This document shows, in pieces, positions 1 to 48,256 of a stretch of 48,256 nt of DNA. Made by a program: the position numbers and the translations under genes. The stretch is from Corynebacterium sp. (GTDB taxonomy: Bacteria > Actinomycetota > Actinomycetes > Mycobacteriales > Mycobacteriaceae): assembly GCA_030527885.1 (NCBI GenBank), contig JAUMZY010000014.1, positions 1 to 48,256 on the forward strand, in the 5' to 3' direction. Under the pieces are notes generated by a model. It was not told the DNA's origin, ran no database searches, and was given only the letters and a program-made list of their open reading frames with translations. How positions within the stretch are numbered: position 1 is the stretch's first letter; every line of letters starts with the position of its first letter.

Positions 1-18
1 TTCCGAGCGTAAGCCGGA

Positions 19-576
19 CTATCGCTGCCAGTCGAGCAGGTTCACGCCGGTTTTTTCCAACTCGTCCAACAGGTCTTTAGCCCCGTAGGTAACGGCGTAG
101 TGGAATTCGTCGTCAGTGATCAGTAGCAGCTCTAGCATCAACGTCCAACGGTCGTCCTCAATCACCTGCGGCACCGATGCGCCCCATACTTCCGGGGAGA
201 CGAAAAGGCCATGTTTGACCGTGAGGTGCTCCGGCAGCGCGGCCATGCCGATGCCCGGAACGAGGCTTTCCGGTTGCGCGTGGATTGTGCCTTCCGCCCG
301 GATGAGTGTTTGCACCGTGGCGTTCACAGCGTTCATCGCATCGCTTATCGACGCCTCCGTGATGGTGAAAAATTCACAGCGGACATCTAGCCCACCCGAC
401 TCCAATCCAGTATCAACCGCGTTGAAGCCGGCGGTAGAGCACAACGATACGTTTTCATCCGTTTCGAAGGTGGCCAGGATGGTGGGGAAACCACCTTCAT
501 CCTGTTTGGCTTCGTGCAGGCTCATGTCCCCGTCGAAAAGGCCATCAAGCCAGGCTGCTGTTTCGTTAACGTCCAT
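19..576 (-). CDS. Suppressor-of-fused (SUFU)-like domain protein
   Basis: This is a 185-residue acidic soluble protein with no signal peptide or membrane segment. The C-terminal half has the pattern of bacterial SUFU-domain proteins: a WTLMLELLLITDDEF stretch, then a short helix and a final GVNLLDWQR. In this family the C-terminus typically reads as a 'total/payload' region followed by an alternating Leu/Asp tail. Bacterial SUFU proteins often act as immunity or accessory proteins, but no function is set here. The start codon lies inside the 3' end of the aminotransferase gene (11-base overlap, same strand), so the two are probably co-transcribed and translationally coupled. The assignment rests on recalled family pattern only, so confidence in the domain is moderate. 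Confidence 0.7.
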   Translation of the reverse strand: MDVNETAAWLDGLFDGDMSLHEAKQDEGGFPTILATFETDENVSLCSTAGFNAVDTGLESGGLDVRCEFFTITEASISDAMNAVNATVQTLIRAEGTIHAQPESLVPGIGMAALPEHLTVKHGLFVSPEVWGASVPQVIEDDRWTLMLELLLITDDEFHYAVTYGAKDLLDELEKTGVNLLDWQR

Positions 577-1843
577 CTACTGCTTTCTCTGCGGCTGCTT
601 TCAGGACGCAGGTGGCCACGCCATCCATGGCGATTTCCAGCTCTTCGGTGGGCGGCAAGGAGGGTGCTAGGCGAATGTTGCGGTCGTTGGGGTCCTGCTT
701 CAGTGGGAAGGAGGAACCAGCGCCGGTCAGCACAATGCCGGCTTCTTTGGCCAATTCCACCACCCGCGACGCGGTGCCATCCACCACGTCCAGGGAGATG
801 AAATAGCCGCCTTCTGGTTTGGTCCATGTGGCAACACCGTATTCACCTAGGCGGTCCTGCAGAATGGTGAGCACCCGCTCGAACTTGGGGGCCAGGGAAC
901 CAGCGTGCTTGCGCATGAGGGCCTTCAGGCCTTCGACGTCGCCGAAGTACTGGGCGTGTGCCAGTTGGTTGATCTTGTTGGGGCCAATGCCGCGCACACC
1001 GGCGTATTTGGCGTACCAGTCCAGGTTTTCCTTGGAGGAGGCGAAGAAGGACACCCCGGAACCGGCGTGGGTGACTTTCGACGTGGAGGACATGAACCAG
1101 AAGCGGTTCGGATGACCGGCTTCCGCAGCGAACTCCAGCACATTGTGCACAACTGGGAATTCATCGGTGAGGGTGTGCAGCGCGTAGGCGTTATCCCACA
1201 CGATGCGGAAGTCTTTAGCAGCCGTATCGAGGGCTGCCAGTTCCCTACAGGTCTTCTCTGAGAAGGTAACACCCGTGGGGTTGCCGAACACCGGCACGGT
1301 CCACATGCCCTTCACCGCTGGGTCTTTCACCAGTTCCTTCACAACATCCAGGTCCGGGCCTTCATCAGTCATGGGAACGTGGATCATGTCGAAGCCGAAG
1401 AGTTCCGTGATGGAGAAGTGCCGGTCGTAGCCTGGTACTGGGCACAACCATTTGACGGTTTCTTCCTGCGACCATGGCTTATCGGAATCGTTTGTGCCAA
1501 ACATGTACGCCAAGGAAATCAAGTCAAACATGATGTTGAGGCTGGAAGCATCAGCGGCAATCACATTCTGGACGGGCAGGCCGAGGGCTGCCGCCCAGAT
1601 TTCCCGAATGTCTTTGATGCCGGTCAGGCCACCGTAGTTGCGGCAGTCCGTGCCGTCGGCAGCTTTGTAGTTGCCTTCTCCTGGGAGGGAAAGCAGGGCG
1701 TTGGAGAAATCCAATTGCTCGGCAGAAGGCTTACCGCGGGTGAGGTCAAGCTTGAGATTTCGGCCCTTGAGTTCTTCATACTTAGCGTTGATTTCTTTGG
1801 TGAAAGCTGCGATGCGGTCAGCATCATAATCAAGCAGAGTCAC
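566..1843 (-). CDS. aspT: Aspartate aminotransferase, class Ic (AspT type)
   Basis: This PLP enzyme of 425 residues would transfer the amino group between aspartate and 2-oxoglutarate in the cytoplasm. The N-terminus (MTLLDYDADRIAAFTKEI, then LDLTRGKPSAEQLDFS) is the pattern of the corynebacterial subgroup Ic enzymes. The Schiff-base lysine sits in SSTSKVTHAGSG near the middle, and a late arginine in RNIRLAPSLP fits the substrate carboxylate clamp. The start is GTG with AAGGTAG a few bases upstream. The gene is intact and full length. It overlaps the SUFU-like gene downstream and is followed upstream by the SRP RNA and tRNA-Ser, a housekeeping neighbourhood. Confidence 0.9.
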   Translation of the reverse strand: MTLLDYDADRIAAFTKEINAKYEELKGRNLKLDLTRGKPSAEQLDFSNALLSLPGEGNYKAADGTDCRNYGGLTGIKDIREIWAAALGLPVQNVIAADASSLNIMFDLISLAYMFGTNDSDKPWSQEETVKWLCPVPGYDRHFSITELFGFDMIHVPMTDEGPDLDVVKELVKDPAVKGMWTVPVFGNPTGVTFSEKTCRELAALDTAAKDFRIVWDNAYALHTLTDEFPVVHNVLEFAAEAGHPNRFWFMSSTSKVTHAGSGVSFFASSKENLDWYAKYAGVRGIGPNKINQLAHAQYFGDVEGLKALMRKHAGSLAPKFERVLTILQDRLGEYGVATWTKPEGGYFISLDVVDGTASRVVELAKEAGIVLTGAGSSFPLKQDPNDRNIRLAPSLPPTEELEIAMDGVATCVLKAAAEKAVDGR

Positions 1844-1944
1844 AGTGATCTACCTTCCAGGAAAAGTGCGGGTTAGATGAGGTATTTTGCCTCTCTACAA
1901 ACTTTAGCGATATCCCACAGTTTTCGCTGCCCCCAGAAAAATTT

Positions 1945-2036
1945 AAGGGACTTCACACACCCGCCAGAGCCCGCTGACCCTTGCTGCATTCCTGCCCTGG
2001 GGGAGTTCACGGGATAAACGCCATGCGAAGTCCTGC
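1945..2036 (-). ncRNA. ffs: Signal recognition particle RNA (small 4.5S type)
   Basis: On the minus strand the segment contains the conserved apical hairpin of bacterial SRP RNA, CAGGGCAGGAATGCAGCAAG, where the GGAA loop and the asymmetric AGCA loop bind Ffh. The outer ends pair: GGACTTC near 2027-2033 with GAAGTCC near 1948-1954. This closes one hairpin of about 87 bases, as expected for the small actinobacterial form. The exact ends are estimated from the terminal pairing. Confidence 0.85.
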
Positions 2037-2194
2037 CCACGACTTTAGCCCAAAACCTTGACCAACCCCAACTATGGAGGTGCAAACGGGGGCTTTTCGT
2101 GGGGGAAGCCGGGAAATTTGGAAGTTTATTTGTTTTTTGGGTAAAGTGTCCGTGGTACGCAGGTTTCTGATGCATGTTTTTCCTGCGTTGCGCT

Positions 2195-2280
2195 GGAGGA
2201 TTCGACTAGCGGCCTATGTCACACGCCTGGAACGCGTGCGGGGCTAACGCCCCTCGTGGGTTCAAATCCCACATCCTCCG
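2195..2280 (+). tRNA. tRNA-Ser (GGA anticodon)
   Basis: The 86-base sequence folds as a class II tRNA. The acceptor stem GGAGGAT pairs with ATCCTCC and leaves discriminator G. The anticodon arm is CACGC-CTGGAAC-GCGTG, giving anticodon GGA. A long variable arm (GGGGCTAACGCCCC) and the T arm GTGGG-TTCAAAT-CCCAC follow. CCA is not encoded. Confidence 0.95.
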
Positions 2281-2291
2281 CTTTTGGAAAA

Positions 2292-2321
2292 CCCCAGTTC
2301 AAGACTAGAATTGGGGTTTTT
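2292..2321 (+). terminator. Intrinsic terminator after tRNA-Ser
   Basis: CCCCAGTTC (2292-2300) pairs with GAATTGGGG (2308-2316), with one G-U pair and a seven-base loop, and is followed by TTTTT. It directly follows the tRNA gene. Confidence 0.8.
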
Positions 2322-2324
2322 ACT

Positions 2325-2392
2325 AGCTTTTCGACGCCCCACGTTCCCCCTTCCGCAACGTGGATGGTGGCGCGACAGCGGCGTCGAAAAGC
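2325..2392. repeat. Inverted pair of the dispersed GTCGAAAAGC motif
   Basis: AGCTTTTCGACGCC at 2325-2338 faces GGCGTCGAAAAGC at 2380-2392. Inside lies a second inverted pair, CCACGTT and AACGTGG. No flanking target-site duplication is visible. The same motif recurs across the window. Confidence 0.85.
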
Positions 2393-2437
2393 AAGCAGTA
2401 GAACTTGCGCCACATGGGGTTGACCTACCCCCTTGGT

Positions 2438-3067
2438 TTAAAGCGCCGCAATCCTGGCGTACATCTTCTGAAATACACGATGATCAGCATAATTCGGGTG
2501 CCGCATTGATAGCTGTGAGGCGAATTCTATGACGCGGCTCGTGATGGACTCAAAATTGAGGTCAATGCCAGCCTGCTCCGCTATTGCATCCATGAACACC
2601 CGTGTGGATCGCCCATTACCTTCCCGAAATGGATGCGCATAATTGAGTGTGGAATGGATTTGGGCGAGCATTGTTATTTTGTCTTCCATACTCAAATTTG
2701 GGGCTTCTTCAAGGAGGTAGCTAACAAAAGTCTGCGCTTCGGCCACCATGTCGGGAATGTCTTCATGGTGGCAAAAAACACTTACTCCCTCCGGGTGGAA
2801 TGGATTGTCCTTACCCATATCAACGTTGCGAAACTCCCCAGCCCATTCGTAGCAATCCTGGAAAAGGTGAAAATGAATCGCCTTCACATGATCAACCAAC
2901 AGGCCCTGGCGAAAATCCAATTCGGGTAATGCTGCGACCCGGGTGAGAGTGTAAATTTTTCCATAGCTAACCAGGCTTCTGGGCTGGTAATACCCATCTT
3001 TATTCCGTAAAACGTTTGTCCCTGAATGCAGATAGGCGTTCCATCGTTCTTCTTCGGTATCCGTCAT
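2438..3067 (-). CDS. Fic-family toxin, cassette 1
   Basis: This 209-residue protein carries the full Fic core HPFREGNGRSTR, with catalytic His, the acidic metal ligand and both arginines. Fic enzymes use this loop to transfer AMP, or another phosphoryl group, from a nucleotide to hydroxyl side chains of target proteins. Upstream is the conserved GEFRNVDMGKDNPFHP segment, which fits the target-docking flap. The start ATG overlaps the stop of the small upstream gene by four bases, a typical antitoxin-toxin coupling. It is the first of four tandem paralogous cassettes. The toxin looks catalytically competent, but its antitoxin has lost the inhibitory glutamate. Confidence 0.9.
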   Translation of the reverse strand: MTDTEEERWNAYLHSGTNVLRNKDGYYQPRSLVSYGKIYTLTRVAALPELDFRQGLLVDHVKAIHFHLFQDCYEWAGEFRNVDMGKDNPFHPEGVSVFCHHEDIPDMVAEAQTFVSYLLEEAPNLSMEDKITMLAQIHSTLNYAHPFREGNGRSTRVFMDAIAEQAGIDLNFESITSRVIEFASQLSMRHPNYADHRVFQKMYARIAAL

Positions 3068-3279
3068 GATTCCTGCTGCTCTGCTTTATACCGACGGGCT
3101 TTTTCTTTAACTTCTGCTATCGCCTCTTCTTCAGTCATAAGCCCCAAAGTAATTTGGACCATCCGGTCAATGTTGATATCAGTGAGAGGCATTCCCGCCA
3201 TGGCCCAGGATGCTGCACCATTCCGCAATTTCCTTTTTTGCCGAGGTGTAAGACGCTCATCGTCAAAATTTAGCAACAT
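3064..3279 (-). CDS. VbhA-like antitoxin, cassette 1, inhibitory Glu replaced by Ala
   Basis: This is a 71-residue protein that begins MLLNFDDERLTPRQKRKLR. The middle resembles the VbhA-type antitoxin helix, whose motif (S/T)xxxE(G/N) inserts a glutamate into the Fic ATP site. Here the motif reads SWAMAG, so the glutamate position is Ala. The C-terminal part GLMTEEEAIAEV matches the end of the family. It lies immediately upstream of, and overlaps, the Fic toxin gene. The ribosome-binding site is AAGGAAGG. Either this cassette is restrained by another antitoxin or the pair has diverged in mechanism. Confidence 0.8.
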   Translation of the reverse strand: MLLNFDDERLTPRQKRKLRNGAASWAMAGMPLTDINIDRMVQITLGLMTEEEAIAEVKEKARRYKAEQQES

Positions 3280-3352
3280 GTTATAGCCTTCCTTGTGCTT
3301 GTCAGCAGCAGTTTCCTGGCAGCAGCATGGGCTGGTGGCTGCTTTCTTTTGC

Positions 3353-3368
3353 TCTGAATTTATCGTGA
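3353..3368 (-). promoter_or_regulatory. Candidate shared operator/promoter of Fic cassette 1
   Basis: TCTGAATTTATCGTGA is a diverged copy of the near-palindrome found upstream of cassettes 3 and 4, about 75-90 bases from the antitoxin start. Conservation among paralogous leaders is the only evidence. Confidence 0.3.
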
Positions 3369-3447
3369 ATATGTAGTGTCACATCTTTGCTGTCACTGGT
3401 GTGGCCAATATAGTGTGGCCAACGGTGTTGCCACCATGGCAATTACC

Positions 3448-4092
3448 CTAATCCCGCTCTACGATCGGCTTTGCGATTTTGGCATACAGTTCTTCAACCG
3501 GATGATAATGAACATGACCGCGCTGACTCATTGACGATTGTGCGGCAGAAATTATTTCTTCCTTCGTAATCAACCCGAAATCCAGCTCAATGCCAACATA
3601 TTCCGCCATTGCCTCCATAAGCACCCGTGTAGACCGCCCATTCCCCTCCCGAAATGGGTGGGCAAAATCTAGCACAGCATGGAACCGGGCAAGTAGCGTT
3701 ATCTTCTCTTCCGTGCTCAAACTCGAAGCCTCTTGAACCAGACGATCATTGAGAGTCTGCAAATCTGTCAGCACGTAGGGGATCCGGTCGTGGTCGCAAA
3801 AGAAATTGAAACCCTCCAGGTGGAATGGATTATTCTTCCCCATATCAACGTTGCGGAACTTACCAGCCCACCCATAACAGTCTTGAAAAAGATAGAAATG
3901 AATGGCCTTCATATTGTTCAGCACTGAGTTTTGTTGAACATCCAGGTCTGGTAACGTCGCAGCCCGATTAAGGGTGTAATCCTGCTCTGCAGCTGCCCAT
4001 GCATCGCCATCAGTAATGTCTTTTTTATTTCGTAGAACGTGGGTTCCCTCATATAGGTACGCATTCCACCGTTGTTGTTGACTCTGTACCAC
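3448..4092 (-). CDS. Fic-family toxin, cassette 2
   Basis: This 214-residue Fic protein has the intact core HPFREGNGRSTR and the flap-like GKFRNVDMGKNNPFHLEG. The chosen start is a GTG eleven bases after the upstream antitoxin stop, with AGGTAA before it. It is a paralog of the other three toxins and, with its antitoxin retaining the inhibitory glutamate, forms the most canonical pair with cassette 3. The likely activity is nucleotidylylation of host proteins; the target cannot be read from sequence. Confidence 0.88.
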   Translation of the reverse strand: MVQSQQQRWNAYLYEGTHVLRNKKDITDGDAWAAAEQDYTLNRAATLPDLDVQQNSVLNNMKAIHFYLFQDCYGWAGKFRNVDMGKNNPFHLEGFNFFCDHDRIPYVLTDLQTLNDRLVQEASSLSTEEKITLLARFHAVLDFAHPFREGNGRSTRVLMEAMAEYVGIELDFGLITKEEIISAAQSSMSQRGHVHYHPVEELYAKIAKPIVERD

Positions 4093-4103
4093 TTCGTTAC
4101 CTA

Positions 4104-4319
4104 TCAGGATTCTTGCTGCTTAGCTTGATTTTTATGGACTTGGGCATCAACCTCTGCGGTGGCTTCTTCCGGGGTGATGAGCCCAAGCGTAAGCCTGACC
4201 ATCCGGTCAATATTGACGTTGGTAGGGGGCATATTCTCTACCGTCCACGATGCCGCGATGTTCCGCAGCCGCCGCTTTTGCCTGGCGGTGAGGCGTTCGT
4301 CGTCGAAATTTAACAACAT
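4104..4319 (-). CDS. VbhA-like antitoxin, cassette 2 (canonical SxxxEN)
   Basis: This 71-residue protein begins MLLNFDDERLTARQKRRLRN. The inhibitory helix reads SWTVEN and matches (S/T)xxxE(G/N), so it should obstruct the Fic active site in the known way. The C-terminal GLITPEEATAEV segment is shared with the other copies. I chose the ATG at 4317-4319 because all four paralogs begin at MLLN/VLLD and AAAAGGATA lies just upstream; the frame is open further upstream, but that extension has no family support. Confidence 0.85.
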   Translation of the reverse strand: MLLNFDDERLTARQKRRLRNIAASWTVENMPPTNVNIDRMVRLTLGLITPEEATAEVDAQVHKNQAKQQES

Positions 4320-4470
4320 ACTGTCATATCCTTTTACACTCATCAGCAGTATTGCTTGGTGCCCTGACCAGCCACACAGCCATAGGCGATCTAGATAATC
4401 ATGTGTCAAACAACATGATTTTTGCAGGCTCTGGTTCCGGGGTTCTCGGCACCGATAGTTATACCGATAG

Positions 4471-5097
4471 TTATGCTGCAATTTTGGCGTATAGCTCTTC
4501 AAAAGGCAGGGGCTTGAAGCCCTCAGGTTGGGCCATGGACTTTTGGGAAACAGCGATCATTTCATCGCCGTCAATCAGCCCGAAGTTGAGGTCAATACCA
4601 ACGTGTTCAGCTATTTCCTCCATGAAGGCGCGTGTGAAGCGCCCGTTGCCTTCGCGGAATGGGTGCGCAAAATTTAAGGCGGCGTGGAGCTGGGCCAGCA
4701 TCTTTATTTTCGCTTCTGCGCTCAAGCTAGGGGCTTGTTCAACGAGGGCATCACTGATTTTTTGCGCTTTCGACAGCTCGTCGGGGATTTTGTCGTAGTC
4801 GCAGAAGAAGCCGAAAAGCCCAGGATGGAACGGATTGCTCTTGCCCATATCAACATTGCGAAACTCCCCGGCCCATTCGTAGCAGTCTTGGAAGAGATAG
4901 AAATGAACAGCCTTGAGATTTTCAACTAATGAGCCTGGGCGGAAATCCAACTCCGGCAGTGTGGCAAATCGGCTACTGGTATAGTCTCGTTCTTTCCCGT
5001 GCCATGTTGCTTTATAGCGAATGTCCTTTTTATTCCGTAGAACGGCTGAGTCCTCATACAGGTAGGCGCTCCACCGCTTTTCTTCATCATCTGTCAT
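4471..5097 (-). CDS. Fic-family toxin, cassette 3
   Basis: This 208-residue Fic protein has the core HPFREGNGRFTR. All catalytic positions are kept; only the variable residue after GR is Phe instead of Ser. The flap-like GEFRNVDMGKSNPFHP is present. It starts 23 bases after the antitoxin stop. Together with cassette 2 it is one of two pairs whose antitoxin keeps the inhibitory glutamate. Confidence 0.88.
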   Translation of the reverse strand: MTDDEEKRWSAYLYEDSAVLRNKKDIRYKATWHGKERDYTSSRFATLPELDFRPGSLVENLKAVHFYLFQDCYEWAGEFRNVDMGKSNPFHPGLFGFFCDYDKIPDELSKAQKISDALVEQAPSLSAEAKIKMLAQLHAALNFAHPFREGNGRFTRAFMEEIAEHVGIDLNFGLIDGDEMIAVSQKSMAQPEGFKPLPFEELYAKIAA

Positions 5098-5120
5098 GAT
5101 TCTTGCTACCTTGCTTTGTG

Positions 5121-5309
5121 CTAACGGATTTCGGCGTCAATCTCTGCCACGGCTTCTTCTGGTGTCATGAGCCCTAGAGTGAGCCGGACCATCCGGTCCC
5201 GGTTGCGAGCTGTGAGAGGCATGTCCTCTATGGCCCAGGATGCCGCGCCGCTTCGCAGCCGCCGTTTTTGCCGGGGAGTGAGCCGCTCATCATTGAAATC
5301 TAACAACAC
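5121..5309 (-). CDS. VbhA-like antitoxin, cassette 3 (SxxxED)
   Basis: This is a 62-residue protein. The start is taken as GTG at 5307-5309, giving VLLDFNDERLTPRQKRR, because this aligns with the ATG of the other copies and has AAAAGGAGA upstream. The longer upstream open frame has no family match. The inhibitory helix is SWAIED, so the glutamate is kept and the following residue is Asp. It ends earlier than the other antitoxins, right after GLMTPEEAVAEIDAEIR. Confidence 0.82.
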   Translation of the reverse strand: MLLDFNDERLTPRQKRRLRSGAASWAIEDMPLTARNRDRMVRLTLGLMTPEEAVAEIDAEIR

Positions 5310-5362
5310 GCAATAGTCTCCTTTTCGCTCGTCAATAGCACAGACCAATGGTTGTTTTGTCC

Positions 5363-5378
5363 TATAAATTTTACCATA
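5363..5378 (-). promoter_or_regulatory. Candidate operator/promoter of Fic cassette 3
   Basis: TATAAATTTTACCATA lies upstream of the cassette 3 antitoxin. It corresponds to the palindrome-like site of cassette 4, and both are preceded on the plus strand by similar ATGGTTGTTTTG/ATGGTTGGTTTC sequence, so a conserved control region is likely. Confidence 0.35.
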
Positions 5379-5449
5379 GATACGTAATCCCCTACCGTAA
5401 AAATAATGGCGACACCAGGGCATTTTTCGGCTGGTAGGGTACTAACCTA

Positions 5450-6034
5450 CTAAAGATTGCGCATTGATTTTTGGGAGATATTGTCCATCATGTTCTTCTG
5501 AATCAAACTGAAGTCAAGCTGAACGCCAACATGCCTGGCTGTTGCATCCATGAACGTTTGCGTGGATCGCCCGTTACCACTGCGGAATGGGTGCGCGTAG
5601 TTTAGTGCGGCATGGATCTTGGCGAGCATTGTTGTTTTCTCGTCCATGTTCAAGCTCACGGCACCTGCAATGAGTTGATCGTAGATGCGTTGCAGATCTG
5701 CCAGCACGCCGGGAATTTTTTCATAGTCACAAAAGAAGTTGAATCCTTCAGGGTGGAATGGGTTGTCCTCCCCCATCTCAACATTCCGGAACTCACCGGC
5801 CCACTCGTAGCAATCTTGGAAGAGGTGAAAATGAATGGCCTTGAGGTTATCCGCCGCCGAACTTTGGTAAAAATCTAGCTTCGGCAATGTTGCAGCCCGG
5901 ACGCTGGTATAGGCCCTTTCCTGCGCGCGCCACGTTTCCGGATCGGTGATGCCGTCTTTGTTCCGTAACACATTTGTGCCTTCATACAGGTAAGCAGCCC
6001 ACCGCTGATGCTGGATCCGCGCCTTTTCCTCCAT
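5450..6034 (-). CDS. Fic-like protein, cassette 4, degenerate active site
   Basis: This 194-residue Fic paralog has the core HPFRSGNGRSTQ. The acidic metal-binding position is Ser instead of Glu or Asp, and the last arginine of the motif is Gln. Both are normally needed to hold Mg-nucleotide, so classic AMP transfer is probably lost, although the catalytic His remains. The flap-like GEFRNVEMGEDNPFHP is kept. It begins three bases after the antitoxin stop. The frame is intact, which suggests the protein is still made, perhaps with altered chemistry or as a non-catalytic decoy. Confidence 0.8.
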   Translation of the reverse strand: MEEKARIQHQRWAAYLYEGTNVLRNKDGITDPETWRAQERAYTSVRAATLPKLDFYQSSAADNLKAIHFHLFQDCYEWAGEFRNVEMGEDNPFHPEGFNFFCDYEKIPGVLADLQRIYDQLIAGAVSLNMDEKTTMLAKIHAALNYAHPFRSGNGRSTQTFMDATARHVGVQLDFSLIQKNMMDNISQKSMRNL

Positions 6035-6037
6035 CCA

Positions 6038-6253
6038 TCATGGTTCTTGTTCCTCTTCCCTGGACTGCCGAATTTGGGCCTCGATCTCTGCTATGGCCTC
6101 TTCCTCAGTGATAATCCCCAACATAGTCCTGACCACCCGATCAATCTCTACATCGGTAGGGCGCATTCCTGATATCGCCCAAGACGCTATATTGTTTCGC
6201 AACTGCCATTTCTGCTCAGCTGTGAGACGCTCATCATCAGCATTTAACAACAT
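6038..6253 (-). CDS. VbhA-like antitoxin, cassette 4, inhibitory Glu replaced by Ser
   Basis: This 71-residue protein begins MLLNADDERLTAEQKWQLRN. The inhibitory helix reads SWAISG, so the glutamate of (S/T)xxxE(G/N) is Ser. Its partner toxin also lost active-site residues, so toxin and antitoxin seem to have drifted together. The AAAAGGAAG ribosome-binding site and the MLLN start match the other cassettes. Confidence 0.78.
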   Translation of the reverse strand: MLLNADDERLTAEQKWQLRNNIASWAISGMRPTDVEIDRVVRTMLGIITEEEAIAEIEAQIRQSREEEQEP

Positions 6254-6323
6254 ATTATGCTCTTCCTTTTGCTATTCAACAGCAGCTTCATGATAACAAT
6301 ATAGAACTATGGTTGGTTTCTGC

Positions 6324-6339
6324 TATGAATTTTATCATA
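6324..6339 (-). promoter_or_regulatory. Candidate operator/promoter of Fic cassette 4
   Basis: TATGAATTTTATCATA has 5-base arms TATGA and TCATA around an AT core. It lies about 70 bases upstream of the antitoxin start and is partly conserved at cassettes 3 and 1. It could be a -10 region, an autoregulatory site or both. Confidence 0.4.
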
Positions 6340-6357
6340 CAAGCAAAAGCAGATCGC

Positions 6358-6399
6358 AGCTTTTCGACGCCCCCACGTCCCCGGTTTCCCGTCGTCAAG
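6358..6399. repeat. Inverted pair of the dispersed motif, one arm diverged
   Basis: AGCTTTTCGACGCC at 6358-6371 is followed by CCCACGTCC, and a degenerate opposing arm GTCGTCAAGC ends at 6399. The layout matches the pair at 2325-2392, including the ACGT that follows the first arm. Confidence 0.7.
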
Positions 6400-6412
6400 C
6401 ATGGCAACTTAG

Positions 6413-6649
6413 TCAACAATAACGAGGCCCGACAATATCAGTGATGCAGCTGCCATCGTCCTTATCTACCCCTCTGGTGCCTCTGTCATCTCTTTCCTGG
6501 GACTCCTGAATGTCATTGGCGGTGCTGTAAACAGCAGCATCGGTTCGGGGCTCCTCGTGGGGTAAATCTATTGCTAATAGATTTACCAGTAATGCCGACA
6601 TGAGGACCCTAAACATAACTTTGTGCAGATAGTGCGATAGCTTTTCCAT
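6413..6649 (-). CDS. Possible small secreted or anchored protein
   Basis: This 78-codon frame begins with a basic, then hydrophobic, stretch (residues about 11-28, VMFRVLMSALLVNLLAI), like a signal or anchor, followed by a polar tail. The upstream ribosome-binding site is weak (GAAAG). No family is recognised, and the frame may be chance. It is reported because the N-terminus has a plausible export-signal shape. Confidence 0.25.
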   Translation of the reverse strand: MEKLSHYLHKVMFRVLMSALLVNLLAIDLPHEEPRTDAAVYSTANDIQESQERDDRGTRGVDKDDGSCITDIVGPRYC

Positions 6650-7430
6650 GCTTTCAGTATGCCGTATTCATAATCCTGAAGAATGGGTTGACGCAATCAT
6701 GGTGCACCCAATACCCCCACGAAAATCAGCATTTCTAACCTCTATTGAAAATATCTTCTGCACTATTGGCATAGCATGCGGCAGGCAGGTCTGGCCAACA
6801 TCAACGGCGCAGACGTCTCGAAACCGTAACCATTTACCACATTTATTGCACGGTATATTCTGGCGGATATTTTTTCATTAAGCGCGGCAATCTACGGGGT
6901 TAGCATTTCACCCACAACCGGGGTATGGGGAAATTATTTTGGGGTTTCTTGTGGTTAATCCTAGTAGCGCCTACATAATGCTTTGCGTGGCCAAAAATCA
7001 GTAGCAAAGCATAATGATTTCAATATGCGCTAACAACAGTTATTTTTGCGTGTAGTTTCTGCGGTAAACACTGCATATAGCGTGCGTCATATCCACTTCA
7101 GGCATCTATTTAGAATGCAAAAAGTATGAAATATATGGCCAGCAGCACCCGCATCCAGCAGCATGCCAACCAATGCGATATCAACCCATGGTAATTGGTG
7201 CGGCCGCAACGCGGCGGCTAGGTGCCCCCGCCGGCACAAAATGCGCCAACAGCCCGAAGCTCAGCAAGTAACTTCGGGCCAATCAGCACCAAACATTCCG
7301 GCGCCACTCCCCCACATTGAAACTTGATGCTTTTGGTTAAAACCACACCGAAGGCTTCCCCTTTTCAGGTGTGGCAACCAAATAACATATCAGGTTTTCA
7401 TGTGAGTTTGAGGCGTGCTTTGCGGTGCTC
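6650..7430. other. Non-coding gap between Fic array and AAA cassette
   Basis: No convincing gene is seen. The stretch holds a 9-base inverted repeat, ATGCTTTGC (6978-6986) with GCAAAGCAT (7003-7011), and a hairpin GCCCGAAG/CTTCGGGC at 7252-7279 without a T run. A plus-strand frame near 6648-6881 has no family features. Confidence 0.5.
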
Positions 7431-7440
7431 GTCGAAAAGC
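7431..7440 (+). repeat. Single copy of the dispersed motif
   Basis: GTCGAAAAGC lies 12 bases beyond the stop of the HORMA-like gene. Confidence 0.8.
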
Positions 7441-7452
7441 TGCCGCCTGCTA

Positions 7453-7998
7453 TCAGTCATCGCTAGCAAGCTCGATACCAGCACCGAGTTCATCAAGCCG
7501 GTCGATCGTGGAATATTCTCGAAGAATGTTTTTGGAGCCAGGCGTAAGCGCTTCGCCAGGACATAGCCCAAGTTCTTTTCGCACATAAGCTAAGGTCTTG
7601 GCATTAGATCGGACATGATCAGCCAGCACAATCCGGTGCTCAGACTTGAGGTTGTTATCAGTCACAAATCTGTAGTACTCCTGGGCGAGCATGGTTAGCC
7701 CTGGGTTGACGTTATCGGGCCAATCAACGCTGATCTCCATGTCATTTGTGAGCAATAATTTCCCATGTTTATCCCAGTCAATATCAACCCAGAACCGCAC
7801 CACCCATTTATTCGTCTTTGGGTCGAGCCCGTAGGATTCCAGCCGCTTAACCCACTGGTTCTCTGATGTCACGCCCTTATCAACCAGCAGTTTTACATCT
7901 TCTAAATCCCACCCGGCATTGAGAAGTGTCTGCCGAATGTTAATTTGCAGCATGAATAATCTTGCGTATGTTTGCGTTACGGTGAAAACTCTTGCCAT
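7453..7998 (-). CDS. Possible HORMA-domain-like protein in AAA+ cassette
   Basis: This 181-residue soluble protein has an excellent ribosome-binding site (GAGGGAGA, six bases before ATG). The start MARVFTVTQTYARLFMLQI followed by a helix, and later YGLDPKTNKWVVRFWVDIDW, resembles bacterial HORMA family 1 proteins: a short strand and long helix, then a YGF-like strand pair. This is recall of a pattern, not a search result. HORMA proteins wrap around short closure peptides and are remodelled by TRIP13-type AAA+ ATPases. Here the gene follows an AAA+ gene and a protein with repeated short motifs, which fits that logic. No CD-NTase or effector gene of a CBASS system is in the window. The family could also be unrelated. 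Confidence 0.6.
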   Translation of the reverse strand: MARVFTVTQTYARLFMLQINIRQTLLNAGWDLEDVKLLVDKGVTSENQWVKRLESYGLDPKTNKWVVRFWVDIDWDKHGKLLLTNDMEISVDWPDNVNPGLTMLAQEYYRFVTDNNLKSEHRIVLADHVRSNAKTLAYVRKELGLCPGEALTPGSKNILREYSTIDRLDELGAGIELASDD

Positions 7999-8183
7999 GA
8001 TTCTCCCTCGATTTCGTTGTTGATGTGTCGTGGTACTACTCGTGCTTTAGGATCAGCTTTTGCTACTGATCCGGTGGCACAATCTACGTGTAGGATTCCA
8101 GCGGTTGAACATATTGGCCTTCTGGTGCCATCTACCAAAACAGCCATGAGCTCTTCCGCTGAGGCGTAGCAGGTTCTGTCCAT
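7999..8183 (-). other. Partial tandem duplication of the AAA gene tail
   Basis: The DNA between the AAA+ gene and the HORMA-like gene repeats the end of the AAA+ gene. Its translation ends ADPKARVVPRHINNEIEGES, which aligns with ADAKAHVLSQHTDNSIAGQS at about residues 285-304 of the AAA+ protein. A start-like context at 8183 (GGGGCAATCATGG) mirrors the real start at 7998 (GGGAGAATCATGG). A unit of about 185 bases containing the AAA+ tail and the next start was duplicated and then diverged. The 68-codon frame here (7977-8183) is probably a remnant, although a short expressed peptide is possible. Confidence 0.65.
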
Positions 8184-9094
8184 GATTGCCCCGCAATGCT
8201 GTTGTCAGTGTGTTGCGACAGCACATGTGCTTTAGCGTCAGCTTCGCTATAGTCTTGCATCAAGTCTTCCTCTTCAAGGAGAACCTCAATGGCTTGCCGT
8301 AGCTGCTGCTCAGTGATGGAAGACTGGGTATCAATTCCATGAATCCGTGCGTGCTTGATGACGCTCCTGTAATCATCGTTCGCCATGATGCTCAGTAGTG
8401 CCTGATCCTCAGCCCGCTGCGCTGCATCCACGAAGAACGCCACAGACTTATCTTCGTGGTCCCTGGCAATTTGTTCGAGGCGCTTAACCGAAATGCTGCG
8501 CAGCCGCCGCTGCAGGATCTGGGCAACATCTTCCGGACTGCTGTCCCAAAAGAATGTTCGGGTTCTGCCAGGTCGCAGCAGTGGGGCGTACAGTTTTTTC
8601 AGATCATTGGCGGTAATGAAGATGCATGGCGCATAGTTGCCGCCGGTTTTTGGTCGGCTGGCCTCATCGCAAATGTGCATCAACTCGCCGAATACCAGCT
8701 GCCGGTTCTCGGTGCTTTGGACCAGTTCACCCCAGTCGCCCAACCCGGCATCTAGGTCGTTGATAACCAATGCGGCTGCCATGTGTTGTTCCAAACGCAT
8801 TTTGTTCTGCAACTCGGTATACACCTGCCGCACCAACTTGGCTGGCTCGTTGGCACGATCACTTTCCAGATCAGAGCTGCTCAACGACTTGACAGTGATA
8901 TTTAATTGTCGCAGTGATTCTGCAAGTTGGAAAGTTTTTCCGGTTCCGGCGGGACCGTGGATTGCCAGGATTGTCGCGGTCCCTTCGGCGCGTAACTTGT
9001 TGCTGTTACGCAACACATGCAGCTTCACTTCGTTAAAGAAGTAATCGGAAATGTAGGGATTAGTTTTCGTTAAAGTAGCCTGTCTGGCGGGCAT
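8132..9094 (-). CDS. AAA+ ATPase resembling the Rubisco activase (Rca) module
   Basis: This is a 320-residue AAA+ protein. Walker A is GPAGTGKT (47-54), Walker B ALVINDLD (108-115), sensor 1 FITAND (about 159-164) and the arginine finger region LLRPGR (172-177). The order INDLDAG, an NxQxxxxxLM-type helix, ITANDLKKLYAPLLRPGR and FFWDSSPED follows the Rca signature FINDLDAG, GNDFSTLYAPLIRDGR and FYWAPTRED closely. No Rubisco is in the window, so another client is expected. The C-terminal tail is acidic and ends SSWLFW. The start overlaps the upstream acidic gene by 35 bases. It probably remodels the HORMA-like protein or the acidic partner; that is inference from context. Confidence 0.85.
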   Translation of the reverse strand: MPARQATLTKTNPYISDYFFNEVKLHVLRNSNKLRAEGTATILAIHGPAGTGKTFQLAESLRQLNITVKSLSSSDLESDRANEPAKLVRQVYTELQNKMRLEQHMAAALVINDLDAGLGDWGELVQSTENRQLVFGELMHICDEASRPKTGGNYAPCIFITANDLKKLYAPLLRPGRTRTFFWDSSPEDVAQILQRRLRSISVKRLEQIARDHEDKSVAFFVDAAQRAEDQALLSIMANDDYRSVIKHARIHGIDTQSSITEQQLRQAIEVLLEEEDLMQDYSEADAKAHVLSQHTDNSIAGQSWTEPATPQRKSSWLFW

Positions 9095-9593
9095 AGTCCA
9101 TCATACTTTCGATTTGGTTGAAGAATTCACGGGGCGCTTGACCGCGATGTAGCTCGCCGTCTTGCCACTGTACGGTTTCTTCCAGATTTTCGGGGGAATC
9201 GTCATGCGCATCTAGAAGCAGTGTTGGCTGCATATCCGGTTCTGGGTATCCGTTCCCTTGTGGGGCTTCTTGGATTTCCAGTTCCGAATCCACCCAGGGC
9301 TGCGGTTCCGATGCGGGAATGTTCTCTGTTGAATTTTCATCATCGGGGTACAGCTTAGTTTCGAGATCTGGATCCACCCAGGGAGTTGGGGCATTATCCC
9401 CACTCGCTTCTACCTCGGGGTTTTGCTCTTCCGTCTCATCCGGCATCATTGCTGTTGGCTCGACGGTGAGCTCGGGATCCACCCAGGGCTGTGGTGAATC
9501 ATTGTCCAAAATCTTTGTTTCGTCGATTTCCGTTGGCTCCAGCTCACTGGTTACTTCCGCGTCAATTGCTGGTGGCTCTTGGTTATTGTCCAC
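9060..9593 (-). CDS. Acidic protein with repeated PWVD linear motifs
   Basis: This 177-residue, very acidic and probably disordered protein has no signal peptide. The motif PWVD(P/S)(E/D)L occurs at about residues 36-42, 71-77 and 99-105, and a diverged QWQDGEL lies at 142-148. Each is preceded by a short Asp/Ser/Pro-rich run, so the units are spaced by roughly 30-40 residues. The end (REFFNQIESMMDYARQTGYF) looks like a folded helix. It is the first gene of the operon with the AAA+ and HORMA-like genes. Repeated short motifs joined by disordered linkers suggest multivalent docking, perhaps closure-type peptides. I recognise no known family. Confidence 0.8.
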   Translation of the reverse strand: MDNNQEPPAIDAEVTSELEPTEIDETKILDNDSPQPWVDPELTVEPTAMMPDETEEQNPEVEASGDNAPTPWVDPDLETKLYPDDENSTENIPASEPQPWVDSELEIQEAPQGNGYPEPDMQPTLLLDAHDDSPENLEETVQWQDGELHRGQAPREFFNQIESMMDYARQTGYFNEN

Positions 9594-10310
9594 GATCCTG
9601 TCTCCGTATCATCATTGAAGTCGCTTACATACCCTCATTTGCCGAGGCAAACGGGGAAAATCATTTTGTGGGAATTTCAGTCACGTCCGAAACTGCTGCG
9701 TGACTGGTGTCAAAATTTATGAGATGAACAGTCAAAAGCTGTATTACAGCTCTTGGGAGACAACGTTATTCGTTGCGATAGGGACGCCACTCTTCAGTGT
9801 GCTGAAGTGGCAGTGGCCCCAGTGTAACCAGGCCCCCCACAAGGCTGCAAGCCCCACACCAAGGCAGAGAAACTGCTTTCCACTTGCAGCTTTTCTGCTA
9901 AATGCTGCTGGAGCTGGGCTTTTGCCAAGCCACACAAAGAGCATGACGACCACCTCTAAACACTTAACTTTCCACCCTAATTTAGGGGTGCTTTTAGCTT
10001 TTCCGCGTTCACTGCTCGGTGCTCATTATTTCCCACGTCGTAGCTTTCATGGCGACCTTCATGCAGGGGTATATTTCGATAGGTTTTATGGTTTTATCTG
10101 GTCAGAAGATTTTATATGTAGTAAACTTTAGTTAATACTTAAGCAATCAAAATGACCAGATTGAGCAGTTCCAAAACCAATAAAATATAACGGTTTTGTT
10201 TCGATAAGTGCTGATAGAGCACAGTAACTTAACTGACCAACCCACCGTTACGGTAATCACCAGCACATATTTTCCATAATAAAAAATCCAACAGAAAACA
10301 GGTGATCACG
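9594..10310. other. AT-rich non-coding stretch
   Basis: I see no supported gene. It contains the promoter side of the PWVD/AAA+ operon, a weak plus-strand hairpin CACCCT/AGGGGTG near 9973-9990 followed by CTTTTAGCTTTT, and an AT-rich inverted repeat CAAAACC/GGTTTTG near 10170-10199. Confidence 0.5.
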
Positions 10311-10598
10311 ATGCAGACTCTGACACAATGAGACCGACAAACCAAACTGGCATGGGCATCATTCTTGCTCTCTGTCGTCACTATCCTCGTGCCACAAGCC
10401 CTGCGGGCATGGCTCCCAGAGTTCCAAATGATGTACTTCATGCTCACCATCCCCATGGGAATCATCTCTGCATTCATTGCCCGCTCCGTCAAGAAATGGC
10501 CACTCATCGTATTAGCGCTGGTAGTAGACTTCTTCCCGACTCTCATCCCCATGATCGTGAGCATCCCCTTTGTCTACTACCAACTATTCATGAGCTAA
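10311..10598 (+). pseudogene. Small membrane protein with early in-frame TGA
   Basis: ATG at 10311 follows a good site (AGGTGATCACG) and encodes MQTLTQ, then TGA at 10329-10331. The same frame continues for 89 codons as DRQTKLAWASFLLSVVTILV and two or three more hydrophobic helices, ending in YYQLFMS. The hydrophobic pattern shows that the frame after the stop is real. A single CGA-to-TGA change would explain it. Restart at TTG 10365 is possible and would give a 77-residue membrane protein. The family is not recognised. Confidence 0.6.
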
Positions 10599-10712
10599 CC
10601 CACTCGCGCATACTCGCGAGGTGAATCACAATGAAAGTGAAAAATATTCGGGAGTGAGACTGTCGGGCGGTTTCCGCCAGGAAGCTGGATTGTTTAACTA
10701 ACGGCGGCAGGG

Positions 10713-10725
10713 GGCGTCGAAAAGC
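10713..10725 (+). repeat. Single copy of the dispersed motif
   Basis: GGCGTCGAAAAGC lies 28 bases upstream of the methyltransferase start. Confidence 0.8.
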
Positions 10726-10753
10726 TAGGCGAGATGCCACAACTACCTTTACA

Positions 10754-12217
10754 GTGGCTCTTATGCCCAATAATGAATTTGGTGACTTCCAAACGCCGCT
10801 GCCGTTGGCCCGGCGCTGCCTGGAAGTGTTGGGGTTGCCGCGACATGAAGCGGTGCGGGTGTTGGAGCCCACGTGCGGCACGGGCACGTTTTTGCGGGCC
10901 GCGCAGGAGCATAACCCCAGTTCAGAGCGGTTTGGGTTGGAGATCAATGCGGAGTATGCGGCGACGGCGCAACAATATGGCACGGTGCTGCAGGCGGATG
11001 CGTTTTCTTACCAGTTCACGGATGTTCCTTGGCGGGGTGCGGCGCCGTTGTTTGTGGTTGGTAATCCCCCGTGGGTGACGGCTGCGGAGTTGCGGCGGTT
11101 GGGGTCGCAGAATGTGCCGCAGAAGGTGAATTTCAAGGGGGCGCGGGGTATTGATGCGCTGCTGGGCTCGTCGAATTTTGATGTGTGTGAGTATATTATC
11201 CGGAAAATCGTGACTGAGTTTGCAGGCGAAAACATGCGATTGGGTATGTTGTGTAAAACTCATGTGGCGCGGAATATTCTGGCGGAATGCTATCGCGCAA
11301 AGATTCCCATAACGCATGCTACATTGTACCCAATTGATGCGTATTATTGGTTTGATGCCAGGGTTGATGCATGCTGGTTTACGCTCAACATAGACCCGCA
11401 AACAGCAGCTGATTACACCCTCAGCATCCGGGCGGATCTCTTCGATGGGGCGGAAACGCTAGTGCGGCGCAGCGGCATCATTAATGGTACTTTGGTGGCC
11501 GACATTAATGCCTATTCTCCGCTACAGGCGGCGGATGGGGCCTGCCCTTACACGTGGCGTTCCGGCCTGAAGCATGATGCCGTCAAGGTTTTTGAATTTC
11601 AGGCGCGCCCCAACATAGAGCCGGATTACGTCTTTCCGCTGCTCAAAAGCACCGACATATTTCACGGCCAGCAGAAAACCACCCGCCGGTGGATCCTGGT
11701 GCCGCAGAAAACCTTCGGCGAGGACACCGCCCACCTGCGGCGCACCGCCCCGAAGACGTGGCGGTATCTCCTGAAAAACGCCACCATCCTCGATGGCCGC
11801 AAGTCATCTATTTACCGGAATCAGCCGCGGTTTTCCGTCTTTGGGCATGGGGATTACACGTTTGCGCCGCTGAAGGTTGGTTGTTCTGGCATTCACAAGG
11901 AACCCCGGTTTCAGCTGGTCACGCCCATAGATGGCAAACCTGTTGTCCTGAACGACACTTGCTACTTCCTGCCGTTCGACAACAGCACTCATGCCGCCAT
12001 CGTGACCGCGATTCTGCGCAGCCCGGAGTGCCAAGCCTTCATTAATTCCTTGGCGTTCTGGGATTCCAAGCGGCCCATCACGAAGAAGCTTCTGTCCCGC
12101 ATCAACCTGTTCGCACTTCCGTGCGATAGATCCGCCGTGGTGGTTGCGGCTGCGGCGATTGCCGCCGAGGCTGGGGTCCCATTTGATCAGGCCGAAGCCC
12201 TAAACTTCTACTCTTAG
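10754..12217 (+). CDS. Orphan N6-adenine-type DNA methyltransferase
   Basis: This is a 487-residue SAM-dependent methyltransferase. Motif I is VLEPTCGTGTFL (near residues 36-47) and the catalytic motif IV is VVGNPPWV (about 101-108); NPPW is typical of amino-methyltransferases acting on adenine in DNA. The remaining 350 residues probably form the target-recognition region. No restriction gene, specificity subunit or Vsr endonuclease is adjacent, so it is either an orphan or a type IIG-like enzyme without a visible nuclease domain (no PD-ExK is seen at the N-terminus). The start may be GTG 10754 or ATG 10763, and neither has a clear ribosome-binding site. The stop codon lies inside a copy of the dispersed motif. 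Confidence 0.85.
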   Translation: MALMPNNEFGDFQTPLPLARRCLEVLGLPRHEAVRVLEPTCGTGTFLRAAQEHNPSSERFGLEINAEYAATAQQYGTVLQADAFSYQFTDVPWRGAAPLFVVGNPPWVTAAELRRLGSQNVPQKVNFKGARGIDALLGSSNFDVCEYIIRKIVTEFAGENMRLGMLCKTHVARNILAECYRAKIPITHATLYPIDAYYWFDARVDACWFTLNIDPQTAADYTLSIRADLFDGAETLVRRSGIINGTLVADINAYSPLQAADGACPYTWRSGLKHDAVKVFEFQARPNIEPDYVFPLLKSTDIFHGQQKTTRRWILVPQKTFGEDTAHLRRTAPKTWRYLLKNATILDGRKSSIYRNQPRFSVFGHGDYTFAPLKVGCSGIHKEPRFQLVTPIDGKPVVLNDTCYFLPFDNSTHAAIVTAILRSPECQAFINSLAFWDSKRPITKKLLSRINLFALPCDRSAVVVAAAAIAAEAGVPFDQAEALNFYS

Positions 12218-12397
12218 CTTTTCGACGCCACCCGGGGTGTCTCTCTACTGATGAAGCCTCCACAGTCGCCTTTCTTTACGCCTTGTGATGGGGTGTTTGT
12301 GGTTGCTCGGATGCGGTAAACTTTTTCGTTTCCGATGATGCGATTTTCTACCAGGCATGTTGCAGAAGGAGCTGGGGACCGTTGGGCGTCGAAAAGC
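12216..12397. repeat. Inverted pair of the dispersed motif around 155 bases
   Basis: AGCTTTTCGACGCC (12216-12229) faces GGCGTCGAAAAGC (12385-12397). The first copy contains the last two bases of the methyltransferase stop, and the second ends six bases from the gluQ stop. The interior is open on the minus strand for about 60 codons from a TTG, with two cysteines (ATCLVENRIIG and KKGDCGGF), which could be a scrap of a secreted-protein gene. No target-site duplication is seen. Confidence 0.75.
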
Positions 12398-12403
12398 AAG
12401 TGC

Positions 12404-13288
12404 CTAAGCCCCCGGCCACACGTAGGGTTCGCGGGGAACGTCGGCGGGCTGGAACTGCTGCAAAAGTTCTGCCGGAGTGTCTGCCTGGTAGCCGAGTGAA
12501 GCGGCGATGTGGGGAAACACGTTGGTCATTTCCCGGAAGGTTACGGCGCCGTCGCGCTTGGCCAGGCGCTTGCCGGCGCTGTTGAGCACCAGCGGCACGT
12601 GCACGTATTCCGGCACCGTAACCCCCAGCAGGTGCGCTAGGTAGGCTTGGCGGGGTGCGGAAGAGAGGAGATCATCGCCGCGAACGACCTGTTCAATGCC
12701 CTGGTGGGCATCATCGACCACCACTGCTAGGTTATAGGCCCAATCGGGGTCAGTGCCGCCGCGCCGCAGGATCATGTCATCCACGTCCCCGGTCACCTCG
12801 CCGGCGTAGAAGTCGTGGATGGTCCATTGGGATGCTTCCGAGCGCAGCCGCAGCGCGGGCACTCTGCCTTGGCCCAACAGTTCGGCGCGTTTGGCTACTC
12901 GTTCGGCTTCGGTGAGGTTGCGGCAGGTGCCGGGGTATTGCCCGGGAATGCTGTGCGGGGCACGGGCGGCTTCCTGAATGTCTTTGCGGGAGCAGTAGCA
13001 TTCATAGTGCGGGAGTTTTATTAACGCCGCAGCGTAGTCTTCAAATCTGCTGGATTGGTAGAGGACGTCACCGTCCCAGTCGAGGCCGAGGGCGGCGAGA
13101 TCCGCCAGCTGGCGGGTGGCGGATTCTTCGGAGGAGCGCCCGGTGTCGATGTCTTCCACCCGCATGTAGAAGGCCCTATTGGTTGTGCGGGCAAACAGCC
13201 AGGCGAGGACGGCGGTGCGCAGGTTGCCAAAGTGCAGATCGCCGCTGGGGCTGGGCGCATATCGGCCTGCGCCTACAAACTTTGTCAT
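12404..13288 (-). CDS. gluQ: Glutamyl-Q tRNA(Asp) synthetase
   Basis: This 294-residue paralog of the glutamyl-tRNA synthetase catalytic core attaches glutamate to the queuosine base of tRNA-Asp. The adenylate-binding signature is HFGN (19-22) in [16 protein letters not shown], and the KMSKS-like loop is KRLAKRD near residue 240. Zinc ligands are visible as C97, C99, Y118 and C122 (ECYCS and QYPGTC). The absence of an anticodon-binding domain and the length fit GluQ rather than GltX. The start ATG at 13288 agrees with family length. It sits beside a queuosine-precursor transporter gene and tgt. Confidence 0.9.
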
Positions 13289-13394
13289 GGCTTATATCCT
13301 AGGCTCTTCGGTCTGGGCGCATCCGACCCCAACAGTAGACGCTGAACCTATTACATTATTTATGTTTGTCCGCATTATGTTTACAATGCTTGCT

Positions 13395-14090
13395 ATGTCT
13401 TCGTATATTCCTGTGCAAAAATCGGCCTATCCGGTGTTGTTGACGCTGTTCACCGCGATCTTCTTGTTGTCTAATATTGTGTCTACCAAAGGCGTACAGT
13501 TGGGACCGCTAGTGACTGATGGGGCGTTCTTCTTGTTTCCAGCAGCATATGTCATCGGCGATGTGATTAGTGAATGTTATGGATTTCGGGCAGCACGACG
13601 GGCAGTGTGGACAGGATTCTGCACCATGCTGCTCACGGTAGCGACGTTTTATATTGCCATTGCGTTGCCAGCTGCATCATTTTATGAAGGCCAAGAGGCT
13701 TTCGCCGCCACCCTCGGATTGGTGCCGCAGATTGTGGCAGCTTCCTTGTGCGGTTACGCCACCGGCCAACTGCTTAATGCGTGGTTGTTGACGTGGATGA
13801 AGGACCGGTTGGGGGAACGTGGTTTGTGGAAACGCCTGTTGGGTTCCACGATTCTGGGCGAGTTTGGCGACACCCTGATTTTCTGCCTGATTGCCGCCCC
13901 TGTGATTGGGATTTCCACCGTGAGCGACACGGTGAATTACGTGGTCGTGGGTTTCGTATGGAAAACCCTAGTTGAGGCGGCAGTTATGCCAGTGACGTAT
14001 CAGGTGATTCGGTGGATTAAGAACCAGGAACTCGGTCAGTCCGTTGAAGAGCTTCAGGCCACTGAAATTCAGGAGCCTGAAGGCCCATAG
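13395..14090 (+). CDS. yhhQ: Queuosine precursor transporter (YhhQ family)
   Basis: This integral membrane protein has about six hydrophobic helices and belongs to the Vut_1/YhhQ (QPTR) family, which imports preQ0, preQ1 or queuine. Family features are FLLSNIVSTKGVQLG near the N-terminus, the AYVIGDVISECYGFR segment and the GDTLIF helix. The frame is open further upstream, but the start at 13395 (MSSYIPVQKSAYP) gives 231 residues, as usual; ATG 13362 is an alternative. Its 3' end overlaps tgt by 22 bases in convergent orientation. Together with gluQ and tgt it points to a salvage route, since no de novo queuosine genes are present here. Confidence 0.85.
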   Translation: MSSYIPVQKSAYPVLLTLFTAIFLLSNIVSTKGVQLGPLVTDGAFFLFPAAYVIGDVISECYGFRAARRAVWTGFCTMLLTVATFYIAIALPAASFYEGQEAFAATLGLVPQIVAASLCGYATGQLLNAWLLTWMKDRLGERGLWKRLLGSTILGEFGDTLIFCLIAAPVIGISTVSDTVNYVVVGFVWKTLVEAAVMPVTYQVIRWIKNQELGQSVEELQATEIQEPEGP

Positions 14091-15313
14091 TAACGCCCTA
14101 AGAATTCCCGCTTGTAGTCCTCGTAGTAACCACCTTCAATGGCGGCACGGATGTTGTCGACCAGTCGCACGATGAAGCTAACGTTGTGGATGGTGCAGAG
14201 CGTAGCGCCCAGGAATTCTTTGGCTTTGAACAGGTGGTGGATGTAGGCGCGCGTGTAATTCTCGGAAACATAGCCACCAAATTCCGCATCTACCGGGGAA
14301 AAGTCCCGCTTGAACCGGGCGGCCGTGAGATTCACGCGGCCATCCAACGTGTAGGCGCCGCCGCGTCGCCCCAATCGGGTGGGGGCCACGCAGTCAAATG
14401 TGTCCGCCCCCGCCTCAATGGCGCGGAAAAGGTCATCCGGCTCCGAGATGCCCAGCAGGTGCCGGGGTTTGGTGGCGGGCAGTTCATCGCACACCCAGCC
14501 GACGATGGTGCCGAGGTTTTCTTTCTCCAGGGCGCCGCCGATGCCGAAACCGCCGAAGCCGCGTCTGCCTTCTGCCTCAGCTTGGTTAGAGAGTTCGATG
14601 AGTCCGCGCGTTGCTTTTCGACGCAGGTCTTCATACTGTGCACCTTGAACCACACCCCACAGCGATTGGAGGGGTTTACCTGCGCGTTCGTTGGTGAGGC
14701 GATCGTGTTCGTCCAGGCAGCGTTTGGCCCACCGGTGGGTGCGTTCCACGGAGGCTTCTTGGTATTCGCGAGTGTCGGCCAGCACGGTCAATTCGTCGAA
14801 AGCAAACATGATGTCAGCGCCAAGTTGGTGCTGGATCTGCATGGAAATTTCCGGGGTGAAGCGGTGCCGGGAGCCGTCGATGACGCTGCGGAAGTTCACG
14901 CCGTCTTCGTCCACAAGAGCGTAGCGGTCTTTCTTATTGGTGCGGACCACGGGTTCTTGGGAAACGTGGTCCATCATGAGGACTTTCTTGTGGCCCACGC
15001 CGAGGCTCATGACCTGGAAGCCGCCGGAGTCAGTGTAGGTGGGTTTGTTCCAGTTTTGGAAGGCAGCCACGCCACCGGCGGTGTCGACGATGTCGGGGCC
15101 GGGCTGGAGATACAGGTGATAAGCATTGGCGAGGATGGCTTGGGCCCCAGTCTCGTTGATTTGTTCCGGGGTGAGAGTTTTCACGGTGGCTTTGGTGCCC
15201 ACCGGAATGAAAGCCGGGGTGTGGATGTCCCCGTGCGGGGTGTGGATGACGCCGGTGCGGCCGTTGTCGGTGCCTTCGAGTTCCACGCCTACGCTAAAAC
15301 TTATATCTACCAT
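14069..15313 (-). CDS. tgt: tRNA-guanine transglycosylase lacking the usual zinc cysteines
   Basis: This enzyme of 414 residues exchanges guanine at position 34 for a queuosine precursor. The substrate-pocket motif TDSGGFQVMSLG and the nucleophile motif FAFDEL are visible, as are the RTHRWAKRCL helix and the late RAYIHHL and TIHN motifs. The usual CxCxxC before RAYIHHL is absent: the segment reads AEFGGYVSENYT, with Phe, Gly and Ser at the expected cysteine positions. The structural zinc site therefore seems lost while the fold is kept. A longer insert follows SLG (GHKKVLMMDHVSQEP). The start at 15313 (MVDISFS) fits the family; the open frame upstream does not. Confidence 0.88.
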   Translation of the reverse strand: MVDISFSVGVELEGTDNGRTGVIHTPHGDIHTPAFIPVGTKATVKTLTPEQINETGAQAILANAYHLYLQPGPDIVDTAGGVAAFQNWNKPTYTDSGGFQVMSLGVGHKKVLMMDHVSQEPVVRTNKKDRYALVDEDGVNFRSVIDGSRHRFTPEISMQIQHQLGADIMFAFDELTVLADTREYQEASVERTHRWAKRCLDEHDRLTNERAGKPLQSLWGVVQGAQYEDLRRKATRGLIELSNQAEAEGRRGFGGFGIGGALEKENLGTIVGWVCDELPATKPRHLLGISEPDDLFRAIEAGADTFDCVAPTRLGRRGGAYTLDGRVNLTAARFKRDFSPVDAEFGGYVSENYTRAYIHHLFKAKEFLGATLCTIHNVSFIVRLVDNIRAAIEGGYYEDYKREFLGRYYGPSGS

Positions 15314-15380
15314 GGGCAATAGTGTACAAGCTTCGGGGCTGGGGATTGAATTCGAAGGCGCGTTCCAGGCCGCCGCTGGG

Positions 15381-15393
15381 GGCGTCGAAAAGC
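15381..15393 (+). repeat. Single copy of the dispersed motif
   Basis: GGCGTCGAAAAGC lies between the divergent tgt and DUF1963 starts. Confidence 0.8.
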
Positions 15394-15455
15394 ACATCGG
15401 AATCGAATATGTTTTCGCCCGGCTGGGTTGGGTGTCCTGGGGTGTTGCTAGCATC

Positions 15456-16271
15456 ATGACCATGACGACGGAAGTTTTTCAGCCCACCATTGGTGCGGAG
15501 TTTGCCCAGTACAAGGATGTGCTGGAGCGAAATGCACGGCGCACCATCGAGATACAGCTCAAGGGTGTGCCGGTTGATGGCGGTGATATTCCTGCGGCCG
15601 TGGCGGCGAATCCCGCTGGCAGCCGGGTGGGCGGCCCGGCGCTGGTCACGGCTGATTATCCCTGGCCGGTGGCGCCGGATGGCGCACATATGTTCCATTT
15701 GGCGCAATTTAACTTGACGGAGTTGCCGCCGCTGGCGGGTTATCCGGATTCGGGTGTGCTGCAATTTTTTGCGGCGGCGGATGATACGTACGGATTGGAC
15801 TACCAGGAAGCGGGGTCACGGGTGCGGCTGATACCTGCGGCCCAGGTGGATTCCGGCCACTTGGAGTGGCATAACCACGAACATGAGTACGAAGAATCCC
15901 CCATCACTGGTGGGTATTTCGAGGTCACCGGGCAACTGTATGATCAGCTGCCGCTGTCCCCTGATAAGGAACTTAAGGGGTTGCATGATTCCCTGCCCAC
16001 GGATTATGACGAACCGGGTTTTAATGCGCTGTGGGATTTCCTGCTGAATTTACCCACGACTGTCCTGGGGCCAGGGTGGGCGTTTTTCACCCAGTGGGAT
16101 CCCCGCCCTGATGATTCTGACCTGCAATTATTGTTCCATTTGGATACGTTCTCGGATAATGGGGTGGAGGTTATGTTTGGTGATGTGGGTGTGGTGAATT
16201 TCTTCATCACACCGACGGATTTGGCAAACCAGCATTTCGAAAACACCTTCTACCATTGGGATTGTTACTGA
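15456..16271 (+). CDS. DUF1963 (YwqG-like) protein, copy 1
   Basis: This soluble protein of about 271 residues belongs to the YwqG/DUF1963 family. Typical pieces are SRVGGPALVTADYPWP, HLAQFNLTELP, GYPDSGVLQFFAA and the end of the form FFITPTDLANQHFE. The function of the family is unknown. It is a clear paralog of the protein at 22.1-22.9 kb, which shares these blocks almost residue for residue. Starts at ATG 15456 or 15462 are equally possible. The stop overlaps the next gene's ATG by one base, so the two are coupled. Confidence 0.85.
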   Translation: MTMTTEVFQPTIGAEFAQYKDVLERNARRTIEIQLKGVPVDGGDIPAAVAANPAGSRVGGPALVTADYPWPVAPDGAHMFHLAQFNLTELPPLAGYPDSGVLQFFAAADDTYGLDYQEAGSRVRLIPAAQVDSGHLEWHNHEHEYEESPITGGYFEVTGQLYDQLPLSPDKELKGLHDSLPTDYDEPGFNALWDFLLNLPTTVLGPGWAFFTQWDPRPDDSDLQLLFHLDTFSDNGVEVMFGDVGVVNFFITPTDLANQHFENTFYHWDCY

Positions 16272-16597
16272 TGAGCGATTTTGCCCCGGATTATCGCCTG
16301 CTGGGCGACATGTATGAGGATGACTACTTACCCAATTTCCTGGTGGATAAGATCAAGGCGGAAATCACGAAAATGGTGGCCGTGCTGGAATCAGAAGTAA
16401 CTGACGTGCAGGTTATCCAAACTCACGTGGATGCGATGACTGGGGCGATTAATGCCCTGGAGTCGGAGTTCGATGAGCACAATAGTGAGATTGAGACGGT
16501 GGCTCGGGATTCCATCGCGGAGTCCGTGGATTTCGTGCTGCACACCCATGGTGTCGATATTGATATTGAGGAGGCACTCAGGCAGCGGGATTGGTAG
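16271..16597 (+). CDS. DUF5713-like small protein
   Basis: This acidic protein of 108 residues begins MSDFAPDYRLLGDMYEDDYL and continues with NFLVDKIKAEI, matching my recollection of DUF5713 proteins, which are often found beside YwqG/DUF1963 genes. Its ATG overlaps the TGA of the DUF1963 gene (TGATG). No membrane segment or catalytic motif is visible. The function is unknown. Confidence 0.75.
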   Translation: MSDFAPDYRLLGDMYEDDYLPNFLVDKIKAEITKMVAVLESEVTDVQVIQTHVDAMTGAINALESEFDEHNSEIETVARDSIAESVDFVLHTHGVDIDIEEALRQRDW

Positions 16598-16658
16598 TGC
16601 TTGCTTATCGCCGCCCCCAGGTTGGTTTGGCTGATGGTAGTGGTGGGGTGTGGGCTTT

Positions 16659-16674
16659 TCCTACCGTGGTAGGA
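16659..16674. promoter_or_regulatory. Palindrome upstream of the ABC/two-component operon
   Basis: TCCTACC-GT-GGTAGGA has perfect 7-base arms and ends 31 bases before ATG 16706. The position and symmetry fit an operator for a dimeric regulator of the operon. The cognate protein is not identified; the downstream NarL-type regulator is one candidate. Confidence 0.5.
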
Positions 16675-16705
16675 GGAGAATTCGGACTGCTGAGCGGAAG
16701 CTTTT

Positions 16706-17452
16706 ATGCATGCTGCCGGCAAGACTGGCGGTATGAATGATTTTATGCGGCAACCATCAGCGTTAGAGCTGGTGGGGATTAGTGTTGCTTTTGGCAAACG
16801 GCAGGTTTTGCATGATGTTTCGTTGACGGCACGGGTGGGACGTATTCACGCCCTGTTGGGCCGTAATGGTGCAGGTAAATCAACTGCGTTTAAGGCTGCT
16901 TTGGGTTTAGTGCCGGTGGCGGCTGGGCAGGTGCGGGTTTTGGGGCGCCCATTGAATACCGCGGTGTTGAAAGATGTTGGGGTGTCTATCAATGGGCCGG
17001 CACTGTATGGGCAGTTGTCGGCACGGGATAACGTGCGGGTGCATCAGCTGGCGTTGGGGTTACCTAAACGTGATGTTGATCGAGTGTTGCGGGTAGTTGG
17101 TTTGGGTGATGTGGGCCGGAAGAAGGCTCGGACGTTTTCCACTGGGATGAAAGGGCGGTTGGCATTGGCGTGTGCACTGCTGGGCACCCCGCAGGTTTTG
17201 TTGTTGGATGAACCGCAGAATGGGTTGGATCCGCAGGGGGTGACTGATTTACGTCGGTTGTTGCGGGAATTTGTGGATTCTGGCCGGTCGGTGCTGATCA
17301 GTTCGCATCAGTTGGCGGAGGTGGCGCGGATTGCTGATGATGTGACAGTTATTCATGATGGTCGGACGGTGTTTTCTGGGACGGCGGATGATTTCGCGCC
17401 GGGTGGGGATTTGGAAGCACAGTTTTTCCATGCGACGGGTGGGCTGTCATGA
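16706..17452 (+). CDS. ABC transporter ATP-binding protein
   Basis: This ATPase of about 248 residues has Walker A LLGRNGAGKST, a Q-loop region followed by the signature FSTGMKGRLALA, Walker B VLLLDEP and the H-loop ISSHQL. The divergent signature (STGMK rather than LSGGQ) is common in export-type ABC proteins of the lantibiotic-immunity and bacitracin-efflux class. ATG 16706 has GGAAG just upstream; ATG 16733 is an alternative. The stop overlaps the permease ATG (ATGA). It is intact although three of the next four genes are frameshifted. Confidence 0.85.
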   Translation: MHAAGKTGGMNDFMRQPSALELVGISVAFGKRQVLHDVSLTARVGRIHALLGRNGAGKSTAFKAALGLVPVAAGQVRVLGRPLNTAVLKDVGVSINGPALYGQLSARDNVRVHQLALGLPKRDVDRVLRVVGLGDVGRKKARTFSTGMKGRLALACALLGTPQVLLLDEPQNGLDPQGVTDLRRLLREFVDSGRSVLISSHQLAEVARIADDVTVIHDGRTVFSGTADDFAPGGDLEAQFFHATGGLS

Positions 17453-18918
17453 ACAGTATGTTTCGTTATCAGTTGCAGGCTGAGTTGGTGAGATTAAAGA
17501 ATTCTGCTTCAGTGTGGTTTTCGTGCGTAGACTTGGTGTTTGGAGTATTGACCATTGTGCTTTCAGCAGAGGCACGAACGGCAGGGTTTGAATCTGCTAG
17601 TTTCTCGTGGCAGGTGATCTATTTCACCGGGTTGGCTGGGCCGTTGATGATGGTATTGGCGGCGTTATCTGAGATTCGGGATCGTATGGCACGGAATGGG
17701 GGTGTGCAGTGGCGGGGTTTGGATATGCGGATGGTGCAATTGGCACGGTTGTTCGGGGTGGTGCTTGTGTCGGCGATGTTTCAGATTTGTAGTTTTGGGT
17801 CGGTGGTGTTGTTTGCTGAAGCGCTGCTGGCCAAGGCCGTTGTGGGGGCGGGTTTTAGTTGGGTTGGTAGTTTGGGCATTCTGGGGGTTGGGGCATTGTT
17901 GGCCCGACGGTTTGGTCTGGTTGGTGCGCTGGTTGGCGGCGTAGTGTGGCAGATTGTTGGTATGGGGTGTGTGGAATCGTGGTGGTGGTTTCTGTGCCCG
18001 CCGGCGTGGTCGATTCGGATTCTGTTGGATCCGATTGGGGTGAATGCTAACGGCACCCCGATTTCACCGGATAACCCAGTGCTGGCAGAGCCGGAGGTTT
18101 ATGGTTTGGTGTTGTGTGCAGCCTTGGGTGTGGGCATGTTTGCGCTGGTCAGTACAACTGCGACATGGTTGGAGACAACCCCACCGCAGTCGATACATGC
18201 GAGACAAGTGACCGGAACGAACGTGGATTCTTTTGCAATTGGTGAGGCGGTGGGCGTCGATAAGCGACAGCCTGTTGCATACCCATTGCGATCAATTATG
18301 TTGACACAGCGAGGCGCGGGGGTTATTCCGCTGATTCTTGTGACGCTTGGGGTGTTGGCTGGTCTCGCTGTTGTGTACGGGGCGGGGTTGGCGGCGGAGT
18401 TGTTTACGTTTTTCGTTTTCCGCTTGGGGTGGGTTTGTTGCCGCTGTTGACGTGGCATCGTTATCGCCCTGCGCATGTTCTTCTTTATGTGCATAATTCG
18501 CGGTCGTTTGGGATGTATGTGGTTGGGCATTATGCCTGTTTGATGGTGATTGTTGTGGTGTTTGGGGCTTTCTTATTGGCTCGTGGTGCTGATGTGCTGT
18601 TGGTGCTACCGAAGGTGGCGTTATGGTTGTTGGTGGGAACAGCGCTCATAAATGTAGCTCTTGTTTTGGTGGTGCGGTTTGGTGTGAGAGCAAATGCGGT
18701 AGTGACCATTGTGTTAACAATCATGTCGGTGATGTTGGGTGGGGATGCGTTGGCGGATACGTTCTTGTGGTTATTTATTGGCCGTTCCGGCGTGTCCAGA
18801 CATCGGTGAGACTGGTGGGCGGTTAGGTGTGGCAGTGGTTGCCAGTGTGGTTTTCTGTGTGATTAGTGCCGTTGCTTTGTGCAGTGGGATAAGAAGTGTG
18901 CGGAAGCAGGCGTAAATC
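17449..18918 (+). pseudogene. ABC transporter permease, two frameshifts
   Basis: The reading frame from 17449 encodes a multi-helix membrane protein up to FTFFVF near 18420, where it runs to a stop at 18448-18450. One missing base near 18416-18421 (a CC where CCC would restore it) moves the coding frame to the one reading PLGVGLLPLLTWHRYRPAHV, which stays open to about 18780. There a second, compensating shift returns to the first frame as PACPDIGETGG and a final hydrophobic helix ending SVRKQA at 18918. The joined product would be about 489 residues. Hydrophobic periodicity across both joins supports one ancestral gene. Confidence 0.75.
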
Positions 18919-19274
18919 ATGAAGATATTCGTTGTGGTGTGTGGGGCATTATTGGCCGCTGGCTGCACTACTCCATATGTACAGTCGCTGCGGGGCGGGA
19001 TCCCGGGAGTCTCATTCTGCCTATTGATGCCACCACTGGACAGTGTGATCACAACACGGTTGTTCGAGAGGGATTGCATATTCGGGTTTATGGACAGCCT
19101 GGTGACCATGTGTCATACAGGGCTTTTACTGCTGGTCGAGAGTTGTATCAAGGCGAATTGGTGGAATCGGGAACGTTGGTGCGGCAGGTTGATGTGCCAG
19201 CTGAAACAAGGAAAATCGTGCTGCAGGCAAGCGGAGAGGTAGGAGCAACCTCTGAATGTTATCTTGCATGGTGA
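18919..19274 (+). pseudogene. Small lipoprotein gene with a frameshift
   Basis: ATG 18919 begins MKIFVVVCGALLAAGC, a lipoprotein signal with lipobox LAAGC. Near 18975-19005 the coding frame shifts; the other frame continues as GRDPGSLILPIDATTG and ends GATSECYLAW at 19274. The joined protein would be about 115 residues. It lies between permease and kinase genes, where an accessory ligand-binding or immunity lipoprotein is common. Its family is not recognised. Confidence 0.6.
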
Positions 19275-20375
19275 AAAATGTCGTATCTAAGCAGTACATC
19301 ACGGCGATGGTTACAACAGTACTGGCCAGTTCTCACTTAGTTGATATGGTGATGCACCCCACCCTGTTGAATCTCATCCGGGCGGTATTGGCTATATTGT
19401 TGGTCGCAACAACGTTTTATGTAGAGCGTCCCACTATGTGGGGTGGGTTCCTGGTGTTGTTGCTTCTGGGTGCGATGCAGATTGTCACCGTTGTGAATTT
19501 GCCGGAGAATCCTGGGTATTCTCCACTGTTTTTGTTGGCGCCATGGGTGTTGTATCGTGCGGCGCGTAATCTTCAGATTCCGTTGCGAAAAACCTGGTTG
19601 TTGGCGGGTTTTGCTGCGGTGGGGTCGTATTCTTCGCCGCTCATGTGGCGGATTGCCATGTACCCGTTTGGGTATGGTTTGAAACGCATCACTGGTATGG
19701 ATGTTGTGGTCATGTTGGCGATACATTGGCTGCTCATCATGGTTGTGGTGCTGTGGGGCATGTATCTCAGAGCGCGAGAAAGGGCAGCCGAGCAGGAGAA
19801 ACAGCGCATTCGTGACGAGGAACGCGCATTGATCGCTATTGAGATTCACGATATTCTCGCGCATTTATTAGCGCTGATCCGGATGCAGGCATCCGCGGGG
19901 TTGTATGCCCCGACGCAGGCAGAGGCCGCATTGTCGACGATTCAGAAGGTGGCGGGAGAAGGCATAGCTGATGTGCGGATACTCAGTGCGGGGTTCTGAG
20001 GTTACCACTAATAGTGGTGGTCTTTCGGATGTCATTCATCAATTTACTGCTGGTGGGATGACTATTGATGCGGATGTTGCAGATGTTTCCCAGCTAACAC
20101 CATCGTTAAGACTGGCTGCGCACCGGGTGTTAACGGAAACATTGACGAATGCCGCTAAGCATCAGGATCATCCGCATGTTACTGTTCGTGTTCAGGTTGG
20201 GGCTGCGCTGGTCATTGATGTTGTTTCAACGGGCAGGTTAATCAGTGGGGCTACGGGAAATAATATTGGGCTTGAGAGTTTAGCAGAACAATGTGTGGCG
20301 CTTGGTGGTAGTTTCGATTTTGCATTGCATGAGGATGCTGCTGTCACTCATGCCACCATTCCTATGCGGACATAA
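19256..20375 (+). pseudogene. Histidine kinase (NarL-system type) with a frameshift
   Basis: The first frame (19256-19999) encodes about five membrane helices and the dimerisation/phosphoacceptor helix with EIHDILAHLLALIRMQ, in which the His is present. It stops at 19997 right after DVRILSAGF. A one-base shift near 19991-19999 gives EVTTNSGGLSDVIHQF and then the HATPase domain: N-box VLTETLTNAAKH, and the glycine box IGLESLAEQ with LGG. The joined kinase would be about 370 residues. As written, the sensor cannot reach its ATPase domain. It is followed directly by an intact response regulator. Confidence 0.8.
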
Positions 20376-21041
20376 ATGAGCATTACAATTTTTATTGCTG
20401 ATGATCAGGTGCTTTTGGCTTCTGCATTGGCTACCATTCTTAGTTCGCAAGCTGATTTGGAGGTTGTTGCGACGGGCAGCACGGGTCAGTCTGCGGTAGA
20501 TTATGCAGCGCGGGTTGATGTGATTATCCTTGATGTTCGCATGCCGGGCATGGATGGGGTTGTAGCCCTGCGACGCATAAAATCGCTGGATAATCTGCCT
20601 AAAGTGATCATGTTGACCACGTTTAATTCTCCTAGTGCGGTGGAGGAGGCCATTATTGCAGGGGCTGATGGTTTTCTGTTGAAGGATGCGGATCCAGAGT
20701 ATTTGATCAGTGCAGTGCGGTCAGTGGCGCGGGGTGAATCTGTGCTATCGGCTGGGGTGACGAGTCAAGTTTTGGAGTCATGGCGGCATTCCCTCACGGC
20801 TGCTGGTCCTCCGCTGCCGGCTCATGTGCAGCAGGGTTTGTCGTTGTTGACGCCCCGGGAGTCGAGTGTTTTGCAGCTGGTGGCTCGAGGATTGTCTAAT
20901 CAGGAAATTGCCGATGAGTTGTATATTTCGCAGACGACGGTGCAGAGTCACATCAGTAGTTTGTTATCAAAGTTGAACGCCCGCGATCGCATCGCGCTTA
21001 TCATTCTGGCGCGGGAGGCGGGCGTCGATAAGCGTGGCTAA
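20376..21041 (+). CDS. LuxR/NarL-family response regulator
   Basis: This 221-residue regulator has a receiver domain with DD at residues 9-10, phosphoacceptor Asp in IILDVRMPGMDG (near 53) and Lys in FLLKDAD (near 104). The LuxR-type helix-turn-helix is at the C-terminus (LTPRESSVLQLVARGLSNQE onward). It starts directly after the kinase stop (TAAATG). The last codons, AGVDKRG, are written by a copy of the dispersed motif. With the kinase broken, it may be unphosphorylated, or driven by another kinase. Confidence 0.88.
   Translation: MSITIFIADDQVLLASALATILSSQADLEVVATGSTGQSAVDYAARVDVIILDVRMPGMDGVVALRRIKSLDNLPKVIMLTTFNSPSAVEEAIIAGADGFLLKDADPEYLISAVRSVARGESVLSAGVTSQVLESWRHSLTAAGPPLPAHVQQGLSLLTPRESSVLQLVARGLSNQEIADELYISQTTVQSHISSLLSKLNARDRIALIILAREAGVDKRG
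21021..21033 (+). repeat. Dispersed motif within a gene end (T variant)
   Basis: GGCGTCGATAAGC encodes part of the C-terminus of the response regulator. A second T-variant copy lies inside the permease at 18253-18265. Confidence 0.8.
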
Positions 21042-21043
21042 TG

Positions 21044-21943
21044 TTATTGGGCTCGGATGACCATTTCGGCTGCTTGGTTGGCGATGAGTTCGGGTTCGGT
21101 GGCGGGAATGGTGTGAGCGGATTTAGTGGCGGGCACCCACCTGCCAGTGCGGACGTTCCTGGCTAAGCGTTGGTGCGATTCCACCAGTGGTTGCCGGAAT
21201 TTGGCGAGTAATGTGGGCACTTTCATGCCGGTAATCACGCACACATCCACCCCATCCAGGGGCAATGGTTGTGTTCTTAACCATTCCAATTCGGAGACAA
21301 AGACGTCTGCCTCGGCGGCGGATTCGTTCAGGGCGTCGGTGGAGGAGCTGCCGGCGATGGCGGCGGCCCGGATGGGTTTGGGGAGCCCATCACCCATGGC
21401 GCCGAGCACCCATTTGGCGATCTTTAATTTGTCCAGTAATCGCAGGGCAATGGGGGTAACAGCACACACCATTTTCACAATTTTGTTCGAATATAGATCG
21501 GCATCCTCGGCGCTGTGGTCCACCAACACGATACCGTCGATGGGGCGGCCGTGGGCGACTCTGCGAGCAGCGTTGAACAGGGCGAGCGTGCCACCCCAGC
21601 TGTGCCCCACCAAGAATACCTTTTGGGGCACGAAGGAGTTGATGACATCGTCCAGGTCGTCGGACATTCTGGCTAGAGTGCGGGGTTGAGGATCGGGGTC
21701 GCTGCCGCCCATGCCCGCCCGGTTGTAGGCAACAATTTGGGCATCTGGCAGTTGGTCGGCGATGAGTTTTTGCACGGTGCCCCAGCAGAAGCCATTAGCG
21801 GCTAGTCCGGCGTCCAGCACCACGAGATTGGGGCCGCTGCCTCGCACCATGGCCCGTAAATGGCGGCCGTCAGCAGTGGTGATAAGTCGGTCCTCGCCCA
21901 TGATGCCCTGACCCATAAGTTTTTGTTTCTGCTTCGTTCTCAT
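21044..21943 (-). CDS. Alpha/beta-hydrolase
   Basis: This cytoplasmic hydrolase of 299 residues (or 285 from the MGEDRLITTADG methionine) has the nucleophile elbow GHSWGG, an upstream RAGMGGSDP segment typical of the family and a late His in TKSAHTIPATEP. The acid residue is probably in the strand before VCVITGMKVP. The substrate is unknown. It converges with the response regulator, with only two bases between the stops. Confidence 0.8.
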   Translation of the reverse strand: MRTKQKQKLMGQGIMGEDRLITTADGRHLRAMVRGSGPNLVVLDAGLAANGFCWGTVQKLIADQLPDAQIVAYNRAGMGGSDPDPQPRTLARMSDDLDDVINSFVPQKVFLVGHSWGGTLALFNAARRVAHGRPIDGIVLVDHSAEDADLYSNKIVKMVCAVTPIALRLLDKLKIAKWVLGAMGDGLPKPIRAAAIAGSSSTDALNESAAEADVFVSELEWLRTQPLPLDGVDVCVITGMKVPTLLAKFRQPLVESHQRLARNVRTGRWVPATKSAHTIPATEPELIANQAAEMVIRAQ

Positions 21944-22033
21944 GGCTACGAGACTACCCCCATTTACCCCCTAGATGAGTTGCAGCCTTAGCGCAAAGCA
22001 ACAGAATCAGACATTGCGGGGTGGGTGCGCTGC

Positions 22034-22044
22034 GCTTTTCGACG
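22034..22044 (-). repeat. Single copy of the dispersed motif
   Basis: GCTTTTCGACG lies in the divergent gap between the hydrolase and DUF1963 copy 2. Confidence 0.75.
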
Positions 22045-22078
22045 AACCATGTCCAGGCCACACTGTACAGTAAAGCGC

Positions 22079-22915
22079 ATGAACAATGCAGAGACAGCAG
22101 AAACAGTATTGAAGCCACAACTTGATGAGAAATGCGCACCCTACAAGGCTGCGCTGGCGGCACAGGCCCGCCGGGTAGTGGCGTTGCACCTGACCGGAGT
22201 GCCGGTGGCAAAAGACTTCTCCGGCATTCCGCCGGAAGCCGCAGCCGCCCCTGCGGGCAGCCGCATTGGCGGGCCAGCGCTGGTCACGGACAATTATCCG
22301 TGGCCGGTCGATGCCGACGACCACCCGATGACACACCTGGCACAGCTCAACCTGGCAGAACTGCCGCAACTCGGCGGCTACCCGGATTCAGGTTTGCTGC
22401 AATTCTTCATTGCGGATGATGATGCCTTGGGTTTCAATTACGAAGAAAAGCCCAACTATCGGGGATTTGTGGTGCGGTTGATTCCCACAGCAGAGTTAAC
22501 TGCCGGCACGATCGCGGTGACCCCCACCACGGATGATTACCCGTTTGACGGTGGGTTTTTCACGGTGACGGGGCAGCTGTATGACCAGCTGCCCAACCCG
22601 AGCGATCACAAGTTCGAACAGGCCGGCCTGCCACTGTCCTGGCTGGACGAAGACCCAGACGTGGAACACTGCTGCGGGGTGCTGCATGATGAGCTGCCCG
22701 CCACCATCCTGGGGCCGGGATGGGCGAAGTTCACCCAAGACGACCCCCGGGAAGAAGACACCGACCTGCAACTGTTGTTCCAACTGGATTGGGAGAACCA
22801 CCATGGTGTGCAGGTGATGTTTGGGGACGCCGGGGTGGCGAACTTCTTCATCACCCCCACAGACCTAGCAACCCAGAATTTCGATAACGTGTTCTACAGC
22901 TGGGACTGCTGCTAG
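22079..22915 (+). CDS. DUF1963 (YwqG-like) protein, copy 2
   Basis: This 278-residue paralog of the protein at 15.5-16.3 kb has the same ordered blocks: SRIGGPALVTDNYPWP, HLAQLNLAELPQLGGYPDSG, the VTGQLYDQLP segment, ILGPGWAKF and FFITPTDLATQNF. The start at 22079 (MNNAETAETV) is the first methionine of the frame with plausible length. The two copies flank the ABC/two-component operon, so they may reflect a duplication that also moved or enclosed it. The function is unknown. Confidence 0.85.
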   Translation: MNNAETAETVLKPQLDEKCAPYKAALAAQARRVVALHLTGVPVAKDFSGIPPEAAAAPAGSRIGGPALVTDNYPWPVDADDHPMTHLAQLNLAELPQLGGYPDSGLLQFFIADDDALGFNYEEKPNYRGFVVRLIPTAELTAGTIAVTPTTDDYPFDGGFFTVTGQLYDQLPNPSDHKFEQAGLPLSWLDEDPDVEHCCGVLHDELPATILGPGWAKFTQDDPREEDTDLQLLFQLDWENHHGVQVMFGDAGVANFFITPTDLATQNFDNVFYSWDCC

Positions 22916-22937
22916 CTGCTAAACCACCATTGAGGCG

Positions 22938-25355
22938 CTAAGCACTGGTGGGTTTCCAGTGCCGCCCGGTGCTGGCCGCTTCGAGGGCTTCCTCAATTTC
23001 TTGTTCCAGCTTCGAACCCTCAATGTCGAGCTGCGGCAGAATCTTATCCAACCACCGGGGCATCCACCAGGTTGCCCGACCACAGAGGAACATGGCCGCT
23101 GGTACAAAGGCCATGCGGATGAAGAATGCGTCGAAAAAGACGCCCGCACCCAGAGCAAACCCGAAGATTTTAATGAACGGAATGGGCTGCCCAATGAACG
23201 CCACGAACACCGCAATCATGATCAGCGCAGCAGCCGTCACCACGCGCGCGCCCTGGGCGAAACCGTGGATGATGGATGCCTCCGTGCCGTTGTATTCACC
23301 CTCGCCTTCGCCGTGCGCATGGGTGAAGTGCTCCCGCATCGCGGACACCAAAAACACCTGGTAGTCCATGGCCAGGCCGAAACACACGCCGATCAAGAAG
23401 ATCGGCATGAACGCAATGATCGGCCCCGAGGTGCCCACAACACCCCACAGGCCTTCCTGCCAGAACAACACCGTCACACCAAACGCCGCCCCGACGGACA
23501 GCAGGAAGCCCACCCCAGCGATCAGCGGCACCAAAATACTGCGGAAAATAATCAACAGCAGCACAATGGCGAGGCCCACCACGATGGACAGATACAGCGG
23601 CAGGGCATTAGCCAGGCGGTTTACCACGTCTTGCTGCACCGGCACCAACCCTGTGATGCCGGAATCCACCCCGGTGGCTGCAATGACCTCTTCCTCCTTG
23701 ATGCGCAGGGAAGAAATCAGCTCGTTCGTGCCGGGGTCAATATTGGCCAGTTCCGGGGTGAGCACCAACTTGGCGGCATACCCATCGTCCGATGCCGCAA
23801 TGATCTGCACGTGCTTCACTCCCTGCGTGTTGTCAAATTTCGAAATCACGTACATGTACGACGCAAATGCTGCGGCTTTCTTCCGGTCGAAAGTTTGTGC
23901 CTCTGGGGAATCCGGCGGGGGCTCCTGAAACCGAATCAACGGTTGCAACACTTCTGAATCGGGGTTCACGTTGTGGGCGTCGATCACGACGAGGAATTGA
24001 GCGTCCGCGCCGGGACCGAAGCCTTCGTATAGTAGTTCTGCTTGTTTGCGCTGGGTGGTTTCCTTCGGGGATTGCCCATCCGACGGCAGGGATAGTTGCA
24101 GGTTTGCGGCAGGAATGGTGAGTGCGCCTAAGCCAAAAACCACCACCGCCACGATGAGCGACGGCATTTTGTGCACGAGTTTCACCCAGCGCTCCCCCAT
24201 GGGGTTCACCCGCGGGCGGTGGGTGATGAATTTGATTTCGCCTTTGAATACCCGTGGCCCCAACGCCCCTAAAACCGCAGGCAGCAGCGTTATAGACACC
24301 AACACCGCGATGGCCACGGTGAAGGCCGCCCCCAGGCCCATGTACGTGAGGAACGTAATATCTGCCACGTACAGCGCCACCAGGGCCACGATCACCGTCA
24401 GGCCTGCGAACACCACTGCGGATCCGGCGGTGCCGATGGCCACGCCCACGGCTTCTTCGCGTTTCACTCGGGATAATTCGTGCCGATAGCGGAAGAGGAT
24501 AAACAGGGCGTAGTCCACGCCCACCGCTAGGCCCAGCATGACTGCCAGCACTGGCGTGATGGTGTGCAGTGGCGCCCAAACGGTGGCCAAACTAATGGAT
24601 AGCGAACCAACACCCACGCTCATGATCGCCACAATCAGCGGCATGCCTGATGCCACCAGGGAGCCAAACGTAAAGATCAGAATGATAGCGGCGACCGCCA
24701 GGCCGATGATTTCGGAGGTTTCCTCCACCCGGATGGGATCACCGTAGCCGGCACCGCCGGCCTCTACTTCCAGGCCATCGGCCCGCCCCAAATCCATGGC
24801 GTCCGCCACCACTTGGCGCTGCTTGGTGCTCACATCGTCAGCTGTGGGTACATCCACCGAAAAGCTGGTGAACCCAATGCGCCCGTCTTCGCTGATCATG
24901 CTGAGGTTTTCAGCATCCTTCTTGGCATTTTCCTCCGGCAACCCCTGCCCCACGGAGGTATCAATGATGAGTTGTTGCAGCTCGGGGTTCTTCGTCACTG
25001 GGTTACCGAACCGCTGACCAGGTATTAAGCCCTCAAAGTTATCTTCGATGTGCTTGATGACTTTATCAATGGCCGCACTGTTTTTCGGGTCATCGAGCCG
25101 CTCCCCTTCCGGGGCTTTGAACGCAATGGTGATGCCAGCTTCCATAGCTGGGTTTTTCTCGTTAGGAAAGTTCTTTTGCAGCAGGTGGGTGGCACCTTGG
25201 GCTTTCGTGCCGCTGATGGAGAAAATGTTGTTGTAATTACCGCCCAAAGCAATGGAAGTACCACCGATGGCAGCCAGCAGTATCAGCCAGGCTACAATCA
25301 CAACCCATTTTGCCCGGTAGCAAAAACGCCCCAAGCGGTATAGCAGTTTCGCCAC
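22938..25355 (-). CDS. MmpL-family RND transporter
   Basis: This membrane protein of 805 residues has the MMPL layout: an N-terminal helix (WVVIVAWLILLAAIGG), a periplasmic loop, a cluster of helices including the GVDYALFILFRYRHEL segment, a second periplasmic loop after LQLSLPSDGQSP, and a second helix cluster with the GLAMDYQVFLVSAMREH segment. The paired GxDY and MDYQ motifs carry the proton-relay aspartates of the family. Corynebacterial members export lipids such as mycolate precursors, but the substrate of this copy cannot be assigned. The gene is intact and probably monocistronic. Confidence 0.9.
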   Translation of the reverse strand: MAKLLYRLGRFCYRAKWVVIVAWLILLAAIGGTSIALGGNYNNIFSISGTKAQGATHLLQKNFPNEKNPAMEAGITIAFKAPEGERLDDPKNSAAIDKVIKHIEDNFEGLIPGQRFGNPVTKNPELQQLIIDTSVGQGLPEENAKKDAENLSMISEDGRIGFTSFSVDVPTADDVSTKQRQVVADAMDLGRADGLEVEAGGAGYGDPIRVEETSEIIGLAVAAIILIFTFGSLVASGMPLIVAIMSVGVGSLSISLATVWAPLHTITPVLAVMLGLAVGVDYALFILFRYRHELSRVKREEAVGVAIGTAGSAVVFAGLTVIVALVALYVADITFLTYMGLGAAFTVAIAVLVSITLLPAVLGALGPRVFKGEIKFITHRPRVNPMGERWVKLVHKMPSLIVAVVVFGLGALTIPAANLQLSLPSDGQSPKETTQRKQAELLYEGFGPGADAQFLVVIDAHNVNPDSEVLQPLIRFQEPPPDSPEAQTFDRKKAAAFASYMYVISKFDNTQGVKHVQIIAASDDGYAAKLVLTPELANIDPGTNELISSLRIKEEEVIAATGVDSGITGLVPVQQDVVNRLANALPLYLSIVVGLAIVLLLIIFRSILVPLIAGVGFLLSVGAAFGVTVLFWQEGLWGVVGTSGPIIAFMPIFLIGVCFGLAMDYQVFLVSAMREHFTHAHGEGEGEYNGTEASIIHGFAQGARVVTAAALIMIAVFVAFIGQPIPFIKIFGFALGAGVFFDAFFIRMAFVPAAMFLCGRATWWMPRWLDKILPQLDIEGSKLEQEIEEALEAASTGRHWKPTSA

Positions 25356-25592
25356 GCTTTAAGTGCCCTTTCCATAGAGATATCCACCCATGCTACAACT
25401 CACCATGAATGAAATCACAAAACCTTGGCGCGGCATTACCCACAAAGATTCAGCCAAATATAACAACCAGGTTACGGGAAAATGGGCACGCGGCCACTCA
25501 CGATAAGCATCACCACCGCAGCCCCAACCCACCAGCAGCGGTGACACAAGTCATACAAATTGTGCTATCGCCACCCACGGACGCGGGCAGCC

Positions 25593-25604
25593 GCTTGTCG
25601 ACGC
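25593..25604 (-). repeat. Dispersed motif (C variant)
   Basis: GCTTGTCGACGC lies 14 bases beyond the stop of the duplicated lipoprotein gene. Confidence 0.75.
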
Positions 25605-25617
25605 ACCCTGCTTACCG

Positions 25618-26916
25618 TTAGTCACCCACCAGCCGGATCTTGCCCAATTGTTTTTCACACACCGTAGCGCCCCCAGTTTGCTTTGCCCGCACCGCAGGCA
25701 GCGAGCTACAACCCCAGCCGTTGAACTCCACAAGGAGCGACTGGCCGTCACCCCGGGCATGCCGAATAGCCCGGTAGTACGCCAAGACATCCAGAGCCTC
25801 TCGGCAGGAGATTTCCCCACTCTCCAACTTCACCCCAGGTTCACCAGTTAAAGCACCGCAGGTTTCGCCAATCTGCGCCAGCTTGTTATAGTCCACCTCT
25901 AGCCCAGAATCCGAGTTACTTTTTTGGGCCGCCGTGGTAGGAGCAGCTTTCGGCTTCGGAGTGGTAGAAGGGCCGGTGGTGGATACGCGCCCATCCTTAC
26001 CCGAAATAATCAGGGACTTATCCCCCACGGTGCATTTCATATGACTATCGTCAGGAATAGCACAAGTAACATCCTGATAGACCACTTGCTGCCCCGGCAC
26101 GAGATAGCCAGACGGATTGCGCAGCCTCTCATACACCCCACGGCTGACCCCCTTCGTGGAGATGATCACCGCACTCGGACTCTCTTGGGCAGTAGTTTTG
26201 GCTCGGTCATCTACCGGATCATCAGTGCAGGTCACCTCCTGCTTGATGAACTTGCAGTTCCCAGCAACCTTGTCATCAATAACATAGCGCATGAAGTGCA
26301 CATCATCTTTGTAGACAAATTTTTCCGGTTCTACGTCATACAACGCAGCAGTTGACTCTGCGGTTGGACTAGCTGCACTGCTGGCACCAGTGATGGAAAT
26401 AAGCCCATCGGTGCCAGATATGTTGAAGGACGCATCTCCCGCAGCGCATTCCAGGTGGGTCTCATCGGGGATAGCGCAGGTAAACCCCTGGTAGGAAACC
26501 TTCTACCCACTTATGAGGGCGGCAGGAGAGTCGGATGAATTTTTCAAAGCCCAATACTTGACACCCTTCGCAGAGACATCAACCGCGTTAGGGCGAGTGC
26601 CAGGCACGGGATAATCAGACCCAAGATCGGGCACATCATCCGCAGGTTTACCAGTGCATGTCACACCACCCTTGTAAAATGAGCAATCCCCAGAGATCTT
26701 GTCATTGATAACATAACGCATGCTATAGATACCGTATCCGGAGGCAAATTTTTCCGGGTCTACCTCCTTTAGCTCAGCGGTAGTGCTAGTGGTCGCGGCA
26801 GCGTCAGACGTCGATAAGCTAGCAGCATCAGGGGCGGATTCACCTGACCCGCAGGCGGCCAGCAGCAACGCAGACACGAAAATAGTAGCAAGTGTGGTGG
26901 GCTTCATGATCTTCAT
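25618..26916 (-). pseudogene. Lipoprotein with duplicated domain, interrupted by TAG
   Basis: From ATG 26916 (GAGG upstream) the frame encodes a lipoprotein signal with lipobox LLAAC and an Ser/Thr-rich linker, then a domain beginning EVDPEKFASGYG. At 26503-26505 a TAG interrupts it. The same frame continues without a break: KVSYQGFTCAIPDE, GTDGLISITG, then a second domain copy from VEPEKFVYKDD to GKDGRVSTTG, and a C-terminal domain with ISCREALDVLAYY and NGWGCSS. The paralog next door has Gln where the TAG stands (AGQQMAYEQ), so one CAG-to-TAG change explains the break. The intact protein would be about 432 residues with an internal tandem duplication. Confidence 0.8.
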
Positions 26917-26959
26917 GTACCTCAATGTTTTGACACAGAAACACTTTTTAGGGATGTTG

Positions 26960-27811
26960 CTATCTTGCAATCGTTGTTCCCGTTGCGGGGTTTTCGCACA
27001 CATTCGTTGCGCCTGTTTGTTGCGACTGCGCGGCCGTCGGAGAGCTGCAACCCCAATCGCCAAACGTCATGAATAGGCTATTGCCGCCGCCTTTTTGCTT
27101 CGCCTCTGCGACGTACTGCCCCATCACCGCCAAGGCTTCCTTGCACGACACTCGACCTTTGCGCACTTCAATCACTTCACCCGTATCACCTGTGCATGTT
27201 GAACCGGCCTCGCTCTCCACATCAGCACTTGGGGTGCTGGTTTGCGGCGCCTCCGTCACCTCCGGCAGGGGGAGCGCCGGGCCCGTGGTGCTAATGAGCC
27301 CGTCGGGGCCGGCGATGGTGAAGGATGTTTCACCCACGGAACACGTAAGGCGGGATTCATCCGGCATGGCACAAGTCACCTGCTCATAGGCCATTTGTTG
27401 CCCCGCTTTGAGTGCTGCGGGTGCTGGCGGCACGCCTTCAAACACCCCGTAGGAATAGCCTTCCTGGGATATGCTGACCGCGCCAGGGCGGCCGGTGAAT
27501 GGTGCTGATTCCGGGCCTAAATCCGGCACGTCAGCAGCAGGTTCCCCGGTACACGTGACCTCATCCTCATCAAAGACACACGTTCCGTGCTTATCACCGC
27601 TCAGGGTGTAGTCCATGATGTAGCTGCCACCATTGAAGAGGAATGTATCCGGGTTGACGGACTGCAGAGCCCGCGTCGTCGTGGTGGCAGTGGTCGTTGT
27701 GGTAGTGGTAGCAACATCGCTCGTCGATAAGCTGCTTGATGTAGTTTCGTTGGCGCATGCTGTGAGCAGCACCAGTGATAGCAGCATGGTTGCGCTGGTT
27801 TTTAGCTTCAC
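26960..27811 (-). CDS. Lipoprotein with paired-cysteine domains
   Basis: This 283-residue lipoprotein starts at GTG 27811, with the strong site AAAGGAG seven bases upstream. The signal ends with lipobox LLTAC, followed by an Ser/Thr-rich spacer in which a copy of the dispersed motif encodes SLSTS. It has one copy of the domain that is duplicated in the neighbouring gene (FDEDEVTCTGEP, QVTCAMPDESRLTCSVGE, GPDGLISTTGP) and the C-terminal domain (VSCKEALAVMGQY, GDWGCSS). Cysteines are regularly paired, consistent with disulfides outside the membrane. No function is known to me. Confidence 0.8.
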   Translation of the reverse strand: MKLKTSATMLLSLVLLTACANETTSSSLSTSDVATTTTTTTATTTTRALQSVNPDTFLFNGGSYIMDYTLSGDKHGTCVFDEDEVTCTGEPAADVPDLGPESAPFTGRPGAVSISQEGYSYGVFEGVPPAPAALKAGQQMAYEQVTCAMPDESRLTCSVGETSFTIAGPDGLISTTGPALPLPEVTEAPQTSTPSADVESEAGSTCTGDTGEVIEVRKGRVSCKEALAVMGQYVAEAKQKGGGNSLFMTFGDWGCSSPTAAQSQQTGATNVCENPATGTTIAR

Positions 27812-27959
27812 GACGTCTCCTTTTAGCAGTGATAATATTTTGCCTCTTTAAAGATAAGCTAAAAGTTTTGTCTTGTGAATAGATTGTACCACCAGACTAT
27901 CCCTCACCAACCTACATTATCTATATGTTGGAAAGATAACCAGATTCAATCCATGATGT

Positions 27960-28362
27960 AAGGGTTTTCATGACACGAACACCAATAGTGTAATTGCAAT
28001 CCGACTAATAGTGCGTCACAATCAGAACAGCTGTGGTAGACGTAGTGATCTCTACTGCGTACAGCGACGCCATGGACATAAGGCAAATAATAGCCGTATG
28101 AGAAAATACCACAATGCCAATGGTCATCCCCCTCAAGGCTACACCAGCAATTCCCACCACTTAACTTGTCCACACCCACACGCTCCCCAGTAACTAGTAG
28201 GCAGACAGGCCGCCAGGAATGAGAGTGTCCAACATGCAGAAGATCCCGAGAATAGTGCCAGCCTGCAACAGTCCCGAGGGGCAATGATGTCAATCTTTCC
28301 ACGATAACAAGGAAGGTCACGCTCAAGTTCAGCCCCACTGTCCCTGAAGCCAACACTTAGCC
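27960..28362 (-). pseudogene. Degraded MFS transporter remnant
   Basis: On the minus strand, pieces in more than one frame match the MFS gene at 32.5-33.7 kb. VLASGTVGLNLSVTFL corresponds to VLVSGAVGLNLTIASL; a shifted frame reads LLQAGTILGIF against LAQATTILGAS; and further on GIVVFSHTAIICLMSMASL corresponds to VAGFSHTAMICLMKMAPL. About two thirds of the gene between and after these pieces is missing, and frameshifts separate them. It is a dead, internally deleted copy. Confidence 0.75.
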
Positions 28363-28673
28363 AGAAAGATTGCCATGCAAAGATATGATCATAGCGGCAT
28401 CAATAAGCAGTGAGTGGGTGATACATCCCATCGCCCTACCCCCTCCTTCACATCATGGTCGTTCAATAACCTCATAGGGAAAACTTTTACCCCATACACC
28501 CACTGTGTAAAAGATCATATGTTTTATCATATTAGTACCATAATGCAATAGTTCCAGAGAATATAGCAAATGTTCCGCAAATAGAAGTCAAAATAAACAA
28601 CAAATGTCGAGGTATATACAGTATAAATGTAACATATAACCCAAACATAAAACATTGAAAAGAGGTTGGGGAG
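28363..28673. other. AT-rich leader of the peptide/maturase locus
   Basis: No gene is seen. The stretch is distinctly AT-rich and includes TATAAAT near 28622, which could serve as a -10 element for the small peptide gene. It ends with AGAGGTTGGGGAG, the ribosome-binding site of that gene. Confidence 0.4.
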
Positions 28674-28766
28674 ATGCCTACTTTGATGAAGTTCCTTAAG
28701 ATTCAACGTGTATTGCACATCACCCAGACAAGTGCCCTTACCGCGCCTGATAGCCTAACAGAATAA
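28674..28766 (+). CDS. Small peptide, candidate RiPP precursor
   Basis: This 30-codon gene begins MPTLMKFLKIQRVLH and ends TAPDSLTE. It has a good ribosome-binding site (AGAGG eight bases upstream). Its stop (TAAATTG) abuts the apparent TTG start of a radical-SAM/SPASM maturase, which suggests translational coupling. A short gene directly before such a maturase and an ABC exporter is the usual layout of ribosomally made, modified peptides. There is no cysteine; Ser, Thr, Lys, Gln or aromatic-free segments would have to be the target. A basic hydrophobic first half could be a leader and ITQTSALTAPDSLTE the core. Function is inferred from position only. Confidence 0.4.
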   Translation: MPTLMKFLKIQRVLHITQTSALTAPDSLTE

Positions 28767-28767
28767 A

Positions 28768-29867
28768 TTGTTTACATTTCAAACACCCAAGGGATACTTC
28801 GCATACCATAATGGTAGCGTCTTTCAAATTCCCCGGTTTTTAAGCAAAGAATAACGTATAGCAAGAGGTCTACTTGGATCACTTCTCAAAACCTTTGACA
28901 AGAACGATACAGGTGGTGTAGAAAAAATCCCTCATGCTGCCGTCATGCCAGGATTCTCTTGCAATCTCAAATGTTCTTATTGCTATCAATGGGATGAGAC
29001 TGGAACCCACAAACCTTCATTACCAAGAACCACTCAAATCAGCCCTAAAAACCTAGCCAACTTAATCTCAAATTATTTCAACACTGATAAGATTGATCTC
29101 GCTTTTTAGGAGGAGAACCTTTCCTCTACCTTGACTATATTGATGCATTATGCCAAGAGATGAGATCCATCTTGTCAGTAAACGAAGTGATGTTAGTCTC
29201 CAATGGAACACTGCTGAATGAAAAAATGATCTCTAGACTAGAGAGTATTCAACCTCAGAAGATTCAAATTAGCATTGATGGGGATCGTAAAAACCATGAT
29301 CAATTTCGTAGTTTCAAAACTGGTTCAGGAAGTTACGACCAGATCTTTGAGAATTTGCAGGCTTTCTCTCAAATCTTCTCATCCATCTCACTCAGAGCTA
29401 ATGTTACCCCAGACAATGTAACAACACTCAATCATCTCATTGAGGATCTCTCAAAAAATATTTTGATGTCGCAGGAACAATTCTCTTTGATGTTCTGTCC
29501 CATTGAATCCATCCCATCTTTTTCCTTAGAAAGAAAAACCTGGAGTTCATTTCTTGATGGAATGACAGAGGCAATCAAATATGCTGTTGAATCAGGCTTT
29601 AAGGTTGTACCACAAAGCCATATCAATGGATGCTCCACCTGTGCCAACCCGGAATCAAGTGATGGTCTCGTAATAACAACCAATGGGCTATTGTATAGCT
29701 GCTGGGACAGCGCTGGCCAAACCAACATGGAAATTGGAAGGCTTTCTGAGGGATACGACAAAGAGCTAGTCCAGAAAAACTGGGTTTCCTGCGGATATAA
29801 TGGCGATTTATCTCTTACTCAACGGCAGGAATTACTACGTGCAAACCTCATCGGTATTTTTTCTTGA
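28768..29867 (+). pseudogene. Radical SAM/SPASM peptide maturase, two lesions
   Basis: The frame from TTG 28768 encodes LFTFQTPKGYFAYHNGSV, IPRFLSKE, then TAA at 28852-28854. It continues in frame with RIARGLLGSLLKTF and the radical-SAM cluster motif CNLKCSYCY, whose three cysteines bind the 4Fe-4S cluster. At a T5 run (29103-29107) one missing T shifts the frame; the next frame reads GGEPFLYLDY, VMLVSNGTLL and a SPASM-like end with CSTC and LLYSCWDSAG. The last cysteines usual in SPASM domains are not all seen, so the 3' end may also be shortened. Such enzymes install cross-links or epimerise residues in a precursor peptide. As written, it is inactive. Confidence 0.8.
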
Positions 29868-29871
29868 TAAA

Positions 29872-31539
29872 GTGAGCACCTTCGCCTGTAGGATCGCAGT
29901 AGGTACCGGCCGGGGCTGGTTAGTGACAGAACTGATTGTGCGACTGCTACTTAGCATCTACCCGGCACTGACTGTGTTGGCAATTCAATTCCTAGGCTCA
30001 CACGATGGCCCATCAGTGCGCACATTGATTCTGGTCAGCCTGGTTTTCGGCCTAGCTGGGGCGTTGCAGCAGATCAGTTATGCGCTTGGCCGCCGAGTAG
30101 CAACCTGCATGGAAGCACATGTGGCCACGGAACTCAGCCGTACCCTGGCGACCGCCCCACCGGCGTGGCTTAGGGATCCCAGCAACGCCGCGCTGATCCG
30201 AGCCGCCCGGCACACCAGCATTGAAGGCCAAACCTCATCACTTTACCAGGCTGCCTGCAATATCGTGGCCGCGCTGATAGTGGCTGTATCCTTGGCATCC
30301 TCTCTGTGGCCTATCAGCAAAGCCGCAGCCGTATGCAGTGTGTTTGCCGCGTTGCCGATGGTCGCCAGTTACATGTGGGTGGGGAAAAAGGAAGCGAAGT
30401 TGTGGCCGATTACCACCGAGAAGCAACGCCGCGCCTTGTATCTGGAGGATCAGCTAAGCCTGCCCCGTACGTCTACGGAATTGGCATTGTTGAAGGCTGG
30501 ACTGCGGTTTGCCAACCTGGTGGCGGAGCAGCGCAGCCAGTGGCGGCGGTTGAAACTACAATTAGAAGCCCAATCCATGATGGGCTACCTGATCAGCGGG
30601 GTGGCCACCACGATCATCATTGGGGCGACGCTATTTCTGTTGTCGGCGCCGGGGAATACGCTGGATATTGCGGCCGGCATTGTTGGATTCTTGTCCAGCA
30701 TTACTGCTTTGGGCGGGGTGGGGTTCCAGATTGGGGAGTTGACCACGACCCGCCCGGCGGTGCGGCAGTTGCGAACGCTGCTCACTGATACGCCCCCAGC
30801 ATTGCCGCCGGAGCCGCGCCGCGAGTGGCAGAAATTATCGGTGTCGCACCTGAGCGTTACGTACCCGGCAGCAACGGCGCCGGCGGTGCGGGATGTGTCG
30901 TTCACCGCTGAGCGGGGCACCATCACGGCGATTGTGGGGGCAAATGGTTCCGGGAAGACCACGATCATCAACGCCATCGTGGATGCACTCCCATTTGAAG
31001 GGGAGATCTGGCTTGATGCCGAACGCATCCAGCATTCCATGTTGCTGGGGGTGCAGTTGCAAAGCTTTGGCACGTTTGAGGTGACGGTTCGGGATTTCCT
31101 CTGCCTGAACACAACATTCACGGACGAAGAAGTGTTCGAAGCTTTGCGGCACAGCAATGCGCAGGATTTCGTGCGGCAACTCCCCCACGGTCTCGACACG
31201 CAACTCGGTGAGCAGTGGGGTGGCGTGGATTTATCCGGCGGGCAGTGGCAGCGGTTATCGCTTGCGCGGCTATTCCTCCACGATTACCCCGTGTGGCTTC
31301 TCGACGAGCCCACCTCCGCCGTCGACGCCTACACCGAGGAGCAGCTGTTTAGCACATTGAAGCAGGCCAAGGCCACCAAAATCATCGTGGTGATCACCCA
31401 CCGCGCTTCTGTGCTGCAGGATGTGGATAACATCATTGTGCTGGAGCACGGCCAGATCGTTGAGCAGGGCACTTTTACAGAATTATGCACGAAGCAGGGG
31501 CCGTTCGCCCGGTTGTTCCGCAACCAGATTCAGCCCTAG
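29872..31539 (+). CDS. ABC exporter, fused membrane and ATPase domains
   Basis: This half-transporter of about 555 residues has about six membrane helices in residues 1-310, then the ATPase with Walker A VGANGSGKTT, signature DLSGGQWQRLSLAR, Walker B VWLLDEP and H-loop ITHRAS. It has no N-terminal peptidase domain. I chose GTG 29872 because base composition changes sharply there from AT-rich to GC-rich, and the frame upstream (from ATG 29800) only overlaps the maturase. It could export a modified peptide, but it may be older native DNA next to which the AT-rich genes were inserted. It is intact. Confidence 0.8.
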   Translation: MSTFACRIAVGTGRGWLVTELIVRLLLSIYPALTVLAIQFLGSHDGPSVRTLILVSLVFGLAGALQQISYALGRRVATCMEAHVATELSRTLATAPPAWLRDPSNAALIRAARHTSIEGQTSSLYQAACNIVAALIVAVSLASSLWPISKAAAVCSVFAALPMVASYMWVGKKEAKLWPITTEKQRRALYLEDQLSLPRTSTELALLKAGLRFANLVAEQRSQWRRLKLQLEAQSMMGYLISGVATTIIIGATLFLLSAPGNTLDIAAGIVGFLSSITALGGVGFQIGELTTTRPAVRQLRTLLTDTPPALPPEPRREWQKLSVSHLSVTYPAATAPAVRDVSFTAERGTITAIVGANGSGKTTIINAIVDALPFEGEIWLDAERIQHSMLLGVQLQSFGTFEVTVRDFLCLNTTFTDEEVFEALRHSNAQDFVRQLPHGLDTQLGEQWGGVDLSGGQWQRLSLARLFLHDYPVWLLDEPTSAVDAYTEEQLFSTLKQAKATKIIVVITHRASVLQDVDNIIVLEHGQIVEQGTFTELCTKQGPFARLFRNQIQP

Positions 31540-32478
<939 letters not shown>

Positions 32479-32488
32479 CCCAAACACC

Positions 32489-33714
32489 CTAATCCCCATC
32501 AGTGGCGGCAGTCGGTGTTAACCCACGCCACTGCCACCACACCACACAGAACACCCCCACGGCAATCATCAACCAAGCGGCCGCCAACCCACCATAACCA
32601 ATGCGTGCGACCGTAAAACCGGCCAGCAAACTCACCACACCCGCAGCAACATTAATGCTCATGTCCAGGATGCTTTGCACCACAAGCTTATCGACACCAG
32701 GCACCAGGGTGCTGGCCATGGTGGAGGAGACCACCATGCCGAACGACCACCCCACACCAACCCCAAACAACCCAAAGGCAAAAACCACCACGTTGCTACT
32801 GCCAACCGCCAACCCCAGGATGGACGCGGCATAAATTCCCGCCCCACCCCCAACGTCATCCAAACAGACGTTCGCTTCAGGAGGTGTCCTACCAAGGGCG
32901 AAACCGCATACATTCCCAACAGGTGCCCCGTGATAATCATCCCAGCTATCCCCGGGGTGGTGATCTCTGCGGTTTTCAGCGGCGCCATCTTCATGAGACA
33001 AATCATGGCCGTGTGGGAGAAACCAGCCACCAGCAGCGTCAATCGCACAATGGGGTTGCACAATAGAACGCGCCGGGCTCTGCCCTGCGACGTGCCAGCG
33101 GCAACAGCAGCCGGGGCAACAGAAACAACAGTCACCGGCAGCGCCACCAGCGCGAGGGCCGCCAGCAGGCACAACCCCGCCACAGCCAAGAATGACAAGG
33201 CAAGCGGCCGAGCAACATGAACCGCAAGCATCCCAAAGATATTCGGCCCAAAGAGCGAGCCGAACGTAGAGGCCCAAAGCACCCAAGCGATGGCGGTGGC
33301 CGAACTGCGGTCATCTGTTGCCAGCTCAGCGGCGGCAAATCGGGCCGCCAGGGATCCCACGGTGGCCCCGCCGAGGCAAAACAGGCCGAGGAAAATCAAG
33401 GCGACCGATGCGGTGGCGGATGGTCTGGCCACCCAGGTGGCGCAGGCGCAGAAGAATCCACCCAACCCCGCCAGCATAAAGGCTGCTTGCAGGGATAGTT
33501 TTCGCCCGTACCTGCGGGCCAGCACAGAAATGGGAATGGTGAGCGTGCTGGCACCTAAAATTGTTGTGGCCTGCGCCAAACCACCCAGTGCGGTGCGGCC
33601 GGTAATTCCGACGATAGATAATGAAGCAATCGTGAGGTTCAGCCCCACTGCGCCAGAAACCAGCACCTGCGCGATGAAAAGTACACGCACAGGGCTGGTT
33701 TTTTGAAACATCAC
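32489..33714 (-). pseudogene. MFS transporter with a G-run frameshift
   Basis: The frame from 33714 encodes about nine helices of a major-facilitator protein (LVSGAVGLNLTIASLSIVG, RRYGRKLSLQAA, AGFSHTAMICLMKMAP) up to TSVWMTLGVG. At the C4/C5 tracts near 32842-32851 (G runs on the coding strand) one missing G sends it into a non-membrane frame. Restoring one G continues as GAGIYAASILGLAVGSS and the remaining helices, ending ATDGD at 32489. The joined product would be about 408 residues. It may be broken or phase-variable. A degraded paralog lies at 27.96-28.36 kb. A T-variant of the dispersed motif lies inside at 32686-32695. Confidence 0.8.
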
Positions 33715-33763
33715 CCCACAGATTGTAGCCCTACTACTACATTCTGCTGTATTGGGGTTGTCG

Positions 33764-34535
33764 TTAGTTTGCGTAGGCGGCGAAGTATGCCTTCTTGATG
33801 GCTACGCCCTCGACGTCGGGCAGCTTGTCACCAGGATTGCCGACTTCGCCCATTTGTGCGTACCATACTGCGCCGGTGGTTTTAATACCGGTTGACCCCA
33901 TGTCCCGCGGCAAGCTCACAACATGCTTCTTGGTAGTGCCAGTGCAGTTATAGGTGCTGATTCGTCCGTCAGTTGCGGTTCCACCAGCACCACCTTGGCG
34001 CACGGTGCATTTGGTGCCATCTTCTAGTTCGATTTTCCAGGGCCGGGCCTTAGACGCCGTGAAGCTTTTCGTCACCTCTGCTAGCGGATACTTGTAGAGT
34101 TCCCGCACTTCCGGATCCCGGGCGCAATACACCCACAAAGCACCCCGCTCTGTGGTTTTATAGCAGACCGGGTAGGACTCGAATGTAGGTCCGCATTGCA
34201 CGATGCCATCGTCTTCCGACAGCCGCAGGTCGGAGGAACAGATAACCGCAGCTGCACGACTGTTCTGTTTCACGGTGAAGCCAGGCTGCACCTTACCGTC
34301 ACGACTCACCGCACGGTAGTACACCCGTTCGGTTTTGGTGAGTTGTGTGGGACAGTTCGGCACATAGCGTTGCTGGTCCACGTCCACCTGTTTTTCTTCT
34401 GACTGTGACTGAGCTGGGGGTTACCGAACTAGAGGATACCGCCTGTGCTTCAACCTGGAAGACAATCGTCACCGCACCGATGAGCACCACGGTGAGCATT
34501 GCACTAATGAGGTTTTTCCCAATGAGATTTCCCAT
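33764..34535 (-). pseudogene. Anchored paralog A: C-terminal module only, frameshifted
   Basis: ATG 34535 opens a signal/anchor (LISAMLTVVLIGAVTIVF) and a Ser/Thr/Val linker. At a G5 run (34416-34420; C5 on the coding strand) one extra base shifts the frame. With C4 the frame reads VTPAQSQSEEKQVDVDQQR and continues into the conserved module: VYYRAVSRDGKVQPGF, DGIVQCG, VYCARDPE, PWKIELEDGTKC, VWYAQMGEVGNPGD, AYFAAYAN. The joined protein would be about 256 residues. DNA identity with the end of paralog B is high, so their duplication is recent. The function is unknown. Confidence 0.8.
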
Positions 34536-34626
34536 GTGACACCACTTTCATTGCTACTTGTGATCTTAAATCCAAGAATATGCAATAATTTTTATGTGTT
34601 ATATGACATATCTAATTAGTTTTGAA

Positions 34627-34669
34627 CTTATCGACGCCGCACGTTGCCCACATGGGTGCGTCGACAAGC
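34627..34669. repeat. Inverted pair of the dispersed motif between paralogs A and B
   Basis: ACTTATCGACGCC, followed by GCACGTTG, faces GCGTCGACAAGC (34658-34669). It lies ten bases from the paralog B stop. Confidence 0.75.
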
Positions 34670-34678
34670 AACCCCTCG

Positions 34679-36671
34679 CTAGTCCGCATAAGCAGCGAAG
34701 TATGCCTTCTTGATGGGCACATACTCTGGTGGGGGAAGTTGATCACCAGGATTGCCGACTTCGCCCATTTGTGCGTACCACACTTTGTCGACGGTTTTAA
34801 TGCCGTCTGGGTAAGCATCCTGCGGCAAAGCCACAACTTGTTTCTCCCCATCCCGGCAATAGTAAGTATTCACCCTGCCATCGGCTGCGGTACCACCAGC
34901 ACCACCGAAGCGCACTAGGCACTTGGTGCCGTCTTCTAGTTCGATTTTCCAGGGCGTTGCTTTGGCCTCAGTTTTAGAGTTTTCCTTAACCTCAGCTCCT
35001 GTGATCTCTGTGAGCTCCTGCTTTTCCGGATCAGAGGCACAATAAACCTGCTTGATTTTCTGTTCCGCAACCGTGTAACAAGCAATGTAGGACTGAGCGC
35101 TAGCGCCACATTGCACAATGCCATCATCTTCCGACAGCTTCAAGCTAGTGGAACAAGAAAAGACATACTCACTGTCATCTTGCTTCACGGTGAAACCAGG
35201 CTGCACCTTGCCATCACGACTCACCGCACGGTAGTACACCAGTTTGGTTTCTTCCAGCTTTGTGTCTTGCTGTTTCTTTTGCACCCCCTTCAGGTTCAGC
35301 GTTGTCTCAGCCCAAGTCCCGCCAAGGGGTGTGGCTTTTACTACTTCCGCGTATTGCAGAGCTTTTCCGCTAATTGCCAAAGTAGCAACCGCTGATTCTA
35401 ACTCTGGGTTCTCACTGGCCGCTTGTAGCGAGCACGAGCGAATGGCTCGCATGGTAGTATTGATTCCTTTTTCTGAATCAGTACTCACTATCTTTCCAGG
35501 GCATTCTAATATGTCTTGAAAAACTTTTTCCGCCGCTTCCGGTTCAGTGGCAGCTAATTCCTGCCCCAAAATCAACGCTAGGGCTTCGTGCTCATTATAA
35601 TTTCCGATCCCGAAATCCAATGTTTTAGCAAAATCATCCAGTTTACTGAAATCAAAAACTGCGGTTTGACCAGGGGAAAGAAATATTTTCCGCGACTCAC
35701 TCGTAAGCCAATAGTTAGATTCAGCCCAGGGGTTACTACTCTGCTTTCGCTTGCGCTTATCATAATCCGTGCTCAACTCGGCCACAAAGGTGTCACTCTC
35801 TGGGGACACGTTGTCCACAAATACAAAGTTTGGTTTAGCGCCCCAATGCAGTATCAGTGGGAAATTACGGTTATTCGCAATCTTTACTTCTAAAAAGTCT
35901 GGCTTACCTTTGATAATTCCGGCGCACCACAGCAACACACTGTGCTCATTGTTAGGTTCCGGTAGGGTGTCTGCATCGACCCATTCAGGCAGACCTTTAT
36001 TACATTCTGTCTGTTGAGGTGTAAAAAACACCTGGGAGTTTGGGGCCCTATAAAATACTTCCCCCAGACCTTTGGTGGAATTAGCCACCACATCCGAACT
36101 AGGTTTAAAAATCCGTTTCCTGGACTCCCATTTGTCGGCAACGGAATCAAGCAGACTTTGGGAGCCGCCGATCACATCCATGCACAATGCGACTTTAGGT
36201 ATTTCGGCCGTCAAGGTTTTCCGCTCTTCTGAAAGGGTGGAATCCGCAGGTAGCCATATCCGTTCCTCGTCATCATAGCAAGCAAAACTAGCACTAAGCT
36301 TTTCGGGCAACGCTCGCGCATAGGTTCGGGTGAGTTTCACCATTCCGATCAACGGATCCCTCGTTTCCACCCGCACAGGAGTAGTGAAAATACTATCGCG
36401 CAATCCAGTGGATAAACTTTTCAATGCAATACCATCAAGACCCTCGACAGACAGGGAAACCTCATTATTAACATTATCGGGCAGTTCAGCACTCAGGTAG
36501 CCAGTAGAAACCCGCGTTTCACCCGCGACCTTGGTCTCATCTGGATTGACTGTACCGCTGAAAAAAACTCCGCATTTCACCCCCAAAAACAAAGAGCACA
36601 GCGATAACGAGCACTACCGCTAACACTATGTTGATGATGCTCTTCTTGACAAAATTTTTATTAAGAATCAT
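34679..36671 (-). pseudogene. Anchored paralog B: D-type plus A-type modules, A7 frameshift
   Basis: ATG 36671 opens an anchor (VKKSIINIVLAVVLVIAVLF). At an A7 run on the plus strand (36561-36567) one extra base shifts the frame; with six bases the protein reads GGEMRSFFSGTVNPDETK and then stays open for about 630 residues. The first 400 residues match paralog D (SIFTTPVRV, GMVKLTRTYARALPE, FKPSSDVVANS). The last 190 match paralog A (YYRAVSRDGKVQPGFTVKQ to AYFAAYAD). B is therefore a two-module fusion. Cysteines are present in the C-terminal module. Surface location is inferred from the anchor. Confidence 0.8.
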
Positions 36672-36723
36672 CTTTATGGTCCATGACCTTTCGGCGCCGC
36701 CAGGTAATTTATCGCCGGGTAAC

Positions 36724-37496
36724 TTATTCTGCATAATCCGCGTAATACACTTTCTTCACGGCTATCCGAGCTGGTTCAGAAAGCTCATCATATTACACGC
36801 CCAGATCACCAACCAGCGCGTACATTACATTGTCCTCGACATACAAACCTGTATTTGTTGGACTATCAGGCAGCGTCATCACAGCGCGGACCCCCTCACA
36901 ACCATAATGGGCTTCCCTGCCATCATCTGCGGTCCCCCACGAACCACCAATACGAACGGCACATTTAGTACCGTCGGCCAGTTCTAACATCCACGGCCGA
37001 GTTTCCGACCCTCTACTTAGATGAATGTCCACCTCAGATATTTCCGTCAATGTTGTTTCTTCTGGATCCCGCGCACAATATACTGTGCTGATTTTATTGA
37101 GATCAGCGTAACAAGCTGCGTACCCCGATTCCCCCAGTCCGCACTGTAAAATCCCACTTTCCTTGGACACTTTACTGCCGAAACAATCAGTCGCCGGCTC
37201 CCATTCTCCGGGTTCCCCATATTCTTCCGAAGGTTCCTTGTACCTAGCCTCCAATACGCCAGGCTTCACATCAAACCCCGGCTGCACCTCACCTATGCGG
37301 TTGACTGGTCGGAAGTATATTTCTTCAGGCATTGAGCTGTTGCCAGACCCCAAAGCCGGTGCAGCGGTTTCTGCGGATCTATGCGGAAATGCTTTTCCCT
37401 CACGAGGTTTCTACCGACCGCAAACCCTGCGATGAGCAGCACCGCCACAACAGCGAGAAGCACTATAGTCTTGTTATTAACTTTTCTCATAAGCAT
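36724..37496 (-). pseudogene. Anchored paralog C: C-terminal module, two lesions
   Basis: The start near 37496 encodes KTIVLLAVVAVLLIAGFAVG, an anchor. At a T4 run (37393-37396) one missing base shifts the frame; restoring it gives REKAFPHRSAETAAPALGSG and then the module (IYFRPVNRIGEVQPGF, GILQCGL, VYCARDPEE, PWMLELADGTKC, VMYALVGDLG). At 36793-36795 a TAA interrupts it, but the same frame continues YDELSEPARIAVKKVYYADY to a stop at 36724, matching the C-terminus of the other paralogs. Two independent lesions argue for true decay. Confidence 0.78.
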
Positions 37497-37575
37497 CCAT
37501 CTTCACAAACTACATATGGGAAAAATAGCCACCTGAGCTCTTCCAGACCCAGGCAGCTAACCACCATGTCAACCA

Positions 37576-37678
37576 TCACGCAGGAGCAGTGGAATAGGCT
37601 TTTGTGATGACTACCTTTGCAGCCACTTCCCCCATCTGTATGTACCAAATCTTGCCAGAGGCATCAACATTGGTTATC
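37576..37678 (-). pseudogene. Scrap of a sixth paralog (C-terminal end)
   Basis: On the minus strand this segment reads NVDASGKIWYIQMGEVAAKV, then VITKAYSTAPA and a stop, corresponding to GIKTTGAVWYAQMGEV and IKKAYFAAYAN of the paralogs. The rest of the gene is gone. Confidence 0.65.
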
Positions 37679-37867
37679 GTAGCGCACCTTTTGGCAGCAT
37701 TTCTGCTTCTTTTTGCTCATGGAAGTATTAGCAATCATACTGTTATACACAGCGGCTGATCTCCGCTTTTACCCAATCCCCAACCCCCACCAATTGCAGC
37801 ACCTTTGTTACATTTAGCACAATGAAGCTTCACGTCGATGCGCCCACCAGTCACAGACGCACGCGAA

Positions 37868-37901
37868 GGCGTCGATAAGCAAGCAGATGCGTATCGACGC
37901 C
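37868..37901. repeat. Opposed pair of the dispersed motif downstream of paralog D
   Basis: GGCGTCGATAAGC (37868-37880) is followed by GCGTATCGACGCC (37889-37901), in the reverse order to the other pairs. The bases after the first arm, AAGCAG, are the same as after the copy at 2380-2392. Confidence 0.7.
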
Positions 37902-37918
37902 GCCGTTACTTACATGCA

Positions 37919-39307
37919 CTAGCCGCGTGATGGCAGCGCAGTCGTGGCGAGGTATTGCAGCGCCTTCCTATCAATGGGCGCCGTGGCGAAAATCGAATCA
38001 ATCTTCGAATCGGCGCGCAGCTCATCGCCCAAGCACGACTTGAGCGTATCGGCCGCAGCATTCGCGTTTGCCGCATCCGCCGTGTCGCCTGAGTTTAAGA
38101 CGCACTGGAACATGGTGGTGACCTTGTCTTTGTCCACATTGGCGGCCAAGAGCTTTTGCGCCAGCACAAAGCCCTGTTCATCCACGGGACGCGCGGAACC
38201 GAAGGTGAGTTCCACCTTTTCCTGTGCGTTCTGCGGCTGGGTGAATCGGATCACCTTGGTCATGTTCGGCGCAACGAAGGTTTCGGATTCATGCTTCAGG
38301 TTGTACTGTTGGATCTGCATGTCCGTGAGGTAGGCAGACAAATATGTGTTCGTACCCTCCTGGGTGACGTTGGCCGGTGGCGCATTCCACTGCACCCGCA
38401 GCGGGAAGCCCAGGTTATTGGCCATGCGCACCTCCAGAACGTTCGGGTCATTCGAGCTAGTACCCACACACCACTGCACGGGATCAGATTCCGTCAGCGC
38501 AGCTTTAACCACATCAGAGCCCGCCCAAGCTGGGACTTCGCCCTTGCACTCTGGTTGCACGGTGCCGGTTTCCACCCGGGAGATTGCCCCGGTGTAGGCC
38601 ACATCCGTGAGGTTCTGGGGCGAATCCGCGGCCAGCTCTGAACTTGGCTTCACCATGGTTTTCGCATCCCGCCAACTTTGCGACACCGAATCAATCACCG
38701 TCTGCGGCCCCGTGACCAGATCGGTATACACATACGGCTGGTCAACCTCTGCGGTTAGAGTTTCGCGGTCCGCAGAAAGCTCAGATTGTGCCGGCAACCA
38801 GGCCTGCCGACCCTTGTCGTAGTAGGCGAAGGTGGCCACCGCACCTGCTGGCAGCGCTTCGGCATACGTGCGGGTGAGTTTAATCTTCCCGGCCAGTGGC
38901 TTCTCTGCTGTCAATGCCACCGGGGCGGTGAAAATAGTATCGTTGAGGCCATTCAAGAGAAGACTCACCGCCTTGGGGTCAAGGTTGTCCGTCGACATGG
39001 CGAGCTTATTTCCCGAATCATTCAGCAATTGCGCACTGTGGAGGCCTGACGAAACCGTCTCGCCTCCTGCGGTTTGCGCGGAACTGGACCTAGCTGAACT
39101 GGTCCCGGAGGCCGTGACACCAGTGCTGGATGTTGTGCCACTTGCCCACGCTGCGGTGCTGCTCGCCTGGGCGGTTCCGCTGGCCGCAGCTCGATCCTTG
39201 GCATTGTGATCACCGTAAAACAGGTCTCTGAAAAACAGGACCACCACGATGAACAGCAAAATTCCCACCAGGATCACCGGGAATCTTTTTTGGAAGGTGT
39301 TTTCCAT
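37919..39307 (-). CDS. Anchored paralog D: N-terminal module, intact
   Basis: This 462-residue protein has one N-terminal membrane anchor (FPVILVGILLFIVVVLFF), a long Ala/Ser/Thr-rich, probably disordered linker (residues about 37-85) and then the module also present in paralog B: DTIFTAPVAL, GKIKLTRTYAEALPA, WLPAQSELSADRETLTAEV, MVKPSSELAADS, VEVRMANNLGFPLRVQW-like strand pairs, and a C-terminal helical part with few cysteines. It is the only full-length member of the array without a lesion. The location is probably outside the membrane. No family is recognised, so the function is unknown. Confidence 0.8.
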   Translation of the reverse strand: MENTFQKRFPVILVGILLFIVVVLFFRDLFYGDHNAKDRAAASGTAQASSTAAWASGTTSSTGVTASGTSSARSSSAQTAGGETVSSGLHSAQLLNDSGNKLAMSTDNLDPKAVSLLLNGLNDTIFTAPVALTAEKPLAGKIKLTRTYAEALPAGAVATFAYYDKGRQAWLPAQSELSADRETLTAEVDQPYVYTDLVTGPQTVIDSVSQSWRDAKTMVKPSSELAADSPQNLTDVAYTGAISRVETGTVQPECKGEVPAWAGSDVVKAALTESDPVQWCVGTSSNDPNVLEVRMANNLGFPLRVQWNAPPANVTQEGTNTYLSAYLTDMQIQQYNLKHESETFVAPNMTKVIRFTQPQNAQEKVELTFGSARPVDEQGFVLAQKLLAANVDKDKVTTMFQCVLNSGDTADAANANAAADTLKSCLGDELRADSKIDSIFATAPIDRKALQYLATTALPSRG

Positions 39308-39386
39308 CTATGTATCACTTTCGCAATAGTAGTTTTGCAGGCAGCGGGTTATCAGTCCTGCTGCTTTGCGTTTTGGTAGCGTTGTT

Positions 39387-39400
39387 AGCTTTTCGACGCC
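39387..39400 (-). repeat. Single copy of the dispersed motif
   Basis: AGCTTTTCGACGCC, followed by CTACGT, lies 80 bases upstream of paralog D. Confidence 0.8.
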
Positions 39401-40577
39401 CTACGTCGCAACCAATCAGGGTTAGCGCTGAAGCCACCGTGATCTGCATGCCGCGCAGGCTGGTGACATAATTTCGCCAATGCGCACGGATCTACCAATA
39501 TTTTTTATTTTATCCACAGTCTAAAAAGGTGTTAGCTTAGCTCACTCCAGTCCTACCATCTCAGAATTAATTACTCATTAAAATAATCATTATCACGAGT
39601 CGACCAGCTTTTACAACTATTTCGAAATATCTTTTATTGGTACAAAATCTGCTATTCACAAAGTCGCATTTAACAGCGCATTATCGCCACGAAATGGCCA
39701 TTAAATCAAACGAAATAAAATAGCATCCAACCTGCTGCAAAATGCCGGATGGCGAATTTAGCTTCATTTAGCCGCACATAATTTGTAGCGTAAATGCTAG
39801 CCGTCATAGCTAGGCCACCAGCAGCCACGGCACACATTAAATGCACACCTTTACCACCCATCCCTTTATATAGCCTTAAGATATCTTACCCCCATATTAA
39901 CCCCTATTCCCACATAACCAAATAATAGCATTAATGGATATTCACCCCTATTCAAGGTTGGTTATTTGCGCATCTCTAGTTCACCCTCCTCAATCATGCG
40001 CGCAAATATTCACCCGATTACACTACCCAACAAATAATCACTTATACGATTTGCCGACAAGTGATTAACACATTATTCACTCTGGAAAAGTTACCGACCA
40101 GCACACTCAAATCCCCCGAAACCCGCAGGCATGGAAGCCGGTGGCTAGCACCCCCCTGTTCGACACACCGCTTAGCCAGCTCACTCTTGGCACTTTTATA
40201 AAATAAATAATCGAAAAACTTTCAATAATTATACGTAATTTGCACCCTGATTACCGAGAAATAAAACCACATAAATATATTTTGACTCTGATATAGGATA
40301 CTATTTGATCAAAAATTTTCGCACTTTAAAATCCGGCCCTGTCCGCCATTTTCAACCGGTGCATTTTGCCGCATAATGCCCCAGGAACCACGGGAGAAAG
40401 CTCAAACCCTACGCCCAGAACCTAAAACATTAACCAAAGAAAAGCAAAAACTTACTATAGTTGCGTGGTTACTGCGGCAAGGACAGGGGCGACCGCATCG
40501 CATGAACTACAGCAAGGATGGGGCTGGCTGGGCCGGATAAATCATCCTCCGCGCAGAAGAAGGACAAAAAGGTAAAT
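39401..40577. other. Long AT-rich non-coding stretch
   Basis: I find no gene in about 1.2 kb. Composition is strongly AT-rich from 39480 to 40330, then more GC-rich. Short hydrophilic frames near 40430-40560 show no family features and may be traces of a lost gene. Confidence 0.5.
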
Positions 40578-40605
40578 CCCACCACACATAAGCATGGTGG
40601 GTTTT
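40578..40605. terminator. Hairpin CCCACCA/TGGTGGG with T run
   Basis: CCCACCA (40578-40584) pairs with TGGTGGG (40595-40601), followed by TTTT on the plus strand. A related hairpin with the same ACCACACATAAG core follows tRNA-Ser at 41841-41868. Confidence 0.6.
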
Positions 40606-40785
40606 GCAGAAAAGCAATGGTGATGATGCCCTTAGCAGACACAGCGGGAAACCCGGAGCATTGGTAAGTCCCGCTGCCAGTGCGCTAGTTTACTGACCAT
40701 GCTCCGACTTCTTCCGGTCAACCGCCATGCTGGGTGGTAAAAACCAAGACGCAGCCGGGGATGCATATCCGTGCGCTTTACTGGT

Positions 40786-41616
40786 TTAGGTCCAGTGGTA
40801 AGCAGCGTAGTGTGCGACGCAGATGGGCACGAGCGTAGGCTCCGGCAACTGCTCATCCGCGTTACCGAGCACACCAACTTGGGCATACATGATGTCACTT
40901 TCGGTCTTGATACCAGCATTGAATGCGTCACCGGGACGAGTCAGCACCACAGTCTTTGCTCCCTCACAGTGGTAGGTTCCCACGCGACCGTCGGCCCCGC
41001 TCCCCCAGGCGCCGCCCAGGCGAATGATGCATTTCGTGCCGTTTTCCAGCTCAATCTTCCACGGCTGCAACGTCAGACCGGATGAATCATCCGGATCAAT
41101 CTGCACACCATCGAACTGGTAGAGCTTTTTCCTCCGGGTCGCGGGCACAGTACACACGGTTGGACATCTGCGCATTTGTGAAGCAGACCGGCAGGTAATC
41201 CGCGCTACTGCCGCACTGCACGACATCCTCGTTCAGGGACAACTTCTCAATGATGTAGCAATGTGACAATTGCAGTGGCGCATTCGTGACCACTTCGATA
41301 CCGGGGCGAATATTGCCGGAATGGTCCACGGCATTAAACGTGGCTATTGCAGTTTCGGTGATATCACTGGGGGTGCAGGTACTGGGGTTGAGGGCTTGGG
41401 TTGTGGCTTTGCCAGAATAGTTACCCGACGAGCTTCAATAGGTTATGCTAATCCAGAAGTGTATAGCATCATGTACCAACTAATTCCTGCGGCATCAAGA
41501 GCGGCATCAACATTGTCATAAGCTATTGGCAGAGCGGTCACAATGCAGTCTTTTACCGCTACAACGGAAGTATCGCTTTCTGAATAATTAGGAGGCACCT
41601 CTACGATCTCTTGCAC
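40786..41616 (-). pseudogene. Paralog E: C-terminal module with extra N-terminal domain, at least three lesions
   Basis: From GTG 41614-41616 the frame reads QEIVEVPPNYSES and VDAALDAAGISWYMMLY, meets TAA at 41443-41445, and continues in frame as PIEARRVTILAKPQPKPSTP. At a G5 run (41369-41373) a missing base must be restored to reach DITETAIATFNAVDHSGNIR. At a T5 run (41126-41130) one extra base separates VYCARDPEE from KLYQFDGVQID. The rest is the shared module (PWKIELENGTKC, IMYAQVGVLGN) ending at 40786. No anchor is seen, so the 5' end is probably also lost. The N-terminal domain is not found in the other paralogs. Confidence 0.75.
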
Positions 41617-41796
41617 TCAAGCTTTATCATGCATACTTACGCTTTACAAGCACTTCACGGCATATTTTTCCAAGACGATACTTTTCGGCCACAGTTTCGC
41701 AACCAACCCCAGCAGTAGCTAGTTTGCTGTGAAGTGTTCAGCATGGTTTTGCATTATTGGCGCAACAGAGGCACGGCAGCCCAGGTTAACGCTACT

Positions 41797-41809
41797 GCTT
41801 TTCGACGCC
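41797..41809 (-). repeat. Single copy of the dispersed motif
   Basis: GCTTTTCGACGCC, followed by CGGACGT, lies 31 bases beyond the tRNA-Ser terminator hairpin. Confidence 0.8.
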
Positions 41810-41840
41810 CGGACGTCGCCCCGAATATTGCAGCCAGAAA

Positions 41841-41868
41841 CCCCCACCACACATAAGTGTGATGGGGG
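41841..41868 (-). terminator. Terminator of tRNA-Ser (CGA)
   Basis: CCCCCACCACAC (41841-41852) pairs with GTGTGATGGGGG (41857-41868) with one mismatch and a four-base loop. On the minus strand it is followed by TTTC. It directly follows the tRNA. Confidence 0.65.
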
Positions 41869-41880
41869 TCACATAAAAAG

Positions 41881-41968
41881 CGGTGGCGGCGGGATTTGAA
41901 CCCGCGGTTGGGGGTTACCCAACACTCGCTTTCGAGGCGAGCACCTTCGGCCGCTCGGACACGCCACC
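41881..41968 (-). tRNA. tRNA-Ser (CGA anticodon)
   Basis: This is an 88-base class II tRNA on the minus strand. Acceptor GGTGGCG pairs with CGCCACC with discriminator G. The anticodon arm is CTCGC-CTCGAAA-GCGAG, so the anticodon is CGA. It has a long variable arm (TGTTGGGTAACCCCCAAC) and the T arm GCGGG-TTCAAAT-CCCGC. CCA is not encoded. Confidence 0.95.
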
Positions 41969-42233
41969 GGGAAAAATCCTATGCGATCAAGCCCATGCAG
42001 GCAAATTATGCACGTGAAACGGATAGATCAGGGCATGGGGGTGTACGCTAGTTTTCGAGAGTTAAATAAAAACGTGTGCCTAAAATACCTGCTTTACTTA
42101 ACTCATTTCGCCAATGAACTTGAACGTACCAACGCAGACACGCTTCGTCACCCGCCACACGGCTTTGATGGGCTTCTTCACTGCCTCTAGGACCACAACT
42201 ACTATATTGCGCATCTTTTCAAGTGTAATGCGC

Positions 42234-42262
42234 AAAAAAGGTGGGCCACTCGCGGGCCCACC
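42234..42262 (-). terminator. Intrinsic terminator after the csbD-like gene
   Basis: GGTGGGCC (42240-42247) pairs with GGCCCACC (42255-42262), and on the minus strand six T follow. It lies 15 bases beyond the stop of the CsbD-like gene. Confidence 0.85.
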
Positions 42263-42277
42263 CTATTCATCGAATAG

Positions 42278-42445
42278 CTAGTCCTTCTTAAAGGATCCGA
42301 TAACTTTGTTCACGCCATCTTTCACGCGCTCTGTGGCTTCAGATTTCACTTGCTCTGCTTTACCTTGGTCTTCCAGGTTTTCATCGCCAGTTATCTTGCC
42401 AACTGCCTCTTGGGCTTTGCCTTTGATCTTGTCGAATTCGCTCAT
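42278..42445 (-). CDS. CsbD-family small stress protein
   Basis: This protein of 55 residues begins MSEFDKIKGKAQEAVGKITG and continues DENLEDQGKAEQ, the CsbD signature. Family members are induced by general stress in many bacteria, but their molecular role is unclear. I chose ATG 42445 because GAGGAGA lies just upstream and the family starts there. It is monocistronic with its own terminator. Confidence 0.9.
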   Translation of the reverse strand: MSEFDKIKGKAQEAVGKITGDENLEDQGKAEQVKSEATERVKDGVNKVIGSFKKD

Positions 42446-42531
42446 GTAGATCTCCTCACAATATGATCGGGTACGAATTACCCCCCACCCTACCCCAAAA
42501 CTCACATATACGCCGTCACACAATTCATAAT

Positions 42532-43026
42532 TTAACGGTGATATTTAAAGAATTCACCTAGTTGTGCTGCGCATTCGTCGGCAAGCACCCCGCCAATAAC
42601 TTCCGGTGAATGTAATACTTGTGGGTCGCGCACCACGTCGAAAACGGAACCACAAGCCCCGGTTTTGGGCTCATAGGCCCCGAAAATGAGGGTACCGATG
42701 CGTGCCCCCACCAAAGCGCCAGCGCACATGCTGCACGGCTCTAGGGTGACGGCGATGGTGCAATCGGTCAGCCGCCAGCCGTCGCCGTGGTTGCGTACGG
42801 CTTCCCGGATGGCGAGGATCTCCGCGTGTGCGGTGGGGTCACCGTCGGCTTCGCGCCGGTTGCAGCCCTGCCCCAGCACCCGCCCATCGGGGCTAAACAC
42901 CACTGCCCCCACAGGCACATCATCCGGTGGGGTTTCCGCAGCCACAGCCAAGGCCTGGCGCATTTTCGCTTCGGCTGCGGTCAGGTAACCGGGGCGTCGT
43001 AAAGCTCGTCGTAAAGCAGCTGCCAT
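42532..43026 (-). CDS. tadA: tRNA adenosine(34) deaminase
   Basis: This zinc deaminase of 164 residues converts A34 to inosine in tRNA-Arg(ACG). HAE (67-69) carries the zinc His and the proton-shuttle Glu; PCSMC (97-101) carries both zinc cysteines. The N-terminus (ALRRALRRPGYL) is a diverged, duplicated form of the dispersed motif at DNA level (GTCGTAAAGC twice), and the true start may be the later KMRQAL region. The start overlaps the stop of the upstream gene (TAATG), so the two are coupled. The likely substrate tRNA-Arg(ACG) begins at the right edge of this window. Confidence 0.92.
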   Translation of the reverse strand: MAAALRRALRRPGYLTAAEAKMRQALAVAAETPPDDVPVGAVVFSPDGRVLGQGCNRREADGDPTAHAEILAIREAVRNHGDGWRLTDCTIAVTLEPCSMCAGALVGARIGTLIFGAYEPKTGACGSVFDVVRDPQVLHSPEVIGGVLADECAAQLGEFFKYHR

Positions 43027-43505
43027 TAGTCCAGCTGGGCGGCTTTATTGAGGGCATCGTCGAAGCCTAATTCTTCGGCCAGCCGCTGCAATTGCTCGGA
43101 GGCCCACCATTCGGATTCGTCGACGATGACGCTGAGCACTTGCTCGCTCACGCCTAGATCGGCGAGGATGTCGAAATCACCTTCTGGCCAGCCCTCGGTG
43201 TCCGCGAAGTCTTCTTCGGCAATGTCGGGAACGTCTACGTTCAGTTCTTCCAGTATGGCGGCGGCGAAGTCATCGACGGCCCCCATGGAGGCATCAGAGA
43301 GGAATAGTTTTACCCCACTGGGGGTAGGGCGGACGATCACAAAATATTCATCGTCCACGCACAATAACGCAAATGCTGCGGATTCAGCACGCAAGTTACG
43401 CACCGCTTTCACCGCTGTATCTACGGTAGAAAAGTCATCCTGGAATGCCGAAACATCCCAATCGGATCCAACACGTGCCACAGTTACTGCAAAATTACGT
43501 TCCAT
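43026..43505 (-). CDS. tRNA adenosine deaminase-associated protein
   Basis: This acidic protein of 159 residues, starting MERNFAVTVARVGSDWDV, matches the actinobacterial family found directly upstream of tadA. Its features are a VRNLRAESAAFALLCVDDEYFVIV-like strand block (shown here in part) and an Asp/Glu-rich C-terminus. No catalytic motif is seen. Coupling to tadA by a TAATG overlap suggests a partner or stabilising role, which is not proven. Confidence 0.85.
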   Translation of the reverse strand: MERNFAVTVARVGSDWDVSAFQDDFSTVDTAVKAVRNLRAESAAFALLCVDDEYFVIVRPTPSGVKLFLSDASMGAVDDFAAAILEELNVDVPDIAEEDFADTEGWPEGDFDILADLGVSEQVLSVIVDESEWWASEQLQRLAEELGFDDALNKAAQLD

Positions 43506-43543
43506 ATCGAATAACCGTAGTCGTTCTGTGACACACTTGTCAG

Positions 43544-44560
43544 GTGAGCATTAATGAAATTTCCCGCCCCGTGTGCATCATCGGTCTGGGGTTGATTGGT
43601 GGCTCCCTGCTGCGAGCCCTTGCCCGAGAAAAAATTGCTGTCTATGGTTACAATCGTTCGCCCTCGGCTGCCAGTACCGCCCGCAATGAGGGTTTTGATG
43701 TGAGTAATAACCTCCTCGAAACCCTCCAGCGGGCGGAAACTGACAACGCCCTCATTGTGTTGGCCACCCCCATGCCGGCCATTGCTGGCCTGCTGGACGA
43801 TATGAAAGAACATGCCCCTTCCTGCGGTTTCACCGATGTGGTGAGCGTGAAGGGGGAAGTGTACAAGTTGGTGCAGGAACACGGCATGGCTGATCGCTAT
43901 GTTGGTGGGCACCCCATGGCGGGCACTACGCATTCCGGGTGGTCTGCCTCGCAGGCAGATTTATTCCACCGCAGCGTGTGGGTGATTACGTTCGATCATG
44001 CTATCGACGGCAAGCCGGATCGCGCATGGCTGAAGCTATGGGTAGATGTGGTGCACATGGCCAGCCGAGTTGGTGCCGAGGTCATCCCGGCGCGGGCGAA
44101 GCAACATGATGCGGCGGTGGCGCGGGTGAGCCATTTGCCGCATTTGTTGGCTGAGACGTTGGCGATCGTTGGTGATAATGGTGGTGCATTGTCGTTGTCG
44201 CTGGCTGCGGGTAGTTTCCGCGATGGTACGCGGGTTGCTAGTAGTGCGCCGTCGCTGGTGCGGGCTATGTGTGAAACGAATCATGTGGCGTTGTTGAAGG
44301 CGCTTGATGAGGCCTTGAGTTTGCTGAATGATACTCGGGATCATTTGTTGATGGAGAATCCGTCGTTGGAAGAGTTGGTGGACAATGGGCATCGCTCACG
44401 TATTCGATTTGAGGCGCGTTCTGGGTTGAATAAGGAGCAGTCAGTGAGTCCGCAGCCGATTTCTAATCGGCCGGTGTTTCGGTTGCATCCGGGTGGGCCG
44501 CAGTGGGTTAATCAGTTGATTCAGGCGGAGAATACTGGGGCAAGAATCGAAGTGCTGTAG
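43544..44560 (+). CDS. tyrA: Prephenate (or arogenate) dehydrogenase
   Basis: This enzyme of 338 residues belongs to tyrosine synthesis. The NAD(P)-binding motif GLGLIGGS is at 14-21. The catalytic part contains GGHPMAGTTHSGW with the conserved His, and a later RVSHLPHLLAE helix. It starts at GTG 43544, divergent from the deaminase-associated gene with 38 bases between starts. In Corynebacterium this enzyme prefers arogenate, so both substrates are possible. The gene is intact. Confidence 0.9.
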   Translation: MSINEISRPVCIIGLGLIGGSLLRALAREKIAVYGYNRSPSAASTARNEGFDVSNNLLETLQRAETDNALIVLATPMPAIAGLLDDMKEHAPSCGFTDVVSVKGEVYKLVQEHGMADRYVGGHPMAGTTHSGWSASQADLFHRSVWVITFDHAIDGKPDRAWLKLWVDVVHMASRVGAEVIPARAKQHDAAVARVSHLPHLLAETLAIVGDNGGALSLSLAAGSFRDGTRVASSAPSLVRAMCETNHVALLKALDEALSLLNDTRDHLLMENPSLEELVDNGHRSRIRFEARSGLNKEQSVSPQPISNRPVFRLHPGGPQWVNQLIQAENTGARIEVL

Positions 44561-44572
44561 CGCTTCTTTGTT

Positions 44573-44583
44573 GCTTTTCGACG
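44573..44583 (-). repeat. Single copy of the dispersed motif
   Basis: GCTTTTCGACG lies between the convergent tyrA and lysin stops, 13 bases after tyrA. Confidence 0.75.
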
Positions 44584-44597
44584 GGCACCGTTTTAGG

Positions 44598-45677
44598 TCA
44601 GTTGCCAAAGAGTTGGGCGAGATCGGTGGCGGTGCCGCGGAAGGCGTTGACGTCGATTTCATGCCCAGCTACGGCTGCTTGGGAGGAGAATTGCCAGAGT
44701 TGGGTGAGTACGCCGCCGTAGCTGTGCCACCCGGCGCTGCCGGCGCGTTGGTAGATGTCGGCGGCGTAGCCTTGTTGGGGTTCGGCGTAGTGGGAGGACC
44801 ATAGGGGTGGGAGGCCGACGAGGTTGGGGGTGCCGACTTGTTGCCAGTACCAGCGGGGTAGGTAGGTGAGGATGACGCGGTGGCCGTGAGCTTCGATGGT
44901 GTCTTTGATGGCGAGCCAGTGGGCGGGGTCGGTGCCGGAGTTGGTTTCGATGTCGAGGCAGGTGGGTACGGTGGGGTCGTTGATGGTGGCGGTGAGGGCG
45001 GTGGCGTGTGCTTGGGGGCTGGTTTCCGAATGTACGTACGCATAGGCGGCGGTGTGGAGGCCGGCGGCGCGGGCTTGGGTTACGTGGTGCGCACAGTAGG
45101 GGTCTTGCCAGGTGCCTTCGGTGGCCTTGATGATAGCGAATCTGAAGCCTTCGGCTTTGATGGTGTGGCAGTTGATATTCGGTTGGTGGTTGGAGATGTC
45201 GACGCCGTAGTGGATCGGTGGGTTGCTTTGTTCAGGGGTGGGGGCTGGGGCGGTGCCGAGCCAGGGCACGGGGTCGATTTGGGAGCCGGCGCGCCATTCC
45301 AGGGGGTGGACTTCGAAGTGCAGGTGTGGGGCGTATCCGCCGTTGGTGTTGGGGTCGGGGTTGATGTGGGCGATGCGTTGTCCAGCGTGTACCCACTCCC
45401 CTACGGTTACTTCGCCGACGACGCTGCCGTACACGGTGGTGCCGCTGCCGGCTTCGGTGGGGTGGTCGACGACAACCCAGCCGGCTGGTGCGGGCCCGCC
45501 GAAGCCACGGGCGGCGCCGGCGTACACGACGGTGCCGGCTTGGGCTGCGTACACGGGTTGGTTTCCGGATCCGCCGGCTTTGCCGAAGTCCACACCGTAA
45601 TAGGTTTTTCCATTATCGGGGCCGAAGCCGTGGGTGATGTAGCAGTCGTCGGGCACAGGTTTGAAGCGTGCGGGCAT
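44598..45677 (-). CDS. Fused M23-like and GH25 lysozyme-like cell wall hydrolase
   Basis: This 359-residue protein has two domains. Residues about 1-140 resemble an M23 endopeptidase: YYGVDFG, then VYAAQAGTVVYAG and HLHFEVHP. The HLHF pair and the Asp are present, but the first zinc-ligand His of the usual HxGxD is Tyr, so activity is uncertain. Residues about 155-359 are a GH25 muramidase: YGVDISNHQPN, FAIIKATEGT, TCLDIET, ending with LWQF and HEIDVNAF. No signal peptide is seen, which is typical of phage endolysins released by a holin. No phage structural genes are adjacent. It may be a captured lysin. Confidence 0.85.
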   Translation of the reverse strand: MPARFKPVPDDCYITHGFGPDNGKTYYGVDFGKAGGSGNQPVYAAQAGTVVYAGAARGFGGPAPAGWVVVDHPTEAGSGTTVYGSVVGEVTVGEWVHAGQRIAHINPDPNTNGGYAPHLHFEVHPLEWRAGSQIDPVPWLGTAPAPTPEQSNPPIHYGVDISNHQPNINCHTIKAEGFRFAIIKATEGTWQDPYCAHHVTQARAAGLHTAAYAYVHSETSPQAHATALTATINDPTVPTCLDIETNSGTDPAHWLAIKDTIEAHGHRVILTYLPRWYWQQVGTPNLVGLPPLWSSHYAEPQQGYAADIYQRAGSAGWHSYGGVLTQLWQFSSQAAVAGHEIDVNAFRGTATDLAQLFGN

Positions 45678-45737
45678 GGGGTTCCTTTGGTTGGGCGAGC
45701 TGTGCCCACATGCTACCGAAATAACCCCAGGCAGCTG

Positions 45738-46748
45738 TTAGCTTTTCTGCTGGCTTTTCGACGCCGCCCAGCCCGCCACGTACCATAAGGCAGCAGCACC
45801 CAGCGGAATGATGACGCAGCTCAGCAGGATGATGCTCATGCGATTATCTTGCTGCCAGTGCCAATCGTCGGTTGGCTGGATTCCCAACAGCTTCACCTGG
45901 TCGTATATCACTGCGGTGAGGGTGCCCATGAGGGTCAGGATGATCGCGTAACAGGACCAAATGCGAGGCAGTGATCGGGGTGGAATTCCGGCATCCTGTA
46001 GCCGCTGGCTCCACAGCAGTATGTATGGGATGGATAGCAAAAACCACATGATGAGCGCTAGGAACGCCCCCTGTGTGATGGTGGAAGAATGGTGTTGTCC
46101 TACTATCAGATTGGCATCGGGAAGGGCGTATGTGGTGAAGAGGTGAATTGATAAGATGATTGCGCCCGATGGGATTGGGTCTCGTCGTATCAATTCTGTG
46201 GCTATTCTGGCTGCTGGTGGCCGCTTGATCAGCGTGGTGCTGATGAGCAGAAACAGGATGCTCAAGTACAGTCCGCCGAGCCTCATAATGCCGATAATCC
46301 ATTCGACACCAGTCCCGATATTATTGTTCTGCCCGACCGCCGGGTGCGTCCAGTGGAACACCTGGCGGTCCAGCAGTTCAAGGCCCAGCGACATGGCGAC
46401 CAGCAGCAGGTCAGGCCGCACTCCGCGTCTGCGCCATGCGGACAGGGGCAGTATGATCAGGGGGCTGAACGCGGCGGCTGAGGTGTACAACACCCCAAGG
46501 GCCGACAGGGGATTATGCAATGCGGTTGCTAGGCGCCCTGCGGCATCGAACACCCAATCGACAATCTTTGGGCTTGCTTGTCGATGTTCCACAGCCCGCT
46601 CCTCCGCCACATTGCTGGTTATAGCGTGCGCATGTTCACCAGGTGCAGTATTGGTTCCGCCGGCCAGCAGGATCATGGTGACGTAGAGGACGCCCAGAAT
46701 CAGTAGTGGGTACTTGTGTAGGCGTCGAAAAGCGGTAGTCATGGGCAT
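45738..46748 (-). CDS. Multi-pass membrane protein of unknown function
   Basis: This 336-residue protein has an N-terminal helix (YPLLILGVLYVTMILLAGG), a polar loop of about 60 residues, and five to six further helices, for example YLSILFLLISTTLI and IWSCYAIILTLMGTLTAVIY. No family is recognised. Copies of the dispersed motif encode part of both ends: TAFRRL at the N-terminus (46721-46733) and AASKS at the C-terminus (45753-45765). It lies between the lysin and the AAA ATPase on the same strand, with gaps of 60 and 165 bases. Confidence 0.7.
   Translation of the reverse strand: MPMTTAFRRLHKYPLLILGVLYVTMILLAGGTNTAPGEHAHAITSNVAEERAVEHRQASPKIVDWVFDAAGRLATALHNPLSALGVLYTSAAAFSPLIILPLSAWRRRGVRPDLLLVAMSLGLELLDRQVFHWTHPAVGQNNNIGTGVEWIIGIMRLGGLYLSILFLLISTTLIKRPPAARIATELIRRDPIPSGAIILSIHLFTTYALPDANLIVGQHHSSTITQGAFLALIMWFLLSIPYILLWSQRLQDAGIPPRSLPRIWSCYAIILTLMGTLTAVIYDQVKLLGIQPTDDWHWQQDNRMSIILLSCVIIPLGAAALWYVAGWAASKSQQKS
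46721..46733 (+). repeat. Dispersed motif within a gene start
   Basis: GGCGTCGAAAAGC lies inside the first codons of the membrane protein gene. The matching copy at 45753-45765 is inside its last codons, in the opposite orientation. Confidence 0.8.
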
Positions 46749-46913
46749 TAATTACTTTCTTAAGCTGCGATGATAAGCCACAGTTTAAGTTATGTGCCGA
46801 AAGCCTCACCCCTCATTTGTAAGACTTGCCGCATGATCTTCGCGTGGGCATGCGAAAATCCCAGCCCATTGATGTGATGAGCTAGGGGATGACATTGTCA
46901 TAATTCCTTGGAC

Positions 46914-48020
46914 TTAGCTATTTTTATTTATTGTATTATTAATTTTATTAACGCTTACGCCAAACAGCTCACTCAGTGCACGAATGGTAAATATTCGAGG
47001 AGCCCATTCTCGAAGGGCCCTAATTTCTGCTTCATCAGTTTCAAAGCGTTCATAATGATCTACCCACATAAGGCGTGCCAATCGTTGTGCAGCCATGGGT
47101 AATGGCAATCGCTCCATACCAGTAGAAATTTTGACACGTTTCATGTCATTGGCTGTGGTACGAATACCTGAGCCAGACATTCCGGCAGAAAGCATTCCCA
47201 GATTCTTCAAATCAGCTTTATCATCAATAACGCCTTCAAGCATGTCGGCCCACATAGCAATGCGTTGATCTAGGTGGGGAAGATCCACTTTTATCGTATG
47301 GTCAAAACGCCGCCAAACAGCAGGATCTAATAAGTCTGGATGATTGGTGGCCGCAATCAATATAGTGCTGGGATCCATAGCATCAATATTCTGTAGCAGA
47401 GCAATAACAACGCGCTGCAGCTCTCCGACTTCTTGTGCATCCGCACGGTTTTTCGCTAATGCATCAATCTCGTCTAAGAAGAGCACACTTGGGTTACCAT
47501 CAACATGTTCGAAAAGAGTCCGGATATTTTTACTGGTTTGGCCAAGCAATGATGACATCATTGCATCACTACGGGCAATGATGAGTGGCAGACCAAGTTC
47601 CTGCGCGATGAGCCGTGCAATGCTTGTTTTACCGGTACCAGGTGGGCCATAGATCAATAACCGGTTAGCGGCAGCAATACCTTCACTGACCCATTTTTCA
47701 CGCTGCTTGACTGCATTGAGAAACTCGGCGATTTTTATTTCTGTATACCGATGCAAAATAAGATGTTCACTACCCAATTCATCAGGGAATTTGATATCGG
47801 CAATATTCAGATTTCCTTCTGAATCCTTGGGTAGCGCGTAGGAGCTTGCAATAGCATTTTCCGGCATCTTTGCTAATGTTCGGCGCAGTAACCGAGCTTG
47901 ACGAAGCTGCCCTTCAGTTTCCAATTTATCGGCTAGCAGATTTCCATATAACATTGCTTTTCCAGGATTATGCATAATCGCCGCATCAAGGATTCTAGAA
48001 ACTTCAGACACATGTTCCAT
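46914..48020 (-). CDS. Orphan AAA ATPase with C-terminal helix-turn-helix-like end
   Basis: This protein of 368 residues has an N-terminal helical domain (about 1-75), Walker A YGPPGTGKTS (about 124-133), Walker B VLFLDEID, sensor 1 AATNH, arginine finger VWRRFD, and a C-terminal TIRALSELFGVSVNKINNTI that looks like a helix-turn-helix. This AAA type is often followed by a subtilisin-like S8 peptidase gene in two-gene systems of proposed defence function. No such gene follows here: the next gene is an unrelated membrane protein. It may be an orphan left after loss of the partner, or a stand-alone regulator. Confidence 0.82.
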   Translation of the reverse strand: MEHVSEVSRILDAAIMHNPGKAMLYGNLLADKLETEGQLRQARLLRRTLAKMPENAIASSYALPKDSEGNLNIADIKFPDELGSEHLILHRYTEIKIAEFLNAVKQREKWVSEGIAAANRLLIYGPPGTGKTSIARLIAQELGLPLIIARSDAMMSSLLGQTSKNIRTLFEHVDGNPSVLFLDEIDALAKNRADAQEVGELQRVVIALLQNIDAMDPSTILIAATNHPDLLDPAVWRRFDHTIKVDLPHLDQRIAMWADMLEGVIDDKADLKNLGMLSAGMSGSGIRTTANDMKRVKISTGMERLPLPMAAQRLARLMWVDHYERFETDEAEIRALREWAPRIFTIRALSELFGVSVNKINNTINKNS

Positions 48021-48083
48021 AGGTTCCCCACATCCAATTAACTCGTCTCATATCCCAAATTCTATAGCTGATACAGACACAAA

Positions 48084-48122
48084 GTAACCCATTTTTGCAA
48101 TTTTGTAACCCAATATTGGGTT
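48084..48122. promoter_or_regulatory. Operator-like repeats upstream of the AAA ATPase
   Basis: GTAACCCA occurs at 48084-48091 and again at 48105-48112, 21 bases (two helical turns) apart. The second lies in the perfect 16-base palindrome AACCCAATATTGGGTT (48107-48122). It lies 64-102 bases from the ATPase start and may be its autoregulatory site. Confidence 0.5.
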
Positions 48123-48180
48123 ATTGTTCTGAAATTAGATGTACTAAACACTTTGTTCTGTACATCTCGATAAACATGCG

Positions 48181-48214
48181 AAAACCCCAGGCCATAACCA
48201 TGCATGACCTGGGG
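48181..48214 (-). terminator. Terminator of tRNA-Arg
   Basis: CCCCAGG (48185-48191) pairs with CCTGGGG (48208-48214), with TTTT beyond it on the minus strand, directly downstream of the tRNA. Confidence 0.7.
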
Positions 48215-48221
48215 TAAAAAG

Positions 48222-48256
48222 TGCGCCCGGAGGGATTCGAACCCCCAACCTTCTGA
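48222..48256 (-). tRNA. tRNA-Arg, 3' part only (window edge)
   Basis: The minus strand reads the end of the anticodon stem (TCAGA), variable loop, T arm GGGGG-TTCGAAT-CCCTC and acceptor strand CGGGCGC with discriminator A. This matches actinobacterial tRNA-Arg (probably ACG), but the anticodon is outside the window. Confidence 0.75.

Follow-up and report, generated by a model that had tools for sequence, protein, structure and literature searches.

We analysed a stretch of Corynebacterium sp. DNA of 48,256 nucleotides, hereafter the window, with a focus on an operon of three genes at positions 7453-9593. All three open reading frames were verified on the minus strand (9060-9593, 8132-9094 and 7453-7998), bearing out the earlier note, which had read them as one co-oriented operon. 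Gene 1 (9060-9593) has a GTG start with GGAG upstream and encodes an acidic low-complexity protein of 177 aa. It overlaps by 35 nt with gene 2 (8132-9094), whose 320-aa product is an AAA+ ATPase belonging to the green-type Rubisco activase (Rca) family, as assigned by Pfam, PDB, alignments and an AF2 model. Gene 3 (7453-7998) encodes a 181-aa protein, a probable partner or client, for which a similar protein occurs in a second genome, G848. The minus strand showed no promoter-like site.

The gene 1 protein has a pI of 4.05, with 47 aspartate and glutamate residues against 5 lysines and arginines. It carries PWVD(P/S)(E/D)L three times, all on the minus strand: PWVDPEL (9468-9488, W37), PWVDPDL (9363-9383, W72) and PWVDSEL (9279-9299, W100), in addition to a diverged fourth copy, QWQDGEL (9150-9170, W143). 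All four fit the pattern W-x-D-x-(E/D)-L. An exact PWVD(P/S)(E/D)L did not occur even once in the shuffled versions of the protein (0/20000), and both the acidic character and the three motifs with a diverged copy thus stand as first described. No family was found for the protein in Pfam, PADLOC or PHROGs, NCBIfam returned one weak row (E 1), and there were no relatives in viral contigs. We also considered the WVD of gene 3 (within FWVDIDW) as a mimic of the gene 1 motif and rejected it as too weak, given that WVD arose in 834/20000 shuffles of gene 3.

The operon sits between tRNA-Ser(GGA) (2195-2281, plus strand) and gluQRS (12404-13288, minus strand), and these two borders lie 10,123 bp apart. 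We compared 20 regions of relatives, picked via the neighbouring aspartate aminotransferase. Fifteen of them gave a border-to-border distance, with a range of 950 to 12,120 bp; the remaining five (L104, L107, L113, L118 and L123) miss one or both borders within their stretch and do not enter the distance count. Using tblastn at 1e-4, relatives of the AAA+ gene, of gene 3 and of gene 1 were found in 0/20 of these regions, as were relatives of a methyltransferase-like gene and of three of the four Fic proteins that, each paired with a small gene, lie nearby in the same spot. The differing distances, together with the missing relatives in the 20 regions, show this to be a variable accessory spot with the tRNA and gluQRS as its opposite edges. 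A 13-mer, GGCGTCGAAAAGC, has 109 copies genome-wide compared with 1 for its reversed control, and its presence inside the island too speaks against the contig having been misplaced.

The stretch between genes 2 and 3 was overlooked in the earlier note. It holds a 68-aa ORF (7977-8183, minus strand) whose end repeats the C-terminal tail of the AAA+ protein (BLASTP E 4e-7; 0/2000 shuffles), and this second tail copy (7989-8057, minus strand) sits immediately before the start of gene 3. Ahead of it, a peptide read in a different frame from the 68-aa ORF (8090-8130, minus strand) resembles residues 45-55 of gene 3, with a score reached by 1/2000 shuffles. When the shuffling was done at the DNA level, the scores were reached by 1/1000 for the tail copy and 4/1000 for the gene 3-like stretch. 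In its own frame the 68-aa ORF has no similarity to gene 3 (1978/2000 shuffles), and its codon profile shows GC3 below GC2. The tail copy, the out-of-frame stretch and the codon profile led us to reject the ORF as a genuine gene of its own, and the region is probably a decayed tandem duplicate. The simplest account would be that the AAA tail and gene 3 were duplicated in tandem, after which the first gene 3 copy was mostly lost. Since the duplicate spans both AAA tail and gene 3 sequence, the gene order would predate the duplication and would not be brand new. The same remnant, along with the presence of the operon in 1/242 genomes of the genus, could also be taken to mean that the whole operon is a decaying insertion with no present function. 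We consider this unlikely: the three ORFs are intact, the catalytic residues of the AAA+ protein are conserved, and the arrangement partly recurs in G848.

Gene 2 matches the Pfam AAA family (E 1.3e-12; 48.7 bits against a cutoff of 21.2) and has the Walker A, Walker B and arginine-finger regions of an AAA+ domain. Its closest PDB relatives are the Rcas of Nostoc (E 5.3e-31) and tobacco (E 2.2e-29), and its segments INDLDAG and TANDLKKLYAPLLRPGR align with Rca, confirming the Rca-like call made before. Catalytic and Rca-typical columns are conserved in a 28-row alignment, and the core starts at nearly the same point as in cyanobacterial Rcas. An AF2 model built from 28 sequences (mean pLDDT 67) had Rca as its top fold match, with a high rmsd and p97 within 1.3 Z units behind, so that the nearest solved structure is Rca both by sequence and by fold. 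In a tree whose outgroup consisted of two FtsH rows alone, the Rcas, gene 2 and the AAA+ protein of G848 formed one side of a 100/100 branch, while the order inside the Rca side was poorly supported; gene 2 and the G848 protein both sat on long branches and paired in 1% of 200 bootstrap trees. A separate 30-row tree, with 27 cyanobacterial Rcas and 2 from plants, placed gene 2 on a very long branch far outside these. Gene 2 is a member of the green-type Rubisco activase family. A TRIP13-type identity was tried and rejected: BLASTP gave 20 bits to one CBASS ATPase in the TRIP13 (Cap6) position, the one that was compared, versus 132 bits to one cyanobacterial Rca across residues 14-311. No TRIP13 or Cap6 chain stands among the 50 Foldseek and 50 VIA matches listed, which by itself excludes nothing.

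Scanning 84,980 species genomes with an Rca-type pattern yielded 390 relatives. The best 80 of these are all cyanobacterial by title and 29-37% identical to gene 2 in the best segment, and the other 310 may include non-cyanobacterial ones; over whole alignments, gene 2 is 27-31% identical to cyanobacterial Rcas. Used alone as query on those species genomes, gene 2 found no relative. It likewise had none in viral contigs, plasmids or phages, and a cyanobacterial Rca as query had none in plasmids or phages.

The titles of the best 80 of 390 relatives would suit a genuine Rubisco activase taken up from a cyanobacterium, a reading that we regard as extremely improbable. RuBisCO_large matched 0/16 genomes, comprising 15 congeners and the organism's own assembly (1.64 Mb, 53% complete, with the window as its contig 8), and it matched 2/26 genomes searched, both from other families; the organism thus seems to be without Rubisco. 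Tobacco Rca, according to an excerpt of PMC5437159, requires the pore-loop residues A144 and Y188, the latter being the pore-loop-2 tyrosine whose replacement in Y188A gives an inactive protein. In gene 2 the alanine is retained (A81), and the Y188 position is occupied by Ser127. The tyrosine is present in the G848 AAA+ protein, and its loss is therefore no feature of the module. Furthermore, reading 28 of the 80 cyanobacterial loci by eye, we saw an RbcS-like (SSUL) end in 27/28 Rca ORFs, whereas gene 2 stops at 320 aa with no SSUL-like extension. The identity of 29-37% also speaks against this origin, as does the very long branch on which gene 2 falls outside the Rcas of plants and cyanobacteria. 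As far as tested, gene 2 would be no Rubisco activase in function.

For gene 3, the earlier note had suggested a HORMA domain within a module that has no nucleotide cyclase; in TRIP13-like fashion, gene 3 would wrap the PWVD peptides and gene 2 would reset gene 3. The attraction of this idea is its shared logic of repeats, wrapper and remodeller, and the size of gene 3 is near that of Cap7 (181 vs 172 aa). The HORMA call itself was not borne out. Gene 3 had no match at E <= 10 in Pfam, PADLOC, NCBIfam or PHROGs, where the Pfam set includes bacHORMA_2 and the HMMER filters discard most weak matches, and its PDB matches were noise (best E 0.65). We used a profile of nine CBASS Cap7 HORMA proteins as reference: hhalign gave gene 3 a probability of 0.3% (E 0.19), a score equalled or beaten by 19/60 shuffles, and in hmmsearch 25/200 shuffles scored higher. 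Adding the third protein of G848 brought no gain (hhalign 0.1%). A search with PF18173 in 149 genomes matched nowhere, controls included, and is uninformative. The single-sequence AlphaFold model of gene 3, at pLDDT 41, may leave room for a highly diverged HORMA, so that the domain is unsupported by sequence rather than structurally excluded. With gene 2 Rca-like and not TRIP13-like, we judge the HORMA-based module very unlikely.

Relatives of gene 3 were absent from plasmids, phages and viral contigs. As a query it matched at E <= 1 in 35/396 genomes, one of them its own, with L085 as the best (E 0.0036). ORFs were read for two of these, L086 and L088, and L086 was rejected as, by eye, an ABC ATPase. 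None of the fetched loci matched by gene 3 contains the IDW-H pattern that in gene 3 takes the form IDWDKH (7765-7782, minus strand).

We then asked how widely the operon occurs, in sets of genomes that overlap with one another. The gene 2 query matched nothing except itself in 61 relatives (1/61) and in the genus (1/242). In the phylum it matched 3/396 genomes, namely itself and L002 and L003, both of which are FtsH by eye and were discarded. In the order it matched 3/397: itself; L137, judged by eye to be a large regulator-like ORF and rejected as unrelated; and G848, with an E of 1.8e-21. G848 belongs to the same order and is distant, and it carries a low-complexity gene, an Rca-like AAA+ gene and a third gene in that order. 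Its first gene, of uncertain start, encodes a proline-rich protein that lacks the PWVD motif and has what looks like a membrane helix; the gene has no detectable relation to gene 1 (860/3000 shuffles). The 274-aa AAA+ protein, whose gene overlaps the first by 4 nt, is 29% identical to gene 2, against which it scores 94 bits; its score against a cyanobacterial Rca is higher, at 109 bits. The third gene overlaps the AAA+ gene by 1 nt and encodes 193 aa. The linkage expected by the earlier note is in this way partly seen: the AAA+ protein and a probable gene 3 relative recur together in G848, whereas relatives of neither gene 2 nor gene 3 were found in 241 congeners. In 15 other genomes of the G848 genus there were only weak matches (27-31% identity, in long AAA+ ORFs of 726-832 aa), which suggests that the module is sporadic there too.

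The relation between gene 3 and the third protein of G848 draws on several comparisons. BLASTP aligned them across 59 residues (E 6e-4), and they have IDW(D/E)xHxxLL in common, starting at residue 73/181 in gene 3 and, with IDWERH, at 80/193 in the G848 protein. Their score was reached by 11/3000 shuffles. In a background of 1319 ORFs, a pool in which some loci had been picked for their resemblance to gene 3, it was reached by 6/1319 against the G848 third protein and by 20/1319 against gene 3. When the 42 ORFs found in the G848 stretch were compared with gene 3, the third-gene frame came top with 47, followed by 42; among 62 ORFs of the window compared with the G848 third protein, gene 3 tied with one other at 47 each. 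No other fetched locus (1,605,204 bases) has IDW-H in an open frame. Homology of the two proteins is likely when position and motif are added to these weak scores, and the sequence alone is no proof of it. We also note that gene 3 is the only other part with a probable relative beside an Rca-like AAA+ protein outside cyanobacteria. In mobile elements, relatives of the G848 AAA+ protein were absent from viral contigs, plasmids and phages; the pair of gene 3 and the G848 third protein had none in viral contigs; and the G848 third protein had none in phages and two weak matches in plasmids (E 0.2 and 5), both at TraM-domain genes.

Taking together the observed gene order, the overlap of genes 1 and 2, the motif repeats, the Rca membership and the partial recurrence in G848, we propose an accessory three-gene protein-remodelling module in which an Rca-family motor would act on a client other than Rubisco, likeliest the product of gene 3. 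We give this reading a probability of about 45%; against it, the arrangement is known from just one other genome. Reviews (including PMC5437159, as excerpted) favour a model in which motors of the Rca type use their pore loops to pull on flexible parts of a client. By analogy, the gene 2 product, presumably a hexamer, would seize its client in the central pore by a flexible end, and a brief pull could alter the client's conformation or free a bound partner. The gene 3 protein is the best candidate for client or direct partner of the motor, since the other AAA+ protein of this kind has a probable gene 3 relative next to it. The recurrence of a short motif along a flexible, acidic chain suggests a multivalent tether, and the gene 1 protein would most likely cluster several gene 3 proteins or ATPases.

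One conceivable purpose is conflict, with phages or of another kind. The AAA+ protein would here sense or set a threshold, gene 3 would be the effector and gene 1 an inhibitor or bait. Sporadic occurrence and a variable tRNA-side spot beside four pairs of Fic and small genes fit such a role, and conflict systems thresholded by chaperones are known (PMC7159879, in the part available). However, PADLOC had no matches for genes 1 and 3 and weak generic ones for the AAA+ gene (best E 0.0003), it had none for the G848 genes, no effector domain is recognisable, and among the G848 neighbours scanned there are a GNAT and an M28 peptidase but no Fic. A role of the operon in phage conflict is possible, and as an account of the three genes we find it rather unlikely. 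It concerns purpose and not mechanism, which makes it compatible with the remodelling module.

Should the remodelling module hold true, bacterial biology would gain a new one, and the Rca motor family may have jobs beyond aiding photosynthesis. Reviews place the origin of Rca in cyanobacteria (PMC9951593, as excerpted), and the activase classes are described as recruited out of general chaperone machinery (PMC5437159, likewise). We tentatively raise the possibility, doubtful as it is, that green-type Rca is one branch of an older and wider family of client-specific remodelling motors, one of which cyanobacteria recruited for Rubisco, and that the family's actinobacterial members occur in modules of three genes, alongside an IDW-H client and a flexible tether. 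An outgroup, and possibly the ancestral type of client, could come from a Rubisco-free relative that has an operon to itself, making the origin of Rca, a crop-relevant enzyme, directly testable. By title and start of abstract, none of the papers listed in an open-licence library for Rca-like proteins of actinobacteria or other bacteria, or for Rca evolution, describes the module.

Compared with known systems, gene 2 resembles green-type Rca in its AAA+ core, its Rca-typical columns, the start of the core and a similarity that runs through residue 311. It differs in the replaced pore-loop-2 tyrosine and the missing SSUL, and its operon pairs it with two unrelated genes and no Rubisco that we could find. 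The G848 locus is alike in order, in overlaps, in its Rca-like AAA+ protein and in a similar-sized IDW-H third protein, and it differs in a first gene whose proline-rich product has an apparent membrane helix, as well as in an AAA+ protein that does not group with gene 2. Type III CBASS (Cap7/Cap6) rests on a similar idea, in which a peptide, a binder and an AAA+ remodeller work together; in contrast, gene 2 lies on another AAA+ branch, gene 3 is not HORMA by sequence, and no CD-NTase (cyclase) was found among the scanned neighbour genes of the operon. The operon also differs from the CcmM system, in which CcmM tethers Rubisco through SSUL modules (PMC8580825, as excerpted), as neither SSUL modules nor Rubisco were found for it. 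As an analogy only, CcmM in beta-carboxysomes offers the same combination of repeated binding modules and flexible linkers beside an Rca-family motor (PMC8580825).

The variable spot that holds the three-gene module extends from tRNA-Ser(GGA) to gluQRS (window 2281-12404), and its cargo differs among relatives. In L112, a region fetched from one such relative, the spot carries long ORFs that resemble a defence cluster by eye. In G848, a genome of the same order with a similar module, the neighbours are a TPR protein upstream (7-1260 of the fetched stretch, L138) and a SpoIIE/response-regulator gene downstream (7956-9284).

A 13-mer, GGCGTCGAAAAGC, occurs in 11 exact copies across the window, for example at 2326, 2380, 6359, 10713, 12217 and 12385. 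Its genome count is 109, versus 1 for the reversed control, and among the 37 genomes counted it is present in 23, with up to 89 copies in one congener and 0-2 outside the genus; three congeners lack it. The 13-mer is possibly an uptake-like or terminator-like motif.

A methyltransferase-like gene (487 aa, 10754-12217) gave weak profile matches only, including one of its product to the MAD2 profile (9e-5, residues 8-57), far below the cut-off.

Four Fic genes stand in tandem at 2438-6253, their DNA 70-74% alike over the aligned stretches, each preceded by a small gene; in the pair at 5450-6253, both genes depart from the consensus. Profile searches returned VbhT-type matches, below the cut-off, for two of the four Fic proteins, and the small genes carry what we take to be a VbhA-like region.
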